Shown here piece after piece: positions 1 to 44,527 of a stretch of DNA of 44,527 bases. The DNA is from Ignavibacteria bacterium. GTDB lineage: Bacteria; Bacteroidota; Ignavibacteria; Tepidaquicellales; OLB5. A program made the position numbers and the translations under genes. How positions within the stretch are numbered: the first letter of the stretch is position 1; each line of letters begins with the position of its first letter. The stretch covers positions 1 through 44,527 of the forward strand of contig JANWKI010000091.1 of NCBI GenBank assembly GCA_025451455.1. The letters run 5' to 3'. The notes below the pieces were generated by a model that was not told the DNA's origin, did no database searches, and saw only the letters and a program-made list of their open reading frames with translations.

Positions 1-71
1 AGCCGGCTATAGTATAGATAACAGAATTTTTTTGTTGTTTAATATCTGAAACTTAGTTTAAATCAATTATT

Positions 72-1007
72 ATGTCTATAAAAGTCACTAACTTAACGAA
101 ATACTACGGCGATTATCTTGCCGTAGATGATATTTCTTTTGAGGCAAAAAAAGGAGAGATCCTTGGCTTTCTCGGTCCAAACGGTGCCGGAAAGTCCACA
201 ACGATGAAGATTATTACAACTTATCTTCCTCCAACATCAGGTACCGTTGAAGTATTCGGCAACGATGTTGAAGAAAAATCGCTTGAAGTCAGGAAAAGGC
301 TTGGGTACCTTCCTGAGCTGAATCCTTTGTATTACGATATGAATGCACCGGATTATTTGGACTTTATTGCTTCTCTTGACGGGATCCCGAAGACAGAGAT
401 AAAGAAAAAACGCGAAGAGATGATCAAGGTTTGCGGTCTGGAAAGTGTAAGACATAAAGATATCGGCACGCTTTCAAAAGGTTTCAAACAGCGTGTGGGT
501 TTGGCTCAGGCTATGATAAATAATCCCGATATTCTTATCCTTGATGAACCGACATCAGGACTTGATCCTAACCAGATCATCGAGATCAGGAACCTGATAA
601 AGAAACTTGGCAAAGAAAAAACAGTTATCCTTTCAACACATATACTCTCAGAAGTAACAGCAACCTGTAACAGGGTCATTATCATCAACAAGGGCAAGAT
701 AGTTGCCGACGGCACCCCGGAAGAGCTTCAGGCAAAATCAAAAGGGCAAAGCCTTGTTATACTTGAAGTGAAGAACAACTGCGATAAGAACTCGCTATCT
801 GGTAGCCTGAGAGAAATACGCAATGTAAATAAAGTCGAGTTCGTAAAAGATACAGGTGATTCATTTATCTTCAATATATACGGTGATAAGGGCGCGGATC
901 TTCGCGAGGTAATTTCCAACAAAACAAGTGCTATGAAAGCCACGCTGCTATCAATGCAGACAAAACAATCTTCACTGGAAGATATTTTCAGGGAGTTAAC
1001 TAAGTAA
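72..1007 (+). CDS. GldA-like ABC transporter ATP-binding protein
   Basis: ATPase subunit of an ABC-2 type transporter; it should sit on the cytoplasmic face and power the permease encoded 4 bp downstream. Visible motifs are Walker A GPNGAGKST near residues 35-43, the signature LSKGFKQRVGLAQAM near 135-150 and Walker B ILILDEPTSGLDP near 155-167. The GFKQRVGLAQA form of the signature is typical of the Gld/Nod-like ATPases. A C-terminal extension of about 90 residues follows the ATPase core, as in GldA. It is the first gene of a run with permease, GldG-like and DUF4340 genes. GldA is known from Flavobacterium gliding motility, but this gene set also occurs in non-gliding bacteria, so gliding is not inferred. 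The substrate is unknown. Confidence 0.93.
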   Translation: MSIKVTNLTKYYGDYLAVDDISFEAKKGEILGFLGPNGAGKSTTMKIITTYLPPTSGTVEVFGNDVEEKSLEVRKRLGYLPELNPLYYDMNAPDYLDFIASLDGIPKTEIKKKREEMIKVCGLESVRHKDIGTLSKGFKQRVGLAQAMINNPDILILDEPTSGLDPNQIIEIRNLIKKLGKEKTVILSTHILSEVTATCNRVIIINKGKIVADGTPEELQAKSKGQSLVILEVKNNCDKNSLSGSLREIRNVNKVEFVKDTGDSFIFNIYGDKGADLREVISNKTSAMKATLLSMQTKQSSLEDIFRELTK

Positions 1008-1011
1008 TATC

Positions 1012-1734
1012 ATGAATACACAGAATATTAAAACAATCTATTCAAAAGAGCTTAAATCTTATTTTAATTCCCCGGTAGCTTATATTGTCATGATCGTTTT
1101 CATGCTTATATCGGGATTTTTGTTTACAATGAGCTTTTTTCAGATCAATGTTGCTTCAATGCGTGAATTTTTCGGAAGCTTTTTCATTCAGCTTGTGCTT
1201 TTTGTGGTTTTTATACCGGCAATTACCATGCGCAGCTTTTCCGAAGAAAAGAAACAGGGTACACTGGAGCTTTTACTTACCAAGCCGATCACGGATACTG
1301 AGCTTATCCTGGGGAAATATCTTTCGGCCCTGACGCTTGTAGTAATAACCCTGCTGCCGACGATATTGTATTTCATTGTTATAAAGATGATCGGACCGAT
1401 ACCATTTTGGCCCTTTTTAACAAGCCTGCTTGGCTTCGTTTTAATGAGCGCATTTTTCCTGGGCATCGGGGTTTTTGTATCTTCACTCACTGAAAACCAG
1501 ATAATTGCATTTATTGTAAGTGTGCTGATATGCCTGTTCTTTTTCCTGCTTGGTAAACTTTTAATTGTATTTCCCGTATCTGTTGTTTCTGTATTTGAAT
1601 ACATTACGACCGATTATCACTTGAGCAATATTTCAAGAGGTGTAATTGATTCCCGGGTACTTATCTATTATTTCTCAATGATATTTTTTACATTGTTCCT
1701 TACTAAAGTATCACTTGAAAGCAGAAAGTGGTAA
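1012..1734 (+). CDS. GldF-like ABC transporter permease
   Basis: Integral membrane permease of the ABC-2 type, 240 residues with about six hydrophobic segments (roughly 20-42, 58-78, 100-128, 140-163, 170-195, 215-232). The stretch MRSFSEEKKQGTLELLLTKP around residues 70-90 is the hallmark of GldF/ABC-2 permeases, an amphipathic coupling segment between the first membrane helices. It begins 4 bp after the ATPase stop codon, so the two are probably translationally coupled. Together with the GldG-like protein downstream it should form an inner-membrane export or assembly complex. The substrate is not evident. Confidence 0.9.
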   Translation: MNTQNIKTIYSKELKSYFNSPVAYIVMIVFMLISGFLFTMSFFQINVASMREFFGSFFIQLVLFVVFIPAITMRSFSEEKKQGTLELLLTKPITDTELILGKYLSALTLVVITLLPTILYFIVIKMIGPIPFWPFLTSLLGFVLMSAFFLGIGVFVSSLTENQIIAFIVSVLICLFFFLLGKLLIVFPVSVVSVFEYITTDYHLSNISRGVIDSRVLIYYFSMIFFTLFLTKVSLESRKW

Positions 1735-1797
1735 TGTATTTTTAAGCAGTTATCAAATTATTCAGCAATTTAGAAATAAATAAAATAGTTATATATA

Positions 1798-3531
1798 ATG
1801 GCAGAAGAATTAGAAAATAAAGACGAACTCTCAGGCGAGGAACCAATCGAAGAAGGAACTGCGGAAGAACCCGAAGTTCCCGAGGATGACCGCTTATCAA
1901 AGAGAAAAAAGAAAACCGAAAGCCGCCGCCAGCAGGCAATTATCAGGGTGCTGCTTGTTGCAGGTATACTGATCGTTATCAATATCATTGCTGTACAGGT
2001 ATTTTTCCGCTGGGATCTTACTCCCAATAAAATATATACCTTAAGCGACGCAAGCAAATCGATCGTTTCCAGGCTTGATGATAAGCTTGTGGTAAAGGCT
2101 TATTTTACTGATAATTTACCTTCTCCCTACAATAATAACAGGAGATACCTGCAGGAGCTTCTTGATGATTACCGCAGCGCTTCCAACAAGAAGATTTCAT
2201 ACGAAATTATCAGCCCAAGCGATGAAGCACAGCTTGAAACCGAAGCGCAAAAATACGGGATTCAGCCCGTGCAGGTGCAAAATGTATCTAATGACAGGGC
2301 AGAGGCTTTGAAAGCATATATGGGTGTTGTTCTGCTCTATGGCGGTAAACAGGAAGTGATACCCTTTATTGGCAGCACGGAAAATCTGGAATATGATATC
2401 ACCGGAGTAATTAACAGGCTTATTCAGCCAGAACTGAAAAAAATAGGTGTTCTTTCAGGTCCAAACATGCCCGGTGTTGATAAGATATCGAAAGTTAACC
2501 AGTATCTTTCTAAATTCTACAATGTAACTAATGTTGATGCTTCGAAGAATGCGCCAATCCCGGCAGATATAAGAACCCTGCTGGTATTTACACCAAAAGC
2601 GCCCCAGCAGCAAAGCCAGATGATGCAGCAGCAGGCTCCGGATGTAATTCCTGAGAACCTGAAATTTGCAGTTGACCAGTACATAATGAACGGCGGCAAA
2701 GTTATTTTCCTGCTGAGCAAAGTGAATGTATCTTCGCAGCAGCAATTTCAGATCGCACAGGTTGTAGGTACCGGACTGGAAGACATGCTTGAGAGTTACG
2801 GCGCGAAAATTAATAATACTATTATTACCGATAAAGAATGTGCATTTGTCAGCGTACCTGTTCAGCAGGGACCCATTCAAATGTATACACAGATCCCGTT
2901 TCCTTATTACCCGAAAATTGTAAATATTAATAAAGAAATACCTTCTTTTGCAGGAATTGGCCAGGTCTTTCTTGGATTTTCAAGCGATCTTGATCTAAGC
3001 GTAGCAGGCACTAAAGGTCTTAAGGTTCTGCCGCTTTTGACCACATCTCCAAAAACAGGGTCAAACCCGGAATTTGCAATTGTACAGGCATCAGGAAAAA
3101 TGCTTCCGGATAGTATGTTCAAGTTCAAAGATCTCTCGGTGGGCGCAATATTTGAAGGCAAGTATCACAGTTTTTACAAAGGGAAACAGGTTCCATTGGA
3201 TACTGCACAGGGTTCAAATCCGCCTTCCACAATAGTGAAAGAAGAAAGCCCGGATACTAAGATAATTGTAATAGGCAACGGTGATTTTGCACAGGATGAT
3301 TTCCGGGGACCTGATGAAAACCTTTTGTTCTTTGCAAATATTATTGACTATATGACAGATGATGCAGGACTTTCTATGATCAGGATGAAAGATGCAAATC
3401 CCAAACCGCTGGAATCTGTTGAAGACAGCACAAAAGCTATAGTTAAGTATGGAATGCTTGTGGGTCCTCCGCTTTTGGTACTGTTGTACGGTATGATGAG
3501 ATGGAGAAAAAAGAAAGCTGCAAGAAGCTAA
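1798..3531 (+). CDS. GldG-like ABC transport auxiliary protein
   Basis: Auxiliary component of the GldAFG-type transporter, 577 residues. The first 45 residues are acidic then basic and charged, followed by a membrane helix near residues 50-70. Next comes FRWDLTPNKIYTLSDASKSI, the conserved beginning of the periplasmic GldG domain. A large soluble domain containing a glutamine-rich patch (about 260-280) follows, and a C-terminal membrane helix near 548-568 ends in a basic tail. The topology of two helices around a periplasmic domain is that of GldG. It follows the permease by 63 bp on the same strand. The acidic N-terminal extension (EELENKDELSGEEPIEEGTA) is variable in the family. Role beyond transporter assembly is inferred. 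Confidence 0.88.
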   Translation: MAEELENKDELSGEEPIEEGTAEEPEVPEDDRLSKRKKKTESRRQQAIIRVLLVAGILIVINIIAVQVFFRWDLTPNKIYTLSDASKSIVSRLDDKLVVKAYFTDNLPSPYNNNRRYLQELLDDYRSASNKKISYEIISPSDEAQLETEAQKYGIQPVQVQNVSNDRAEALKAYMGVVLLYGGKQEVIPFIGSTENLEYDITGVINRLIQPELKKIGVLSGPNMPGVDKISKVNQYLSKFYNVTNVDASKNAPIPADIRTLLVFTPKAPQQQSQMMQQQAPDVIPENLKFAVDQYIMNGGKVIFLLSKVNVSSQQQFQIAQVVGTGLEDMLESYGAKINNTIITDKECAFVSVPVQQGPIQMYTQIPFPYYPKIVNINKEIPSFAGIGQVFLGFSSDLDLSVAGTKGLKVLPLLTTSPKTGSNPEFAIVQASGKMLPDSMFKFKDLSVGAIFEGKYHSFYKGKQVPLDTAQGSNPPSTIVKEESPDTKIIVIGNGDFAQDDFRGPDENLLFFANIIDYMTDDAGLSMIRMKDANPKPLESVEDSTKAIVKYGMLVGPPLLVLLYGMMRWRKKKAARS

Positions 3532-3548
3532 TTTCAGTGTCACCCAGC

Positions 3549-3575
3549 ATGGGCGAACCCGCAAGGTCTGCCCGT
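3549..3575. repeat. Isolated GC-rich hairpin between gldG-like and DUF4340 genes
   Basis: GGGCGAACC pairs with GGTCTGCCC around a CGCAA loop; one A-C mismatch and wobble pairs are present. It sits in the 112-bp gap and is much more GC-rich than its surroundings, resembling a short REP-like palindrome. There is no T-tract, so it is not an intrinsic terminator. I see no second copy in this window. Confidence 0.4.
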
Positions 3576-3643
3576 AACAAACGGAAAACCGGCAATAGCT
3601 TCATTAATTTTTTTAAAAGAACTATTATTTATATCAGAAGATA

Positions 3644-4570
3644 ATGAACAAATCAATTAGAATATTACTCGGAGTTTTTGCAGTGCTCATTGCAGTATAC
3701 TTTCTTTTTTTCAGAAGCGGCGAGAAAGTATCAACAGATAAGATCAATGCCAAACTTTTCGTTGCTGATTCCTCAAAGATAGATAAGATCGAAATAGTAA
3801 GAAATGACGGAACAATTATTTTAGAAAAGGTGAATAACCAGTGGAAAGTTATAAAACCGGTTGATTATCCTGCCGATACTACTGCAGTTTATGCAATGCT
3901 TAAAGACCTGAAGAATTTCAAGCTTGAAAGTATTGCTTCTGAAAACCCGGAAAAATTCAATAATTATCTTGATTCCGTCAACAATGCAAAGATATCCACT
4001 TACCAGGAAGGTAAGCTGCTGGGTACTTTTATCCTGGGTAAATCGCAAAGCGCAGATAATACATATTTAAAGAAGCCCGAAGAAAACAGGATAATACTTG
4101 CCTCAAGCCTTCTTGCTTCAAATTATACAAAACCTGTTAAAGACTACAGGAATAAAGATATTGCTTCCGTGAATTCATTTACTGTGAATAAGATCGAATT
4201 CAAATCGACGGATTCAAATAAGGTTGATTTTACCGTATCGAGAGATTCAGTTAACATGTGGAAGATCGGCGGCGATTCTGTAACTTCTTCTGCCATGGAT
4301 GGCTTTATGAATCTGTTCACTAAGTTTACCGCTGAAGATTTTAAGGATACTGTAATGACTTCATTCCCGGTACCTGCCTACTCACTGAATTTTTCGGGAC
4401 CTGCATTCCAGTTAGCAGTGAATTTTTACAAAGAAAACGTTGAGCCTCCAACATACATCTGCCAGGTTTCCGGTGTTAATCAGCTTTTCAAATTCAGCTC
4501 AGGTATGGCCTCTCAATACATGAAGAAAAGATCTGATTTCATTCCGGTTCCGCCTCCTGTAAAAAAATAA
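3644..4570 (+). CDS. DUF4340 domain-containing protein
   Basis: 308 residues. One N-terminal signal-anchor helix (about 5-24), then a periplasmic region. The stretch IDKIEIVRNDGTIILEKVNNQWKV around residues 45-70 is the recurring motif of DUF4340 proteins, which regularly sit beside GldA/GldF/GldG-type transporters. It is last on the plus strand before a strong bidirectional terminator at 4590-4617, so it probably closes this operon, although 112 bp separate it from the GldG-like gene. The biochemical role is unknown; by context it is a periplasmic partner of the transporter. Confidence 0.85.
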   Translation: MNKSIRILLGVFAVLIAVYFLFFRSGEKVSTDKINAKLFVADSSKIDKIEIVRNDGTIILEKVNNQWKVIKPVDYPADTTAVYAMLKDLKNFKLESIASENPEKFNNYLDSVNNAKISTYQEGKLLGTFILGKSQSADNTYLKKPEENRIILASSLLASNYTKPVKDYRNKDIASVNSFTVNKIEFKSTDSNKVDFTVSRDSVNMWKIGGDSVTSSAMDGFMNLFTKFTAEDFKDTVMTSFPVPAYSLNFSGPAFQLAVNFYKENVEPPTYICQVSGVNQLFKFSSGMASQYMKKRSDFIPVPPPVKK

Positions 4571-4589
4571 GAAATTTATGAAGAGCATG

Positions 4590-4617
4590 AAAAAGGCGGT
4601 TATTAACCGCCTTTTTT
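4590..4617. terminator. Bidirectional intrinsic terminator
   Basis: AAAAAGGCGGTT and AACCGCCTTTTTT form a 12-bp perfect stem with an ATT loop, with T-tracts on both strands. It lies between the convergent DUF4340 gene and the 814-residue membrane protein gene, so it can end both. Confidence 0.9.
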
Positions 4618-4646
4618 GTTATATCAAAACCGGAATTTTTCCGGAT

Positions 4647-7091
4647 TTACTTTACAGACCTCTTATATATCACTAAAAATGACAGCATTGCGAGTAAATA
4701 ACAGAATGCACCTGTCCAGTATGATGCCGATATTCCAAAGCTCATTGCGATTAAAATAGAAACAATTGTTGCAAGGACTGACATAACTCCGTTAATACCC
4801 CATAGCCAGGGCGTAATATCTGAACCGCCGGTTTTTAGGGAAGCAAGCTTCATCCCGAGCGGGAAAGCCATTCCAAGCAGCAGGCCAATTGGAAAGAGCG
4901 TTAAGACAGATACCAATATTCTTATTTCAGTAGAGTATTCCCTGAAAGCAATAATAATATAGGGTGTCAATGCGCCAAATAAGATCAAAACACAAATGAG
5001 TGCAATAAACCTTTTAATGGAGTTCTTAAACAGATCAGGTTTATTAGCCCCGCTGAAATAACTGCCGATGCCGCTGGATAACAGTAATGTGAAGAGCGCT
5101 GCAGCAAGGCTGTAAGTAGGGTGGCCAAGGAATATGTTCAGCCTCTGGATCTGGGATATTTCAATCAGCATGAAACCCAAACCGATCGTAATAAAAAAGA
5201 GAAAGTAAGGTAAAGTTCCCTTCAGGTTAACTTTCTTTGATGTTATCTTAAGAGGTACAACTATGCAGAGTAAAGAGAGCCCTGTCATTGTTACTGTCAG
5301 GGTCAGCAGAATAAATATTGCCCTGGCATTAAAACCCATATCCCATTCCTTCCAGAAACTGACGTTAAAGAGATCCTGAAACTTCATATAATGGAAGAAA
5401 AACGGTTTATCATCTGTTGGAGATTCTACGTTCACCGGGAAATCGCTGTTGAACTTTTTTCTCTCACTTGCAGCAGATGTCAGTTTTACAAAAACAGAGT
5501 CACTCACCCTTTTTGGAGTTATTACCGGCTCAAAATCAAAGGTCCTGTTTAGGCTGTCAACTGTATTTATTTCACTTTCAGTAAACGGTGCTTTGCTAAT
5601 CAGAAGTGTTCCTGTACCGCTTCTGTCTTCAATTCTTTCAAGCTGCTGGCATTTTATAAGCATTACATGGCTGCGGATATCAGTAATTCCTGAGCTGTTA
5701 AGTGCATCAGAACAGATGTTCATCAACCGGTAGTGCTCTATCGGCTTCGAGCGGTAGAACCTGGTTACTGTCAAGATACCTTCGGGTTTCAGCCGGCTGA
5801 ATAACAATTTCCATGTCTCGACAGTATACAGGGCGTTTTCCGTCAATACAAATGCACCGGATGCAGCCGCTGACCAGTTATCAATTACTGATACCTGAAT
5901 GATATCGAACTTCCTGCCGCTATCCATGCGCTGTATATAGCTTCTTGCCTCATCACCAACAAATTCAACATTCGGGTACTTATCCAGGTGACCGGTGAAT
6001 CCGCCGAAATCACCGTTTATAGCCTTTATCATATCCTTGTTTATCTCGATGCCCAGAATTGACTTCTGCCCGAATGCAAGTGAAGAAAGTACATCTCTCC
6101 CGGCCCCGCTTCCTATAATGAGCACATCCCCGTTACTTCGTAAATATTGCGCCAGATTGGATACATCATACTTAAGATGAAAAAGCTCCGTGGTATCACC
6201 GTTAAAATGGGAAAGGACCGTTGTTGAGTGGGCATCAATATTCAGCATAAGCTGCCTTATTTTTCTGGAGCGGTCATATTTATTGCTTAATCCCCAGCCG
6301 AAAGGCACTTCATATTTGGTTGAATCACCGTCAATGCTAACACGTGAAAACGAATTCCATTTTTCATAAAGCGGTTTATCAGACCACTCGCCCCTTACCC
6401 AAAACAGCCTTAACAGGGGACTATGATCATTTACAAGCACTGTGTGAAAAATTGAGAACAGTGCTATTATTATTGAATAAACTATCACCAGCTTATTTAG
6501 TTTTCCCTTTATTCCTGAGTTCTGCATGAAAAACAATGCGGCAACAGCCGAGATAAGCGCCGTGATAAACACTCCCGTAGGACCGCCTGATATATTGAGC
6601 ACAAATACTACCAGCACGCACCCAAGGGATGCGCCGATCAGATCAGCAGCATATAATTTGTTAACTGAATCAGGAAAGCGTGTTAGCAGAAGAGATATAC
6701 AAATTCCGCTGAAAACAAACGGAACTGAAATTTCGGTGTAAGTAAAGGCAGTAACCAGCATTCCAATAACAGACATGCCATGTATGAAAGGAATGAACAA
6801 ATGAATAAGAAAACTTATTAAAGTCGTTATGCTGAAATAAAAGGCCTGGCGGGCAAGTATATCGTTGATCTTTTCCTGCGGGAATTTTTTGGGGAATAAA
6901 TATACGAATATGGCTCCAACGGTCATTCCGAACATAGCCAGCGAAACCGCCATGAATGCAAAATGATAACCCATCGTAACACTGAAGATCCTCGTTAAGA
7001 GTATCTCATACATAAGCGTAGATAGCGCAACAAGGGAAATTCCCCAAAAAGTGTTTCTGGTGACCGGTACAGAAGAATCGGATAAATTCAT
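4647..7091 (-). CDS. Membrane protein with spermidine-synthase-like methyltransferase core
   Basis: 814 residues in three blocks. Residues 15-225 hold about six to seven membrane helices. Residues 240-590 are a soluble Rossmann-type domain with the SAM/decarboxy-SAM-binding motif VLIIGSGAGRDVLS at 323-336, then an acidic strand end (GIEINKDM). Residues 590-814 hold further helices. This resembles the large 'fused MFS/spermidine synthase' proteins seen in many bacteria, where the enzyme domain is flanked by transporter-like helices. Whether it makes a polyamine cannot be read here; no polyamine genes are near. It stands alone, convergent with the Gld locus and ended by the shared terminator. 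Confidence 0.75.
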   Translation of the reverse strand: MNLSDSSVPVTRNTFWGISLVALSTLMYEILLTRIFSVTMGYHFAFMAVSLAMFGMTVGAIFVYLFPKKFPQEKINDILARQAFYFSITTLISFLIHLFIPFIHGMSVIGMLVTAFTYTEISVPFVFSGICISLLLTRFPDSVNKLYAADLIGASLGCVLVVFVLNISGGPTGVFITALISAVAALFFMQNSGIKGKLNKLVIVYSIIIALFSIFHTVLVNDHSPLLRLFWVRGEWSDKPLYEKWNSFSRVSIDGDSTKYEVPFGWGLSNKYDRSRKIRQLMLNIDAHSTTVLSHFNGDTTELFHLKYDVSNLAQYLRSNGDVLIIGSGAGRDVLSSLAFGQKSILGIEINKDMIKAINGDFGGFTGHLDKYPNVEFVGDEARSYIQRMDSGRKFDIIQVSVIDNWSAAASGAFVLTENALYTVETWKLLFSRLKPEGILTVTRFYRSKPIEHYRLMNICSDALNSSGITDIRSHVMLIKCQQLERIEDRSGTGTLLISKAPFTESEINTVDSLNRTFDFEPVITPKRVSDSVFVKLTSAASERKKFNSDFPVNVESPTDDKPFFFHYMKFQDLFNVSFWKEWDMGFNARAIFILLTLTVTMTGLSLLCIVVPLKITSKKVNLKGTLPYFLFFITIGLGFMLIEISQIQRLNIFLGHPTYSLAAALFTLLLSSGIGSYFSGANKPDLFKNSIKRFIALICVLILFGALTPYIIIAFREYSTEIRILVSVLTLFPIGLLLGMAFPLGMKLASLKTGGSDITPWLWGINGVMSVLATIVSILIAMSFGISASYWTGAFCYLLAMLSFLVIYKRSVK

Positions 7092-7171
7092 AAATTATTC
7101 AGGTTTATAGAACTTAAAATATAAGGGGATGATGATAAATTAAATGGCAAAATTCGTAATGTTGATGCTAT

Positions 7172-8785
7172 TCAGGAATGCTTAACCCTGACAAATCCGA
7201 AGTAATTTATCCAGAAATTTATGGTAATAAAAGCAAATATGGCAATAATGGCAGTCAGCATGCTCTTATAGGAATACAACTGGATAACGATTACAACTAT
7301 ACCAAAGAGAAAAGGATACAGAATTGAAGTCATGCGGTGTAGTGAGTTTATCATCGTATTTTCTTTGGTAAACGGAAGCGCTTTTACAGTTAGATTGTAA
7401 ATAGAGTTGTACAGATTTGCTGCCGAAAAAATAAAAAGTGTGTGGATAATTACCTGGTCAAAAGGTATTTTGAAAATGAAAACGCACCCCAATAATGCGC
7501 AAACAGGAACCAGGAGATAGACCACGAAGAACTTTCTGAACCCGTTTTTGAAATGCTTCCTTGAAGAAACAGGATATGCATCGTATATCCATGAAACACC
7601 CGGATAATTTGTTACCCTTACCCCGATAATTGCAGTATTTAATACTACAAGCACACAAAGAATTATAGATATGTGGAACACAGGTTTGAGTGCAAAATAG
7701 TTTCTTGTAAATGGCGCAGGAAGCTGATCGGTAATGAGCGCAAAAACGGCAAGACCGAGAGGTATTATTATCATCGGCAGTACAGCCAGCCGGACAGCCT
7801 TATCTTTCAGATATAGTGATTTGATCAATCCGTAAGAGGAACGTTCCAGGTTATTTCGCAGATACAGATTCCAGATAATATCACTTATCAACTGGAAAAC
7901 AAAGAACCTGGGTTTACCGGGAGCTGAGTTAAAATCAATAATTCCGGCATTCATGAATTTATCTTTAATGAATGAGTAGTTTTCCATTAAATACATTTTG
8001 AGGCTGTAGTAACTTGCATAAAAAATCACAAGCGGCAGCAGCAGTTTCATTATCAGCCCGGGATCAGGAACATAATTATTTCTTGTATTGAGGAATGCGA
8101 ACCAGGATTGAGGGAAGAAGTCAATGATGCCTTTGGTTTTCAATATGTTAATGTAAGAACTGATATTGCTGCCGTTTCTGCCGGTTAATCCATACGATAT
8201 GAACTGGTAACCAAAGATCAGTATTAATATGAGAAAGAGCTGGAATATCAGTGTATACGAACCAATGTTTTTGGACCTGAACAGCCTCAATGCCGCGGAA
8301 TATAACAGAACCAGAATATTGATTACGAAGAAACTGAGCATATATCCGGAGATAATATATCCTATTGCGCGCGGGATAGACTTCATAATAGTATAATAGA
8401 AAATACTTCCGGGCAGCAAAAGCGGTAAAGATAAGAGTGCAATATAGCGGGTTATTACATACATTTTAGCGTTTACAAGTGTACTGTTATTAACAGGCAG
8501 GGCAGCGGTGATCTCTGCTTCTGATCTGGAAATTATCAGGTTATCGAGTTCGGTGATTATTGTAAAAGAAAGTATAAGCGAATAAAACAGAAAAGTAAGA
8601 AATGTATATTCAAATCCGGTAGGGTCTGTGTTCTGCCTCGCAAGAATCCATGGTAGAAATATTCCGGGTATAAGATAAGAAATGATTAGAAAGATCAATT
8701 TTCTGCCCGAGCCTGTCCGGCTTCTGGTTTCAAGCTTTAGCAGAAGCCTTCCAAGTATCCTGGCTTTCTTTACATCCGGTATCAT
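7172..8785 (-). CDS. Polytopic membrane protein, ABC-2 permease-like
   Basis: 537 residues with about a dozen hydrophobic segments and no obvious soluble domain. The pattern (charged N-terminus, paired helices, a central loop with ITELDNLIISRSEAEITAALPV near 80-100 and later helices) resembles large ABC exporter permeases that remodel the membrane, but I recognise no diagnostic motif. No ATPase gene is adjacent. Its ATG overlaps the mltG stop by 4 bp (8782-8785), so the two are co-translated. The function is unknown; a role linked to the cell envelope is only suggested by mltG. Confidence 0.65.
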   Translation of the reverse strand: MIPDVKKARILGRLLLKLETRSRTGSGRKLIFLIISYLIPGIFLPWILARQNTDPTGFEYTFLTFLFYSLILSFTIITELDNLIISRSEAEITAALPVNNSTLVNAKMYVITRYIALLSLPLLLPGSIFYYTIMKSIPRAIGYIISGYMLSFFVINILVLLYSAALRLFRSKNIGSYTLIFQLFLILILIFGYQFISYGLTGRNGSNISSYINILKTKGIIDFFPQSWFAFLNTRNNYVPDPGLIMKLLLPLVIFYASYYSLKMYLMENYSFIKDKFMNAGIIDFNSAPGKPRFFVFQLISDIIWNLYLRNNLERSSYGLIKSLYLKDKAVRLAVLPMIIIPLGLAVFALITDQLPAPFTRNYFALKPVFHISIILCVLVVLNTAIIGVRVTNYPGVSWIYDAYPVSSRKHFKNGFRKFFVVYLLVPVCALLGCVFIFKIPFDQVIIHTLFIFSAANLYNSIYNLTVKALPFTKENTMINSLHRMTSILYPFLFGIVVIVIQLYSYKSMLTAIIAIFAFITINFWINYFGFVRVKHS

Positions 8786-9816
8786 TTGTTCTTCTTTTTT
8801 TCTTCCTGTTCCTTTAGGAACTGCTGGTATAATATTATGTTCTTCTTGTGTTCTTCATAACTTTCGGCATAGCGGTGAGAGCCGTCTCCTTTTGCTACGA
8901 AATAGAGGTATTTATGCTCCTCCGGATTCAGTGCTGCCAGAATAGAACTTAGTCCCGGATTATTTATCGGCCCCGGAGGCAATCCCTTAATTAAATAAGT
9001 ATTATACGGAGAAGGATACTTCAAGTCACTGTAAAGCAGTCTCTTTTTAGGTTCAGGCAGTGCATACTGTACTGTCGGGTCAGCTTCCAGCTTCATTCCT
9101 TTCTTTATCCTGTTATAATAAACTCCCGCAATAATGCTTTTTTCAGGCTCGTACCTGGTTTCCCCTTCAATAATAGATGCCATTGTGATAAGATCAGTCA
9201 ATGCAATGCCTTTTTCGTCCATTTTAGCACGAATATCAGGCGTCATTTTCTTTCTGAATGCGGCTGCTAGTACCTGGATAACTTCTCTCTCTCTGTTGAG
9301 GCCGCCAAAGGAAAACTGGTAAGTATCAGGGAATAAATATCCCTCCAGATTTTCTGCTTCAAGTCCAAGCAGTTTTATCAGGCTGTCATTTTTTGCCTCT
9401 TCAACAAAACGCGATGAATCCAGCCCCGCCTGCCTTTGCAGAAGCCTTCCCATCTGTTTAATGTTCATGCCTTCGGGGATTGTTATCGTCATATACCTGA
9501 TCACAGACGGATCGGTAACGGTATTGAGGACATTAAGATATGTAAGTCCGTTTGTGAATTTATACTCGCCCGGTATAAGGTTATCCTGGTAGCCCAGTAT
9601 TCTGCCCAGAGCAATAAACATGTATTTATTGAATATTACATTATTCTCTTCAAGCTTTGATGCAGCAGTCCTTAAATTATCACCCTTAACTATCTTTACG
9701 ACAGGGTCTTCGTTTGAATTCCTGTAATTTTTGGTAAGGAAGGCAAAGTGAAAAAAGAAAAATATCACAAAGGTAAAAATAAATAGAAAAGGATATTTGA
9801 GTCCGGTCAGATTCAT
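8782..9816 (-). CDS. mltG: Endolytic murein transglycosylase MltG
   Basis: 344 residues. An N-terminal membrane anchor at about 8-28 is followed by a LysM-like region (VKIVKGDNLRTAASKLEENNV) and the YceG/MltG catalytic domain. The motif ASIIEGET at 213-220 carries the catalytic glutamate (E217, equivalent to E218 of E. coli), followed by GVYYNRIKKGMKLEADPTVQYAL, also family-typical. MltG cleaves nascent glycan strands near the inner membrane and helps set their length. The basic lysine-rich tail is ordinary. It starts 23 bp after the stop of the Ycf48-like gene and overlaps the downstream membrane protein gene by 4 bp. Confidence 0.95.
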   Translation of the reverse strand: MNLTGLKYPFLFIFTFVIFFFFHFAFLTKNYRNSNEDPVVKIVKGDNLRTAASKLEENNVIFNKYMFIALGRILGYQDNLIPGEYKFTNGLTYLNVLNTVTDPSVIRYMTITIPEGMNIKQMGRLLQRQAGLDSSRFVEEAKNDSLIKLLGLEAENLEGYLFPDTYQFSFGGLNREREVIQVLAAAFRKKMTPDIRAKMDEKGIALTDLITMASIIEGETRYEPEKSIIAGVYYNRIKKGMKLEADPTVQYALPEPKKRLLYSDLKYPSPYNTYLIKGLPPGPINNPGLSSILAALNPEEHKYLYFVAKGDGSHRYAESYEEHKKNIILYQQFLKEQEEKKKNK

Positions 9817-9839
9817 TTAGTTTGCGGTCATGTCCTTTT

Positions 9840-11102
9840 CTATTTTATAAGAGTCATTCTTATCGTTTTTGAAAGATCTCCTCCGGTCATCCTGCAGAAA
9901 TATACACCGCTTCCATAACGGGAGCCGTCCCAATCTGCCTCGTATTTTCCGGGGCTTAATTCTCCGTTAACTACAGTTTCCAGTTCTTCGCCAATTTCAC
10001 TGAATATTTTAATTATAAAATTCCCTTTTGCTCCGTTTGTGTTTGGTACATCAAAGCGGAATTTAGTTAGGGGATTAAATGGATTAGGAAAATTCTGATA
10101 AAGTTCAAAGCTTCTTGGTACTGTTCCCGAAATCTGCTGGATCCCGATAGGAGGTTTTAAGAAATTAACCGAGTAAAGTTTTTGAGTTGTATTAATAGTC
10201 TGCTGGACCCAGTTTGTACCTGCATTCGTAGTTTTAAATATAACTGTACCACCAAAACCCCCTACGACCCATCCGGTATTTGCATTGATAAAATCCACAG
10301 TTTCAAGCCGGACATTTGTTGAAACGAACTGGCCTGTCCAGGTATTGCCAAAATCAGTCGAGTGGAGCATTGACCCGCCGTTTCCGCATAGCCAGCCCTG
10401 ATTCGCATAAAATATCAGTGAAAAAAATTCAACGGTTGCTCCTGTTGGTATAATACTCCAGTTTATACCTGCATTTGAGGTTCTAATGAGAATTCCATTG
10501 CTACCTGAAAACCAGGCTGTACCCGATGGCTGAATGAATGAAGTATATAAATTACTCGATGTGCCGCTTACAATAGATGTCCAGTTATTTCCGCCATTAG
10601 TAGTTTTGTATAATTTCCCTTCCCACCCTGAAATCCAGCCATTGAGCGAATCAGAAAAACCGATTGTTTCAAATAATGTAATGCCTGCACCAATATTCAG
10701 TGTGCCCCAGTTTAAGCCTGAATTTGTAGTCTTTACAACGGTTCCTCCGGAACCAACACCAAAACCGGTCTGTGTATTCAGGAAGAACATTCCGGTCATC
10801 CAGCCATTACTTCCGGCATACTGAGGATTCCACGAGAGGCCCCCATCTGTTGTTTTGATTATGATCGAGGTTCCGGTGTAAGAACCACCGGCTATCCATC
10901 CCATCTGCTGATTTATGAAAAAGGAATTCCATAAGGTTTTTGTCGTTCCGGATTGTATGACAGCCCAGTTCAATCCTCCGTCAGAAGTTCTGAACAGTGT
11001 CCCGTTATCCCCCATAATAAACCCCGTTTGTGAATTCAGAGTATTACTCCAAAGCAATGTAAATAAAGTGAGGAGAACCGCCATTTTACTGAATCTAATC
11101 AT
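9840..11102 (-). CDS. Ycf48-like beta-propeller protein with T9SS sorting domain
   Basis: 420 residues. A signal peptide (about 1-24, ending near NSQ) is followed by six to seven repeats of the form GWIxG..GxxxKTTxGGxxW, the Ycf48/Hcf136-like or BNR-type blade signature. Next comes YQNFPNPFNPLTKFRFDVP near 335 and a C-terminal type IX secretion system type A sorting domain ending in GVYFCRM...TIRMTLIK. It is expected to be secreted and surface attached or released by T9SS. It lies 52 bp from a close paralogue on the same strand, indicating tandem duplication. The ligand is unknown; Ycf48 proteins of phototrophs help photosystem II assembly, which does not apply to secreted homologues like this one. 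Confidence 0.9.
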   Translation of the reverse strand: MIRFSKMAVLLTLFTLLWSNTLNSQTGFIMGDNGTLFRTSDGGLNWAVIQSGTTKTLWNSFFINQQMGWIAGGSYTGTSIIIKTTDGGLSWNPQYAGSNGWMTGMFFLNTQTGFGVGSGGTVVKTTNSGLNWGTLNIGAGITLFETIGFSDSLNGWISGWEGKLYKTTNGGNNWTSIVSGTSSNLYTSFIQPSGTAWFSGSNGILIRTSNAGINWSIIPTGATVEFFSLIFYANQGWLCGNGGSMLHSTDFGNTWTGQFVSTNVRLETVDFINANTGWVVGGFGGTVIFKTTNAGTNWVQQTINTTQKLYSVNFLKPPIGIQQISGTVPRSFELYQNFPNPFNPLTKFRFDVPNTNGAKGNFIIKIFSEIGEELETVVNGELSPGKYEADWDGSRYGSGVYFCRMTGGDLSKTIRMTLIK

Positions 11103-11154
11103 ATTCTGAATGTCTTTTTCCGGTAACTTTAAGATACGAATAACTCAGAATGCC

Positions 11155-12423
11155 CTACTTCACAAGAGACATTCTGATAGTCTTAGCAAATTTTTCGTTT
11201 TGCAGCCTGCAAAAATACACACCGCTGCTGAAATTGCTTGCGTCCCAATCAACTTCGTATGTCCCGGGATTGAAATCCTGGTCAGCAAGCTTTGTGATCT
11301 CTTCGCCGGTCTCATTAAAAATGATAAGTTCAAAGCGGCGTGATGAATATCCCGCTGAAGGGATATCAAACTTTATTCTGGTTACGGGGTTGAACGGGTT
11401 CGGATAGTTCTGGTACAGTTCATATCCTGCAGGCATAAAAGTACTGACCGGTTCTATGCCTACCAGTGAATCTATAAAATTTACCGAGTAGAATTTTTCG
11501 GTTGAGTTGGCATTCTGAGAAAACCAGCTTGCACCTCCGTCTGTTGACTTATATATAACGGAGCCAAAAAAGCCGCCGACTACCCATCCTGTTAATGAGT
11601 TTATGAACTGTATTGCCTCCAGGCGGGTCGTAGTGCCGATTGTGCCTGTTGCCCAGGAATTTCCCGCATCTGTTGTGTACTTTACCGTACCCTGGTGTCC
11701 GGCTATCCAGCCTCTGTTTCCCCGGAAGAAAATAGAAAAGATCTCCTGTGTTGTTCCGCTTGGCATTGCAGTCCAGTTTAACCCGCCGTTCTTTGTCTTA
11801 AGTACTGTGCCGCCGCTTCCGGATATAAGGCCAATGTTTGAGGAAAGAAAATAAGACGTATACAGGTTAAACCCGACACCGCTGCTGATTGCCATCCAAT
11901 TGCTTCCGCCATCGGTTGATTTAAACAAAGCACCGCTCCAGCCGGTTATCCATCCTGTATTCACGTCTGTAAAGCTTATCGATTCAAGGAGTATATTTGT
12001 TATACCGGCATTAGCAGAATCCCAGCTGATACCGGAATCAGTTGTTTTCAGAACTGTCCCATGTTCTCCAACTACAAAACCGGTCTGCATGTCAAGGAAA
12101 AAGACACCTGTGAACCACCTGTTGGTAATTCCGGTTAATACTTCACTCCAGGTTTCTCCGTTATCGGTAGTTTTCAGCAGAACTCCTGAACTGCCGCTTT
12201 CGGCTCCGCCGGCTATCCAGCCTGTTTGGCTGTTTACAAAGAAAGAATTCCATAAACCTTTTGTGGTGCCGGTTGGTATCTGGACCCACTCAGCCCCTCC
12301 GCTATTGGTTTTCAGCAAAGTACCATGCTCACCCATGACAAACCCCGTTTGCGCCCGCAGAGGATTACTGCAAAGTATTGTAAACAATACATATAAAACT
12401 GCAAATTTTATTGATTTGTTCAT
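11155..12423 (-). CDS. Ycf48-like beta-propeller protein with T9SS sorting domain (paralogue)
   Basis: About 422 residues when started at the ATG at 12423, which directly precedes a good signal peptide (MNKSIKFAVLYVLFTILCSN). An upstream ATG at 12528 would add 35 residues that block the signal peptide, so I reject it. The mature protein has repeated GWIAG..GTVLKTTDGGxxW blades, then ELYQNYPNPFNPVTRIKFDIP and a T9SS type A sorting domain ending in GVYFCRLQNEKFAKTIRMSLVK. Blade order and wording match the downstream neighbour closely. A weak promoter candidate lies at 12451-12482. Confidence 0.9.
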   Translation of the reverse strand: MNKSIKFAVLYVLFTILCSNPLRAQTGFVMGEHGTLLKTNSGGAEWVQIPTGTTKGLWNSFFVNSQTGWIAGGAESGSSGVLLKTTDNGETWSEVLTGITNRWFTGVFFLDMQTGFVVGEHGTVLKTTDSGISWDSANAGITNILLESISFTDVNTGWITGWSGALFKSTDGGSNWMAISSGVGFNLYTSYFLSSNIGLISGSGGTVLKTKNGGLNWTAMPSGTTQEIFSIFFRGNRGWIAGHQGTVKYTTDAGNSWATGTIGTTTRLEAIQFINSLTGWVVGGFFGSVIYKSTDGGASWFSQNANSTEKFYSVNFIDSLVGIEPVSTFMPAGYELYQNYPNPFNPVTRIKFDIPSAGYSSRRFELIIFNETGEEITKLADQDFNPGTYEVDWDASNFSSGVYFCRLQNEKFAKTIRMSLVK

Positions 12424-12450
12424 GAATAATAGAATTTTTATATATCCGGC

Positions 12451-12482
12451 TAAATATATATATCGTATATTATGTTTACAAT
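12451..12482 (-). promoter_or_regulatory. Possible Bacteroidota-type promoter for the Ycf48-like gene
   Basis: On the minus strand ATTG, 20 nt, then TATATTTA, one base away from TAnnTTTG. It is 28 nt upstream of the chosen start at 12423 and downstream of the rejected ATG at 12528, which is consistent with the start choice. Confidence 0.3.
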
Positions 12483-12608
12483 GAAGATTTTTGATATTAT
12501 AAAACACTGTAATTTCAAAGACTTTCAATTCATATATTTTAATTTCAGATTCTTTTAACTATATTATTTTCAGGTCTAGGCCCTCAATATCAAAACTAAC
12601 ATTATAAA

Positions 12609-12947
12609 ATGATAAAGAACCATACAATTATGATAATCAATGCCATCGTACTGATAGCAGGCGGTGTTTACGGTTATTTTATTTCAGGCAGCCCTACAGC
12701 GCTTATTGCACCGGGTGTAGGCATCATACTTCTTGCACTTTCATTTCCAACTAAAAACGACAATCATTTAATGGCGCATATTGGTGTAGCATTAACTCTA
12801 ATTTCTTCAGTTACATTCATAATTATCGGAATTCGCAGGGGTAATGCACTGGTGATAGGGATGGGGATAATTACCTTTATTTGCCTTGATCTGTATGTGC
12901 TGAATTTTATCCTGAGGAAAAAACAAAAAGAAGCAGATAACTCCTGA
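12609..12947 (+). CDS. Small four-helix membrane protein (TMEM14-like?)
   Basis: 112 residues, nearly all hydrophobic, with about four membrane segments (8-24, 30-47, 56-75, 82-102) and a charged C-terminal tail. The opening NAIVLIAGGVYGYFISGSPTAL recalls the GGxxGYxxxGSxxSL motif of the TMEM14/UPF0136 family, but this is a tentative assignment by eye. It is a single-gene plus-strand unit between minus-strand T9SS genes, ended by the terminator at 12977-13004. Confidence 0.65.
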   Translation: MIKNHTIMIINAIVLIAGGVYGYFISGSPTALIAPGVGIILLALSFPTKNDNHLMAHIGVALTLISSVTFIIIGIRRGNALVIGMGIITFICLDLYVLNFILRKKQKEADNS

Positions 12948-12976
12948 GGAGATTTCTGCAAACAGGGATTACGGAT

Positions 12977-13004
12977 AAAAAAAGGAGGCAAGCCTCCTTT
13001 TTTT
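12977..13004. terminator. Bidirectional intrinsic terminator
   Basis: AAAAAAAGGAGGC and GCCTCCTTTTTTT form a perfect 13-bp stem around AA, with T-tracts on both strands. It serves the convergent 12609-12947 gene and the T9SS gene ending at 13030. Confidence 0.92.
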
Positions 13005-13029
13005 ACGAACAAAAGTTTAATTGAAAATT

Positions 13030-14073
13030 TTATTTCACAAGCGAAAGCTTTTTCATATCCTTAAAGCTCTTGCCGCTTGCAGTATTAACTTCAATGCTGT
13101 AGAAATATACACCTGAGCTCAATCCCGCTGCATTAAAATCAACAGAATATGTTCCTCGGGAATAATCACCGCCGACCAATTGCGTTACTTCTTTTCCAAG
13201 CATATCATATACTTTCAGCGATACAAATCCTCTTTCGGGTATGGAGAAATTTATTTTTGTTGAAGGATTGAACGGATTAGGATAATTCTGCGTCAGTGAA
13301 AAGTTCTCAGCTATTGCTGAGATCGGATTAATGCCGACTATATTAGCCCACGACCTGAATACCCTGAAACCGTCAATTTCGATTGTTGGCGCTAATGTTG
13401 CAGAACCCTGCCTCAGGGCAAGTCTGCTGATATTCGGTGCATCGAGTGCAACCCCGGTAACAGGTCCTAATGTCGGGGAAACAGGTTCCGTGGCCGGTAC
13501 TCCCGAAGCAAAAATATATACCCTTATTTCATCATCGTTTGTTGAGCCAGTTAGGAATGTATATTTTATTACGACAAGGTATGTAGTCGAAAAAGTATAT
13601 GTAGCGGGAGTCCATGAAACAGTGTTCGATGCATTTGTACCCTTACTCATACCGAAAGAAACTCCGTTGAGCGTATCCTTAAGATAAAACCTTGCTGTAT
13701 AGTTAGTTGTTGAATTGTTGGGAAGCAGTGCAAAGAAATAATCACCCAATGCCCTGACAGAATCCACATCTATCATAAAAGATACATAGACGCTTCCTGC
13801 GAGAGTACTGTCTGTTTGCTTATAAGCATCGTTGCCGTTGTTCCTCAAATGGCATTGGTTGCCGATACCTGAATTCGGATAACCGGCATAAAACAATCCC
13901 GATGTTGTAACCATGATAGTGTTAGTCGTACCTGTGTTCCATACCCATCCGTGCGCTCCAATTGAATCCCCTGCAGGATAATTAAAATTCTCGTCCATTA
14001 AAATCTGGCCTGATGAATTTTCAACTATTGCTAATGATAATAATACGGCAGCAAGAAGTAATAGTCTTCTCAT
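13030..14073 (-). CDS. Secreted jelly-roll-like protein with T9SS sorting domain
   Basis: 347 residues. The signal peptide is MRRLLLLAAVLLSLAIVENS, with probable cleavage near SGQ. The middle, about 25-245, is serine/threonine-rich and beta-rich and reads like a concanavalin/LamG-type jelly roll; no catalytic motif is visible. FSLTQNYPNPFNPSTKINFSIP near 260 opens the T9SS type A sorting domain, which ends with GVYFYSIEVNT...KKLSLVK. A clear AAAGGAG Shine-Dalgarno 9 nt before the ATG (14083-14089), unusual for this window, suggests strong translation. It is probably a surface or extracellular protein; the ligand is unknown. Confidence 0.85.
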   Translation of the reverse strand: MRRLLLLAAVLLSLAIVENSSGQILMDENFNYPAGDSIGAHGWVWNTGTTNTIMVTTSGLFYAGYPNSGIGNQCHLRNNGNDAYKQTDSTLAGSVYVSFMIDVDSVRALGDYFFALLPNNSTTNYTARFYLKDTLNGVSFGMSKGTNASNTVSWTPATYTFSTTYLVVIKYTFLTGSTNDDEIRVYIFASGVPATEPVSPTLGPVTGVALDAPNISRLALRQGSATLAPTIEIDGFRVFRSWANIVGINPISAIAENFSLTQNYPNPFNPSTKINFSIPERGFVSLKVYDMLGKEVTQLVGGDYSRGTYSVDFNAAGLSSGVYFYSIEVNTASGKSFKDMKKLSLVK

Positions 14074-14082
14074 GTTTTGAGT

Positions 14083-14089
14083 CTCCTTT
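14083..14089 (-). promoter_or_regulatory. Strong Shine-Dalgarno of the jelly-roll T9SS gene
   Basis: Minus strand AAAGGAG, 9 nt before the ATG at 14073. Most starts in the window have no recognisable SD, so this one stands out. Confidence 0.7.
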
Positions 14090-14121
14090 AATTAATAATA
14101 ATGTGTTTTTTGATTATTGTA

Positions 14122-14129
14122 CAAATATA
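14122..14129 (-). promoter_or_regulatory. TAnnTTTG box upstream of the jelly-roll T9SS gene
   Basis: TATATTTG on the minus strand, about 48 nt before the start codon. It matches the Bacteroidota -7 element. I find no TTTG at 19-21 nt further upstream, so only half of the promoter is supported. Confidence 0.4.
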
Positions 14130-14277
14130 GTAATTCCAACATTAATTAGCTGTGAGGAAAGAGTTAAAAATATAAACTTTATTTAATATTAAATCAGTAA
14201 GTAGTAGTGATTAACTAAACCTGAAATCGAGCGGAAAATGATGTTTATTTGTGATTTTTCCTAAAAAATCTTTCAGA

Positions 14278-17200
14278 TTACCTGTCCAGTCCTTTTATTT
14301 TTTCCATATACTTTCTGATGAGCACTTCATAATCTTCAGTGTAATTTTCTTTCTGCAGTTCAAGCGCATCCTGGTTAATGCCGTCTATTATGTTTGGCCT
14401 TGAAATAACTATTTCAGGAGGTGAGCTTCTTTCAAAATTTTTCCCCGGTCGTGATTCACGTTTTTGTTCAAAATCTTTTTCACGCGTCGAGAGCTGAAAG
14501 TCAAGCATACGCGAGAGGATCTTTTCCTGCCTCTTCCTTGTTTCAGGAGTGATATTATTATTCTGCAGGTCCTTTATGATCTCGTTCATATCCTTCTGCA
14601 CTTCATCCAGGTTTCCGAGCAGTTTCTTTCCGTCAATTTCCTGCTGTTTCTTGAATTCTTCATTCATCTGCTGCATGCTTTCTTTGATCTTCTGCTGTTC
14701 AACAGCCATCCTCTGCATTTCTGCCATCTGCTGCTGAGTCATTTGACCCTGGTTGTTGTTTGGCAAGCCCTGCATTTGCTGGTTCAGTCCTTTTTGATTC
14801 TGTATCATTTGTGCAAGCTGCTGCAGTAATTTCTGAAGGCTCATTCCGGGTTTGTTCCCGTTACCGGGTTTCCCGTTCTTGCACATCTGGCTCATCTTTT
14901 CAAGCGCCTTATCCAGGTGTTCTTTTGCCTTACCCTGTGACTTGTTTGCGCCTTTGCCTTCTTTTTTGGCAAGCTGGTCGGAAGCTTTCTGCATTTCATT
15001 ATATGCATCCCCAAGGTTTTTGGCGAGCATCGGGGTCATTCCCATTTGCTCGGCCATGCTCATCATCTCTTCGGTCAGGTTTGATAGCTGGTTCTGAAGC
15101 GCATCCTGCTGCTGTTTGTTATCCTGAAATTCTTTCGGATCACTTTCTTTATCAAGCTCTTCTGACTTTTCCTTAAGCTCACCCTGTTTTTTTGACATCT
15201 CTTTTATCCTGTCAAGGAACTCCTGCATTTTTGCCATTAACTTCATATTCTCCTGCTGCAGCATATCTTCAAGCATTTTCTGCATCTGGTCGTTAAGCTG
15301 GTTTAGGTCATCTGATAGCTCTTCCTGTTTCTGCTGGGACTGATCCTTATTACCGCTCTGAAGATCCTGTGAGGAGTTCTGCATTTTCTGCTCAAGCTGC
15401 TTTTTCATCATTTCCTCAAGCAGCTTCTGCAATTCTTTGGAGAGTTTCTGGTCCCCTGTCTTATTCATATTCTCTGTGAGCTCTTTCATCTGTTTCTGAA
15501 AGTCCTGTGTTTGTTTCTTTATCTCGTCCTGGGTCTTTGAATGCTCGCTGAGTTTCGGGGTGTCATTCTTTTGGGTTTGCTTCGTTTGTTCTTTCAGCTC
15601 ATCCTGCTTTTTTGTTATATCATCAAGTTTTTGTGTCAGCTCTCCGAATTTCTGCTCATTAAGTATCTTGTTAAGAAGTTCCATGGTCTTTTCAAGCGAC
15701 TTCTTAAAATTCTCCTCGTCAAACTTGAAGTTCTTCATCGCTTCTTTCATCTCGTCTTTGTTGAAGTTCTTCATCGCTTCCTGAAGCTTCTTCAGTGCAT
15801 CACGCAGTTCCTGTGAGTCTATCTTCTGGAAAAGCTTTTGCAATTCCATATATTTATCGAGAGTTTCCTTCGATACCTGGCTGTTCTTCTGCAGGTCTTT
15901 CATCAGCTCATCAAGTTTCTGCTGTGTGGTGTTCAGGTTATTCTGCACGTTCTCCAGCTTCTGCTGCATTTCCTGGTTCTTCTTCGGGTCGTTAAGCCCA
16001 AGCTCCTCAGGGTTCTTCTCCATCTTTTCCTTTATCTCATCAAGCTCCTTTTTCAGTTCCATTGCATCTTCAAATGCAGTCTTAAGCGTTTCCTCTATCT
16101 CATCTTTTGACTTTTCAGTTTTCCTCAGCAAAGATTCAAGTGATGGATATATCAGCCTGCGGGTCTCGGAGCGTGACATTTTTGGTCCGCTAAATGCATC
16201 ATTATCATATATTTCTACAAAATATTCTACTTCATCTTCCGTGCCTAGATTGAGGGAGGAAAGAGGCCACATATAGGGTACTTCAAGTCCTGTAGCATCG
16301 GTATTCTTAATGGTGATATCCGCAAAACGAAAATCATTATCAGCCGGGCCGAATTTTGATTTAACCAGTTTATAACCAAGCCGCATCTTTGAAAATCCAA
16401 AATCATCAGTTACTCTGGAGCGTACAAGGATTTCCTTCTGCCCCTGAACATTTGTTTCTGCATCCGGTTCCAGCAGGTTTATCTTTGGATACTCATCGGG
16501 ATAAACTCTGAGAATATATTCCACGGAGTTTACATTCGTAAGCTCTTTACCGTTAAATTCTTTTACTACCTGCGGGTGGAGTGTTCCGTTAGCTGTTGCA
16601 GTAAAAGAAATCTTAGCAGTTTTACCGTTTATTTCCATTGCTAATGGTGCGGAGCCCGGAGTGCCGAACTGCAGGAAAGCTTTTGAAAGATCATCAGATG
16701 CTTCAAGCTCTATATATATTGTGCTGCCAGCAATGGTTGAAATTTCGTTTCCTTCTATGGTTCTGGATGGAAGCCGTGTATATGCAGGCGGGTAAACTGT
16801 TATCTTAGTACTCTTAATTACGGGCCGGTTTGTAATGGTGATATTATAAGTCCGGCTTTTTATACCCTTATATTCGAACCAGTAAATTGTATTTGAATTA
16901 ATATCCTTAAGTGATGCCCTGAACTCATTGGTATTTACTGCGGAGATATTCTCGTCGTTTGATGAAATTTCTATCCCGTCACTTGTTACCTGCCTTGTGT
17001 TGAAAGTAATTTCATCAGTTTTATAATTGGGGTCGTTGAATAATATCTTAGCCAGAACATCTAAACTCTCACCTTTGGTAATTTCCACATTACCGGGCGA
17101 AACCTCGTAGGCAATGCCAAGAGTATTTTCAACAAACGAGAAATTGTAATTTATGATTCTGCCGGCTGCTGCCTGGAATGTGTTTGGGAAAGCAAGCATG

Positions 17201-17727
17201 AGCACAGAAAAAAGGAAGAGCGCTGAAACAAAAAATACTGCCGGAGAAGTATTTTTCTTAAATGAAATTATCTTTGTGAAGTCAAAGAGCTTTGACTTTT
17301 CGTTTACCTGGTTAATCGATTCAACGGCAAGGCTCCTTGAGAACATAATATCACTTCTTTTTGTGTAGTCATACATCTGAATTGCATTGAGCAGGTTATC
17401 TTTTATCTCCGGGTAGTAACCGCCTATCTGCTTCGCGTACTTTGTAATCTTTGAAGGTTTGCTGACACTTCTATATCCGGAGTATGCATAAACCAGTATC
17501 ATTACAACAGTTGATGCAAACGCCGAAATATAACCGAAGAACATTACTTTCCGGACTGTACCGCTGAAATCAAAAATTGCTTCAAGGCTGATAAGCAAAA
17601 GCGCAAGGAGGGCAAAAGCTGTCATTGAAAATATAGAGCGCCGAATGAGATTAAATAGGATATCTTTTCTGTTTACCCCGGAAATTCTGGTGATGAAACT
17701 TTGGTATGTCAGCTCTAAACTGTTCAT
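14278..17727 (-). CDS. DUF4175 family protein with long coiled-coil
   Basis: 1149 residues. There are three membrane helices near 31-50, 60-85 and 162-182, then a beta-rich extracytoplasmic region (about 195-520). From about 530 to 1100 there is an extremely K/E/Q/M/N-rich heptad-like region with phrases such as KNQEMQQKLENVQNNLN and DDLNQLNDQMQKMLEDML, a very long coiled coil. This is the architecture and length of DUF4175 proteins of Bacteroidota. In related genomes DUF4175 and DUF4159 genes often sit in the MoxR/DUF58/Bat 'aerotolerance' locus; here only DUF4159 is next to it (98 bp upstream). A structural envelope role is likely but undemonstrated. Confidence 0.88.
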   Translation of the reverse strand: MNSLELTYQSFITRISGVNRKDILFNLIRRSIFSMTAFALLALLLISLEAIFDFSGTVRKVMFFGYISAFASTVVMILVYAYSGYRSVSKPSKITKYAKQIGGYYPEIKDNLLNAIQMYDYTKRSDIMFSRSLAVESINQVNEKSKLFDFTKIISFKKNTSPAVFFVSALFLFSVLMLAFPNTFQAAAGRIINYNFSFVENTLGIAYEVSPGNVEITKGESLDVLAKILFNDPNYKTDEITFNTRQVTSDGIEISSNDENISAVNTNEFRASLKDINSNTIYWFEYKGIKSRTYNITITNRPVIKSTKITVYPPAYTRLPSRTIEGNEISTIAGSTIYIELEASDDLSKAFLQFGTPGSAPLAMEINGKTAKISFTATANGTLHPQVVKEFNGKELTNVNSVEYILRVYPDEYPKINLLEPDAETNVQGQKEILVRSRVTDDFGFSKMRLGYKLVKSKFGPADNDFRFADITIKNTDATGLEVPYMWPLSSLNLGTEDEVEYFVEIYDNDAFSGPKMSRSETRRLIYPSLESLLRKTEKSKDEIEETLKTAFEDAMELKKELDEIKEKMEKNPEELGLNDPKKNQEMQQKLENVQNNLNTTQQKLDELMKDLQKNSQVSKETLDKYMELQKLFQKIDSQELRDALKKLQEAMKNFNKDEMKEAMKNFKFDEENFKKSLEKTMELLNKILNEQKFGELTQKLDDITKKQDELKEQTKQTQKNDTPKLSEHSKTQDEIKKQTQDFQKQMKELTENMNKTGDQKLSKELQKLLEEMMKKQLEQKMQNSSQDLQSGNKDQSQQKQEELSDDLNQLNDQMQKMLEDMLQQENMKLMAKMQEFLDRIKEMSKKQGELKEKSEELDKESDPKEFQDNKQQQDALQNQLSNLTEEMMSMAEQMGMTPMLAKNLGDAYNEMQKASDQLAKKEGKGANKSQGKAKEHLDKALEKMSQMCKNGKPGNGNKPGMSLQKLLQQLAQMIQNQKGLNQQMQGLPNNNQGQMTQQQMAEMQRMAVEQQKIKESMQQMNEEFKKQQEIDGKKLLGNLDEVQKDMNEIIKDLQNNNITPETRKRQEKILSRMLDFQLSTREKDFEQKRESRPGKNFERSSPPEIVISRPNIIDGINQDALELQKENYTEDYEVLIRKYMEKIKGLDR

Positions 17728-17825
17728 TTATTATGACTTAGAGGGACCAATAGAATTGATATTATTTTAGTAATGCTTTACCTGTTTAAGCCGAATTATG
17801 CTAAAAATGTTCCCTAAATACAATC

Positions 17826-18506
17826 CTAATTATTCAAAACATAAACTATAATATTCGTGCCCATCTTAAAGGATTCTTCGCGCTTTTCTGGAGGATCGTC
17901 ATGCTCCCTTGGTTCAGCCCAGCCATCGGAGATATTGGTCTCGTATGTATAATATACGCAAAGCCTTCCGCCCAGAAAGTAGCCGAATCCCTGTGGCGGC
18001 TTCCCGTCATGTTCGTGAATTTTGGGGAGTCCGTTTGGAAAACTGTATTGCGAGTTATATATTTTATGGTCAAAAGGCAGTTCCTGCATCTTCTGGTCAG
18101 GGAAAACCTTTTCCATCTCGCGCCTGAAGGCTTTATCCATGCCGTAGTCATCATCAGCATACAAAAATCCCCCGCGCTCAAGGTAATTCCTCAGCCGCTT
18201 CACTTCACTATCACTGAAAGAAATGTTGCCATGGCCGGTTATCAGGATGAAAGGGAAATTAAAAATATCATCTGAGGAAATATCAACTGAATAAAATTTC
18301 GGCTCATCAACATCAACTGTTGTATTCTTTTTGAGGTATTCCATCATGTTAACTTCAGCCGATGGGTCATTATACCAGTCGCCCCCGCCGGAATATTTGA
18401 GGCGTACTATCTTAAATGATGAAGAAAGCCTGTTAATTCCGTCATTTTGCGAATAAACGGTTGAGATGATAATTAAGGCTAAAATTGTAAATTTAAATAA
18501 TGTCAT
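17826..18506 (-). CDS. DUF4159 domain-containing protein
   Basis: 226 residues with a signal peptide (about 1-19, ending VYSQ) and a single DUF4159 domain. Conserved-looking stretches are RLKYSGGGDWYNDPSAEVNM, FILITGHGNISFSDSEVKRL and YLERGGFLYADDDYGMDKAF. The glycine-turn then GGFLYADD pattern is reminiscent of glutamine-amidotransferase-like folds, but no catalytic cysteine is evident. It precedes the DUF4175 gene on the same strand, the usual pairing. Only 33 bp separate it from the toxin gene upstream, so it may receive read-through from that module. Confidence 0.85.
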   Translation of the reverse strand: MTLFKFTILALIIISTVYSQNDGINRLSSSFKIVRLKYSGGGDWYNDPSAEVNMMEYLKKNTTVDVDEPKFYSVDISSDDIFNFPFILITGHGNISFSDSEVKRLRNYLERGGFLYADDDYGMDKAFRREMEKVFPDQKMQELPFDHKIYNSQYSFPNGLPKIHEHDGKPPQGFGYFLGGRLCVYYTYETNISDGWAEPREHDDPPEKREESFKMGTNIIVYVLNN

Positions 18507-18539
18507 TCCAGCGAAAAAATTTATTTAACATTTGAAAGT

Positions 18540-18890
18540 TCAAAGTGAAACATTCAGATCAAGGTGGATGCAAATCGCCTGTTCAATTTCGGAAATTATT
18601 AACGTATCCAAAGATGCAATCTTATTTCTTAATCTTTGTTTATCTATCGTTCTTATCTGGTTAACTTTTGCAATAGAGTCATTTTTCAATTTTGTATCCA
18701 AAGCTTTAAGAAACACTTCAAAAGGATATATCTTTTTATCTTTCGATGACGATATTGGTATTACTGTTACTGTATTTGAGAATTTATTGTTTATGTCGTT
18801 TGATATTACCAGCACGGGTCTTGTTTTTGAGATCTCACTTCCAATAACCGGATTCAGATCAGCATAAAAGATATCACCTCTATTTATCAT
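18540..18890 (-). CDS. PemK/MazF family toxin
   Basis: 116 residues, full length for the family. The N-terminus INRGDIFYADLNPVIGSE followed by KTRPVLVISND is the diagnostic start of MazF/PemK endoribonucleases. TVTVIPISSSK and DSIAKVNQIRTIDKQRL match the later strand and the conserved RTID segment. MazF toxins cleave mRNA at short sequence motifs until neutralised by the antitoxin. The antitoxin gene lies 6 bp upstream on the same strand. All expected core motifs are intact, so it is probably functional. Confidence 0.93.
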   Translation of the reverse strand: MINRGDIFYADLNPVIGSEISKTRPVLVISNDINNKFSNTVTVIPISSSKDKKIYPFEVFLKALDTKLKNDSIAKVNQIRTIDKQRLRNKIASLDTLIISEIEQAICIHLDLNVSL

Positions 18891-18896
18891 GATACT

Positions 18897-19136
18897 TTAA
18901 TCATCCAGACCATCAGAAATAGTATTTTCAAGATCAGAAATTAATTCCTTATCATCTTCATTTCTTGCTAAATAGCCTTCGGTCATTAAATCATTTAATT
19001 GTTTTTTTTCGATCTCGTTTAAGCTTTTAATAATTGCATCGGAAATAAATGCACTTCTTTTCCGCGGCTTAATTTTTCTTTTGAATTTTTCTGCAATTTC
19101 AGTTGGAATTGTAATATTTAGTCTTTCAGTGCCCAT
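18897..19136 (-). CDS. Ribbon-helix-helix antitoxin of the MazF module
   Basis: 79 residues. The N-terminus ERLNITIPTEIAEKFKRKI is a ribbon-helix-helix DNA-binding strand and helix, and RSAFISDAIIKSL is the second helix. The acidic tail (NEDDKELISDLENTISDGLD) is the probable toxin-binding part. The antitoxin comes first and the toxin follows 6 bp later, the normal order. An inverted repeat lying inside its promoter (19162-19185) fits autorepression. Confidence 0.9.
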   Translation of the reverse strand: MGTERLNITIPTEIAEKFKRKIKPRKRSAFISDAIIKSLNEIEKKQLNDLMTEGYLARNEDDKELISDLENTISDGLDD

Positions 19137-19160
19137 AAAATTACTTATTTTATACTCATA

Positions 19161-19189
19161 ATTATACGCATTATTAAGCGCATAAACAA
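19161..19189 (-). promoter_or_regulatory. Promoter with embedded operator of the MazF antitoxin-toxin module
   Basis: On the minus strand TTGTTT (19184-19189), 17 nt, TATAAT (19161-19166), a textbook sigma70-like promoter 25 nt before the antitoxin ATG. The inverted repeat TTATACGC-8 nt-GCGCATAA at 19162-19185 (one mismatch between arms) fills the region from -35 to -10, where a bound RHH antitoxin would block RNA polymerase. Function is inferred. Confidence 0.6.
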
Positions 19190-19244
19190 TGCATTTAGCC
19201 AGCCCGAATACGAAAATGAACAGCGGCGCGTTTCCCGAAATTTC

Positions 19245-19859
19245 CTATGAATTATTTTCCCACTCAGATTTAAGTAACGAATACATTTTAAGGTCATGAA
19301 ACCTGCCTTTTGCAAACAAACGCTCCCGGACTATCCCTTCGAATTTAAGGCCGCATTTCAGCATAACCCGCTCAGATGCCGCATTCTTAAGCATACAGGT
19401 TGCCTCGATGCGGTTCAGTGCCATATGCTCAAACCCGAACCGTATCACTTCTTTGAAAACCTCTGTAACATATCCTTTGTTCCAGTAGTCCTTCGATAAT
19501 GCATAGCCAACTTCAGCATAAGAGTTTGATACAGACCACATATGGTAGCCAATTGTCCCGATCAGCTTTCCCAGTTCTTTATGCACGATCCCCCATGATG
19601 CCGGCCTGCCTTCTTCATACTGCTGAATTGTAAACCTTAGAAAATGCATTGAGTCGGAGATATTCCTGTGATGCTCCCATGTAACATGCTCTGCAACTTC
19701 CGAACTGGATGCATACTCAAACAGGTCACCGGCATCCCGCATAGAAAGCTTTCTCAGACGCAGCCTTTCGGTTTCGATTGTTGGAAGATGCCTGAATACA
19801 GTATATTCCCTGTTGGTACCGCTCATTTTTTTCTCTTTATAATTGTCAAAAATATCCAT
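19245..19859 (-). CDS. GNAT family N-acetyltransferase (RimJ/RimL type)
   Basis: 204 residues. TERLRLRKLSMRDAGDLFEY near 29-48 is the usual beginning of RimJ/RimL-like acetyltransferases. GTIGYHMWSVSNSYAEVGYALSKDYWNKGYVTEVFK contains the beta4 strand and the acetyl-CoA pyrophosphate loop (here KDYWNKGYVTE). NRIEATCMLKNAASERVMLKCGLKFEGIVRE is the conserved C-terminal block. It transfers acetyl from acetyl-CoA to an amine; the substrate cannot be read from sequence. It is divergent from purC. Confidence 0.88.
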   Translation of the reverse strand: MDIFDNYKEKKMSGTNREYTVFRHLPTIETERLRLRKLSMRDAGDLFEYASSSEVAEHVTWEHHRNISDSMHFLRFTIQQYEEGRPASWGIVHKELGKLIGTIGYHMWSVSNSYAEVGYALSKDYWNKGYVTEVFKEVIRFGFEHMALNRIEATCMLKNAASERVMLKCGLKFEGIVRERLFAKGRFHDLKMYSLLKSEWENNS

Positions 19860-19932
19860 TTTGAAATTAATAGAACAGGTAATTTGCAGTTTTGGTTCAA
19901 CATGATAAGTGATAGGAACAAATTTTGATTGG

Positions 19933-19964
19933 ATTGTAATTTGAAACAGATATGATTAATTTTG
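19933..19964 (+). promoter_or_regulatory. Bacteroidota-type promoter for purC
   Basis: ATTG (19933-19936), 20 nt, then TAATTTTG (19957-19964), a match to TTTG-N19-21-TAnnTTTG with one mismatch in the -33 part. Transcription would begin near 19970, downstream of the in-frame ATG at 19952, supporting the ATG at 19985 as the purC start. Confidence 0.5.
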
Positions 19965-19984
19965 CCCATAAAATTTCAACCAAA

Positions 19985-20713
19985 ATGACCGAAAAATACA
20001 CAAAAATTAAACAAATTTACGAAGGTAAGGCTAAAAAGCTTTATACATTGAAGAATTATCCTGAGCTGCTTTTGCAGGAATTTAAGGATGATGCTACTGC
20101 ATTTAACGCCCTGAAAAAAGGGACCATACTTAACAAGGGAACAATAAACTGCGAACTAACGACGTTTATTTTTAAATACCTTGGCAAAAGGGGAGTGAAA
20201 ACACATTTTGTAAAGCAGATCTCACCCAATGAAATGGTTATCAAGCGGCTTAAGATAATACTCATCGAGGTAGTTGTAAGAAATGTTGCAGCAGGGAGCC
20301 TGCTTAAGAAAACAACTTTAGAGGAAGGGCAGATACTTGCCAAACCGATAGTGGAGTTTTACTATAAAGATGATTCGCTTGGCGACCCGATGATAAGTGA
20401 TTCCCATGCTCTTGCAATGAAAATTGCAACAGAAAAGGACATGAAGACCCTCAGGCAAATGGCTGAAAAGATAAATAAGATCCTTAAGCCCTTTTTCCTG
20501 AAACGCAAATTACGGCTGGTCGATTTCAAGCTGGAGTTCGGGAAAGACAAAAAAGGCAATATCATGCTTGGCGATGAAATTACACCCGATACATGCAGGC
20601 TGTGGGATTCAGGCACAAACAAAAAGCTCGATAAAGACCGGTTCAGGTTTGATCTTGGCGGTGTTAACGAGGCTTATGCAGAGGTAAGAAAAAGAATTAC
20701 CGGAAAAGCTTAG
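19985..20713 (+). CDS. purC: Phosphoribosylaminoimidazole-succinocarboxamide synthase
   Basis: SAICAR synthase of de novo purine synthesis: joins aspartate to CAIR with ATP. The protein is 242 residues from ATG 19985, the normal length. Visible family motifs are IYEGKAKKLY near the start (ATP-binding loop), SPNEMVIKRLKIILIEVVVRN, AAGSLLKKTTLEEGQ, DPMISDSHAL, RLVDFKLEFG and GDEITPDTCRLWD. An upstream in-frame ATG at 19952 adds 11 residues but lies before the predicted transcription start. The psd gene begins 2 bp after the purC stop, so the three genes purC, psd and pssA are probably one operon. Confidence 0.97.
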   Translation: MTEKYTKIKQIYEGKAKKLYTLKNYPELLLQEFKDDATAFNALKKGTILNKGTINCELTTFIFKYLGKRGVKTHFVKQISPNEMVIKRLKIILIEVVVRNVAAGSLLKKTTLEEGQILAKPIVEFYYKDDSLGDPMISDSHALAMKIATEKDMKTLRQMAEKINKILKPFFLKRKLRLVDFKLEFGKDKKGNIMLGDEITPDTCRLWDSGTNKKLDKDRFRFDLGGVNEAYAEVRKRITGKA

Positions 20714-20715
20714 TT

Positions 20716-21375
20716 TTGAGACTGGCAATATACGGAAGAGGTGTTGTAATAAAAGCACTCGTGCTGACCCTGGCTATAGATATTTCAGCACTTCTCATCC
20801 CGTACGGGATAATAAAAGTAATACTACTGGCAGTATCTGTACTGCTTATTTCTTTTACTTTATATTTCTTCCGTGACCCGATAAGGCATCTTCCGGAAGG
20901 GCTGAAAGACGGCGATGTAATATCACCTGCTGACGGGAAAATTATGCTGATAGAAGAAACCGACGAAAATGATTTTCTCAAAGCCAGGGCGAAAGTCATC
21001 GGAATCTTTCTCTCACCTCTGAATGTTCATGTTAACAGGAACCCGATAACCGGTAAAGTGAAATTCTTTCAATATATCAAAGGAGAGTTCATTGCAGCCT
21101 TTGATTCATCATCGGATGAACGGAATGAGCGAACGTTAATCGGAATAGAAGGCGCGAAATTCAAAGTACTTTTAAAACAAATAGCGGGTTTTGTTGCAAG
21201 AAGAATTGTCTGCGAGCTTAGAACAGGAGATAATGTTTCAATCGGTGAAAAATTCGGAATGATAAAATTCGGTTCAAGGACCGATGTAATTTTACCGCTG
21301 AACTCAGTGATCAAAGTTTCATTAAACCAGAGGGTCACAGGCGGAGAAACTATACTTGCGGAGGTAACAGTCTAA
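20716..21375 (+). CDS. psd: Phosphatidylserine decarboxylase proenzyme
   Basis: 219 residues, the short (archaeal/Bacteroidota-type) form. Two membrane segments (about 12-32 and 34-52) precede FFRDPIRHLPEG, then ISPADGKI, LSPLNVHVNRNPITG, and FGSRTDVILP. G186-S187 in the last motif is the self-cleavage site: Ser187 becomes the pyruvoyl group of the small subunit. The enzyme converts phosphatidylserine to phosphatidylethanolamine at the membrane. The start is TTG, 2 bp after purC; no ATG gives the full family N-terminus. The product of the pssA gene 1 bp downstream supplies its substrate. Confidence 0.95.
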   Translation: MRLAIYGRGVVIKALVLTLAIDISALLIPYGIIKVILLAVSVLLISFTLYFFRDPIRHLPEGLKDGDVISPADGKIMLIEETDENDFLKARAKVIGIFLSPLNVHVNRNPITGKVKFFQYIKGEFIAAFDSSSDERNERTLIGIEGAKFKVLLKQIAGFVARRIVCELRTGDNVSIGEKFGMIKFGSRTDVILPLNSVIKVSLNQRVTGGETILAEVTV

Positions 21376-21376
21376 T

Positions 21377-22150
21377 TTGAAAAACCGCATGGGATTCATA
21401 CCAAGCCTGTTCACGGTTCTGAACCTGTTCTGCGGATTCATGTCAATTATCAGCGCCGAATCCGGAAACATCAGCCAGGCATGTTTATTTATTTTATATG
21501 CCGGGTTATTTGATATGTTTGATGGTGTTGTTGCGCGTTTTACCGGAACGTCTTCCAAATTCGGGGTTGAACTGGATTCCCTTGCAGATATGGTATCGTT
21601 CGGTGTAGCGCCCTCATTCATACTTTACAAATCATTTTTCTACCTGCAGGATGGATTCGGGATCGCGCTTTCTGCTCTTATAATGATATTCGGGGCTTTG
21701 AGGCTTGCCAGGTTCAACGCAAACCTGATTGGGTTTGATAAGAATTATTTCAGCGGTGTGCCCGTTCCCATCCCCGCAGTTACAGTTTCATCATTTTTCC
21801 TGTTCTACTATAATAAGAATTTTTCTCCGCAGGTGAGCGAAGTATTCGTATATGCTATTGCGATCGGGCTTCCGCTTCTAATGGTCAGTACATTCAAATA
21901 TGATACAACTCCGAAGGTCTCAAAACGCGAACTGAAAGAACACCCGGTTAAATCAATAATTGTTGTGCTTTCGGTAATTCTGATTGCCGTTACAAGGGGA
22001 GAGGGGCTCTTTGCATTCTGCCTGTTCTATATCAGCACCGGAATATTCAGAAGCACGAAGAATTTCATCAGGAAAAATTTTCAGGGCAAAAAAGCCGGTG
22101 AAGAAGCTGGTGAATCAGAAGAGAACCTGAAGTTTAAATCTTCAAATTAA
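21377..22150 (+). CDS. pssA: CDP-diacylglycerol--serine O-phosphatidyltransferase
   Basis: 257 residues with about seven membrane helices. The CDP-alcohol phosphotransferase signature DG-x2-AR-x8-G-x3-D-x3-D is perfect: D49-G50, A53-R54, G63, D67, D71, with D46 completing the metal site. It makes phosphatidylserine from CDP-diacylglycerol and serine, the step before Psd. The start is TTG at 21377, one base after the psd stop; an in-frame ATG at 21389 would drop only four residues. The C-terminal tail is charged (glutamate/lysine). The stop codon overlaps by four bases the ancestral 3' end of the opposite-strand toxin pseudogene. Confidence 0.95.
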   Translation: MKNRMGFIPSLFTVLNLFCGFMSIISAESGNISQACLFILYAGLFDMFDGVVARFTGTSSKFGVELDSLADMVSFGVAPSFILYKSFFYLQDGFGIALSALIMIFGALRLARFNANLIGFDKNYFSGVPVPIPAVTVSSFFLFYYNKNFSPQVSEVFVYAIAIGLPLLMVSTFKYDTTPKVSKRELKEHPVKSIIVVLSVILIAVTRGEGLFAFCLFYISTGIFRSTKNFIRKNFQGKKAGEEAGESEENLKFKSSN

Positions 22151-22435
22151 TTTGCTGGTTTCTTTCTCGTATCAATAAAATTCAAAATGATAAGCCTGTT
22201 TTTATCTACCCTGTAATAAAAGCCGGGTATGTTTTGTAACTAATAAAGCCCTGATATTTCTTTCTTCATCAATTTTAAGCCCAATTTCGGGAAATTCAGC
22301 GAGATTATCTAAAGTATTGTATATGTTTTCAATATATTCATTTACTACTTTAAGGGACCATTCTTTAGTAAGGTAATCTAATATTTTATCCAGCTTGTTA
22401 TCGGCTCTTTTGTTAAAAACTATTTTGAGAGCCAT
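22147..22435 (-). pseudogene. ParE/RelE-family toxin, frameshifted near the C-terminus
   Basis: The readable frame (22202-22435) gives 77 residues starting MALKIVFNKRADNKLDKILD, a typical ParE/RelE toxin N-terminus, and runs well to LLVTKHTRL before ending LLQGR. Removing one A from the AAAA run at 22218-22221 joins this to a downstream frame coding YYRVDKNRLIILNFIDTRKK followed by PAN and stop, exactly the family's conserved C-terminus, giving 95 residues. The gene is therefore a one-base frameshift mutant, or carries a sequencing error. The truncated form lacks the last two strands, which usually hold active-site residues in this fold, so it is probably inactive. The antitoxin gene overlaps its start by 16 bp. 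Confidence 0.85.
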
Positions 22436-22668
22436 TTCTTATGTTTTTCTTTAACAGTGTCGTAAGCAATCAGGTTCTTTTCATCTTTGCTTTCTTCAAA
22501 TGCAGTTAACACTTCTTCTTTTTCAGATTTCGTAAGTGAATCCCACAATTCATATTTTGAATTATTAATCCTGAAAGCAAATGCCCTGTAGAACTGCTCA
22601 AGCAGAACGGGATTATCGGTCTTGTCAATTAATTCGTGAAATTCTTTCTTTAATGCTGTGCTGGTCAT
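22420..22668 (-). CDS. Antitoxin partner of the ParE/RelE-like toxin
   Basis: 82 residues, highly charged and helical (MTSTALKKEFHELIDKTDNP). It resembles the small antitoxins that precede RelE/ParE toxins in many Bacteroidota; I do not recognise a DNA-binding motif with certainty. The toxin frame starts 16 bp before its stop, so the two were translationally coupled. The antitoxin frame is intact although the toxin is broken, as expected when toxin loss is tolerated. The upstream gap to the cysteine desulfurase stop is only 45 bp. Confidence 0.75.
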   Translation of the reverse strand: MTSTALKKEFHELIDKTDNPVLLEQFYRAFAFRINNSKYELWDSLTKSEKEEVLTAFEESKDEKNLIAYDTVKEKHKKWLSK

Positions 22669-22713
22669 AAATTCGTATTTATTTTTAAAAGATAGATTTT
22701 AATGATTATTAAA

Positions 22714-23880
22714 TCAAGTGATAATATCTTTCAAAGCTTTAACAAAAACCTCTACATCACTATCAGCATTAAACCTCCCAAAAGAAATTCTAAGCGATGA
22801 TTTTGCCGCAATATCATCATATCCAATAGCTTTCAAAACATGCGATGGCTGAGGAGAGCCCGATGCGCAGGCAGAACCTGAGGAAACAGCTATTCCTGCC
22901 ATATCCAGCTTGATAAGGAGAGTATCGGGATCAACTGAAACTTTTTGGGGATTGAAAGAAATATTAATGATATTCGGTAAGTACCCACAATTATCCTGTG
23001 CAGAGTTTTCGTTTACTGAATTAATAATTACTGAATCACCAAAAGTGTCATTAAGCAGGTTAAGGAGTTTCTTCCTCAAAAGTGTATACTTCTTGATATC
23101 GCTGTCCATTTCATCTTTCAGTATCTCAATGGCTTTTTTGAATCCTGCAATAGCTGCAATATTTTCAGTTCCGCCCCGCCTCTCACGCTCCTGCTTCCCT
23201 CCGTGCATGAATTTATCAATTGGTGTATCACGCCTGATAAATAATGCACCTATGCCTTTGGGCCCGAATATCTTATGTGCCGATAGCGTCGCTGTATCTG
23301 CACCGGTTTCATTTACGTTGAAATGAATTTTCCCGATACTCTGGACTGAATCCGTATGCAGTAACACTTGTTTCTCTCTTGTAATTTTTGATATCTCTGC
23401 AATATAGTTAATTACTCCAAGCTCATTATTTGAATGCATGACTGAAATTAGGAAAGTATCTGATGTTATGGAATTACGCAGCTCACTTAGGTCAATCATG
23501 CCGTATTTATCAGTACCAAGGTAAGTTACTACTAAAGCAAAACGGGATTTTAAGTATTCAAGTGTATCAATTACAGCGGAGTGTTCTATTTTGGTGGTAA
23601 TTATATGATCTTTCCTGCCGAAAAAATTGAAAGCAATTCCTTTTAGAGCAAAATTATTTGCTTCAGTGCCGCCGGATGTAAAGTATACTTCCGATGATCT
23701 GGAGCCGATAAATCCGGCAATAGTATCACGGGCATCTTCGAGCAGTACTTTTGCCTGCCTGCCCCGGCTGTGAACCGATGACGCATTGCCGTAATTTTCG
23801 CCAAGCCACGGGAGCATTGCTTCCAATACCCTGCTATCGAGGGGTGTAGTTGCTGCGTTATCCAGATAAATCGCTTTCAT
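22714..23880 (-). CDS. Cysteine desulfurase (NifS/IscS family)
   Basis: 388 residues, full length. It opens with IYLDNAATTPLD; GTEANNFALKG and IEHSAV near residue 100 are cofactor contacts. SAHKIFGPKGIGAL carries the PLP lysine (K203), and SSGSACASGSPQPSHVL carries the catalytic cysteine (C338). It removes sulfur from cysteine for Fe-S cluster or thiolated tRNA synthesis. The short segment around the catalytic cysteine without a long insertion is that of class I (NifS/IscS) enzymes. No iscU, sufU or mnmA gene is adjacent, so its partner is not evident. It is divergently arranged with pyrD. Confidence 0.95.
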   Translation of the reverse strand: MKAIYLDNAATTPLDSRVLEAMLPWLGENYGNASSVHSRGRQAKVLLEDARDTIAGFIGSRSSEVYFTSGGTEANNFALKGIAFNFFGRKDHIITTKIEHSAVIDTLEYLKSRFALVVTYLGTDKYGMIDLSELRNSITSDTFLISVMHSNNELGVINYIAEISKITREKQVLLHTDSVQSIGKIHFNVNETGADTATLSAHKIFGPKGIGALFIRRDTPIDKFMHGGKQERERRGGTENIAAIAGFKKAIEILKDEMDSDIKKYTLLRKKLLNLLNDTFGDSVIINSVNENSAQDNCGYLPNIINISFNPQKVSVDPDTLLIKLDMAGIAVSSGSACASGSPQPSHVLKAIGYDDIAAKSSLRISFGRFNADSDVEVFVKALKDIIT

Positions 23881-23968
23881 TGGTGCAACTTACCTGAAAA
23901 TAACAGGGCATTCAATTCAAAATTCATAGTTCAGTAATTCCTGTCTATTCACTTATTATTATTTAAAT

Positions 23969-23976
23969 TATCTTTG
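23969..23976 (+). promoter_or_regulatory. TAnnTTTG box immediately upstream of pyrD
   Basis: TATCTTTG ends 5 nt before the ATG at 23982. A -7 element there puts the transcription start at or next to the ATG, implying a leaderless or near-leaderless mRNA. I see no good TTTG at the -33 position. Confidence 0.45.
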
Positions 23977-23981
23977 TGGCA

Positions 23982-25022
23982 ATGCTTTATAAAAAAATAA
24001 TCCAGCCTGCTTTATTCAGGTTTGACCCTGAAAAAGTCCACGATTTTACAATAAAGCTCTTATCCGGTAACATTGTTCCATGGATAATCCGCCCTTTTTT
24101 AAAGTACGAAGATAAAAAACTTGAGGTAAAAGTGGGCAGGCTGACTTTCAAAAACCCGGTGGGACTGGCTGCAGGAATGGATAAAAGCTGCACAGCGCTC
24201 CGCAGCTGGGAAGCGATCGGCTTCGGGTTTGCTGAGGCGGGGACTGTAACCCCACTGCCACAGGAAGGTAATGAGAAACCCAGAATGTTCCGCCTGCCTG
24301 AATTCGGCGGGCTAATCAACAGGCTTGGCTTCAATAATCCGGGAGCAGATAAGTTTGAAGAGAACCTTGAAAGAATGAAAGAAGTACTGCCTGATGATTT
24401 TATGATCGGGGTCAATATCGGGAAAAATAAACGTACTGATCTTGACGATGCTTACCAGGATTATAAGTTTTCCTTTCAAAGGTGCTTCGAGTCTGCGGAT
24501 TACTTCACAATTAATGTAAGCTCACCCAATACCGAGGGATTGCGCCAGCTTCAGCAGAAGAAATTCCTTGATGAAATACTAAGGTCACTTCAGGAGCTCA
24601 ACAAAGAGCTTGATGATACCTATTCCTCTGCTGCAAAGGATATTTTCCTTAAAATTGCCCCGGACCTTACTGAAGCCGAGCTGGATGATATTATTCAGGT
24701 ATCGATCGATAATAACATCACAGGCATTATTGCTACAAACACAACAATATCAAGAGCAACTCTGCCGGACGGGAAATATGAAAGCGGGGGACTCAGCGGC
24801 AAGCCGCTAGAGCCAATTGCGAACTCGGTTATTAAATATATAAAAAAGCATGCAGGTGACAGACTTGCAGTAATAGCGTGCGGCGGAATTTCATCATATG
24901 ATGATGTTAAGGAAAAGCTTGACATAGGAGCATCACTTGTGCAGATATATACCGGGCTGGTTTACGAAGGTCCGGGACTTGTGAAAATGATAAAGAGAGA
25001 AATGACGAAGAATTTTTTATGA
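23982..25022 (+). CDS. pyrD: Dihydroorotate dehydrogenase (quinone), class 2
   Basis: Oxidises dihydroorotate to orotate in pyrimidine synthesis, passing electrons to quinone at the inner membrane. About 346 residues, with the N-terminal extension (LYKKIIQPALFRFDPEKVHD) that marks the membrane-bound class 2. Motifs: NPVGLAAGMDK, GFAEAGTVTPLPQ, NRLGFNNPG, NVSSPNTEGLR (containing the catalytic serine), IATNTTISR and SGKPLEPIA. A GTG at 23976 would add two residues, but its first base is the last base of the TATCTTTG promoter box, so I prefer the ATG. The 3' end overlaps the convergent GNAT gene by 6 bp. Confidence 0.97.
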   Translation: MLYKKIIQPALFRFDPEKVHDFTIKLLSGNIVPWIIRPFLKYEDKKLEVKVGRLTFKNPVGLAAGMDKSCTALRSWEAIGFGFAEAGTVTPLPQEGNEKPRMFRLPEFGGLINRLGFNNPGADKFEENLERMKEVLPDDFMIGVNIGKNKRTDLDDAYQDYKFSFQRCFESADYFTINVSSPNTEGLRQLQQKKFLDEILRSLQELNKELDDTYSSAAKDIFLKIAPDLTEAELDDIIQVSIDNNITGIIATNTTISRATLPDGKYESGGLSGKPLEPIANSVIKYIKKHAGDRLAVIACGGISSYDDVKEKLDIGASLVQIYTGLVYEGPGLVKMIKREMTKNFL

Positions 25023-25616
25023 CATGAAGCTGGTTTTATTTTCAGAAAGACTCACATCACTTTTGATTAAACAATATATTGCACTGTCGAGAAAAATTCC
25101 GTTAAACAGATAGTTTTCCCTGAAGTGAGCTTCCTTTTTGAACCCGGTCTTTTCAAGAAGCCTGATTGAAGCCTCATTACCCGGATTAACATTTGCCTCT
25201 ATTGAGTGCAGATTCATCTCACCAAAACCGAACTCAACCAGCCTTTTTACGGCTTCAATGGCGTAACCATTTCCCCATTTATCGGGTGTGAGTGAGTAAC
25301 CGATTTCAGCCCTTGAGCACTCTCTCATCAGCCTGTGGTAACACACGTAACCGATCATCTTTCCCGCTGCCTTTTCTTCGATTACCCAGTTCAGTCCTGA
25401 TCTCTCGTTAAATGAGGCTGTTATTCTGCGTATCATAGCATCCGAATCTGCAATTGAATTATGGGGGTGAGTATCCATGTACATTAATACTTTATTATCA
25501 GAGCGTATTTTGAACAACGCCTCAGCATCATCCGGCCTGAATTCCCTTAATACAAGCCTTGGGGTTTCCAAAACCGGGAACACTGTAAATACACTGTCAT
25601 TAATAAAAATATCCAT
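25017..25616 (-). CDS. GNAT family N-acetyltransferase (RimJ/RimL type)
   Basis: 199 residues. LETPRLVLREFRPDDAEALF near residue 15, GYVCYHRLMRECSRAEIGYSLTPDKWGNGYAIEAVKRL (strand plus acetyl-CoA loop) and HSIEANVNPGNEASIRLLEKTGFKKEAHFRENY place it in the RimJ/RimL-like group. It is the last gene of a five-gene minus-strand run, 13 bp after the previous GNAT. Substrate unknown; such enzymes acetylate protein N-termini, aminoglycoside-like amines or small molecules. Confidence 0.9.
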   Translation of the reverse strand: MDIFINDSVFTVFPVLETPRLVLREFRPDDAEALFKIRSDNKVLMYMDTHPHNSIADSDAMIRRITASFNERSGLNWVIEEKAAGKMIGYVCYHRLMRECSRAEIGYSLTPDKWGNGYAIEAVKRLVEFGFGEMNLHSIEANVNPGNEASIRLLEKTGFKKEAHFRENYLFNGIFLDSAIYCLIKSDVSLSENKTSFMS

Positions 25617-25629
25617 TTGAGTTATTTCA

Positions 25630-26175
25630 CTAATTCTCTCTGAATGTAACCGAAAAAAGCATTAATTCTTCTTCATCTTCCTTGAGCCTGACCATTTTTT
25701 CGAATTCCATCCCGCATTTTTTCAGTATATTTATTGAGCCGGTGTTTTCGGGTATTGTAATTGCTGCTACTTTGTTCAGTTTAAATTTGCTTTTTGCATA
25801 ATTCAAGACTGCCTCCGATGCTTCAAGTGCATAGCCCTTTCTTTCATGCTCAGGCAGTAGAGCAAAACCAAGGTCAACATCATCAAGCCCGTCTCTTTTT
25901 ATGATCCCGCACATTCCAACAGGCAGATTTTCCGGTTTCAGCCCCACCCGCCAAAACCCGAATCCGAATTTTTCGTAGGACGGCATTAATTTTTCTGTAA
26001 TATAATTCCGGGCATCAAGGGTTGTATTGATATTCCTTGTACCGATATTTTTCAGCCAGCCGGGCGAGTTCAGCAGGCGGTAAATGAATTCATCATCTTC
26101 AGGAATGAACCTGCGGAGATTAAGCCGATCGGTTTCTATTATGTTCACTCCACCGGCTCGGTTAATTGCTGTCAA
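25630..26175 (-). CDS. GNAT family N-acetyltransferase
   Basis: 181 residues. IETDRLNLRRFIPEDDEFIYRLL is the family opening; VDLGFALLPEHERKGYALEASEAVLNYA contains the acetyl-CoA loop; VAAITIPENTGSINILKKCGMEFEKMVRL is the C-terminal block. It overlaps the DinB gene by 14 bp and precedes another GNAT by 13 bp, so they are surely co-transcribed. It is only moderately similar to its neighbour. Substrate unknown. Confidence 0.9.
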   Translation of the reverse strand: MTAINRAGGVNIIETDRLNLRRFIPEDDEFIYRLLNSPGWLKNIGTRNINTTLDARNYITEKLMPSYEKFGFGFWRVGLKPENLPVGMCGIIKRDGLDDVDLGFALLPEHERKGYALEASEAVLNYAKSKFKLNKVAAITIPENTGSINILKKCGMEFEKMVRLKEDEEELMLFSVTFREN

Positions 26176-26710
26176 GGTATCTTTCTTTTATTGTCTTTAT
26201 ATGGTGAGAGATATGGCCGATAAGTACGTACCCAACAGCACGGGCAGTTATTGGATAGTGTGCCAGCCCCGAAAGTGTGTTTGCCTTTAGGGAGCTTTCT
26301 TCATCACTCATATTCTCAAAAAACTTTTCGGTTGATCTGCGGAGAGCTTTGAATTCTTCCAGCAGGTCTTCAAGCGTCCTGCCGGATACATCTGCATTTG
26401 CCGCATACATATTTTCATCCATGTTATGCAAAATTGTAGTCCTATCGCCCCGGGCTGCAACAAGCGCGCGGTATGCCATGACCCGTTCGGTATCAATCAG
26501 ATGATTCAGTATTTCCTTAATGCTCCATTTGCCTTCGGCATAACGGTAATCATGTTTTGCTGCCGGTATGCCTTCGAAAAAATCCGCGGTATCTTTGGAG
26601 TTTTTTTTCAGGAGTTCAATATAATCACCTTCGGGATAATCCCCTTCGGGAACAAGCCCGATGTACCTTTCAAAATAGGGATTATATTCTCCTTTAGCCG
26701 GTTTTTTCAA
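26162..26710 (-). CDS. DinB family protein
   Basis: 182 residues. Helical with the pattern YAEGKWSIKEILNHLIDTERVMAYRALVAARGD near 55-90 and HISHHIKTIKERY at the C-terminus. The histidines in LNHLIDTER and HISHH match the metal-binding triad of the DinB/YfiT four-helix family, which includes thiol-dependent S-transferases and other small-molecule enzymes. Not related to DNA polymerase IV despite the name. In operon with GNAT genes; a resistance or detoxification role is a guess. Confidence 0.85.
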   Translation of the reverse strand: MKKPAKGEYNPYFERYIGLVPEGDYPEGDYIELLKKNSKDTADFFEGIPAAKHDYRYAEGKWSIKEILNHLIDTERVMAYRALVAARGDRTTILHNMDENMYAANADVSGRTLEDLLEEFKALRRSTEKFFENMSDEESSLKANTLSGLAHYPITARAVGYVLIGHISHHIKTIKERYLDSN

Positions 26711-26726
26711 TTTAATAATATTAAAA

Positions 26727-27029
26727 TTATTTGAGATTTACATTTTCAGCAAGAACCCTGTTCCACTCAGGATGCCGCTTTATATACGATGCAGTAAACG
26801 GACAGAGAGGAATAAGCTTAAGGCCCCGCTCTTCAATATTTTGCAAAGCCAGTTTTACTATCATTGAACCGATTCCTTTTCCTTCCAGTTCTTTGGGTAC
26901 TTCTGTATGAGTAAATATGATCCTGTTTCCCATAAGGGTGTATTCTACCCTTGCTGTCAACCCATCGGAGGTTAATTCAAACTGCTGATCTTCTTTATTA
27001 TCGGTTAATGTAAATTCTGCTTTATCCAA
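26727..27029 (-). CDS. Small GNAT-fold N-acetyltransferase (YjdJ-type)
   Basis: 100 residues, the compact GNAT form (COG2388). RVEYTLMGNRIIFTHTEVP is the central sheet, KELEGKGIGSMIVKLALQNI the acetyl-CoA loop and helix, and LIPLCPFTASYIKRHPEW the characteristic C-terminal motif. It follows the metal transporter gene by 16 bp and precedes DinB by 16 bp, an operonic spacing. The substrate is unknown. Confidence 0.9.
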   Translation of the reverse strand: MDKAEFTLTDNKEDQQFELTSDGLTARVEYTLMGNRIIFTHTEVPKELEGKGIGSMIVKLALQNIEERGLKLIPLCPFTASYIKRHPEWNRVLAENVNLK

Positions 27030-27045
27030 CTTCCGGATTTAATAT

Positions 27046-27735
27046 TTAATTATGTTTATGGCTGAATTCTATCAGAGTTTTCCCCGAACCCTTTATAAGC
27101 TGAATTGCCCACCTTGTTATTACAATGGAACTTATCAATCCGCTTATGGCATCAAGAGAGTACAGGTTGTAATACATTCCTGCAGTTAAAGCGATTATTG
27201 CTGTAACACTTGTTAAACCATCTGCAAGCACGTGAAGGTACGCTGAACGGATGTTGTGATCGGTGTGGGCATGGTCATGGTGCAGGAATGCTGCACTTAA
27301 TGCATTAACAACAAGCCCTATTGCCGCGACAAAAATCGCTTCTGTGAATTTTATCGGCAGGGGATCGATTAACCGCTGAAATGATTCAACTGCCATAACA
27401 ACTGCTATTACCTGCAGAATAATAGCACTCGTGAATCCGGAGAGCGCAAGAAGTTTTTCCCTCCGGAATGAGAACTTTTCTGTATCTGAATATTTGCGTG
27501 CCAGGAAATACGCCAGCCATGAAAGCCCTAGCGCCAGCACGTGGCTTGACATGTGATAACCATCGGCAAGCAGTGCCATTGAATTTGTCCAGTAGCCGAA
27601 TGTAATTTCGATAACCATTGTAACAGATGTAAGTATTACAACGATGCGTGTTTTATTTTCGTGAATCACACTGTGGTCGTGTTCATGAGTATGTGAGTGT
27701 ACCGCAGCAGTATGGTGATGATCGTGATTATGCAT
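27046..27735 (-). CDS. Cation diffusion facilitator, DmeF-like, lacking the C-terminal domain
   Basis: 229 residues, predicted inner-membrane metal exporter with six helices. The first 25 residues are His/Asp-rich (NHDHHHTAAVHSHTHEHDH) and a second histidine patch (HHDHAHTDH) lies between helices 4 and 5. Helix 2 has LADGYHMSSH (HxxxH instead of the usual HxxxD) and helix 5 has HVLADGLTS (HxxxD). The HMSSH form is that of DmeF, a Co/Ni exporter. CDF proteins usually carry a cytoplasmic C-terminal domain of about 80 residues; here the protein stops after helix 6, with no remnant downstream. A promoter box at 27787-27794 suggests it heads the operon. Confidence 0.88.
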   Translation of the reverse strand: MHNHDHHHTAAVHSHTHEHDHSVIHENKTRIVVILTSVTMVIEITFGYWTNSMALLADGYHMSSHVLALGLSWLAYFLARKYSDTEKFSFRREKLLALSGFTSAIILQVIAVVMAVESFQRLIDPLPIKFTEAIFVAAIGLVVNALSAAFLHHDHAHTDHNIRSAYLHVLADGLTSVTAIIALTAGMYYNLYSLDAISGLISSIVITRWAIQLIKGSGKTLIEFSHKHN

Positions 27736-27786
27736 TTGAAATGGTATTAGACGAAACGGAAATATTTCTGAAATTGCTTATTTATG

Positions 27787-27794
27787 CAAATATA
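27787..27794 (-). promoter_or_regulatory. TAnnTTTG box upstream of the DmeF-like gene
   Basis: TATATTTG on the minus strand, 51 nt before the start codon at 27735. No convincing -33 TTTG. A 10-bp palindrome GAAATATTTC at 27759-27768 lies between it and the start codon and might be an operator, but it is short. Confidence 0.38.
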
Positions 27795-27829
27795 CCAAAA
27801 CCCGAAAAACTAATCTATCTAAATCAGGT

Positions 27830-28738
27830 TCAATTGCCATTATTAACTATTCCAAGAATTATTTCGGCAAGTAATTCTGCTGCCGTGGGATTTTTACTGA
27901 ACCAAAGAGCCGGCTCAAAAAGCTCAAGCTCACCAACCGATAGTCGGTCATTATTATCCCACATCACATCAACTCTGGCATAAGCGATATTGGGGATAGA
28001 TCTTTCTACAACAAGCTCTGCAAATTCAATTTCACTGGTACTTGGTGAATAATCATGCACTGTGCCCCCGAAATTATCCTGCACCCTGAAATCGCCTGCC
28101 TTAGCCTTTTTTATGACCGCATGTGTAAATTTGCCGCCAAAGACCATATATGAAACTTCGCCTTTGGTGGAAATGCTCGTTTGATATTCCTGCACCAGCA
28201 TCGATCTCTCTTTGACCAGCTCTTTAAATACCGCTTCATGACCGGGGATGCTGCCGTTATCCAGCCTGTATGTATGCCACGCGCCGCCTGAAATTGCGGG
28301 CTTTAAGATGAATTCACTCCAGTTAAGCTCATTGGTAATTTCAGTGAGTGTTCGTGAATCGCCCGGCTCAATAAAAACAGTTGGCGGAATATTAATCCCA
28401 GATTTTTCGAGATCAAGCATGTAATGCTTATCGATATTCCAGTTAATATTTTCTATGGGATTAATAAATTTTGTAACCTTACCCGCGCTTTCAAGCCACA
28501 CGGCAAATTCATCATAGCGGTTAAAGTAATCCCACGGTGTGCGGAACATAACATATTTTGTTTCTGCCCAGTTGAAATCCGGGTTATCCCAGTTAGTGCG
28601 TGTTACTTTTAATCCGCGCTTTTCCAGTGCACCGGTTAATATCCTGTCTTCTTCAAGGATGTTCTTAACGAACAGGTCGCCCTCTTCAGCAATCAGGTAT
28701 TTAGAGGCAGTGAGAAGCGTAATATCGAAGTTGGGCAT
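27830..28738 (-). CDS. ATP-grasp domain protein (DcsG/RimK-like)
   Basis: 302 residues. The N-terminal part has YVMFRTPWDYFNRYDEFAVW near 60-80 and INPIENINWNIDKHYMLDL near 93-111. The ATP-grasp core follows with FILKPAISGGAWHTYRL (phosphate-binding loop) and GKFTHAVIKKAKAGDFRVQDNFGG. ARVDVMW...LSVGELELFEPALWF carries the Mg-binding acidic residues. These features match the glutathione-synthetase-like branch that includes DcsG of cycloserine synthesis. ATP-grasp enzymes join a carboxylate to an amine or thiol through an acyl phosphate. The substrate is unknown. It follows the DoxX-like gene by 7 bp. Confidence 0.85.
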   Translation of the reverse strand: MPNFDITLLTASKYLIAEEGDLFVKNILEEDRILTGALEKRGLKVTRTNWDNPDFNWAETKYVMFRTPWDYFNRYDEFAVWLESAGKVTKFINPIENINWNIDKHYMLDLEKSGINIPPTVFIEPGDSRTLTEITNELNWSEFILKPAISGGAWHTYRLDNGSIPGHEAVFKELVKERSMLVQEYQTSISTKGEVSYMVFGGKFTHAVIKKAKAGDFRVQDNFGGTVHDYSPSTSEIEFAELVVERSIPNIAYARVDVMWDNNDRLSVGELELFEPALWFSKNPTAAELLAEIILGIVNNGN

Positions 28739-28745
28739 TAGTTAT

Positions 28746-29318
28746 CTATTTTATGGAAAACTTTTTATATCTATAAACTCCTATGACCAATCCCGTAATG
28801 CCGATTATCATGCAAACGGAAAACCATAGAAATATATTATAGCCGGTAACGCTTAACCTGTAAACAGATGTGAAGATGAAAATGGCAAGGCCTGTGATCT
28901 CCCAGACTCTCATGTTCTCAAGTCTGTTACCTGCATCCATAACGGGTGTTTTGTTTATAAGTATCTTAATTTCGTCCCAGTCCCACAGCACAAGCATAAT
29001 ATTTGCAAGCAGCATTAAACCTGTAATTAAGGGAGTTCCCCTGAAATCATAAGATACAGTTATCACAAATACATTTGCAATAATCGGGAGGAACATCAGC
29101 GCTCCGAGCTTGCTAAAGCGCTGTGTCATAAGCAGCAGGCCGGCTATGATCTGCCCTAATCCCAGGAATTTCCACCAGAGCCCGGAACGGTAAAGTGTTT
29201 CAAACATATGCCATGCTGAATCTATCGGTTCATCAGCGCCGCCCATTGTTGTAAACCGCTTTCCCTGCAGCTTTACGATACTGGCAAAAACAAACGCCGA
29301 CCCGACGAGGTAACGCAT
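28746..29318 (-). CDS. DoxX-like membrane protein
   Basis: 190 residues with about five helices. The opening RYLVGSAFVFASIVKLQGKR is typical of the DoxX/MauE-like superfamily, followed by WWKFLGLGQIIAGLLLMTQRF. It may work with quinones or thiol redox, but members differ greatly. It is upstream of the ATP-grasp gene, 7 bp away, and probably forms a two-gene operon with it. A TAnnTTTG box at 29427-29434 lies about 108 nt before the start. Confidence 0.75.
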   Translation of the reverse strand: MRYLVGSAFVFASIVKLQGKRFTTMGGADEPIDSAWHMFETLYRSGLWWKFLGLGQIIAGLLLMTQRFSKLGALMFLPIIANVFVITVSYDFRGTPLITGLMLLANIMLVLWDWDEIKILINKTPVMDAGNRLENMRVWEITGLAIFIFTSVYRLSVTGYNIFLWFSVCMIIGITGLVIGVYRYKKFSIK

Positions 29319-29426
29319 GTAAATTATAAATAGCTGCGGAAGTATTTTTTGTTTCAGCTGATGCAGTTTTATTCCTTTTTTAGATCTTTAAAAATAATTA
29401 CTGATCCTTCTTTTTCAACTTGCGTT

Positions 29427-29434
29427 CAAATATA
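29427..29434 (-). promoter_or_regulatory. TAnnTTTG box upstream of the DoxX-like gene
   Basis: TATATTTG on the minus strand, about 108 nt before the start codon. It matches the Bacteroidota -7 element; no -33 element is seen. Confidence 0.35.
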
Positions 29435-29551
29435 CATATCTGCATAATTTTTATCTATATATATCATAACATTACCTATTAGTACAAAGGGGACTATTGG
29501 GTTCAGGGGCAAGCATTTCTTATTTGACCCACAGGGGCGTGCACCAAAGAT

Positions 29552-29699
29552 GAAATGTAAACATTTCGCCCTTGCTATATTCCAATGGCATATGTATATT
29601 TGTATATTATGCCAAAGGCATAAGTGCTGAACATGCCCCCTAAGGGGCTCTTTCTATTATCACGTATCATCTTCTACAAACATATGGCCCCTGCGGGGC
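29552..29699. repeat. Cluster of short perfect hairpins (REP/MITE-like)
   Basis: This lies in a 688-bp gene-free stretch (29319-30006). Perfect stems are GAAATG-TAAA-CATTTC (29552-29567), TTATGCC-AAA-GGCATAA (29607-29623), GCCCC-CTAA-GGGGC (29635-29648) and GCCCC-TGC-GGGGC (29687-29699). TGGCATA at 29586-29592 can also pair with TATGCCA at 29608-29614. No sustained reading frame crosses the region. It may be a decayed repetitive element; no transposase is present. Confidence 0.55.
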
Positions 29700-29735
29700 A
29701 GGAAAGAATAGTCAGCATACTGGAGGGTATCATTA

Positions 29736-29924
29736 TTGTCCGGCTGTTGGATTTTAAAAATGAACGGCTGGAATCATGAGTAAATTGTTTGATTCTGCGC
29801 TGATTTGCTGTCCAGTTGTTCGATCTCAAAATGAACAGCCGGAAACATGGTTATATTTATTGATTCTGAGCTGAAATTGCAGTCCAGCGTTTGATCGATG
29901 AAAAACATGCGAACAGCCGGACAA
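29736..29924. repeat. Imperfect 72-bp tandem repeat bounded by perfect 13-bp inverted repeats
   Basis: TTGTCCGGCTGTT at 29736-29748 is the exact reverse complement of AACAGCCGGACAA at 29912-29924. Inside are two diverged 72-bp units (29737-29808 and 29809-29880) and part of a third (from 29881). Each unit begins GTCC(G/A)G and has a GAAC(G/A)GC(T/C)GGA block about 25 nt later, so each can also fold into its own GU-tolerant hairpin. The first two units share a TTGATTCTG(C/A)GCTGA stretch. Confidence 0.7.
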
Positions 29925-29977
29925 CCGATTTGAGTATTAACGGGATAATTTGCAGTTTTTGAGGATTTTGCTTTATC

Positions 29978-29985
29978 TATATTTG
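29978..29985 (+). promoter_or_regulatory. TAnnTTTG box upstream of the YyaL-type gene
   Basis: TATATTTG, 21 nt before the ATG at 30007. A TTTG lies 16 nt further upstream (29958-29961), shorter than the usual 19-21 nt spacing. Confidence 0.4.
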
Positions 29986-30006
29986 CATTTCAAACTAATC
30001 ATGTAA

Positions 30007-32127
30007 ATGCCAAAACCCAATAACCTGATACACGAAAAATCACCTTACCTGCTTCAGCACGCATATAATCCTGTGGACTGGTACGCGTGGGGCGAGGAAG
30101 CCTTTGAAAAAGCCAGAAAGGAAGATAAGCCGATATTTCTCTCTATCGGGTACTCAACCTGTTACTGGTGCCACGTTATGGAGCGTGAAGTTTTTGAAGT
30201 GGAAGCCATTGCCAAAGAAATGAACCGCATTTTTGTGAATATTAAGGTCGATAGGGAAGAGCGCCCGGATGTTGACAGGGTTTATATGTCAGCACTGCAA
30301 TCGATGACAGGCTCAGGCGGCTGGCCGATGTCAATGTTCTTAACCGGTGACTTAAAGCCGTTCTACGGCGCAACGTACGTGCCTCCGACATCAAAATACG
30401 GTTTGCCCGGGTTTGAGGACCTTATCCTTCAGCTTGAAAAAGGATGGAAAACACGCAGGGATGAAGTAAATGAATCAGGCGAGAAAATACTTGAGCATAT
30501 CAGGGAGGCATCGAAAAATATCAAGAGTACGGGTGAACTCAATGCGGAAATGCTCCTTAAAGGAGCGGAGCAGTTTAAAAACGGGTTTGATGAAGAGTAC
30601 GGCGGATTCGGTGAATCGCCAAAATTCCCGCGCCCGCCCGGATTGAATTTTCTGCTCAGAGCATATAACCGCTTTGAAGATAAGGAATCTCTCCAAATGG
30701 TTATAAGGACACTGCTGCAGATGGCAAGAGGCGGTATGTACGATCACATCGGGGGCGGATTCCACCGCTATTCAGTTGACCGGTACTGGCGGGTGCCGCA
30801 TTTTGAAAAAATGCTGTATGACCAGGCGCAGCTTGCAGTTAACTATACAGAGGCATACCAAATTACCGGTGATAAATACTTAGGAGATATTGCCGGAGAT
30901 ATTCTTGCTTATGTTGAAAGAGTTATGACTGCTCCGGAAAATACTGCCGGCGGGGGAGAGGGTTTTTATTCCGCAGAAGATGCAGAATCTGCCCTTGATT
31001 CCGAAGAACCAAAAGTAAAGGAAGAAGGAGCATTCTACGTTTGGGAAAAGAAAGAAATTGATGGACTACTTGGCGAGGATGCTGAGGTATTCAATTATTA
31101 CTTTGGTGTAAATGATTATGGCAACGCCCCACAGGGCAGTGATCCTCACAGTGTGTTTGTTGAAAAGAATATCCTCTACATGGCACACTCACTATCCGAA
31201 ACATCAAACAAATTCGAAATGTCCACAGATGCTCTCAGCCGGATCATCGAAGAGGGTAAGAAAATATTATTTGATGCAAGAGAAAAGCGTCCTAAAAGCC
31301 ATCTTGATGATAAGATACTAACAACATGGAACGGCTTGATGATAACAGCTTTCGCCAAGGCGTACCAGGCATTTGGCGATGTTAAGTACCTGGAAAGAGC
31401 AAAAAAGAGTGCTGAGTTTATATTAAATAATATGTATAAAACCCGGTCACATACTTTATTGCACAGGTTCCGGGAGGGCGAAGCGAAAATTGACGGAACA
31501 CTTGAAGATTACTCTTTTTTCACGCAGGGACTTTTGGATATCTATGAATCATGCTTTGAAGAAAGATATCTTGAGCATGCAATAGGGCTTACTGAAACAA
31601 TGATAAGTGATTTTTATGACAGCGAAGAAGGCGGGTTCTTTGATACTTCAGGGAAGGATAAGAGCATTCTTGTGCGGACAAAAGAGGATTATGATTCAGC
31701 CGAACCTACCGGTAACTCACTGGCAATAATGAACCTTATAAGGCTCTCATACATCACCGGCAATACTGTATGGTATGAAAAGGCATTTGATTCTGTCTCG
31801 GCATTTTCGGGTAAGCTCCAAAGGATGCCCTATGCCATGCCTCAAATGCTTGTTGCACTGGAATATATTCTGAATAAGCCGAAACAGATCGTTATTTCCG
31901 GCAGGAAAAATGATGAAACGGCTTTCAGGATGATAGAATATGTTCACAGAAAATTTATGCCTGATAAAATTTTAATATTTGCTGAACCGGATAAGATTTC
32001 TTCAAGCAAAACATTCGCAGCAAATGTCATTGCTGCAAGTGATAAAACTACTGCGTATGTATGTGAGAATTTCGCGTGTCAGTTACCTGTTACTACACTT
32101 GAAGAATTTGAAAAACTTATTCATTAA
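30007..32127 (+). CDS. Thioredoxin-fold / glycosidase-fold protein (YyaL, DUF255 family)
   Basis: 706 residues, full length. The N-terminal DUF255 thioredoxin-like domain has [20 protein letters not shown], then [17 protein letters not shown] (CxxC at C52 and C55), [13 protein letters not shown], and [21 protein letters not shown]. The rest is an (alpha/alpha)6-barrel like N-acylglucosamine epimerases/glucosidases, with [25 protein letters not shown]. Relatives include YyaL and SSP411/SPATA20. The CxxC is CYWC where most members have CHWC. Activity is not established for the family. ATG TAA at 30001-30006 directly precedes the start codon. Confidence 0.93.
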
Positions 32128-32130
32128 AAT

Positions 32131-32295
32131 ATGCGATGCTCAAATTTCCGGAAATCTACAGGGAACAAGGTATTTTTCGGCTATGCAGTTGATTCTGCGG
32201 AACCTATAGCCGATAAATACGTGTTTGAGTGCACTGAAAATTTTCAAATTGAGCTGACTGATTTGGGTAAACAGAAGTTTAAAAAATCCGCATAA
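32131..32295 (+). CDS. Hypothetical 54-residue protein
   Basis: Short frame starting 3 bp after the YyaL-type stop codon: MRCSNFRKSTGNKVFFGYAV near the start and FECTENFQIELTDLGKQKFK near the end. The composition is that of ordinary soluble protein, it has no low-complexity run, and its position is operon-like. There is no recognisable family. It may be a real small gene co-transcribed with its neighbour, or chance; no Shine-Dalgarno is seen. Confidence 0.4.
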   Translation: MRCSNFRKSTGNKVFFGYAVDSAEPIADKYVFECTENFQIELTDLGKQKFKKSA

Positions 32296-32440
32296 TCAAT
32301 TTCTCCATACATTGTTTCGGGTAGTCAGAATTATTATGTGCACAAAATTATTTTTTAAAAATTGTAGTTGATAGTATCGAGTAGTAAAAAATCACCATGC
32401 CGGTTATTGTTATGTGAACGAAAGTTTTACATCTTAACCC

Positions 32441-32908
32441 ATGATGAAATACTTAATAATATCAATATTACTTTTAGTATTTTACGCAGGCTGTGAAATG
32501 CCTCAGGATCTGAATGTTCCGGGCGACAACCTGAAAGGTTACGTAACTCATGTTGATACTAACCTGATAACTGACGGGGGATTCTATTCAGTTTCTGTTT
32601 TTAATGCCGATAGCACTGATCCGTTTCACCGCGTTCCGGTCATGGTAGACTCTATGACACTTACAAGGCTTGGTGACAGGTATTGGTCAACTTACAGTAT
32701 GTCAGGTATTCCAAATGGTAACTTTTATGTTGCCGCAACCTGGTCAAGATACCCAAGAATACCAAATGAGGTCCCCATAGTACTGGGTACTTACGGCTGT
32801 GATACTTCAGCAACATGTACAACCCATATATTAATAATGTACCCGAATTTCCAGGGGAATTTCAGGAATATTACCAGCTGGACAAATCTGAATAAAAGAT
32901 TGAATTAG
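32441..32908 (+). CDS. Predicted lipoprotein
   Basis: 155 residues. The signal sequence MMKYLIISILLLVFYAGC ends in a lipobox (FYAGC), so the cysteine should be lipidated and the protein anchored to a membrane facing the periplasm or surface. The mature part is beta-rich with VKG-less short strands such as YVTHVDTNLITDGGFYSVSV and a GNFYVAATW segment, possibly a transthyretin- or Ig-like fold. No family is recognised. It is followed by a strong terminator (32932-32962). The second ATG (32444) is an equally good start. Confidence 0.75.
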   Translation: MMKYLIISILLLVFYAGCEMPQDLNVPGDNLKGYVTHVDTNLITDGGFYSVSVFNADSTDPFHRVPVMVDSMTLTRLGDRYWSTYSMSGIPNGNFYVAATWSRYPRIPNEVPIVLGTYGCDTSATCTTHILIMYPNFQGNFRNITSWTNLNKRLN

Positions 32909-32931
32909 CACTACTAAGTGATCGATAATTT

Positions 32932-32962
32932 AAAATGGCGGTCATGAACCGCCATTTTTTTT
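32932..32962. terminator. Bidirectional intrinsic terminator
   Basis: AAAATGGCGGT and ACCGCCATTTT pair perfectly around CATGA, followed by a T-run on the plus strand; the A-run supplies a T-tract on the other strand. It separates the lipoprotein gene from the convergent cupin gene. Confidence 0.9.
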
Positions 32963-33012
32963 GATGCTGTGAAGCGAGAGAGAGTGAAAACTTTAACTGA
33001 TCTTTTTTATAG

Positions 33013-33390
33013 TTACTTATTATCAGCTGTCGAATAAGGATGTTCTTTAAGCTCGACAAGAAGGAATTTTACTGTTTTGTCACCTATATTTTCAGTTTGA
33101 TGCGGCTTTTCAGGGCTGCCAAATCCTGCATCTCCGGCCTTGAGCTCCATGACCTCTGTTTGGCCGTCTGTATAGTAAACTTTTATCTTGCCGTCGGTAA
33201 GAGCGTAAAAGAAACTTGCAGGGTGAGTGTGAATCCCGCTTTTCATGCCGGGTTCAATTATTGCAATGGTTCCGCGCAGCAGTGTGGTATCAGCTACAAT
33301 GTTATTCATTTCAGGATTAACCTTTGCCCAGTCCTGTGCAAACAAATTCACCGAAACCATGATAAGTATTAATGCTAAAGTAGTTTTCAT
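33013..33390 (-). CDS. Secreted cupin domain protein
   Basis: 125 residues. A signal peptide (MKTTLALILIMVSVNLFAQ) is followed by a single cupin barrel. GTIAIIEPGMKSGIHTHPASFFYALTDGKIKVYY gives the first cupin motif with two metal-binding histidines (IHTHP), and DAGFGSPEKPHQTENIGDKTVKFLLVEL the second with PHQ. A periplasmic metal-binding cupin is expected; the reaction is unknown. It is the last gene of the minus-strand cluster, 27 bp after the FAD oxidoreductase. Confidence 0.88.
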   Translation of the reverse strand: MKTTLALILIMVSVNLFAQDWAKVNPEMNNIVADTTLLRGTIAIIEPGMKSGIHTHPASFFYALTDGKIKVYYTDGQTEVMELKAGDAGFGSPEKPHQTENIGDKTVKFLLVELKEHPYSTADNK

Positions 33391-33417
33391 AATTTTTTTT
33401 TATTTTTAGTTAATTAA

Positions 33418-34794
33418 TTATGCCGGTTTTATATTCTGATTTACTCTGAACAAATTGTTTGGATCATATTTTTTCTTGATCTTTGTCAGCCGTTCATAAT
33501 TTTCACCATAGGTTGCCCGGATACGCTCATCACCTTCATCCATCATGAAGTTGACATAAGCACCTCCTGCTGAATAAGGATGAAGTGCATCCCAGTATTC
33601 TTTTGTCCATTTAGTTATTGTATCCTTGTTTGCCGGGTCAGGATCGACACCAACAATAACCTCTGCCCATTTTGCTTTGCGGTAAGCCCAGGGGGTGTCA
33701 TTTTTCCCGACTCTTCCTGCGGCTCCGTCAACAGGGTAAAGATGCATTGTTGAAAACATTGTTGGCAATTTCAGGCCGTTTTCATAATGCTTTTCAATAG
33801 CTTCATCGGTGAGCTCGTTTACAAAGTCTGCTCTCCAGTACCATTGGTATCCTGCAGGATAGAGGCCGTCAAAAGCGCTTTGCAGTGCGGGGTGAGGCAT
33901 TGCTCCAATTCCGTAAAGTGCCGGGGGACCAAACGCTTTAACAGGAGCGAGAACTTTATCAGCATCTGCCTGGGAGCCTGTATAACACCATACTATTCCG
34001 CACATTTTTTTAAGATGCAGTTCTTCAGGGAAGTCAGGAACAGGGGGTACTATTAAGAATGCAAAAAATCCGTTGAGTTCATCCGGCGCTTTGGTTATGA
34101 ATTCTCTGTAAAATTTCATTACTTCAACAGTTTTTTCAATCGGCCACAAAGTCGGGCCCCCGATAATAATATCCACAGGATGAAGCCTGAAAAGAAATGA
34201 AGTAACAATTCCGAAGTTGCCTCCTCCTCCGCGAATTGCCCAGAACAGATCAGGATTCTCGTCTTTACTGGCCTTTACAAAACTTCCGTCTGCAAGGACG
34301 ATATCCGCTTCAAGCAGGTTATCTATGGAAAGCCCGCACTTGCGGGTGATGTGCCCGATCCCTCCTCCTAAAGTCAGCCCGCCCACTCCGGTCGTGGAAA
34401 TTATTCCGCTCGGGGTTGCCATACCAAATGCGTGAGTAGCATGATCAACATCACCCCAGGTACAACCTCCCCCGGCGCGAACAGTACGTTCTTTTGTATC
34501 TACTCTTGTGTACTTAATCTTTGAGAGATCTATTACCAGACCGTCATCGCATGTTCCAAGTCCGCCGCCGTTATGCCCTCCACCGCGAACTGCAATGAGT
34601 ATTTTGTTATTACGCCCGAAATTTACCGCAGATATTACATCTGCAGTATCAGCGCAGTAGGCTATAATTGCCGGGTGTTTATCGATCATGCCGTTATATA
34701 CTTTCCGGCTGTTTTCGTAAGTTTCATCACCTTGCGGTACAATATCTCCCCGGAATCCTGATTTCAGTTCCTGAATTTTAGTTTGATCAATCAT
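33418..34794 (-). CDS. FAD-binding oxidoreductase (PCMH/BBE type)
   Basis: 458 residues. An FAD-binding PCMH domain is followed by a C-terminal berberine-bridge-like segment (PYSAGGAYVNFMMDEGDERI... and KYDPNNLFRVNQNI). RGGGHNGGG at 70-78 holds H74, the usual site of 8-alpha-histidyl FAD attachment. The region corresponding to the second (cysteine) attachment site reads GIISTTGVGGLTLGGG with no cysteine, so a single covalent link is expected. Such enzymes oxidise alcohols, sugars or aromatic substrates with O2. AAAAGGAG 6 nt before the ATG is a good ribosome binding site. Substrate not predictable. Confidence 0.92.
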   Translation of the reverse strand: MIDQTKIQELKSGFRGDIVPQGDETYENSRKVYNGMIDKHPAIIAYCADTADVISAVNFGRNNKILIAVRGGGHNGGGLGTCDDGLVIDLSKIKYTRVDTKERTVRAGGGCTWGDVDHATHAFGMATPSGIISTTGVGGLTLGGGIGHITRKCGLSIDNLLEADIVLADGSFVKASKDENPDLFWAIRGGGGNFGIVTSFLFRLHPVDIIIGGPTLWPIEKTVEVMKFYREFITKAPDELNGFFAFLIVPPVPDFPEELHLKKMCGIVWCYTGSQADADKVLAPVKAFGPPALYGIGAMPHPALQSAFDGLYPAGYQWYWRADFVNELTDEAIEKHYENGLKLPTMFSTMHLYPVDGAAGRVGKNDTPWAYRKAKWAEVIVGVDPDPANKDTITKWTKEYWDALHPYSAGGAYVNFMMDEGDERIRATYGENYERLTKIKKKYDPNNLFRVNQNIKPA

Positions 34795-34880
34795 GAATTT
34801 CTCCTTTTTTTTCGATTATTGTTTAAATGAAATTATCTTCTTCGTGAATTTACATTTATTGCTCTGTTGGTTTGAATATT

Positions 34881-35510
34881 TTAATACATCACACTTGGTG
34901 TCTTTCTTAAAAAATTATTGTGAGTTAATTGTTGAAGCATAAAATCAGCAACATCAGCGCGGGAAATCATAACTGTAAAACCTTTGGTTGTAATATCTTC
35001 ACCACTCCTGAATTGCGCGATGTGTTTTCCATTTGTCAATGTTGGTGCTCGCACAATTGTCCAATTTAATGGACTCTCTTTAATCATCTTTTCTCTGGCT
35101 TCGTGTCCCGCAATTTCCGTTGATAAAAGTTTAGGCGCAATATATTTAATTACAAAACCAGCAGTTTTGCGGCTTTCTTTCACTCCAACGAATGACATAT
35201 AAATAAACCGCCTGACACCATTTGTCTCCATTGCTTTGATAATATTATTTACACCGTCTACAACAGATTGGTCGAATTTAAAAGCACTTGATGCTCCTAA
35301 TGCAGAAAGCACTGCATCCTGCCCTTTCACCGCATCCTCTACTAATTGATAATTGATGACATCGCCCTGTATAACTTTAAGTTTATCGTGCTTGATTTTT
35401 AGTTTTGAAGGTTTACGGACAAATGCTGTTACATTATGCCCCAACGCTAAAGCCTGTTTTACTAATTCATGTCCAGATGCGCCGGATGCTCCGTAAATAA
35501 GTATATTCAT
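34881..35510 (-). CDS. NAD(P)-binding Rossmann protein (atypical SDR, NmrA/BVR-like)
   Basis: 209 residues. The nucleotide-binding motif GASGASGHELVKQAL is at 7-21, followed by ALGHNVTAFVRKPSKL (basic residues suggest NADPH). QDAVLSALGAS and RRFIYMSFVGV are the usual strands of the atypical short-chain dehydrogenase family that includes NmrA and biliverdin reductase B. SPLNWTIVRAPTLTNG is also family-typical. The classical YxxxK catalytic pair is absent, as usual in this group. Probably an NADPH-dependent reductase or redox sensor in the stress cluster. Confidence 0.9.
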   Translation of the reverse strand: MNILIYGASGASGHELVKQALALGHNVTAFVRKPSKLKIKHDKLKVIQGDVINYQLVEDAVKGQDAVLSALGASSAFKFDQSVVDGVNNIIKAMETNGVRRFIYMSFVGVKESRKTAGFVIKYIAPKLLSTEIAGHEAREKMIKESPLNWTIVRAPTLTNGKHIAQFRSGEDITTKGFTVMISRADVADFMLQQLTHNNFLRKTPSVMY

Positions 35511-35635
35511 TTTGATGATTTTTAAGATTATATATATTTTCGGTTTAAACTTGATTTGTTATTTTGTATTAGTCGCTCGTTGTCTTTTTTTATTTCTTTT
35601 CGGCATTGTCGTATCGGTATATTGTTGGAATTTAA

Positions 35636-35896
35636 TCATACTTCTTCGTGAAACTCCTGTATCTTTTCGGGTGTGAATTTAGAGAGCTTCACTATTTTTG
35701 TTTTTTCTCTCAGCAAAGCGGGAACAGAATATAAGGCTTGCTCCTCGGATTCCGCTTCGATAAATGCCCAGCCGGAACATATTCCGCTTTCGCACCCCCA
35801 CTCAAAATGGGTTATATGTCCATAAGCGACAAATTGGTCCAGCACATGAAGGCAGTCTTCCCTGTTATGAGAAGTTTCAACTAAATACCTGTTCAT
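35636..35896 (-). CDS. Small protein of unknown function, probable alpha/beta barrel
   Basis: 86 residues with three cysteines (CLHVL, GCESGICSG). The layout, strand (RYLVETSH), helix (REDCLHVLDQFVAYG), strand (HITHFEWGC), strand (WAFIEAESEEQALYSV), resembles small ferredoxin-like dimeric alpha/beta-barrel proteins, but I recognise no named family. AAAAGGAG 6 nt before the ATG is a good ribosome binding site. It lies 23 bp downstream of the NIPSNAP-like gene. Confidence 0.7.
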   Translation of the reverse strand: MNRYLVETSHNREDCLHVLDQFVAYGHITHFEWGCESGICSGWAFIEAESEEQALYSVPALLREKTKIVKLSKFTPEKIQEFHEEV

Positions 35897-35919
35897 TTCA
35901 CTCTCCTTTTTTATGTTCT

Positions 35920-36216
35920 TTAATTAACAATTGTAAGAATTTCCCTGCTGGCAGAATCAACAAGCGGAATAAATTTCTGATACCATTGCTGCCATTCACT
36001 TGCACCAAGGCCTTCTTTCATCGAGCTTTCCCATTTTGCAAGGCTATCCCACTGGCTTTCCAGTACGAGCCTGTATGAGGGGCCGGTAAGGTCAGTTAGT
36101 GCCCTGGTTGAATCGAAACCATATTTCTTGTTAAGTTCTTTTGCATCGGTCAAGAGTGTTTTGGCATCTTTTGCTTTTCCGAATTTGAGGTTAAAAATAT
36201 CTCTTACTAAGATCAT
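35920..36216 (-). CDS. NIPSNAP/dimeric alpha-beta barrel-like protein
   Basis: 98 residues: strand (ILVRDIFNLKFGKA), helix (AKTLLTDAKELNKKYG), strand (YRLVLESQWDSLAKWESSM) and helix (SEWQQWYQKFIPLVDSASR). This is the pattern of NIPSNAP/dimeric alpha-beta barrel proteins, often monooxygenase-like. The assignment is by pattern. Its ATG overlaps the DUF1059 stop (ATGA) with an AAAGGA ribosome site 7 nt upstream, so the two are co-translated. Confidence 0.7.
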   Translation of the reverse strand: MILVRDIFNLKFGKAKDAKTLLTDAKELNKKYGFDSTRALTDLTGPSYRLVLESQWDSLAKWESSMKEGLGASEWQQWYQKFIPLVDSASREILTIVN

Positions 36217-36443
36217 TTTGTGATTCCTTTCTTTTTATTTTTTTTGATGTTTTGTTTTATATTAATTTCTTTCTTCATCATTGCTTTGATCTGTTTTCTA
36301 AGTTCGGCTGTATCTTTGTGGCCATGTTCTTCAATAGCATGTCTTAAAGAAATATTAAAGACTTCCTTTTGGCTTCCTGAGATAAGTAATGTACACCCAA
36401 TCTCATTCGGGAAATCTCTGCAATCTATTATTTTTCTCTTCAT
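36213..36443 (-). CDS. DUF1059 domain-containing protein
   Basis: 76 residues. CRDFPNEIGCTLLISGSQKE, then HAIEEHGHKDTAELRKQIKAM, is the DUF1059 motif: two cysteines and two histidines that could bind a metal. The tail is lysine- and asparagine-rich. It is between the cupin and NIPSNAP-like genes, overlapping the latter by 4 bp. Function unknown; the family is small and cytoplasmic. Confidence 0.9.
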   Translation of the reverse strand: MKRKIIDCRDFPNEIGCTLLISGSQKEVFNISLRHAIEEHGHKDTAELRKQIKAMMKKEINIKQNIKKNKKKGITK

Positions 36444-36486
36444 TTAAACAGCGGTATTTTTTATACAAATCTTTTGGCAGCCGGGC

Positions 36487-36843
36487 TTATTTTTTCCCGT
36501 AAGTTACTCCCCCTGTAAAATCAACACCGATACATTGTTCATTTCCAATTACCCATGCGTCATGCCCGGGAGGAATTACACCTGCATCGCCGGGTCCGAA
36601 TTCTTTTGCAGTACCATCATCCATTTTTACACCCATCTTTCCTGAGATTATATATAATACATGGTTAACCTGGCAACTTGGTGTTCCGACTGCAGGCTTC
36701 ACACATTCCGACCATTTCCATCCGGGCTCAAATGTTGTGCGCATAATTGTGTACTCTCCTAATTTTACTACTTCGCCCTTTGTTTTTGGCAGTGAACGAA
36801 GTTCATCGGGATTGTTCATGTTTTTTATTTGAATTTTTGACAT
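36487..36843 (-). CDS. Cupin domain protein
   Basis: About 118 residues from the ATG at 36843. The upstream ATG at 36855 adds four residues (MEKN), but its own sequence contains GGAG placed 6 nt before the 36843 ATG, a ribosome site for the second start. The protein is one cupin barrel: YTIMRTTFEPGWKWSECVKP, CQVNHVLYIISGKMGVKM and KEFGPGDAGVIPPGHDAWVI. Histidines in VNHVL and PGHDAW are probable metal ligands. It heads the minus-strand cluster and has the best promoter in the window (36875-36906) with a palindrome directly upstream. Confidence 0.88.
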   Translation of the reverse strand: MSKIQIKNMNNPDELRSLPKTKGEVVKLGEYTIMRTTFEPGWKWSECVKPAVGTPSCQVNHVLYIISGKMGVKMDDGTAKEFGPGDAGVIPPGHDAWVIGNEQCIGVDFTGGVTYGKK

Positions 36844-36874
36844 ATTTTTCTCCATTTGATTTATAAAATTTAGG

Positions 36875-36906
36875 CAAAGATATATCCATATTTTGAGCCA
36901 TGCAAA
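36875..36906 (-). promoter_or_regulatory. Full Bacteroidota-type promoter for the cupin-led cluster
   Basis: On the minus strand TTTG (36903-36906), exactly 20 nt, then TATCTTTG (36875-36882), a perfect TTTG-N20-TAnnTTTG match. It lies 31 nt before the cupin ATG at 36843. Confidence 0.7.
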
Positions 36907-36934
36907 GAAAGTATTATTTGATTGTAATACTTTC
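36907..36934. promoter_or_regulatory. Perfect 10-bp inverted repeat abutting the cupin promoter
   Basis: GAAAGTATTA, 8 nt (TTTGATTG), TAATACTTTC. It begins at the base right next to the -33 TTTG on the upstream side. A dimeric regulator binding here would sit where activators contact RNA polymerase. No regulator gene is nearby. Confidence 0.55.
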
Positions 36935-37194
36935 CTGAACTCATATGATTTCAGATTCTTTGATAAATCTCACCTTAAATCATGATTTTTATCTCAAAAG
37001 GTGAATTAATTTATAATGGATTTGTTATGAATGAATGCAAATCCGGATAATTTATCTGTTTGTTATGAAATTTTGATTACACATTTTATGCCAAAAACAT
37101 GATTAATCCTAACATATTGCTGTTTTTTTGTTATTAATTGGTTTTTTAAATTCCAGATTTTGTTATAAATTTATGCCTTATTTTGCATCAATTT

Positions 37195-37202
37195 TATTTT
37201 TG
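37195..37202 (+). promoter_or_regulatory. TAnnTTTG box upstream of the paralogous helical gene pair
   Basis: TATTTTTG, 28 nt before the ATG at 37231. The rest of the 375-bp gap (36856-37230) is very AT-rich; besides the cupin promoter and its palindrome I see nothing in it. Confidence 0.35.
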
Positions 37203-37230
37203 GGACTAACTTAATGAATACCATATCTTA

Positions 37231-38697
37231 ATGTTCAGGAGTAAAATAATTGATATTATGCGGACTTTTACTCCTTCGGAAGTAAAAGAATTCAGGGAGT
37301 TTATCCGATCACCATATCACAACAGGAACGGAAATGTAATTAAATTATATGAATTATTAAGGCGAGGTTTTCCTGATTTTACTGCCGGGTTCCTAACAAA
37401 AGAAAAGCTCTTCAGTAAGCTTTATCCCGGCAAGAAGTTCAACGACACAGTGATAAGGATTCTGCTTTCTGATCTTTCTAAACTGGCTGAAGAGTATTTA
37501 AGTTTTATGAATATTTCCGGTAATGAGTATGTTATGAAAAGACACTTATTAAAGGAACTTCAAATCAGGAGAATTGATAATCTTTTCAATATTGTATTGA
37601 AAGAAACGGAAAAGATTGTTGAAAACAAGGAGCTTGGAAAAGAGTATGGCTTCTACTACAGGCATGATCTTGAGTCTATAAAAAATAACTTTTACTTGGC
37701 AAGAAATAAACAGGAATTAACAGGGGAGATAATTGCAAGAAAAGGTGAAAGTATTATATGTTATGCCCTCATTGATCTTTTTATTATAAGTGAGTCCATA
37801 TTAAGCAGCAAGAATGCATATAACATCGAACCAAAAGTGAATTTAACGGATGAACTACTCGGAAGAACGGACCTGGAAGGATTGCTGGACTACATAAAAG
37901 AATACTTACCGGGGTCCTATCCAACAGTGGCACTTTTTTACTATCTCTACAGGACTATCAAAGACATAAAAGACGAATTTTACCTTTCTGCGGCAAGAGA
38001 GTTATTCAGAAATAATATCAATGAATTCAATCTGAATGAGAAAATACTCATATATGCAAAGATCGAGAATTGCTGCAAGGAAAAATCCAGAAGCGGAAAT
38101 GATAAATTCGTAAAAGAACTTTTCGAAATATATAAAGAAAGGATATCGCTTGATCTGATTGTTCTTCCTAGAAGAAAATACCTGAATATTTGGGACTACA
38201 GGGATATCCTGGTAACAGCCCTGGAGCTGAAGGAAATTGGCTGGGCGGAGAATTTCGTAAACAAATTCTCAGGTCTGCTCGACCCTATCCACATGGAAAA
38301 CGCATTGACTTACGGCAGGGCAATTGTGAACTTCGGAAATGGGAGATATGAGGAAGCTATAAGGGATATTTCTACGGTGAAATACGATTATTTTCTTTTC
38401 AAGATAGACATGAAAAACCTGCTTTTGAAGATTTATTATGAGCTTGGATATTTCAGTGAAGCAATGGATACAGTAGACAGCTACAGGCATTTCCTTGCAA
38501 AAAACAGATCTGTATCCGGGTCATTTAAGAAATATAACATGGATTTTGTGAAATTTTATGTTGAGCTTATCAGAGTAAAAGAAAACAAAGGACAAAACCT
38601 GGATGAACTTGTATTGGGTTTTGGGAGAAGTGATCAAATAAGGAACAAAGGATGGATTGCAGGAAAAATTGATGAATTGAGATCGGAGTATGATTAA
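37231..38697 (+). CDS. Helical protein of unknown function (paralogue 1)
   Basis: 488 residues, predicted almost entirely helical, no signal peptide or membrane segment. The first 90 residues are strongly shared with the next gene: SKIIDIMRTFTPSEVKEFRE, IRSPYHNRNGNVIKLYELL, then KEKLFSKLYPGKKFNDTVIR and ILLSDLSKLAEEYL. The C-terminal half (GWAENFV..., LKIYYELGYFSEAMD) reads like degenerate TPR or similar helical repeats. I have seen this N-terminal pattern only as hypothetical proteins in Bacteroidota-type genomes. It ends 3 bp before its paralogue, so the two form an operon. Confidence 0.85.
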   Translation: MFRSKIIDIMRTFTPSEVKEFREFIRSPYHNRNGNVIKLYELLRRGFPDFTAGFLTKEKLFSKLYPGKKFNDTVIRILLSDLSKLAEEYLSFMNISGNEYVMKRHLLKELQIRRIDNLFNIVLKETEKIVENKELGKEYGFYYRHDLESIKNNFYLARNKQELTGEIIARKGESIICYALIDLFIISESILSSKNAYNIEPKVNLTDELLGRTDLEGLLDYIKEYLPGSYPTVALFYYLYRTIKDIKDEFYLSAARELFRNNINEFNLNEKILIYAKIENCCKEKSRSGNDKFVKELFEIYKERISLDLIVLPRRKYLNIWDYRDILVTALELKEIGWAENFVNKFSGLLDPIHMENALTYGRAIVNFGNGRYEEAIRDISTVKYDYFLFKIDMKNLLLKIYYELGYFSEAMDTVDSYRHFLAKNRSVSGSFKKYNMDFVKFYVELIRVKENKGQNLDELVLGFGRSDQIRNKGWIAGKIDELRSEYD

Positions 38698-38700
38698 TAT

Positions 38701-40173
38701 ATGCTAAAAAGCAAAATAATTGATGTTTTAAAGACATTTACCCAGGAAGAGTTAAAGAATTTCAGGAACTACATTAACTCCCCGTTTCATAACTCAAATA
38801 AAAATGTTGTAAAATTGTTTGAATTAATCCGGAAACATGGTCCCGGATATGACTCACCAGCAATTCAAAAAGAGAAACTATTCAGAAAATTATATCCCTC
38901 AAAAAAATACAGTGATATTGTTATAAGAATACTACTTTCAGACCTTTTGAAGTTAAGCGAGGATTTTCTTGCTTACCAAAGATACATCAAGACCCCGCTG
39001 GCAGAAGAGATGTTCCTTCTTGAGGAGTTAAAGAACAGAAATCTTGACAGCCTGTTTAACAAGGTAATAAAAGAAGCAGAACAGCATCTTGATATGGCAG
39101 GAGGGATGAATGATGCCTATTTCCTTAACAGGTATGAAATCGAGAATCTAAAAGTAAATTACCTTATCTCAAAAGACAAGCAAACAGGTTCCGGTCTGGC
39201 ATTGCTTAAAAAAGGAGAGTATCTTGTAGATTATTTTCTGGTGAATGTAATGAATATTGTACAAGAGCTAAATGAACGTGCTGAGGTTCTGAATGAAAAA
39301 TTCAGTTTCAATCTTACTGAGAAGTTCATAATGAATACGTCACTTGATAAGGTAATCAATTACATGAAGACTGCAAATTATTCTTACCATCCCATCATTG
39401 AAATGCATTATTATATGTATTTGAGCTCGCTTGATCATGAAAGTGATTTATATTATTTAAAATTCAGAGAATCGGTAGTAAAGAATCTTCATTTGTTCCA
39501 TAATGAAGAGAAGTTCAACCTGCTTTTAGCTCTTGAAAGCTGCTGCGTATCACGTCTGAAAACGGACAGGGTAAAGATTTATGAGGATTTGATAGAAGTT
39601 TATGAATTAATGCTTGCCAGTAATGTGTTTTCAGAATCATCAAAAGGATATATGCAGGCTAATTTATTCCGGAATATATTTTATACTGCTGTTGTGCTGA
39701 AAAGATACGAATGGGCCGAGAAGTTTGTATATGATTATCACGACCATCTTTTGCCTGAACAGAAAAACGATATGTACAATTATACTAAAGCTTTATTGAA
39801 TTTTGAAAAAGATAATTTTGAAACCGCTTTGGAGTTTATAGGAAAAGTTAATCATAGTTTTTTTGTTTTTAAGTTTGAAGCAAGAGTATTAATGATGAAG
39901 ATATATTATGAATTGAGATCATTTGAGCCTGCATTGTCTCTGATAGACTCATTTTCACACTTCTTAACCAAAAACAAAATTGTTTCAGACTCATTTAGAG
40001 ACCCCTTTATGTTTTTTAACAAATACATGAAGATATTGATAAAAATATCTTCTGAAAATAAATCAGTCGATAAGAAAGATCTCGAATTTCTTAAAAAGGA
40101 AATACAAAACTCCAGGCACTTTTTCAGCAGAAGATGGATATTGGAAAAAACTGATGAACTTTCTCTCAGGTGA
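38701..40173 (+). CDS. Helical protein of unknown function (paralogue 2)
   Basis: 490 residues, cytoplasmic and helical like its neighbour. The N-terminus SKIIDVLKTFTQEELKNFRN, INSPFHNSNKNVVKLFELI and KEKLFRKLYPSKKYSDIVIR, ILLSDLLKLSEDFL aligns without gaps to the previous protein. Similarity continues more weakly, with EWAEKFVYDYHDHLL and MKIYYELRSFEPALSLIDSF matching near the C-terminus. The start codon follows the upstream stop by 3 bp. The pair is convergent with a TPR-histidine kinase gene 50 bp away. Function unknown; a scaffold or signalling role is only a guess from the helical repeats. Confidence 0.85.
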   Translation: MLKSKIIDVLKTFTQEELKNFRNYINSPFHNSNKNVVKLFELIRKHGPGYDSPAIQKEKLFRKLYPSKKYSDIVIRILLSDLLKLSEDFLAYQRYIKTPLAEEMFLLEELKNRNLDSLFNKVIKEAEQHLDMAGGMNDAYFLNRYEIENLKVNYLISKDKQTGSGLALLKKGEYLVDYFLVNVMNIVQELNERAEVLNEKFSFNLTEKFIMNTSLDKVINYMKTANYSYHPIIEMHYYMYLSSLDHESDLYYLKFRESVVKNLHLFHNEEKFNLLLALESCCVSRLKTDRVKIYEDLIEVYELMLASNVFSESSKGYMQANLFRNIFYTAVVLKRYEWAEKFVYDYHDHLLPEQKNDMYNYTKALLNFEKDNFETALEFIGKVNHSFFVFKFEARVLMMKIYYELRSFEPALSLIDSFSHFLTKNKIVSDSFRDPFMFFNKYMKILIKISSENKSVDKKDLEFLKKEIQNSRHFFSRRWILEKTDELSLR

Positions 40174-40223
40174 GATTAAAACTCATCGTATGTCTAGTTT
40201 CTTAAAAACCGGAAATTACTGTG

Positions 40224-42035
40224 TTATGAATGAAAAGGGAGTGATACTGTAAATTTTGAACCTCTATCCTCCAGTGATTCCAAAGCTACATCTCCGCCAA
40301 TCAATTCACATAATTTTTTTACTATTGATAATCCAAGTCCCGTAGAATGTTCATCCCCGGTTGGTTTAGCACTCAATTTTGCAAATTTTGTGAACATTTT
40401 CTGTTTGTCTGAATCTGTAAAGCCCGGTCCCTGGTCGCTGATCTCATATTTTAACTGATTATTTTCATTCAAACATCTTAAAGTCACTGTTTTTCCCTTC
40501 GGAGAGAATTTTATGGCATTTGAAAACAGGTTCTGGAGGATTTCATATAATATTTCTTTATCAGTATGTATTTCTTCATTCAAAGGATTTTCCTGATAAT
40601 CAATTGCCAGTTCTTTCTTTGAGGCCTCATCTTTAAAATTAGTCAGCAGTTCCGTACATACATCATTTACGCTGAACGTGGAATTGATGATCTTCATATT
40701 TCCCTGTTCAATTGCATTATGATCAAGAAGTTTCTTAATTAGATTGAACATTCTGTCTGTCTGGCTGATAATATTGGAAGTGAAAACCTCCTTTTCGGTC
40801 TCATTTGATTCTTTGCTCCTCCTGAGCATCCTTGCAGTAGAAAGAATATTCTGAAGAGGGTTTTTCAGATCATGAACAGCTATTGCCATAAATTCATTTT
40901 TCTCGTCGTTTAATTCCTTGAGGTTTACGTTCAGTTTCTTTACATCTTCGAGAGCTTTTGCAAGTTCAACGTTTTTCAGCTTTTGGATCTCAGCTTCTTT
41001 CTGTGCCTGCTCAATTTCCAGCTGTGTTGTTATGTTTCTTGCTTTCATTTCTGCTTCTTCGTGGATAAACTCAAGCTCTTTTTTATATGCAAGCTTCAAA
41101 TGGCGCAAAGCACTTTCGGTATCTTTCTCCTCTTCAAATGCTTCCGAAAGGGTGTGGTGAAGTTCAAAAATAGATTTTTTCAATCCCAGTTCTTCTGCTA
41201 TACCCAGGCCTTTATTTAGGTTCTCTTTTGCTTCGTCAATTTTGTTTTCCAGCAGTTTTAAACGGCCAACAGTCCCGAATATTTTTACGAGCCCTTTTCT
41301 GTCATCAAGTTCAAGCTTAATTTTTCTGCTTTCTTCAAAAAGCCGGTATGCTTCCGGAATATTGCTGATAAGCATATTAGTTTCTGCGATGTTATCTAAC
41401 GCAAGAGATGTCCTGTGCTTATCTTTTTTTTCTATTGCAAGTTCAAGTGCATCATTGAGGAAATTAAGAGAGGATTTATGATTGCCAAGCAGGTTATGGG
41501 TTAATCCAATATTAATGTTAGTTACCAGGAGCGATTCTTTATCGTTTTCTTCCTCGGCAATATCCAAAGCCTGTGAGTAAAACTTAAGAGCATTCCTGTA
41601 ATCTTTTATGTTCGTATATATCAGCCCGATGTTGGATAAAACTATAGCTATTTTCTTATTTTCCTGTAAATCTTCGTAAATTTTTAAGGCTCTAAAGTAA
41701 GCTTTGAGAGCATTTGAATAGTTGCTAAGGTTATCATTTATGATTCCAACACAATTCAGCGAATCTCCCATTATCTTCTTCTCGCCTAATTGATGAGAGA
41801 GCTTGATCGCTTCTGAAAGGAAGAGCATAGCCTGGGGATAGTTTGAGATCAGTTCATTGCAAACTCCAAGGGCGTATAAACTGGCGGCTTCAAGTGAATC
41901 ATCCGAGGACTTCAAAGCCTGAACATAAACAAGGTTTGCCATTTCAAGGGCTTTCTGAGGTTCGCTGAACTTCAGTCTATGAGCTTCTTCAAGAAGCTTG
42001 CTAAGATTTTCGTTATTTCCTTCCTGAAGGTTCAT
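40224..42035 (-). CDS. TPR-containing histidine kinase
   Basis: 603 residues, soluble. About residues 10-325 are seven to eight TPR units (for example NYSNALKAYFRALKIYEDLQ). A coiled coil (325-385) leads to HisKA with AVHDLKNPLQNI (phospho-acceptor H388). The ATPase domain has NLFSNAIKFSP (N506 in the N box), DQGPGF and STGLGLSIVKKL. There is no membrane segment or receiver domain, so it is cytoplasmic and presumably senses an interaction through the TPRs. No response regulator gene is in the window. It is a paralogue of the 42229-44313 kinase. Confidence 0.93.
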   Translation of the reverse strand: MNLQEGNNENLSKLLEEAHRLKFSEPQKALEMANLVYVQALKSSDDSLEAASLYALGVCNELISNYPQAMLFLSEAIKLSHQLGEKKIMGDSLNCVGIINDNLSNYSNALKAYFRALKIYEDLQENKKIAIVLSNIGLIYTNIKDYRNALKFYSQALDIAEEENDKESLLVTNINIGLTHNLLGNHKSSLNFLNDALELAIEKKDKHRTSLALDNIAETNMLISNIPEAYRLFEESRKIKLELDDRKGLVKIFGTVGRLKLLENKIDEAKENLNKGLGIAEELGLKKSIFELHHTLSEAFEEEKDTESALRHLKLAYKKELEFIHEEAEMKARNITTQLEIEQAQKEAEIQKLKNVELAKALEDVKKLNVNLKELNDEKNEFMAIAVHDLKNPLQNILSTARMLRRSKESNETEKEVFTSNIISQTDRMFNLIKKLLDHNAIEQGNMKIINSTFSVNDVCTELLTNFKDEASKKELAIDYQENPLNEEIHTDKEILYEILQNLFSNAIKFSPKGKTVTLRCLNENNQLKYEISDQGPGFTDSDKQKMFTKFAKLSAKPTGDEHSTGLGLSIVKKLCELIGGDVALESLEDRGSKFTVSLPFHS

Positions 42036-42228
42036 TTACAATCAAGTTTTGTAAATATTGTAAAGATTGAATTAAATTGAAACATAAATCATGTCATACA
42101 ATTAAGTTTGCCGGTATCTTAATTGACAGCAATCTTAGAAAATAATCATTCACACTCTGAAGATCAGATGCCCGCTTGTGTATTATTTATATTATTAGAA
42201 TGGATGTAAGGATGATAAAGAGTATTTC

Positions 42229-44313
42229 TCAGGCTTTTCCTAATGGAATTTCGACGATGAATTTAGCACCCTCGTTTAAAATGCTTTCGCACCAGATCTT
42301 ACCGCCCATTATTGAAGTCAGTTTCTTGGCAATTGATAGCCCTAATCCGGTTGAACTTTCATTGCCTGTTGGCTGGGCACTTAATCGCATGAATCTTCCA
42401 AAGAGCTTTTGTTTATCTTTTTCTGTTAATCCGGGCCCCTCATCCTTGATCTCAAACCTGATAAAATCGCCGGCACGTTTTGCATTAACAGTAATGCTCT
42501 TTCCGGGTATAGTAAACTTCACAGCATTGGATATTAGATTATCCAATATCTGCCCAAACGCATCAGAGTCAGCAAATGCAATCAGGTCATCGTCACAGCT
42601 TAAGTTGATCTTAATATTCTTTGATTCAGCATGTTCTTTATACACTGATACAGTTTTCCTCAGAACTTCTGATGCATTGAAAAGAGCGGGGGTGAAATTC
42701 CATTTACCGGATTCTAACAAATTTATATCGAGTACTTTAGCTATGAGCTTAAACATTTTTTCTGACGCAATTTCCATTTCATAAGCCATCTCGGATATCT
42801 GCTCTTTTGTATATTTATCAAAATTTGTTCTGATTTTTTTGGAAAAACTCAAAATTCCGGAAAGGGGGTTCCTCAGATCGTGGGCTGCAATTCCCATCAA
42901 TTCATTTTTCTCTTCATTTGACTTTATCAGGCTGTCATTGGCTTCGGCGAGCTCGACATTTTTCAGCCTGTAAATTTCCTTTTCCTGTAATGCTATTTTC
43001 TTTTCTTTTTCAGTGTTTTGAAGCTGAAACTGGATCGAATGGCTTTTTAACTTTCTGTCAGACTCAACATTATAAATTTCTTTTTCTATATTAAAATGCT
43101 TCTCGTGATGCTCAAATGCCTTCTCATAATTGCCGGTGGATTTATATACTTCATAAAGTACTAAATGAACTTTGCAAATATCCTTTTTTGAATCCCTGCT
43201 CTGTGCAAGATCAAGGGCTCTGAAAAGGTTATCTAAAGCAATTGCACTGTTACTGGTTTTTGCAAAAAGTGTTCCCATTTGAAGATATGCCTGGGTTTCG
43301 TTGATGCTGTCTCCGATATTCTGAGCAAGCCTTAATCCGTTTACATAATATTCTTTTGCTGCATCAAAATTACCCATCGAAAAATAAATTTCACCAATCA
43401 AAAGCAGAGTTGAAGCTTTGCCGCTAAAATCTGAAATTTCTTCATATATCTGCAGTGCATTAAGTTCGTATTCAATGGCTTTGTCATAATTATTCAAACC
43501 TCTGTATGCTTTTCCCAGGTTGAGGTGTGCATTTGCCTCGGCTGCCCTGTTTCCAAGACTATGAAGTATCTCAAGGCTTTTATTCAGATAATTTAACGCC
43601 TCAGCGTAATTTTCCATCTGAGAATAAACAATAGAAATGTTACCAAGGGCAAATCCTTTATCCAGCTGGTTCTCTTTTTCTTCTGCAAGTTTTAAGCTGC
43701 TGTTGAAGTATTCCAGTGATGTGGTGTAATCACCCAGGTTCTGATATACAATACCGATGTTATTGAGAAGGCTTTCCGGAATATCCAGATTATTATTTGC
43801 ATAAGTCTGCATGCTCTTCAGGTTGTATTCAAGTGAAGAGGTATAGTCATCCAGTTCCTGGTATGCCAATCCAATGTTTGATAGAACAGAAGCCTCAAAT
43901 TGTTTATCATTTAATCCGCTTACAATCTTGAGGCATTTATGAAGATACTCCAGGGAGTATTTATAATCGCTCAGATTCAGATAAATATTTCCAATCGAGT
44001 TAATGACCCTTGCTTTTCCCATCGAGTCATTTAATTCATTATAAATTTCCAATGCTTTCTCAAAATACTGAAAAGCTTCATCAAAGTTGGAAAGCAACCG
44101 GCTGCAAATCCCTGCATTTCTGTAACCAAGTGCTGTACCTTCGGGGTAAGATATCTCTTTCCCAAGTTCGATGACCTCATTACTTATTTCAAGAGACTGA
44201 ACAATATTTACAGGGCGTACGGATTCTGCAAGAAGATTTTTGAGGTTAATTTTCTCTTTCTGATCGGTTGCCGAACTTATTTTTGACTCTAAACTTGAAA
44301 TATGATCCTCCAT
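42229..44313 (-). CDS. TPR-containing histidine kinase (paralogue)
   Basis: 694 residues, soluble, with more TPR units than its neighbour: about nine to ten between residues 60 and 410, e.g. DYTTSLEYFNSSLKLAEEKE and NYDKAIEYELNALQIYEE. A coiled coil (415-470) precedes HisKA with AAHDLRNPLSGI (H478). The ATPase domain has NLISNAVKFT (N596), DEGPGL and STGLGLSIAKKL. The linker motif RLKNVELAEAND matches the neighbour's KLKNVELAKALED, confirming common origin. 193 bp separate the two genes. No receiver domain and no response regulator are in view. Confidence 0.93.
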   Translation of the reverse strand: MEDHISSLESKISSATDQKEKINLKNLLAESVRPVNIVQSLEISNEVIELGKEISYPEGTALGYRNAGICSRLLSNFDEAFQYFEKALEIYNELNDSMGKARVINSIGNIYLNLSDYKYSLEYLHKCLKIVSGLNDKQFEASVLSNIGLAYQELDDYTSSLEYNLKSMQTYANNNLDIPESLLNNIGIVYQNLGDYTTSLEYFNSSLKLAEEKENQLDKGFALGNISIVYSQMENYAEALNYLNKSLEILHSLGNRAAEANAHLNLGKAYRGLNNYDKAIEYELNALQIYEEISDFSGKASTLLLIGEIYFSMGNFDAAKEYYVNGLRLAQNIGDSINETQAYLQMGTLFAKTSNSAIALDNLFRALDLAQSRDSKKDICKVHLVLYEVYKSTGNYEKAFEHHEKHFNIEKEIYNVESDRKLKSHSIQFQLQNTEKEKKIALQEKEIYRLKNVELAEANDSLIKSNEEKNELMGIAAHDLRNPLSGILSFSKKIRTNFDKYTKEQISEMAYEMEIASEKMFKLIAKVLDINLLESGKWNFTPALFNASEVLRKTVSVYKEHAESKNIKINLSCDDDLIAFADSDAFGQILDNLISNAVKFTIPGKSITVNAKRAGDFIRFEIKDEGPGLTEKDKQKLFGRFMRLSAQPTGNESSTGLGLSIAKKLTSIMGGKIWCESILNEGAKFIVEIPLGKA

Positions 44314-44527
44314 TTAAGAATTCTCCGGAGCAATAGTCTATTTATGAACTTCGCACAATAAACTAATATAAGTTAATTATTAATATGTCATATAAAAAAT
44401 ACCATAATAAGGCTAAAAATTATTATCTTATTGTTTTATCTTACTTTGTAAAGCCATCAAAAATGCATGATTTTGATAGATTTCACAATAAATGTTTTGT
44501 TTTAGGGCTATTATTAGAATTGGAATC

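Follow-up and report, generated by a model that had tools for sequence, protein, structure and literature searches.

In the window (the whole 44,527-nt stretch of DNA analysed here), a 189-bp array of repeats at 29736-29924 ends 82 bp ahead of the ATG (30007) of a yyaL-like gene. As an earlier note on this DNA had said, putting the distance at about 80 bp, no annotated feature explains the array, and no Rfam family fits it. What is this seemingly idle intergenic repeat, and is it a complete feature? Comparison with the genome from which the window comes (G000, 2.3 Mb, 64% complete) and with its relatives ties the array to a putative phage-derived repressor and to a particle gene cluster fixed throughout this genus of uncultured bacteria. 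Together these appear to form a new genus-wide regulon of species-specific palindrome arrays, predicted to be under a CI-like repressor linked to the GTA-like cluster; a cursory literature search found no description of this regulon, or of a GTA in Ignavibacteria.

The array and its copies in the same genome

The earlier note had described two 72-bp units and a partial third, closed by perfect 13-bp inverted repeats. The arms at 29736-29748 and 29912-29924 are indeed exact reverse complements (13/13), and the window contains six exact inverted pairs of 13-mers no more than 300 bp apart, with 13-mers nested in a single arm counted one by one, versus 0, 1, 0, 0, 0, 0, 0, 1, 0 and 3 in ten Markov simulations. 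They are not special closing repeats, being two copies of the motif that ends every stem-loop. The motif GTCCGGCTGTT occurs five times with at most one mismatch, versus 0.23 occurrences expected.

The two units and the partial third are three like palindromic stem-loops with TCC[A/G]G...C[C/T]GGA ends and AT-rich linkers between them, assigned to neither strand. In stem-loop 1 (29739-29772) all ten checked positions pair, two of them as G-U; in stem-loop 2 (29811-29843) nine of ten positions pair; stem-loop 3 (29883-29921) is of a terminal type. The repeats themselves are real, while their register is 71/72 bp rather than 72: a direct repeat of 47 nt with 81% identity has a start-to-start spacing of 71. 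Both strands of the array fold better than shuffled sequences (z -4.24 and -4.08).

A search for further copies, which the earlier note had proposed, found diverged ones dispersed in G000: five other places at E<=0.001 with the 189 bp as query and, after pattern and follow-up searches, a family of seven array copies and one remnant. The family comprises the window (contig C91), contigs C79, C68, C49, C47, C52 and C94, which carry related arrays, and C118, and it yields 19 stem-loop matches, one overlapping another. A 226-bp copy compared with 98 relatives gave no array match; its sole match, in G007, is the promoter described below. Copies C68 (L003) and C49 (L036) have the long leader GTGCGGGTGTTCAGAATGTAAAGTCTGTAAAA in common and are thus recent duplicates of each other or of one source.

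Dispersed intergenic clusters of imperfect palindromes are also characteristic of REP/BIME sequences with RAYT, and a REP-type cluster was among the identities suggested by the earlier note. Unlike REP/BIME, however, the units own a repressor-type promoter, and the motif is found at none of the four loci of G000 that match Y1-type (RAYT-like) transposases (L267-L270 on C39, C145, C104 and C122), which makes this identity unlikely.

A promoter with a double dyad and its putative repressor

The array is one half of a small transcription unit. The feature is incomplete at 29736-29924: the unit, of which the array is only the 3' part, also includes a promoter-operator region (29564-29623) and a short tail behind the array; the extent given in the earlier note thus covers a real array and is too short. 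The tail (29925-29945, CCGATTTGAGTAT..) is, by eye, common to copy C52. The promoter TTGCTA-17-TATATT (29572-29600) sits about 110 bp upstream of the array, with its -35 hexamer TTGCTA at 29572-29577 and its -10 hexamer TATATT at 29595-29600, both on the plus strand. It carries two 15-bp dyads of the TATGCN5GCATA type: putative operator dyad 1 (TATTCCAATGGCATA, 29578-29592, either strand) lies within the -35/-10 spacer, a position constant in all 22 promoters of our alignment A1, and putative operator dyad 2 (TATGCCAAAGGCATA, 29608-29622, either strand) lies 30 bp further on, at the likely start point. Model R1 matches the window at 29564-29623 (E 2.2e-11), the window promoter being one of the 22 sequences that build the model. 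The leader from operator to array (29623-29735, plus strand) is poorly conserved among the copies. Two GC-rich palindromes lie in it, CCCCTAAGGGG at 29635-29648 and GGCCCCTGCGGGGC at 29686-29699, and comparable ones occur near other copies and units. The earlier note had correctly placed the array next to a promoter; the repressor type of this promoter and the regulon had gone unnoticed.

All eight units of G000, several of which are degenerate, have TTG.. followed after about 17 bp by TATATT, with one dyad between the boxes and a second 30-32 bp on. The exact sequence TATGCN5GCATA occurs nine times in G000 (control 0): eight times at the unit family (C52 has two exact dyads, while the dyads of C49 are imperfect) and once inside a dnaE-like ORF. 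R1 finds nine places in this genome: eight are the units, and the ninth is a repressor gene's operator region. Every array copy found in the 64% complete assembly belongs to the promoter-unit family.

The exact dyad was found 130 times in 12 relatives of the same genus (G001-G012) versus 17 for the control; in 29 less closely related genomes, from the same family or order, the counts were 94 and 44. R1 was applied to G000-G009 within the genus, with 150 candidates scored per genome, and found 5, 12, 11, 2, 12, 7, 1, 20 and 18 places in G001-G009, respectively. The total is 97 places in ten genomes of the genus (G000 included) versus one weak match in six order-level relatives, five of which have none; this restriction is partly by construction, since several of the scanned genomes (the training sequences come from G000, G002, G003, G005, G008 and G009) supplied model sequences. 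The count of exact dyads does not depend on R1, and the R1 counts and the dyad and repressor surveys agree that the operator is largely limited to genomes having a close repressor. In G008 the evenness of promoter spacing is no different from random (10 + 8 sites). One viral contig (L271) contains the promoter core; it belongs to an AT-rich phage and has one dyad only, and was taken as a chance match.

The candidate repressor is an XRE-S24 protein with an ortholog in all 13 genomes of the genus, 74-100% identical. Its domain matches (Peptidase_S24, 2.1e-8, for the G000 protein; phrog_4, 2e-16, for the G002 protein) class it as a predicted CI/LexA-like repressor, and a cleavage site (AEC-G), GDSM and NAK were picked out by eye. 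In all nine genus loci examined (G000, G002, G003, G004, G007, G008, G009, G010 and G012) a double dyad matching at least 16 of 20 positions lies between this gene and divergent terminase genes. Since the units and the repressor's own promoter region have these sites in common, we infer that the repressor binds the dyads of the units.

The cluster beside the repressor contains terS, terL, portal, capsid, tail-like and endolysin genes in G008 and G009, and terS, terL, portal, capsid and endolysin are conserved at a single locus across the genus (the cluster and repressor loci are L120/L266 on C105 of G000, L121, L264 and L265). Its TerS belongs to phrog_309. Capsid identity is 89-97% among the genomes where it is readable, that of terS only 33-47%. 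No integrase or phage replication gene was seen by eye among the cluster ORFs listed in G008 and G009 (10 G008 ORFs scanned), and neither repressor nor capsid was met in viral contigs scanned non-exhaustively with a few short peptide patterns. Judged from its genes, the cluster appears to be GTA-like. In G000 it is largely deleted: the terL match covers residues 15-71 of 450 only, and the genes after this fragment resemble the far-end genes of the intact cluster.

H300 genes and the arrays of relatives

In the relatives the same promoter leads either to a gene of about 300 aa with tandem HTH units (H300) followed by a palindrome array, or to an array directly. Of 88 same-genus R1 matches outside G000, 71 rows were compared, representing 70 distinct units (L089 and L167 are one site; the stub rows L165 and L166 were excluded). 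An H300 gene or its remnant lies behind the promoter in nine rows; the remaining units are mostly non-coding over several hundred bases, and some promoters (for example, G003_L215 and G004_L223) have no recognisable array or H300 gene.

H300 homologs are present in ten of the 12 relatives and in G013, and were not detected in G003, G011 and the 64% complete G000. The double dyad precedes 13 of the 25 H300-like ORFs. In twelve of these it matches at least 18 of 20 positions, while in the thirteenth (L244) the promoter lies inside the called start; the other twelve ORFs have no double dyad. By eye, no array of a known class was seen downstream of L241, L246 and L244, three H300 genes that have the promoter. 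A second H300-like subfamily (L230, L232, L233, L238, L242, L243 and L248) has the same N-terminal and a different C-terminal part and lacks the double operator; three of its members, L243, L248 and L242, are associated with a promoter-like sequence that contains a single perfect dyad.

The AlphaFold model of H300 shows an N-terminal pair of three-helix HTH-like units (mean pLDDT 72.8, pTM 0.27). The protein has no curated-level match in Pfam, including Phage_rep_O, or in PHROG, and no Foldseek match at E<=0.001. Profile comparison gave one weak hit, PDB 2lvs (E 7.5e-4), an HTH protein that binds CRISPR repeats. Domain searches showed no catalytic transposase domain in H300, no helicase loader was seen beside its gene, and a few short peptide patterns, searched non-exhaustively, found no H300 in viral contigs or phage records.

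The array behind H300 genes starts in, at or past the 3' end of the gene, and its sequence varies among species. In the same genome the H300-linked array matched array-only units in 9 of 9 cases in G002, 7 of 10 in G005, 7 of 14 in G009 and 6 of 14 in G008, whereas two H300a arrays matched none of the array-only units of their own genome. The half-sites TTCTCANNATGAA and TTCATNNTGAGAA occur 76, 65 and 38 times in the units of G002, G005 and G008, respectively, versus 5.7, 6.8 and 7.0 times in shuffles. Two half-sites make up the palindrome TTCTCANNATGA, of which the same three genomes have 9, 13 and 2 copies, respectively, and G000, G009 and the controls none; by hand comparison all 24 palindromes lie downstream of an R1 promoter, within 1.6 kb, some of these units having an H300 gene or remnant in between. 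One shared locus is promoter-H300a-array in G002 and G008 and promoter-array without the gene in G001. By eye, stem-loop 3 of the window resembles the arrays behind H300a of G002 and G008 and that of the array-only unit G001_L218; by BLAST the arrays of the window and G000 match H300 arrays weakly, at best with 66% identity over 111 nt (E 8e-5, to G009).

Two further observations concern single genomes. In G008 another array class (L176, L177 and L178), for which no H300 gene was identified, consists of GTCTCA/TGAGAC repeats, both direct and inverted, that surround a conserved middle part, and in G009 the stretch behind the promoter L209 has exceptionally good folding scores on both strands (z -11.2 and -11.8).

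The good folding raises the question of whether the units act as RNA. A strong promoter is directed into the array, and in 62 array rows the mean folding z-score of the transcribed strand is -2.56, compared with -0.74 for downstream stretches (rows long enough) and -0.07 for the rows with H300. This would be accounted for if the units made, under control of the repressor, a structured non-coding RNA that acts as a sponge or as antisense RNA. However, the opposite strand folds equally well (-2.49), the relatives have 30 wobble-keeping changes for the transcribed strand versus 28 of the opposite kind (the site L089/L167 is counted twice in the folding set and once in the wobble and array-matching comparisons), and the stem-loops of G000 have 13 G-U versus 10 A-C. 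The 2-nt spacers in the palindromes of the relatives pair at 28 of 100 positions, which is about chance, and the Rfam scan of the window gave no match above the gathering threshold. Since neither folding nor wobble changes have a strand bias and the spacers pair at about chance, the data speak more for DNA palindromes that bind a protein than for an RNA fold under selection, and we consider a regulatory RNA quite improbable. For the folded RNA suggested by the earlier note there is no strand-specific wobble signal.

Repressor-controlled short genes are far less probable still. Read by hand, five copies (C68, C49, C52, C94 and C79) contain a frame of the kind MSGCWILKRITGHMGKLFNFELKLQSGCWRMKINRTAG that stays open, preceded in several of them by a box rich in purines, as if the units encoded repeat peptides of about 40 aa with a TTG start after the Shine-Dalgarno-like AAAGGAGG. 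Yet the window copy, with its 71-bp unit, has a stop after 15 codons and C47 one after 13, C94 and C79 start with CTG, and the arrays of other species are unrelated in sequence, with shifting frames (also read by hand). Coding as the main reading of the array was rejected, given open frames in some copies only.

While the regulon and the anatomy of the units are well supported, their function can be proposed tentatively, and the explanation that we prefer is possible rather than probable: the units of G000 would be H300-less copies of a phage-type module, the array being an iteron-like binding site of H300 and perhaps a replication origin. The repressor would bind the dyads and keep the units silent until its inactivation, probably through RecA-stimulated self-cleavage. 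H300 would then bind the array palindromes as iterons, and the array would act as a replication start of the phage type, like lambda O/ori. For this it would need H300, whether encoded in cis or in trans, and also transcription that starts at the promoter under repressor control.

Dispersed phage-type origins are favoured because the order of parts recalls lambda pR-O-ori and because there is a precedent in Bartonella. In layout, the CI-type repressed promoter, the gene of a DNA-binding protein of about 300 aa and the palindromic repeats at its 3' end are like the lambda region, and a promoter plus sites without the gene makes sense if the protein acts in trans. According to PMC3985674, O binds four 19-bp iterons in ori-lambda, and transcription is required at the origin even when O and P come in trans; the latter would explain why array-only units retain the promoter. 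Unlike in lambda, the array lies at or behind the 3' end of the gene and not in its middle, there are many dispersed chromosomal copies and not one in a phage, Pfam and PHROG show no homology of H300 to O, and no P-like loader was seen. The failing membership in the O family weakens the claim that the array is a lambda origin, not that it works like one. As a class, the arrays are not distinguished by an AT-rich minimum (AT content 0.61-0.63 at 130-310 nt, 0.57-0.64 beyond). Counting against the origin reading, G000 keeps eight units despite no detectable H300 and a mostly lost cluster.

In Bartonella, as reported in PMC2697382 and PMC3610622, a conserved origin that derives from a phage and contains palindromic repeats lies beside the GTA, and the amplified DNA is packaged. 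The BaGTA system described there resembles ours in its fixed-locus capsid/portal/terminase cluster and in palindromic repeats of phage origin proposed as an origin, and differs in having one region near the GTA, whereas here, as read from sequence, up to about 20 dispersed promoters would be tied to the cluster by one operator. If many dispersed origins fired, chromosomal DNA would be amplified for the GTA-like cluster, which would answer to the same repressor. In its widest form, which we regard as doubtful, the proposal is that the genus has made a phage switch into a system for amplifying the entire genome. Phage-type origins, or packaging starts, dispersed in up to about 20 places and controlled by the repressor, would each carry iterons that differ between species and fit the resident H300. 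They would fire together with the fixed GTA-like cluster, and the whole chromosome, not a single region, would be amplified and carried to other cells.

The alternative link to the particles is packaging. Palindrome arrays are usual at pac/cos-like packaging sites, and the arrays might be such sites, with H300 as an alternative small terminase that steers the particle terminase to them. The operator common to the units and to the terS-terL operon would fit, and the weak, non-significant Foldseek list of H300 includes the small terminase of phage G20c. But the cluster already owns a TerS, H300 matches no TerS family, a pac site needs no repressed promoter of its own, and G000 retains the arrays though most of terL, portal and capsid is lost. 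We therefore hold packaging sites to be unlikely.

If the arrays are phage-type origins, as we tentatively prefer, DNA copying may begin at the units, and virus-like particles could move the copied DNA between cells. Bartonella would then be joined by a second case in which phage-type replication is coupled to a GTA, here distributed over the genome. Even otherwise, arrays that vary among species under one unchanged operator raise the question of how a protein and the DNA sites that it binds come to be replaced jointly.

The window copy upstream of yyaL

The dispersed, diverged copies could also be those of a selfish element, and the earlier note had considered a MITE-like one. A non-autonomous insertion with a phage operator-promoter, spread by some enzyme, would be consistent with the existence of versions with and without H300 and with the local history of the window copy. 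The best dyad pairs upstream of yyaL match at most 13 of 20 positions in eight same-genus relatives (G002-G009; in G003, 84 nt were available), versus 19 of 20 in G000, so that the unit is absent there. The blocks TATCTATATA and CTATATTTG are 26 bp apart in five relatives with a contiguous site (G003, G005, G006, G007 and G008) and 525 bp apart in G000; hence about 0.5 kb was gained in the G000 lineage or lost in the others. This stretch, missing from the relatives, is flanked by an 11-bp direct repeat, TTTATCTATAT, with its left copy at 29450-29460 and its right copy at 29972-29982, adjoining the native yyaL promoter block CTATATTTG (both without strand). The repeat at the junctions is a possible target duplication; none is claimed, because the native site already contains part of it (CTATAT twice).

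Like MITEs, the units are short, non-coding and multi-copy and carry inverted repeats. Unlike MITEs, they have no terminal repeats at the unit ends, no proven target duplication and, in the 64% complete genome, no related transposase. The shared promoter lies outside the 13-bp arms, and no duplication abuts the 189 bp: the search for a target-site duplication, also proposed in the earlier note, found none beside these arms, and the 11-bp repeat flanks the larger stretch. Moreover, H300 has no catalytic transposase domain, and some unit positions are shared by several species and must be old, since the same gene, lpxC, carries units upstream in four of them (G002, G003, G005 and G008). The MITE identity is thus unlikely, and we give a selfish element of this kind about as little credence as a regulatory RNA. 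As the particle cluster is largely deleted in G000 and the available 64% of the genome yielded no H300, the window copy is probably a decaying relic.
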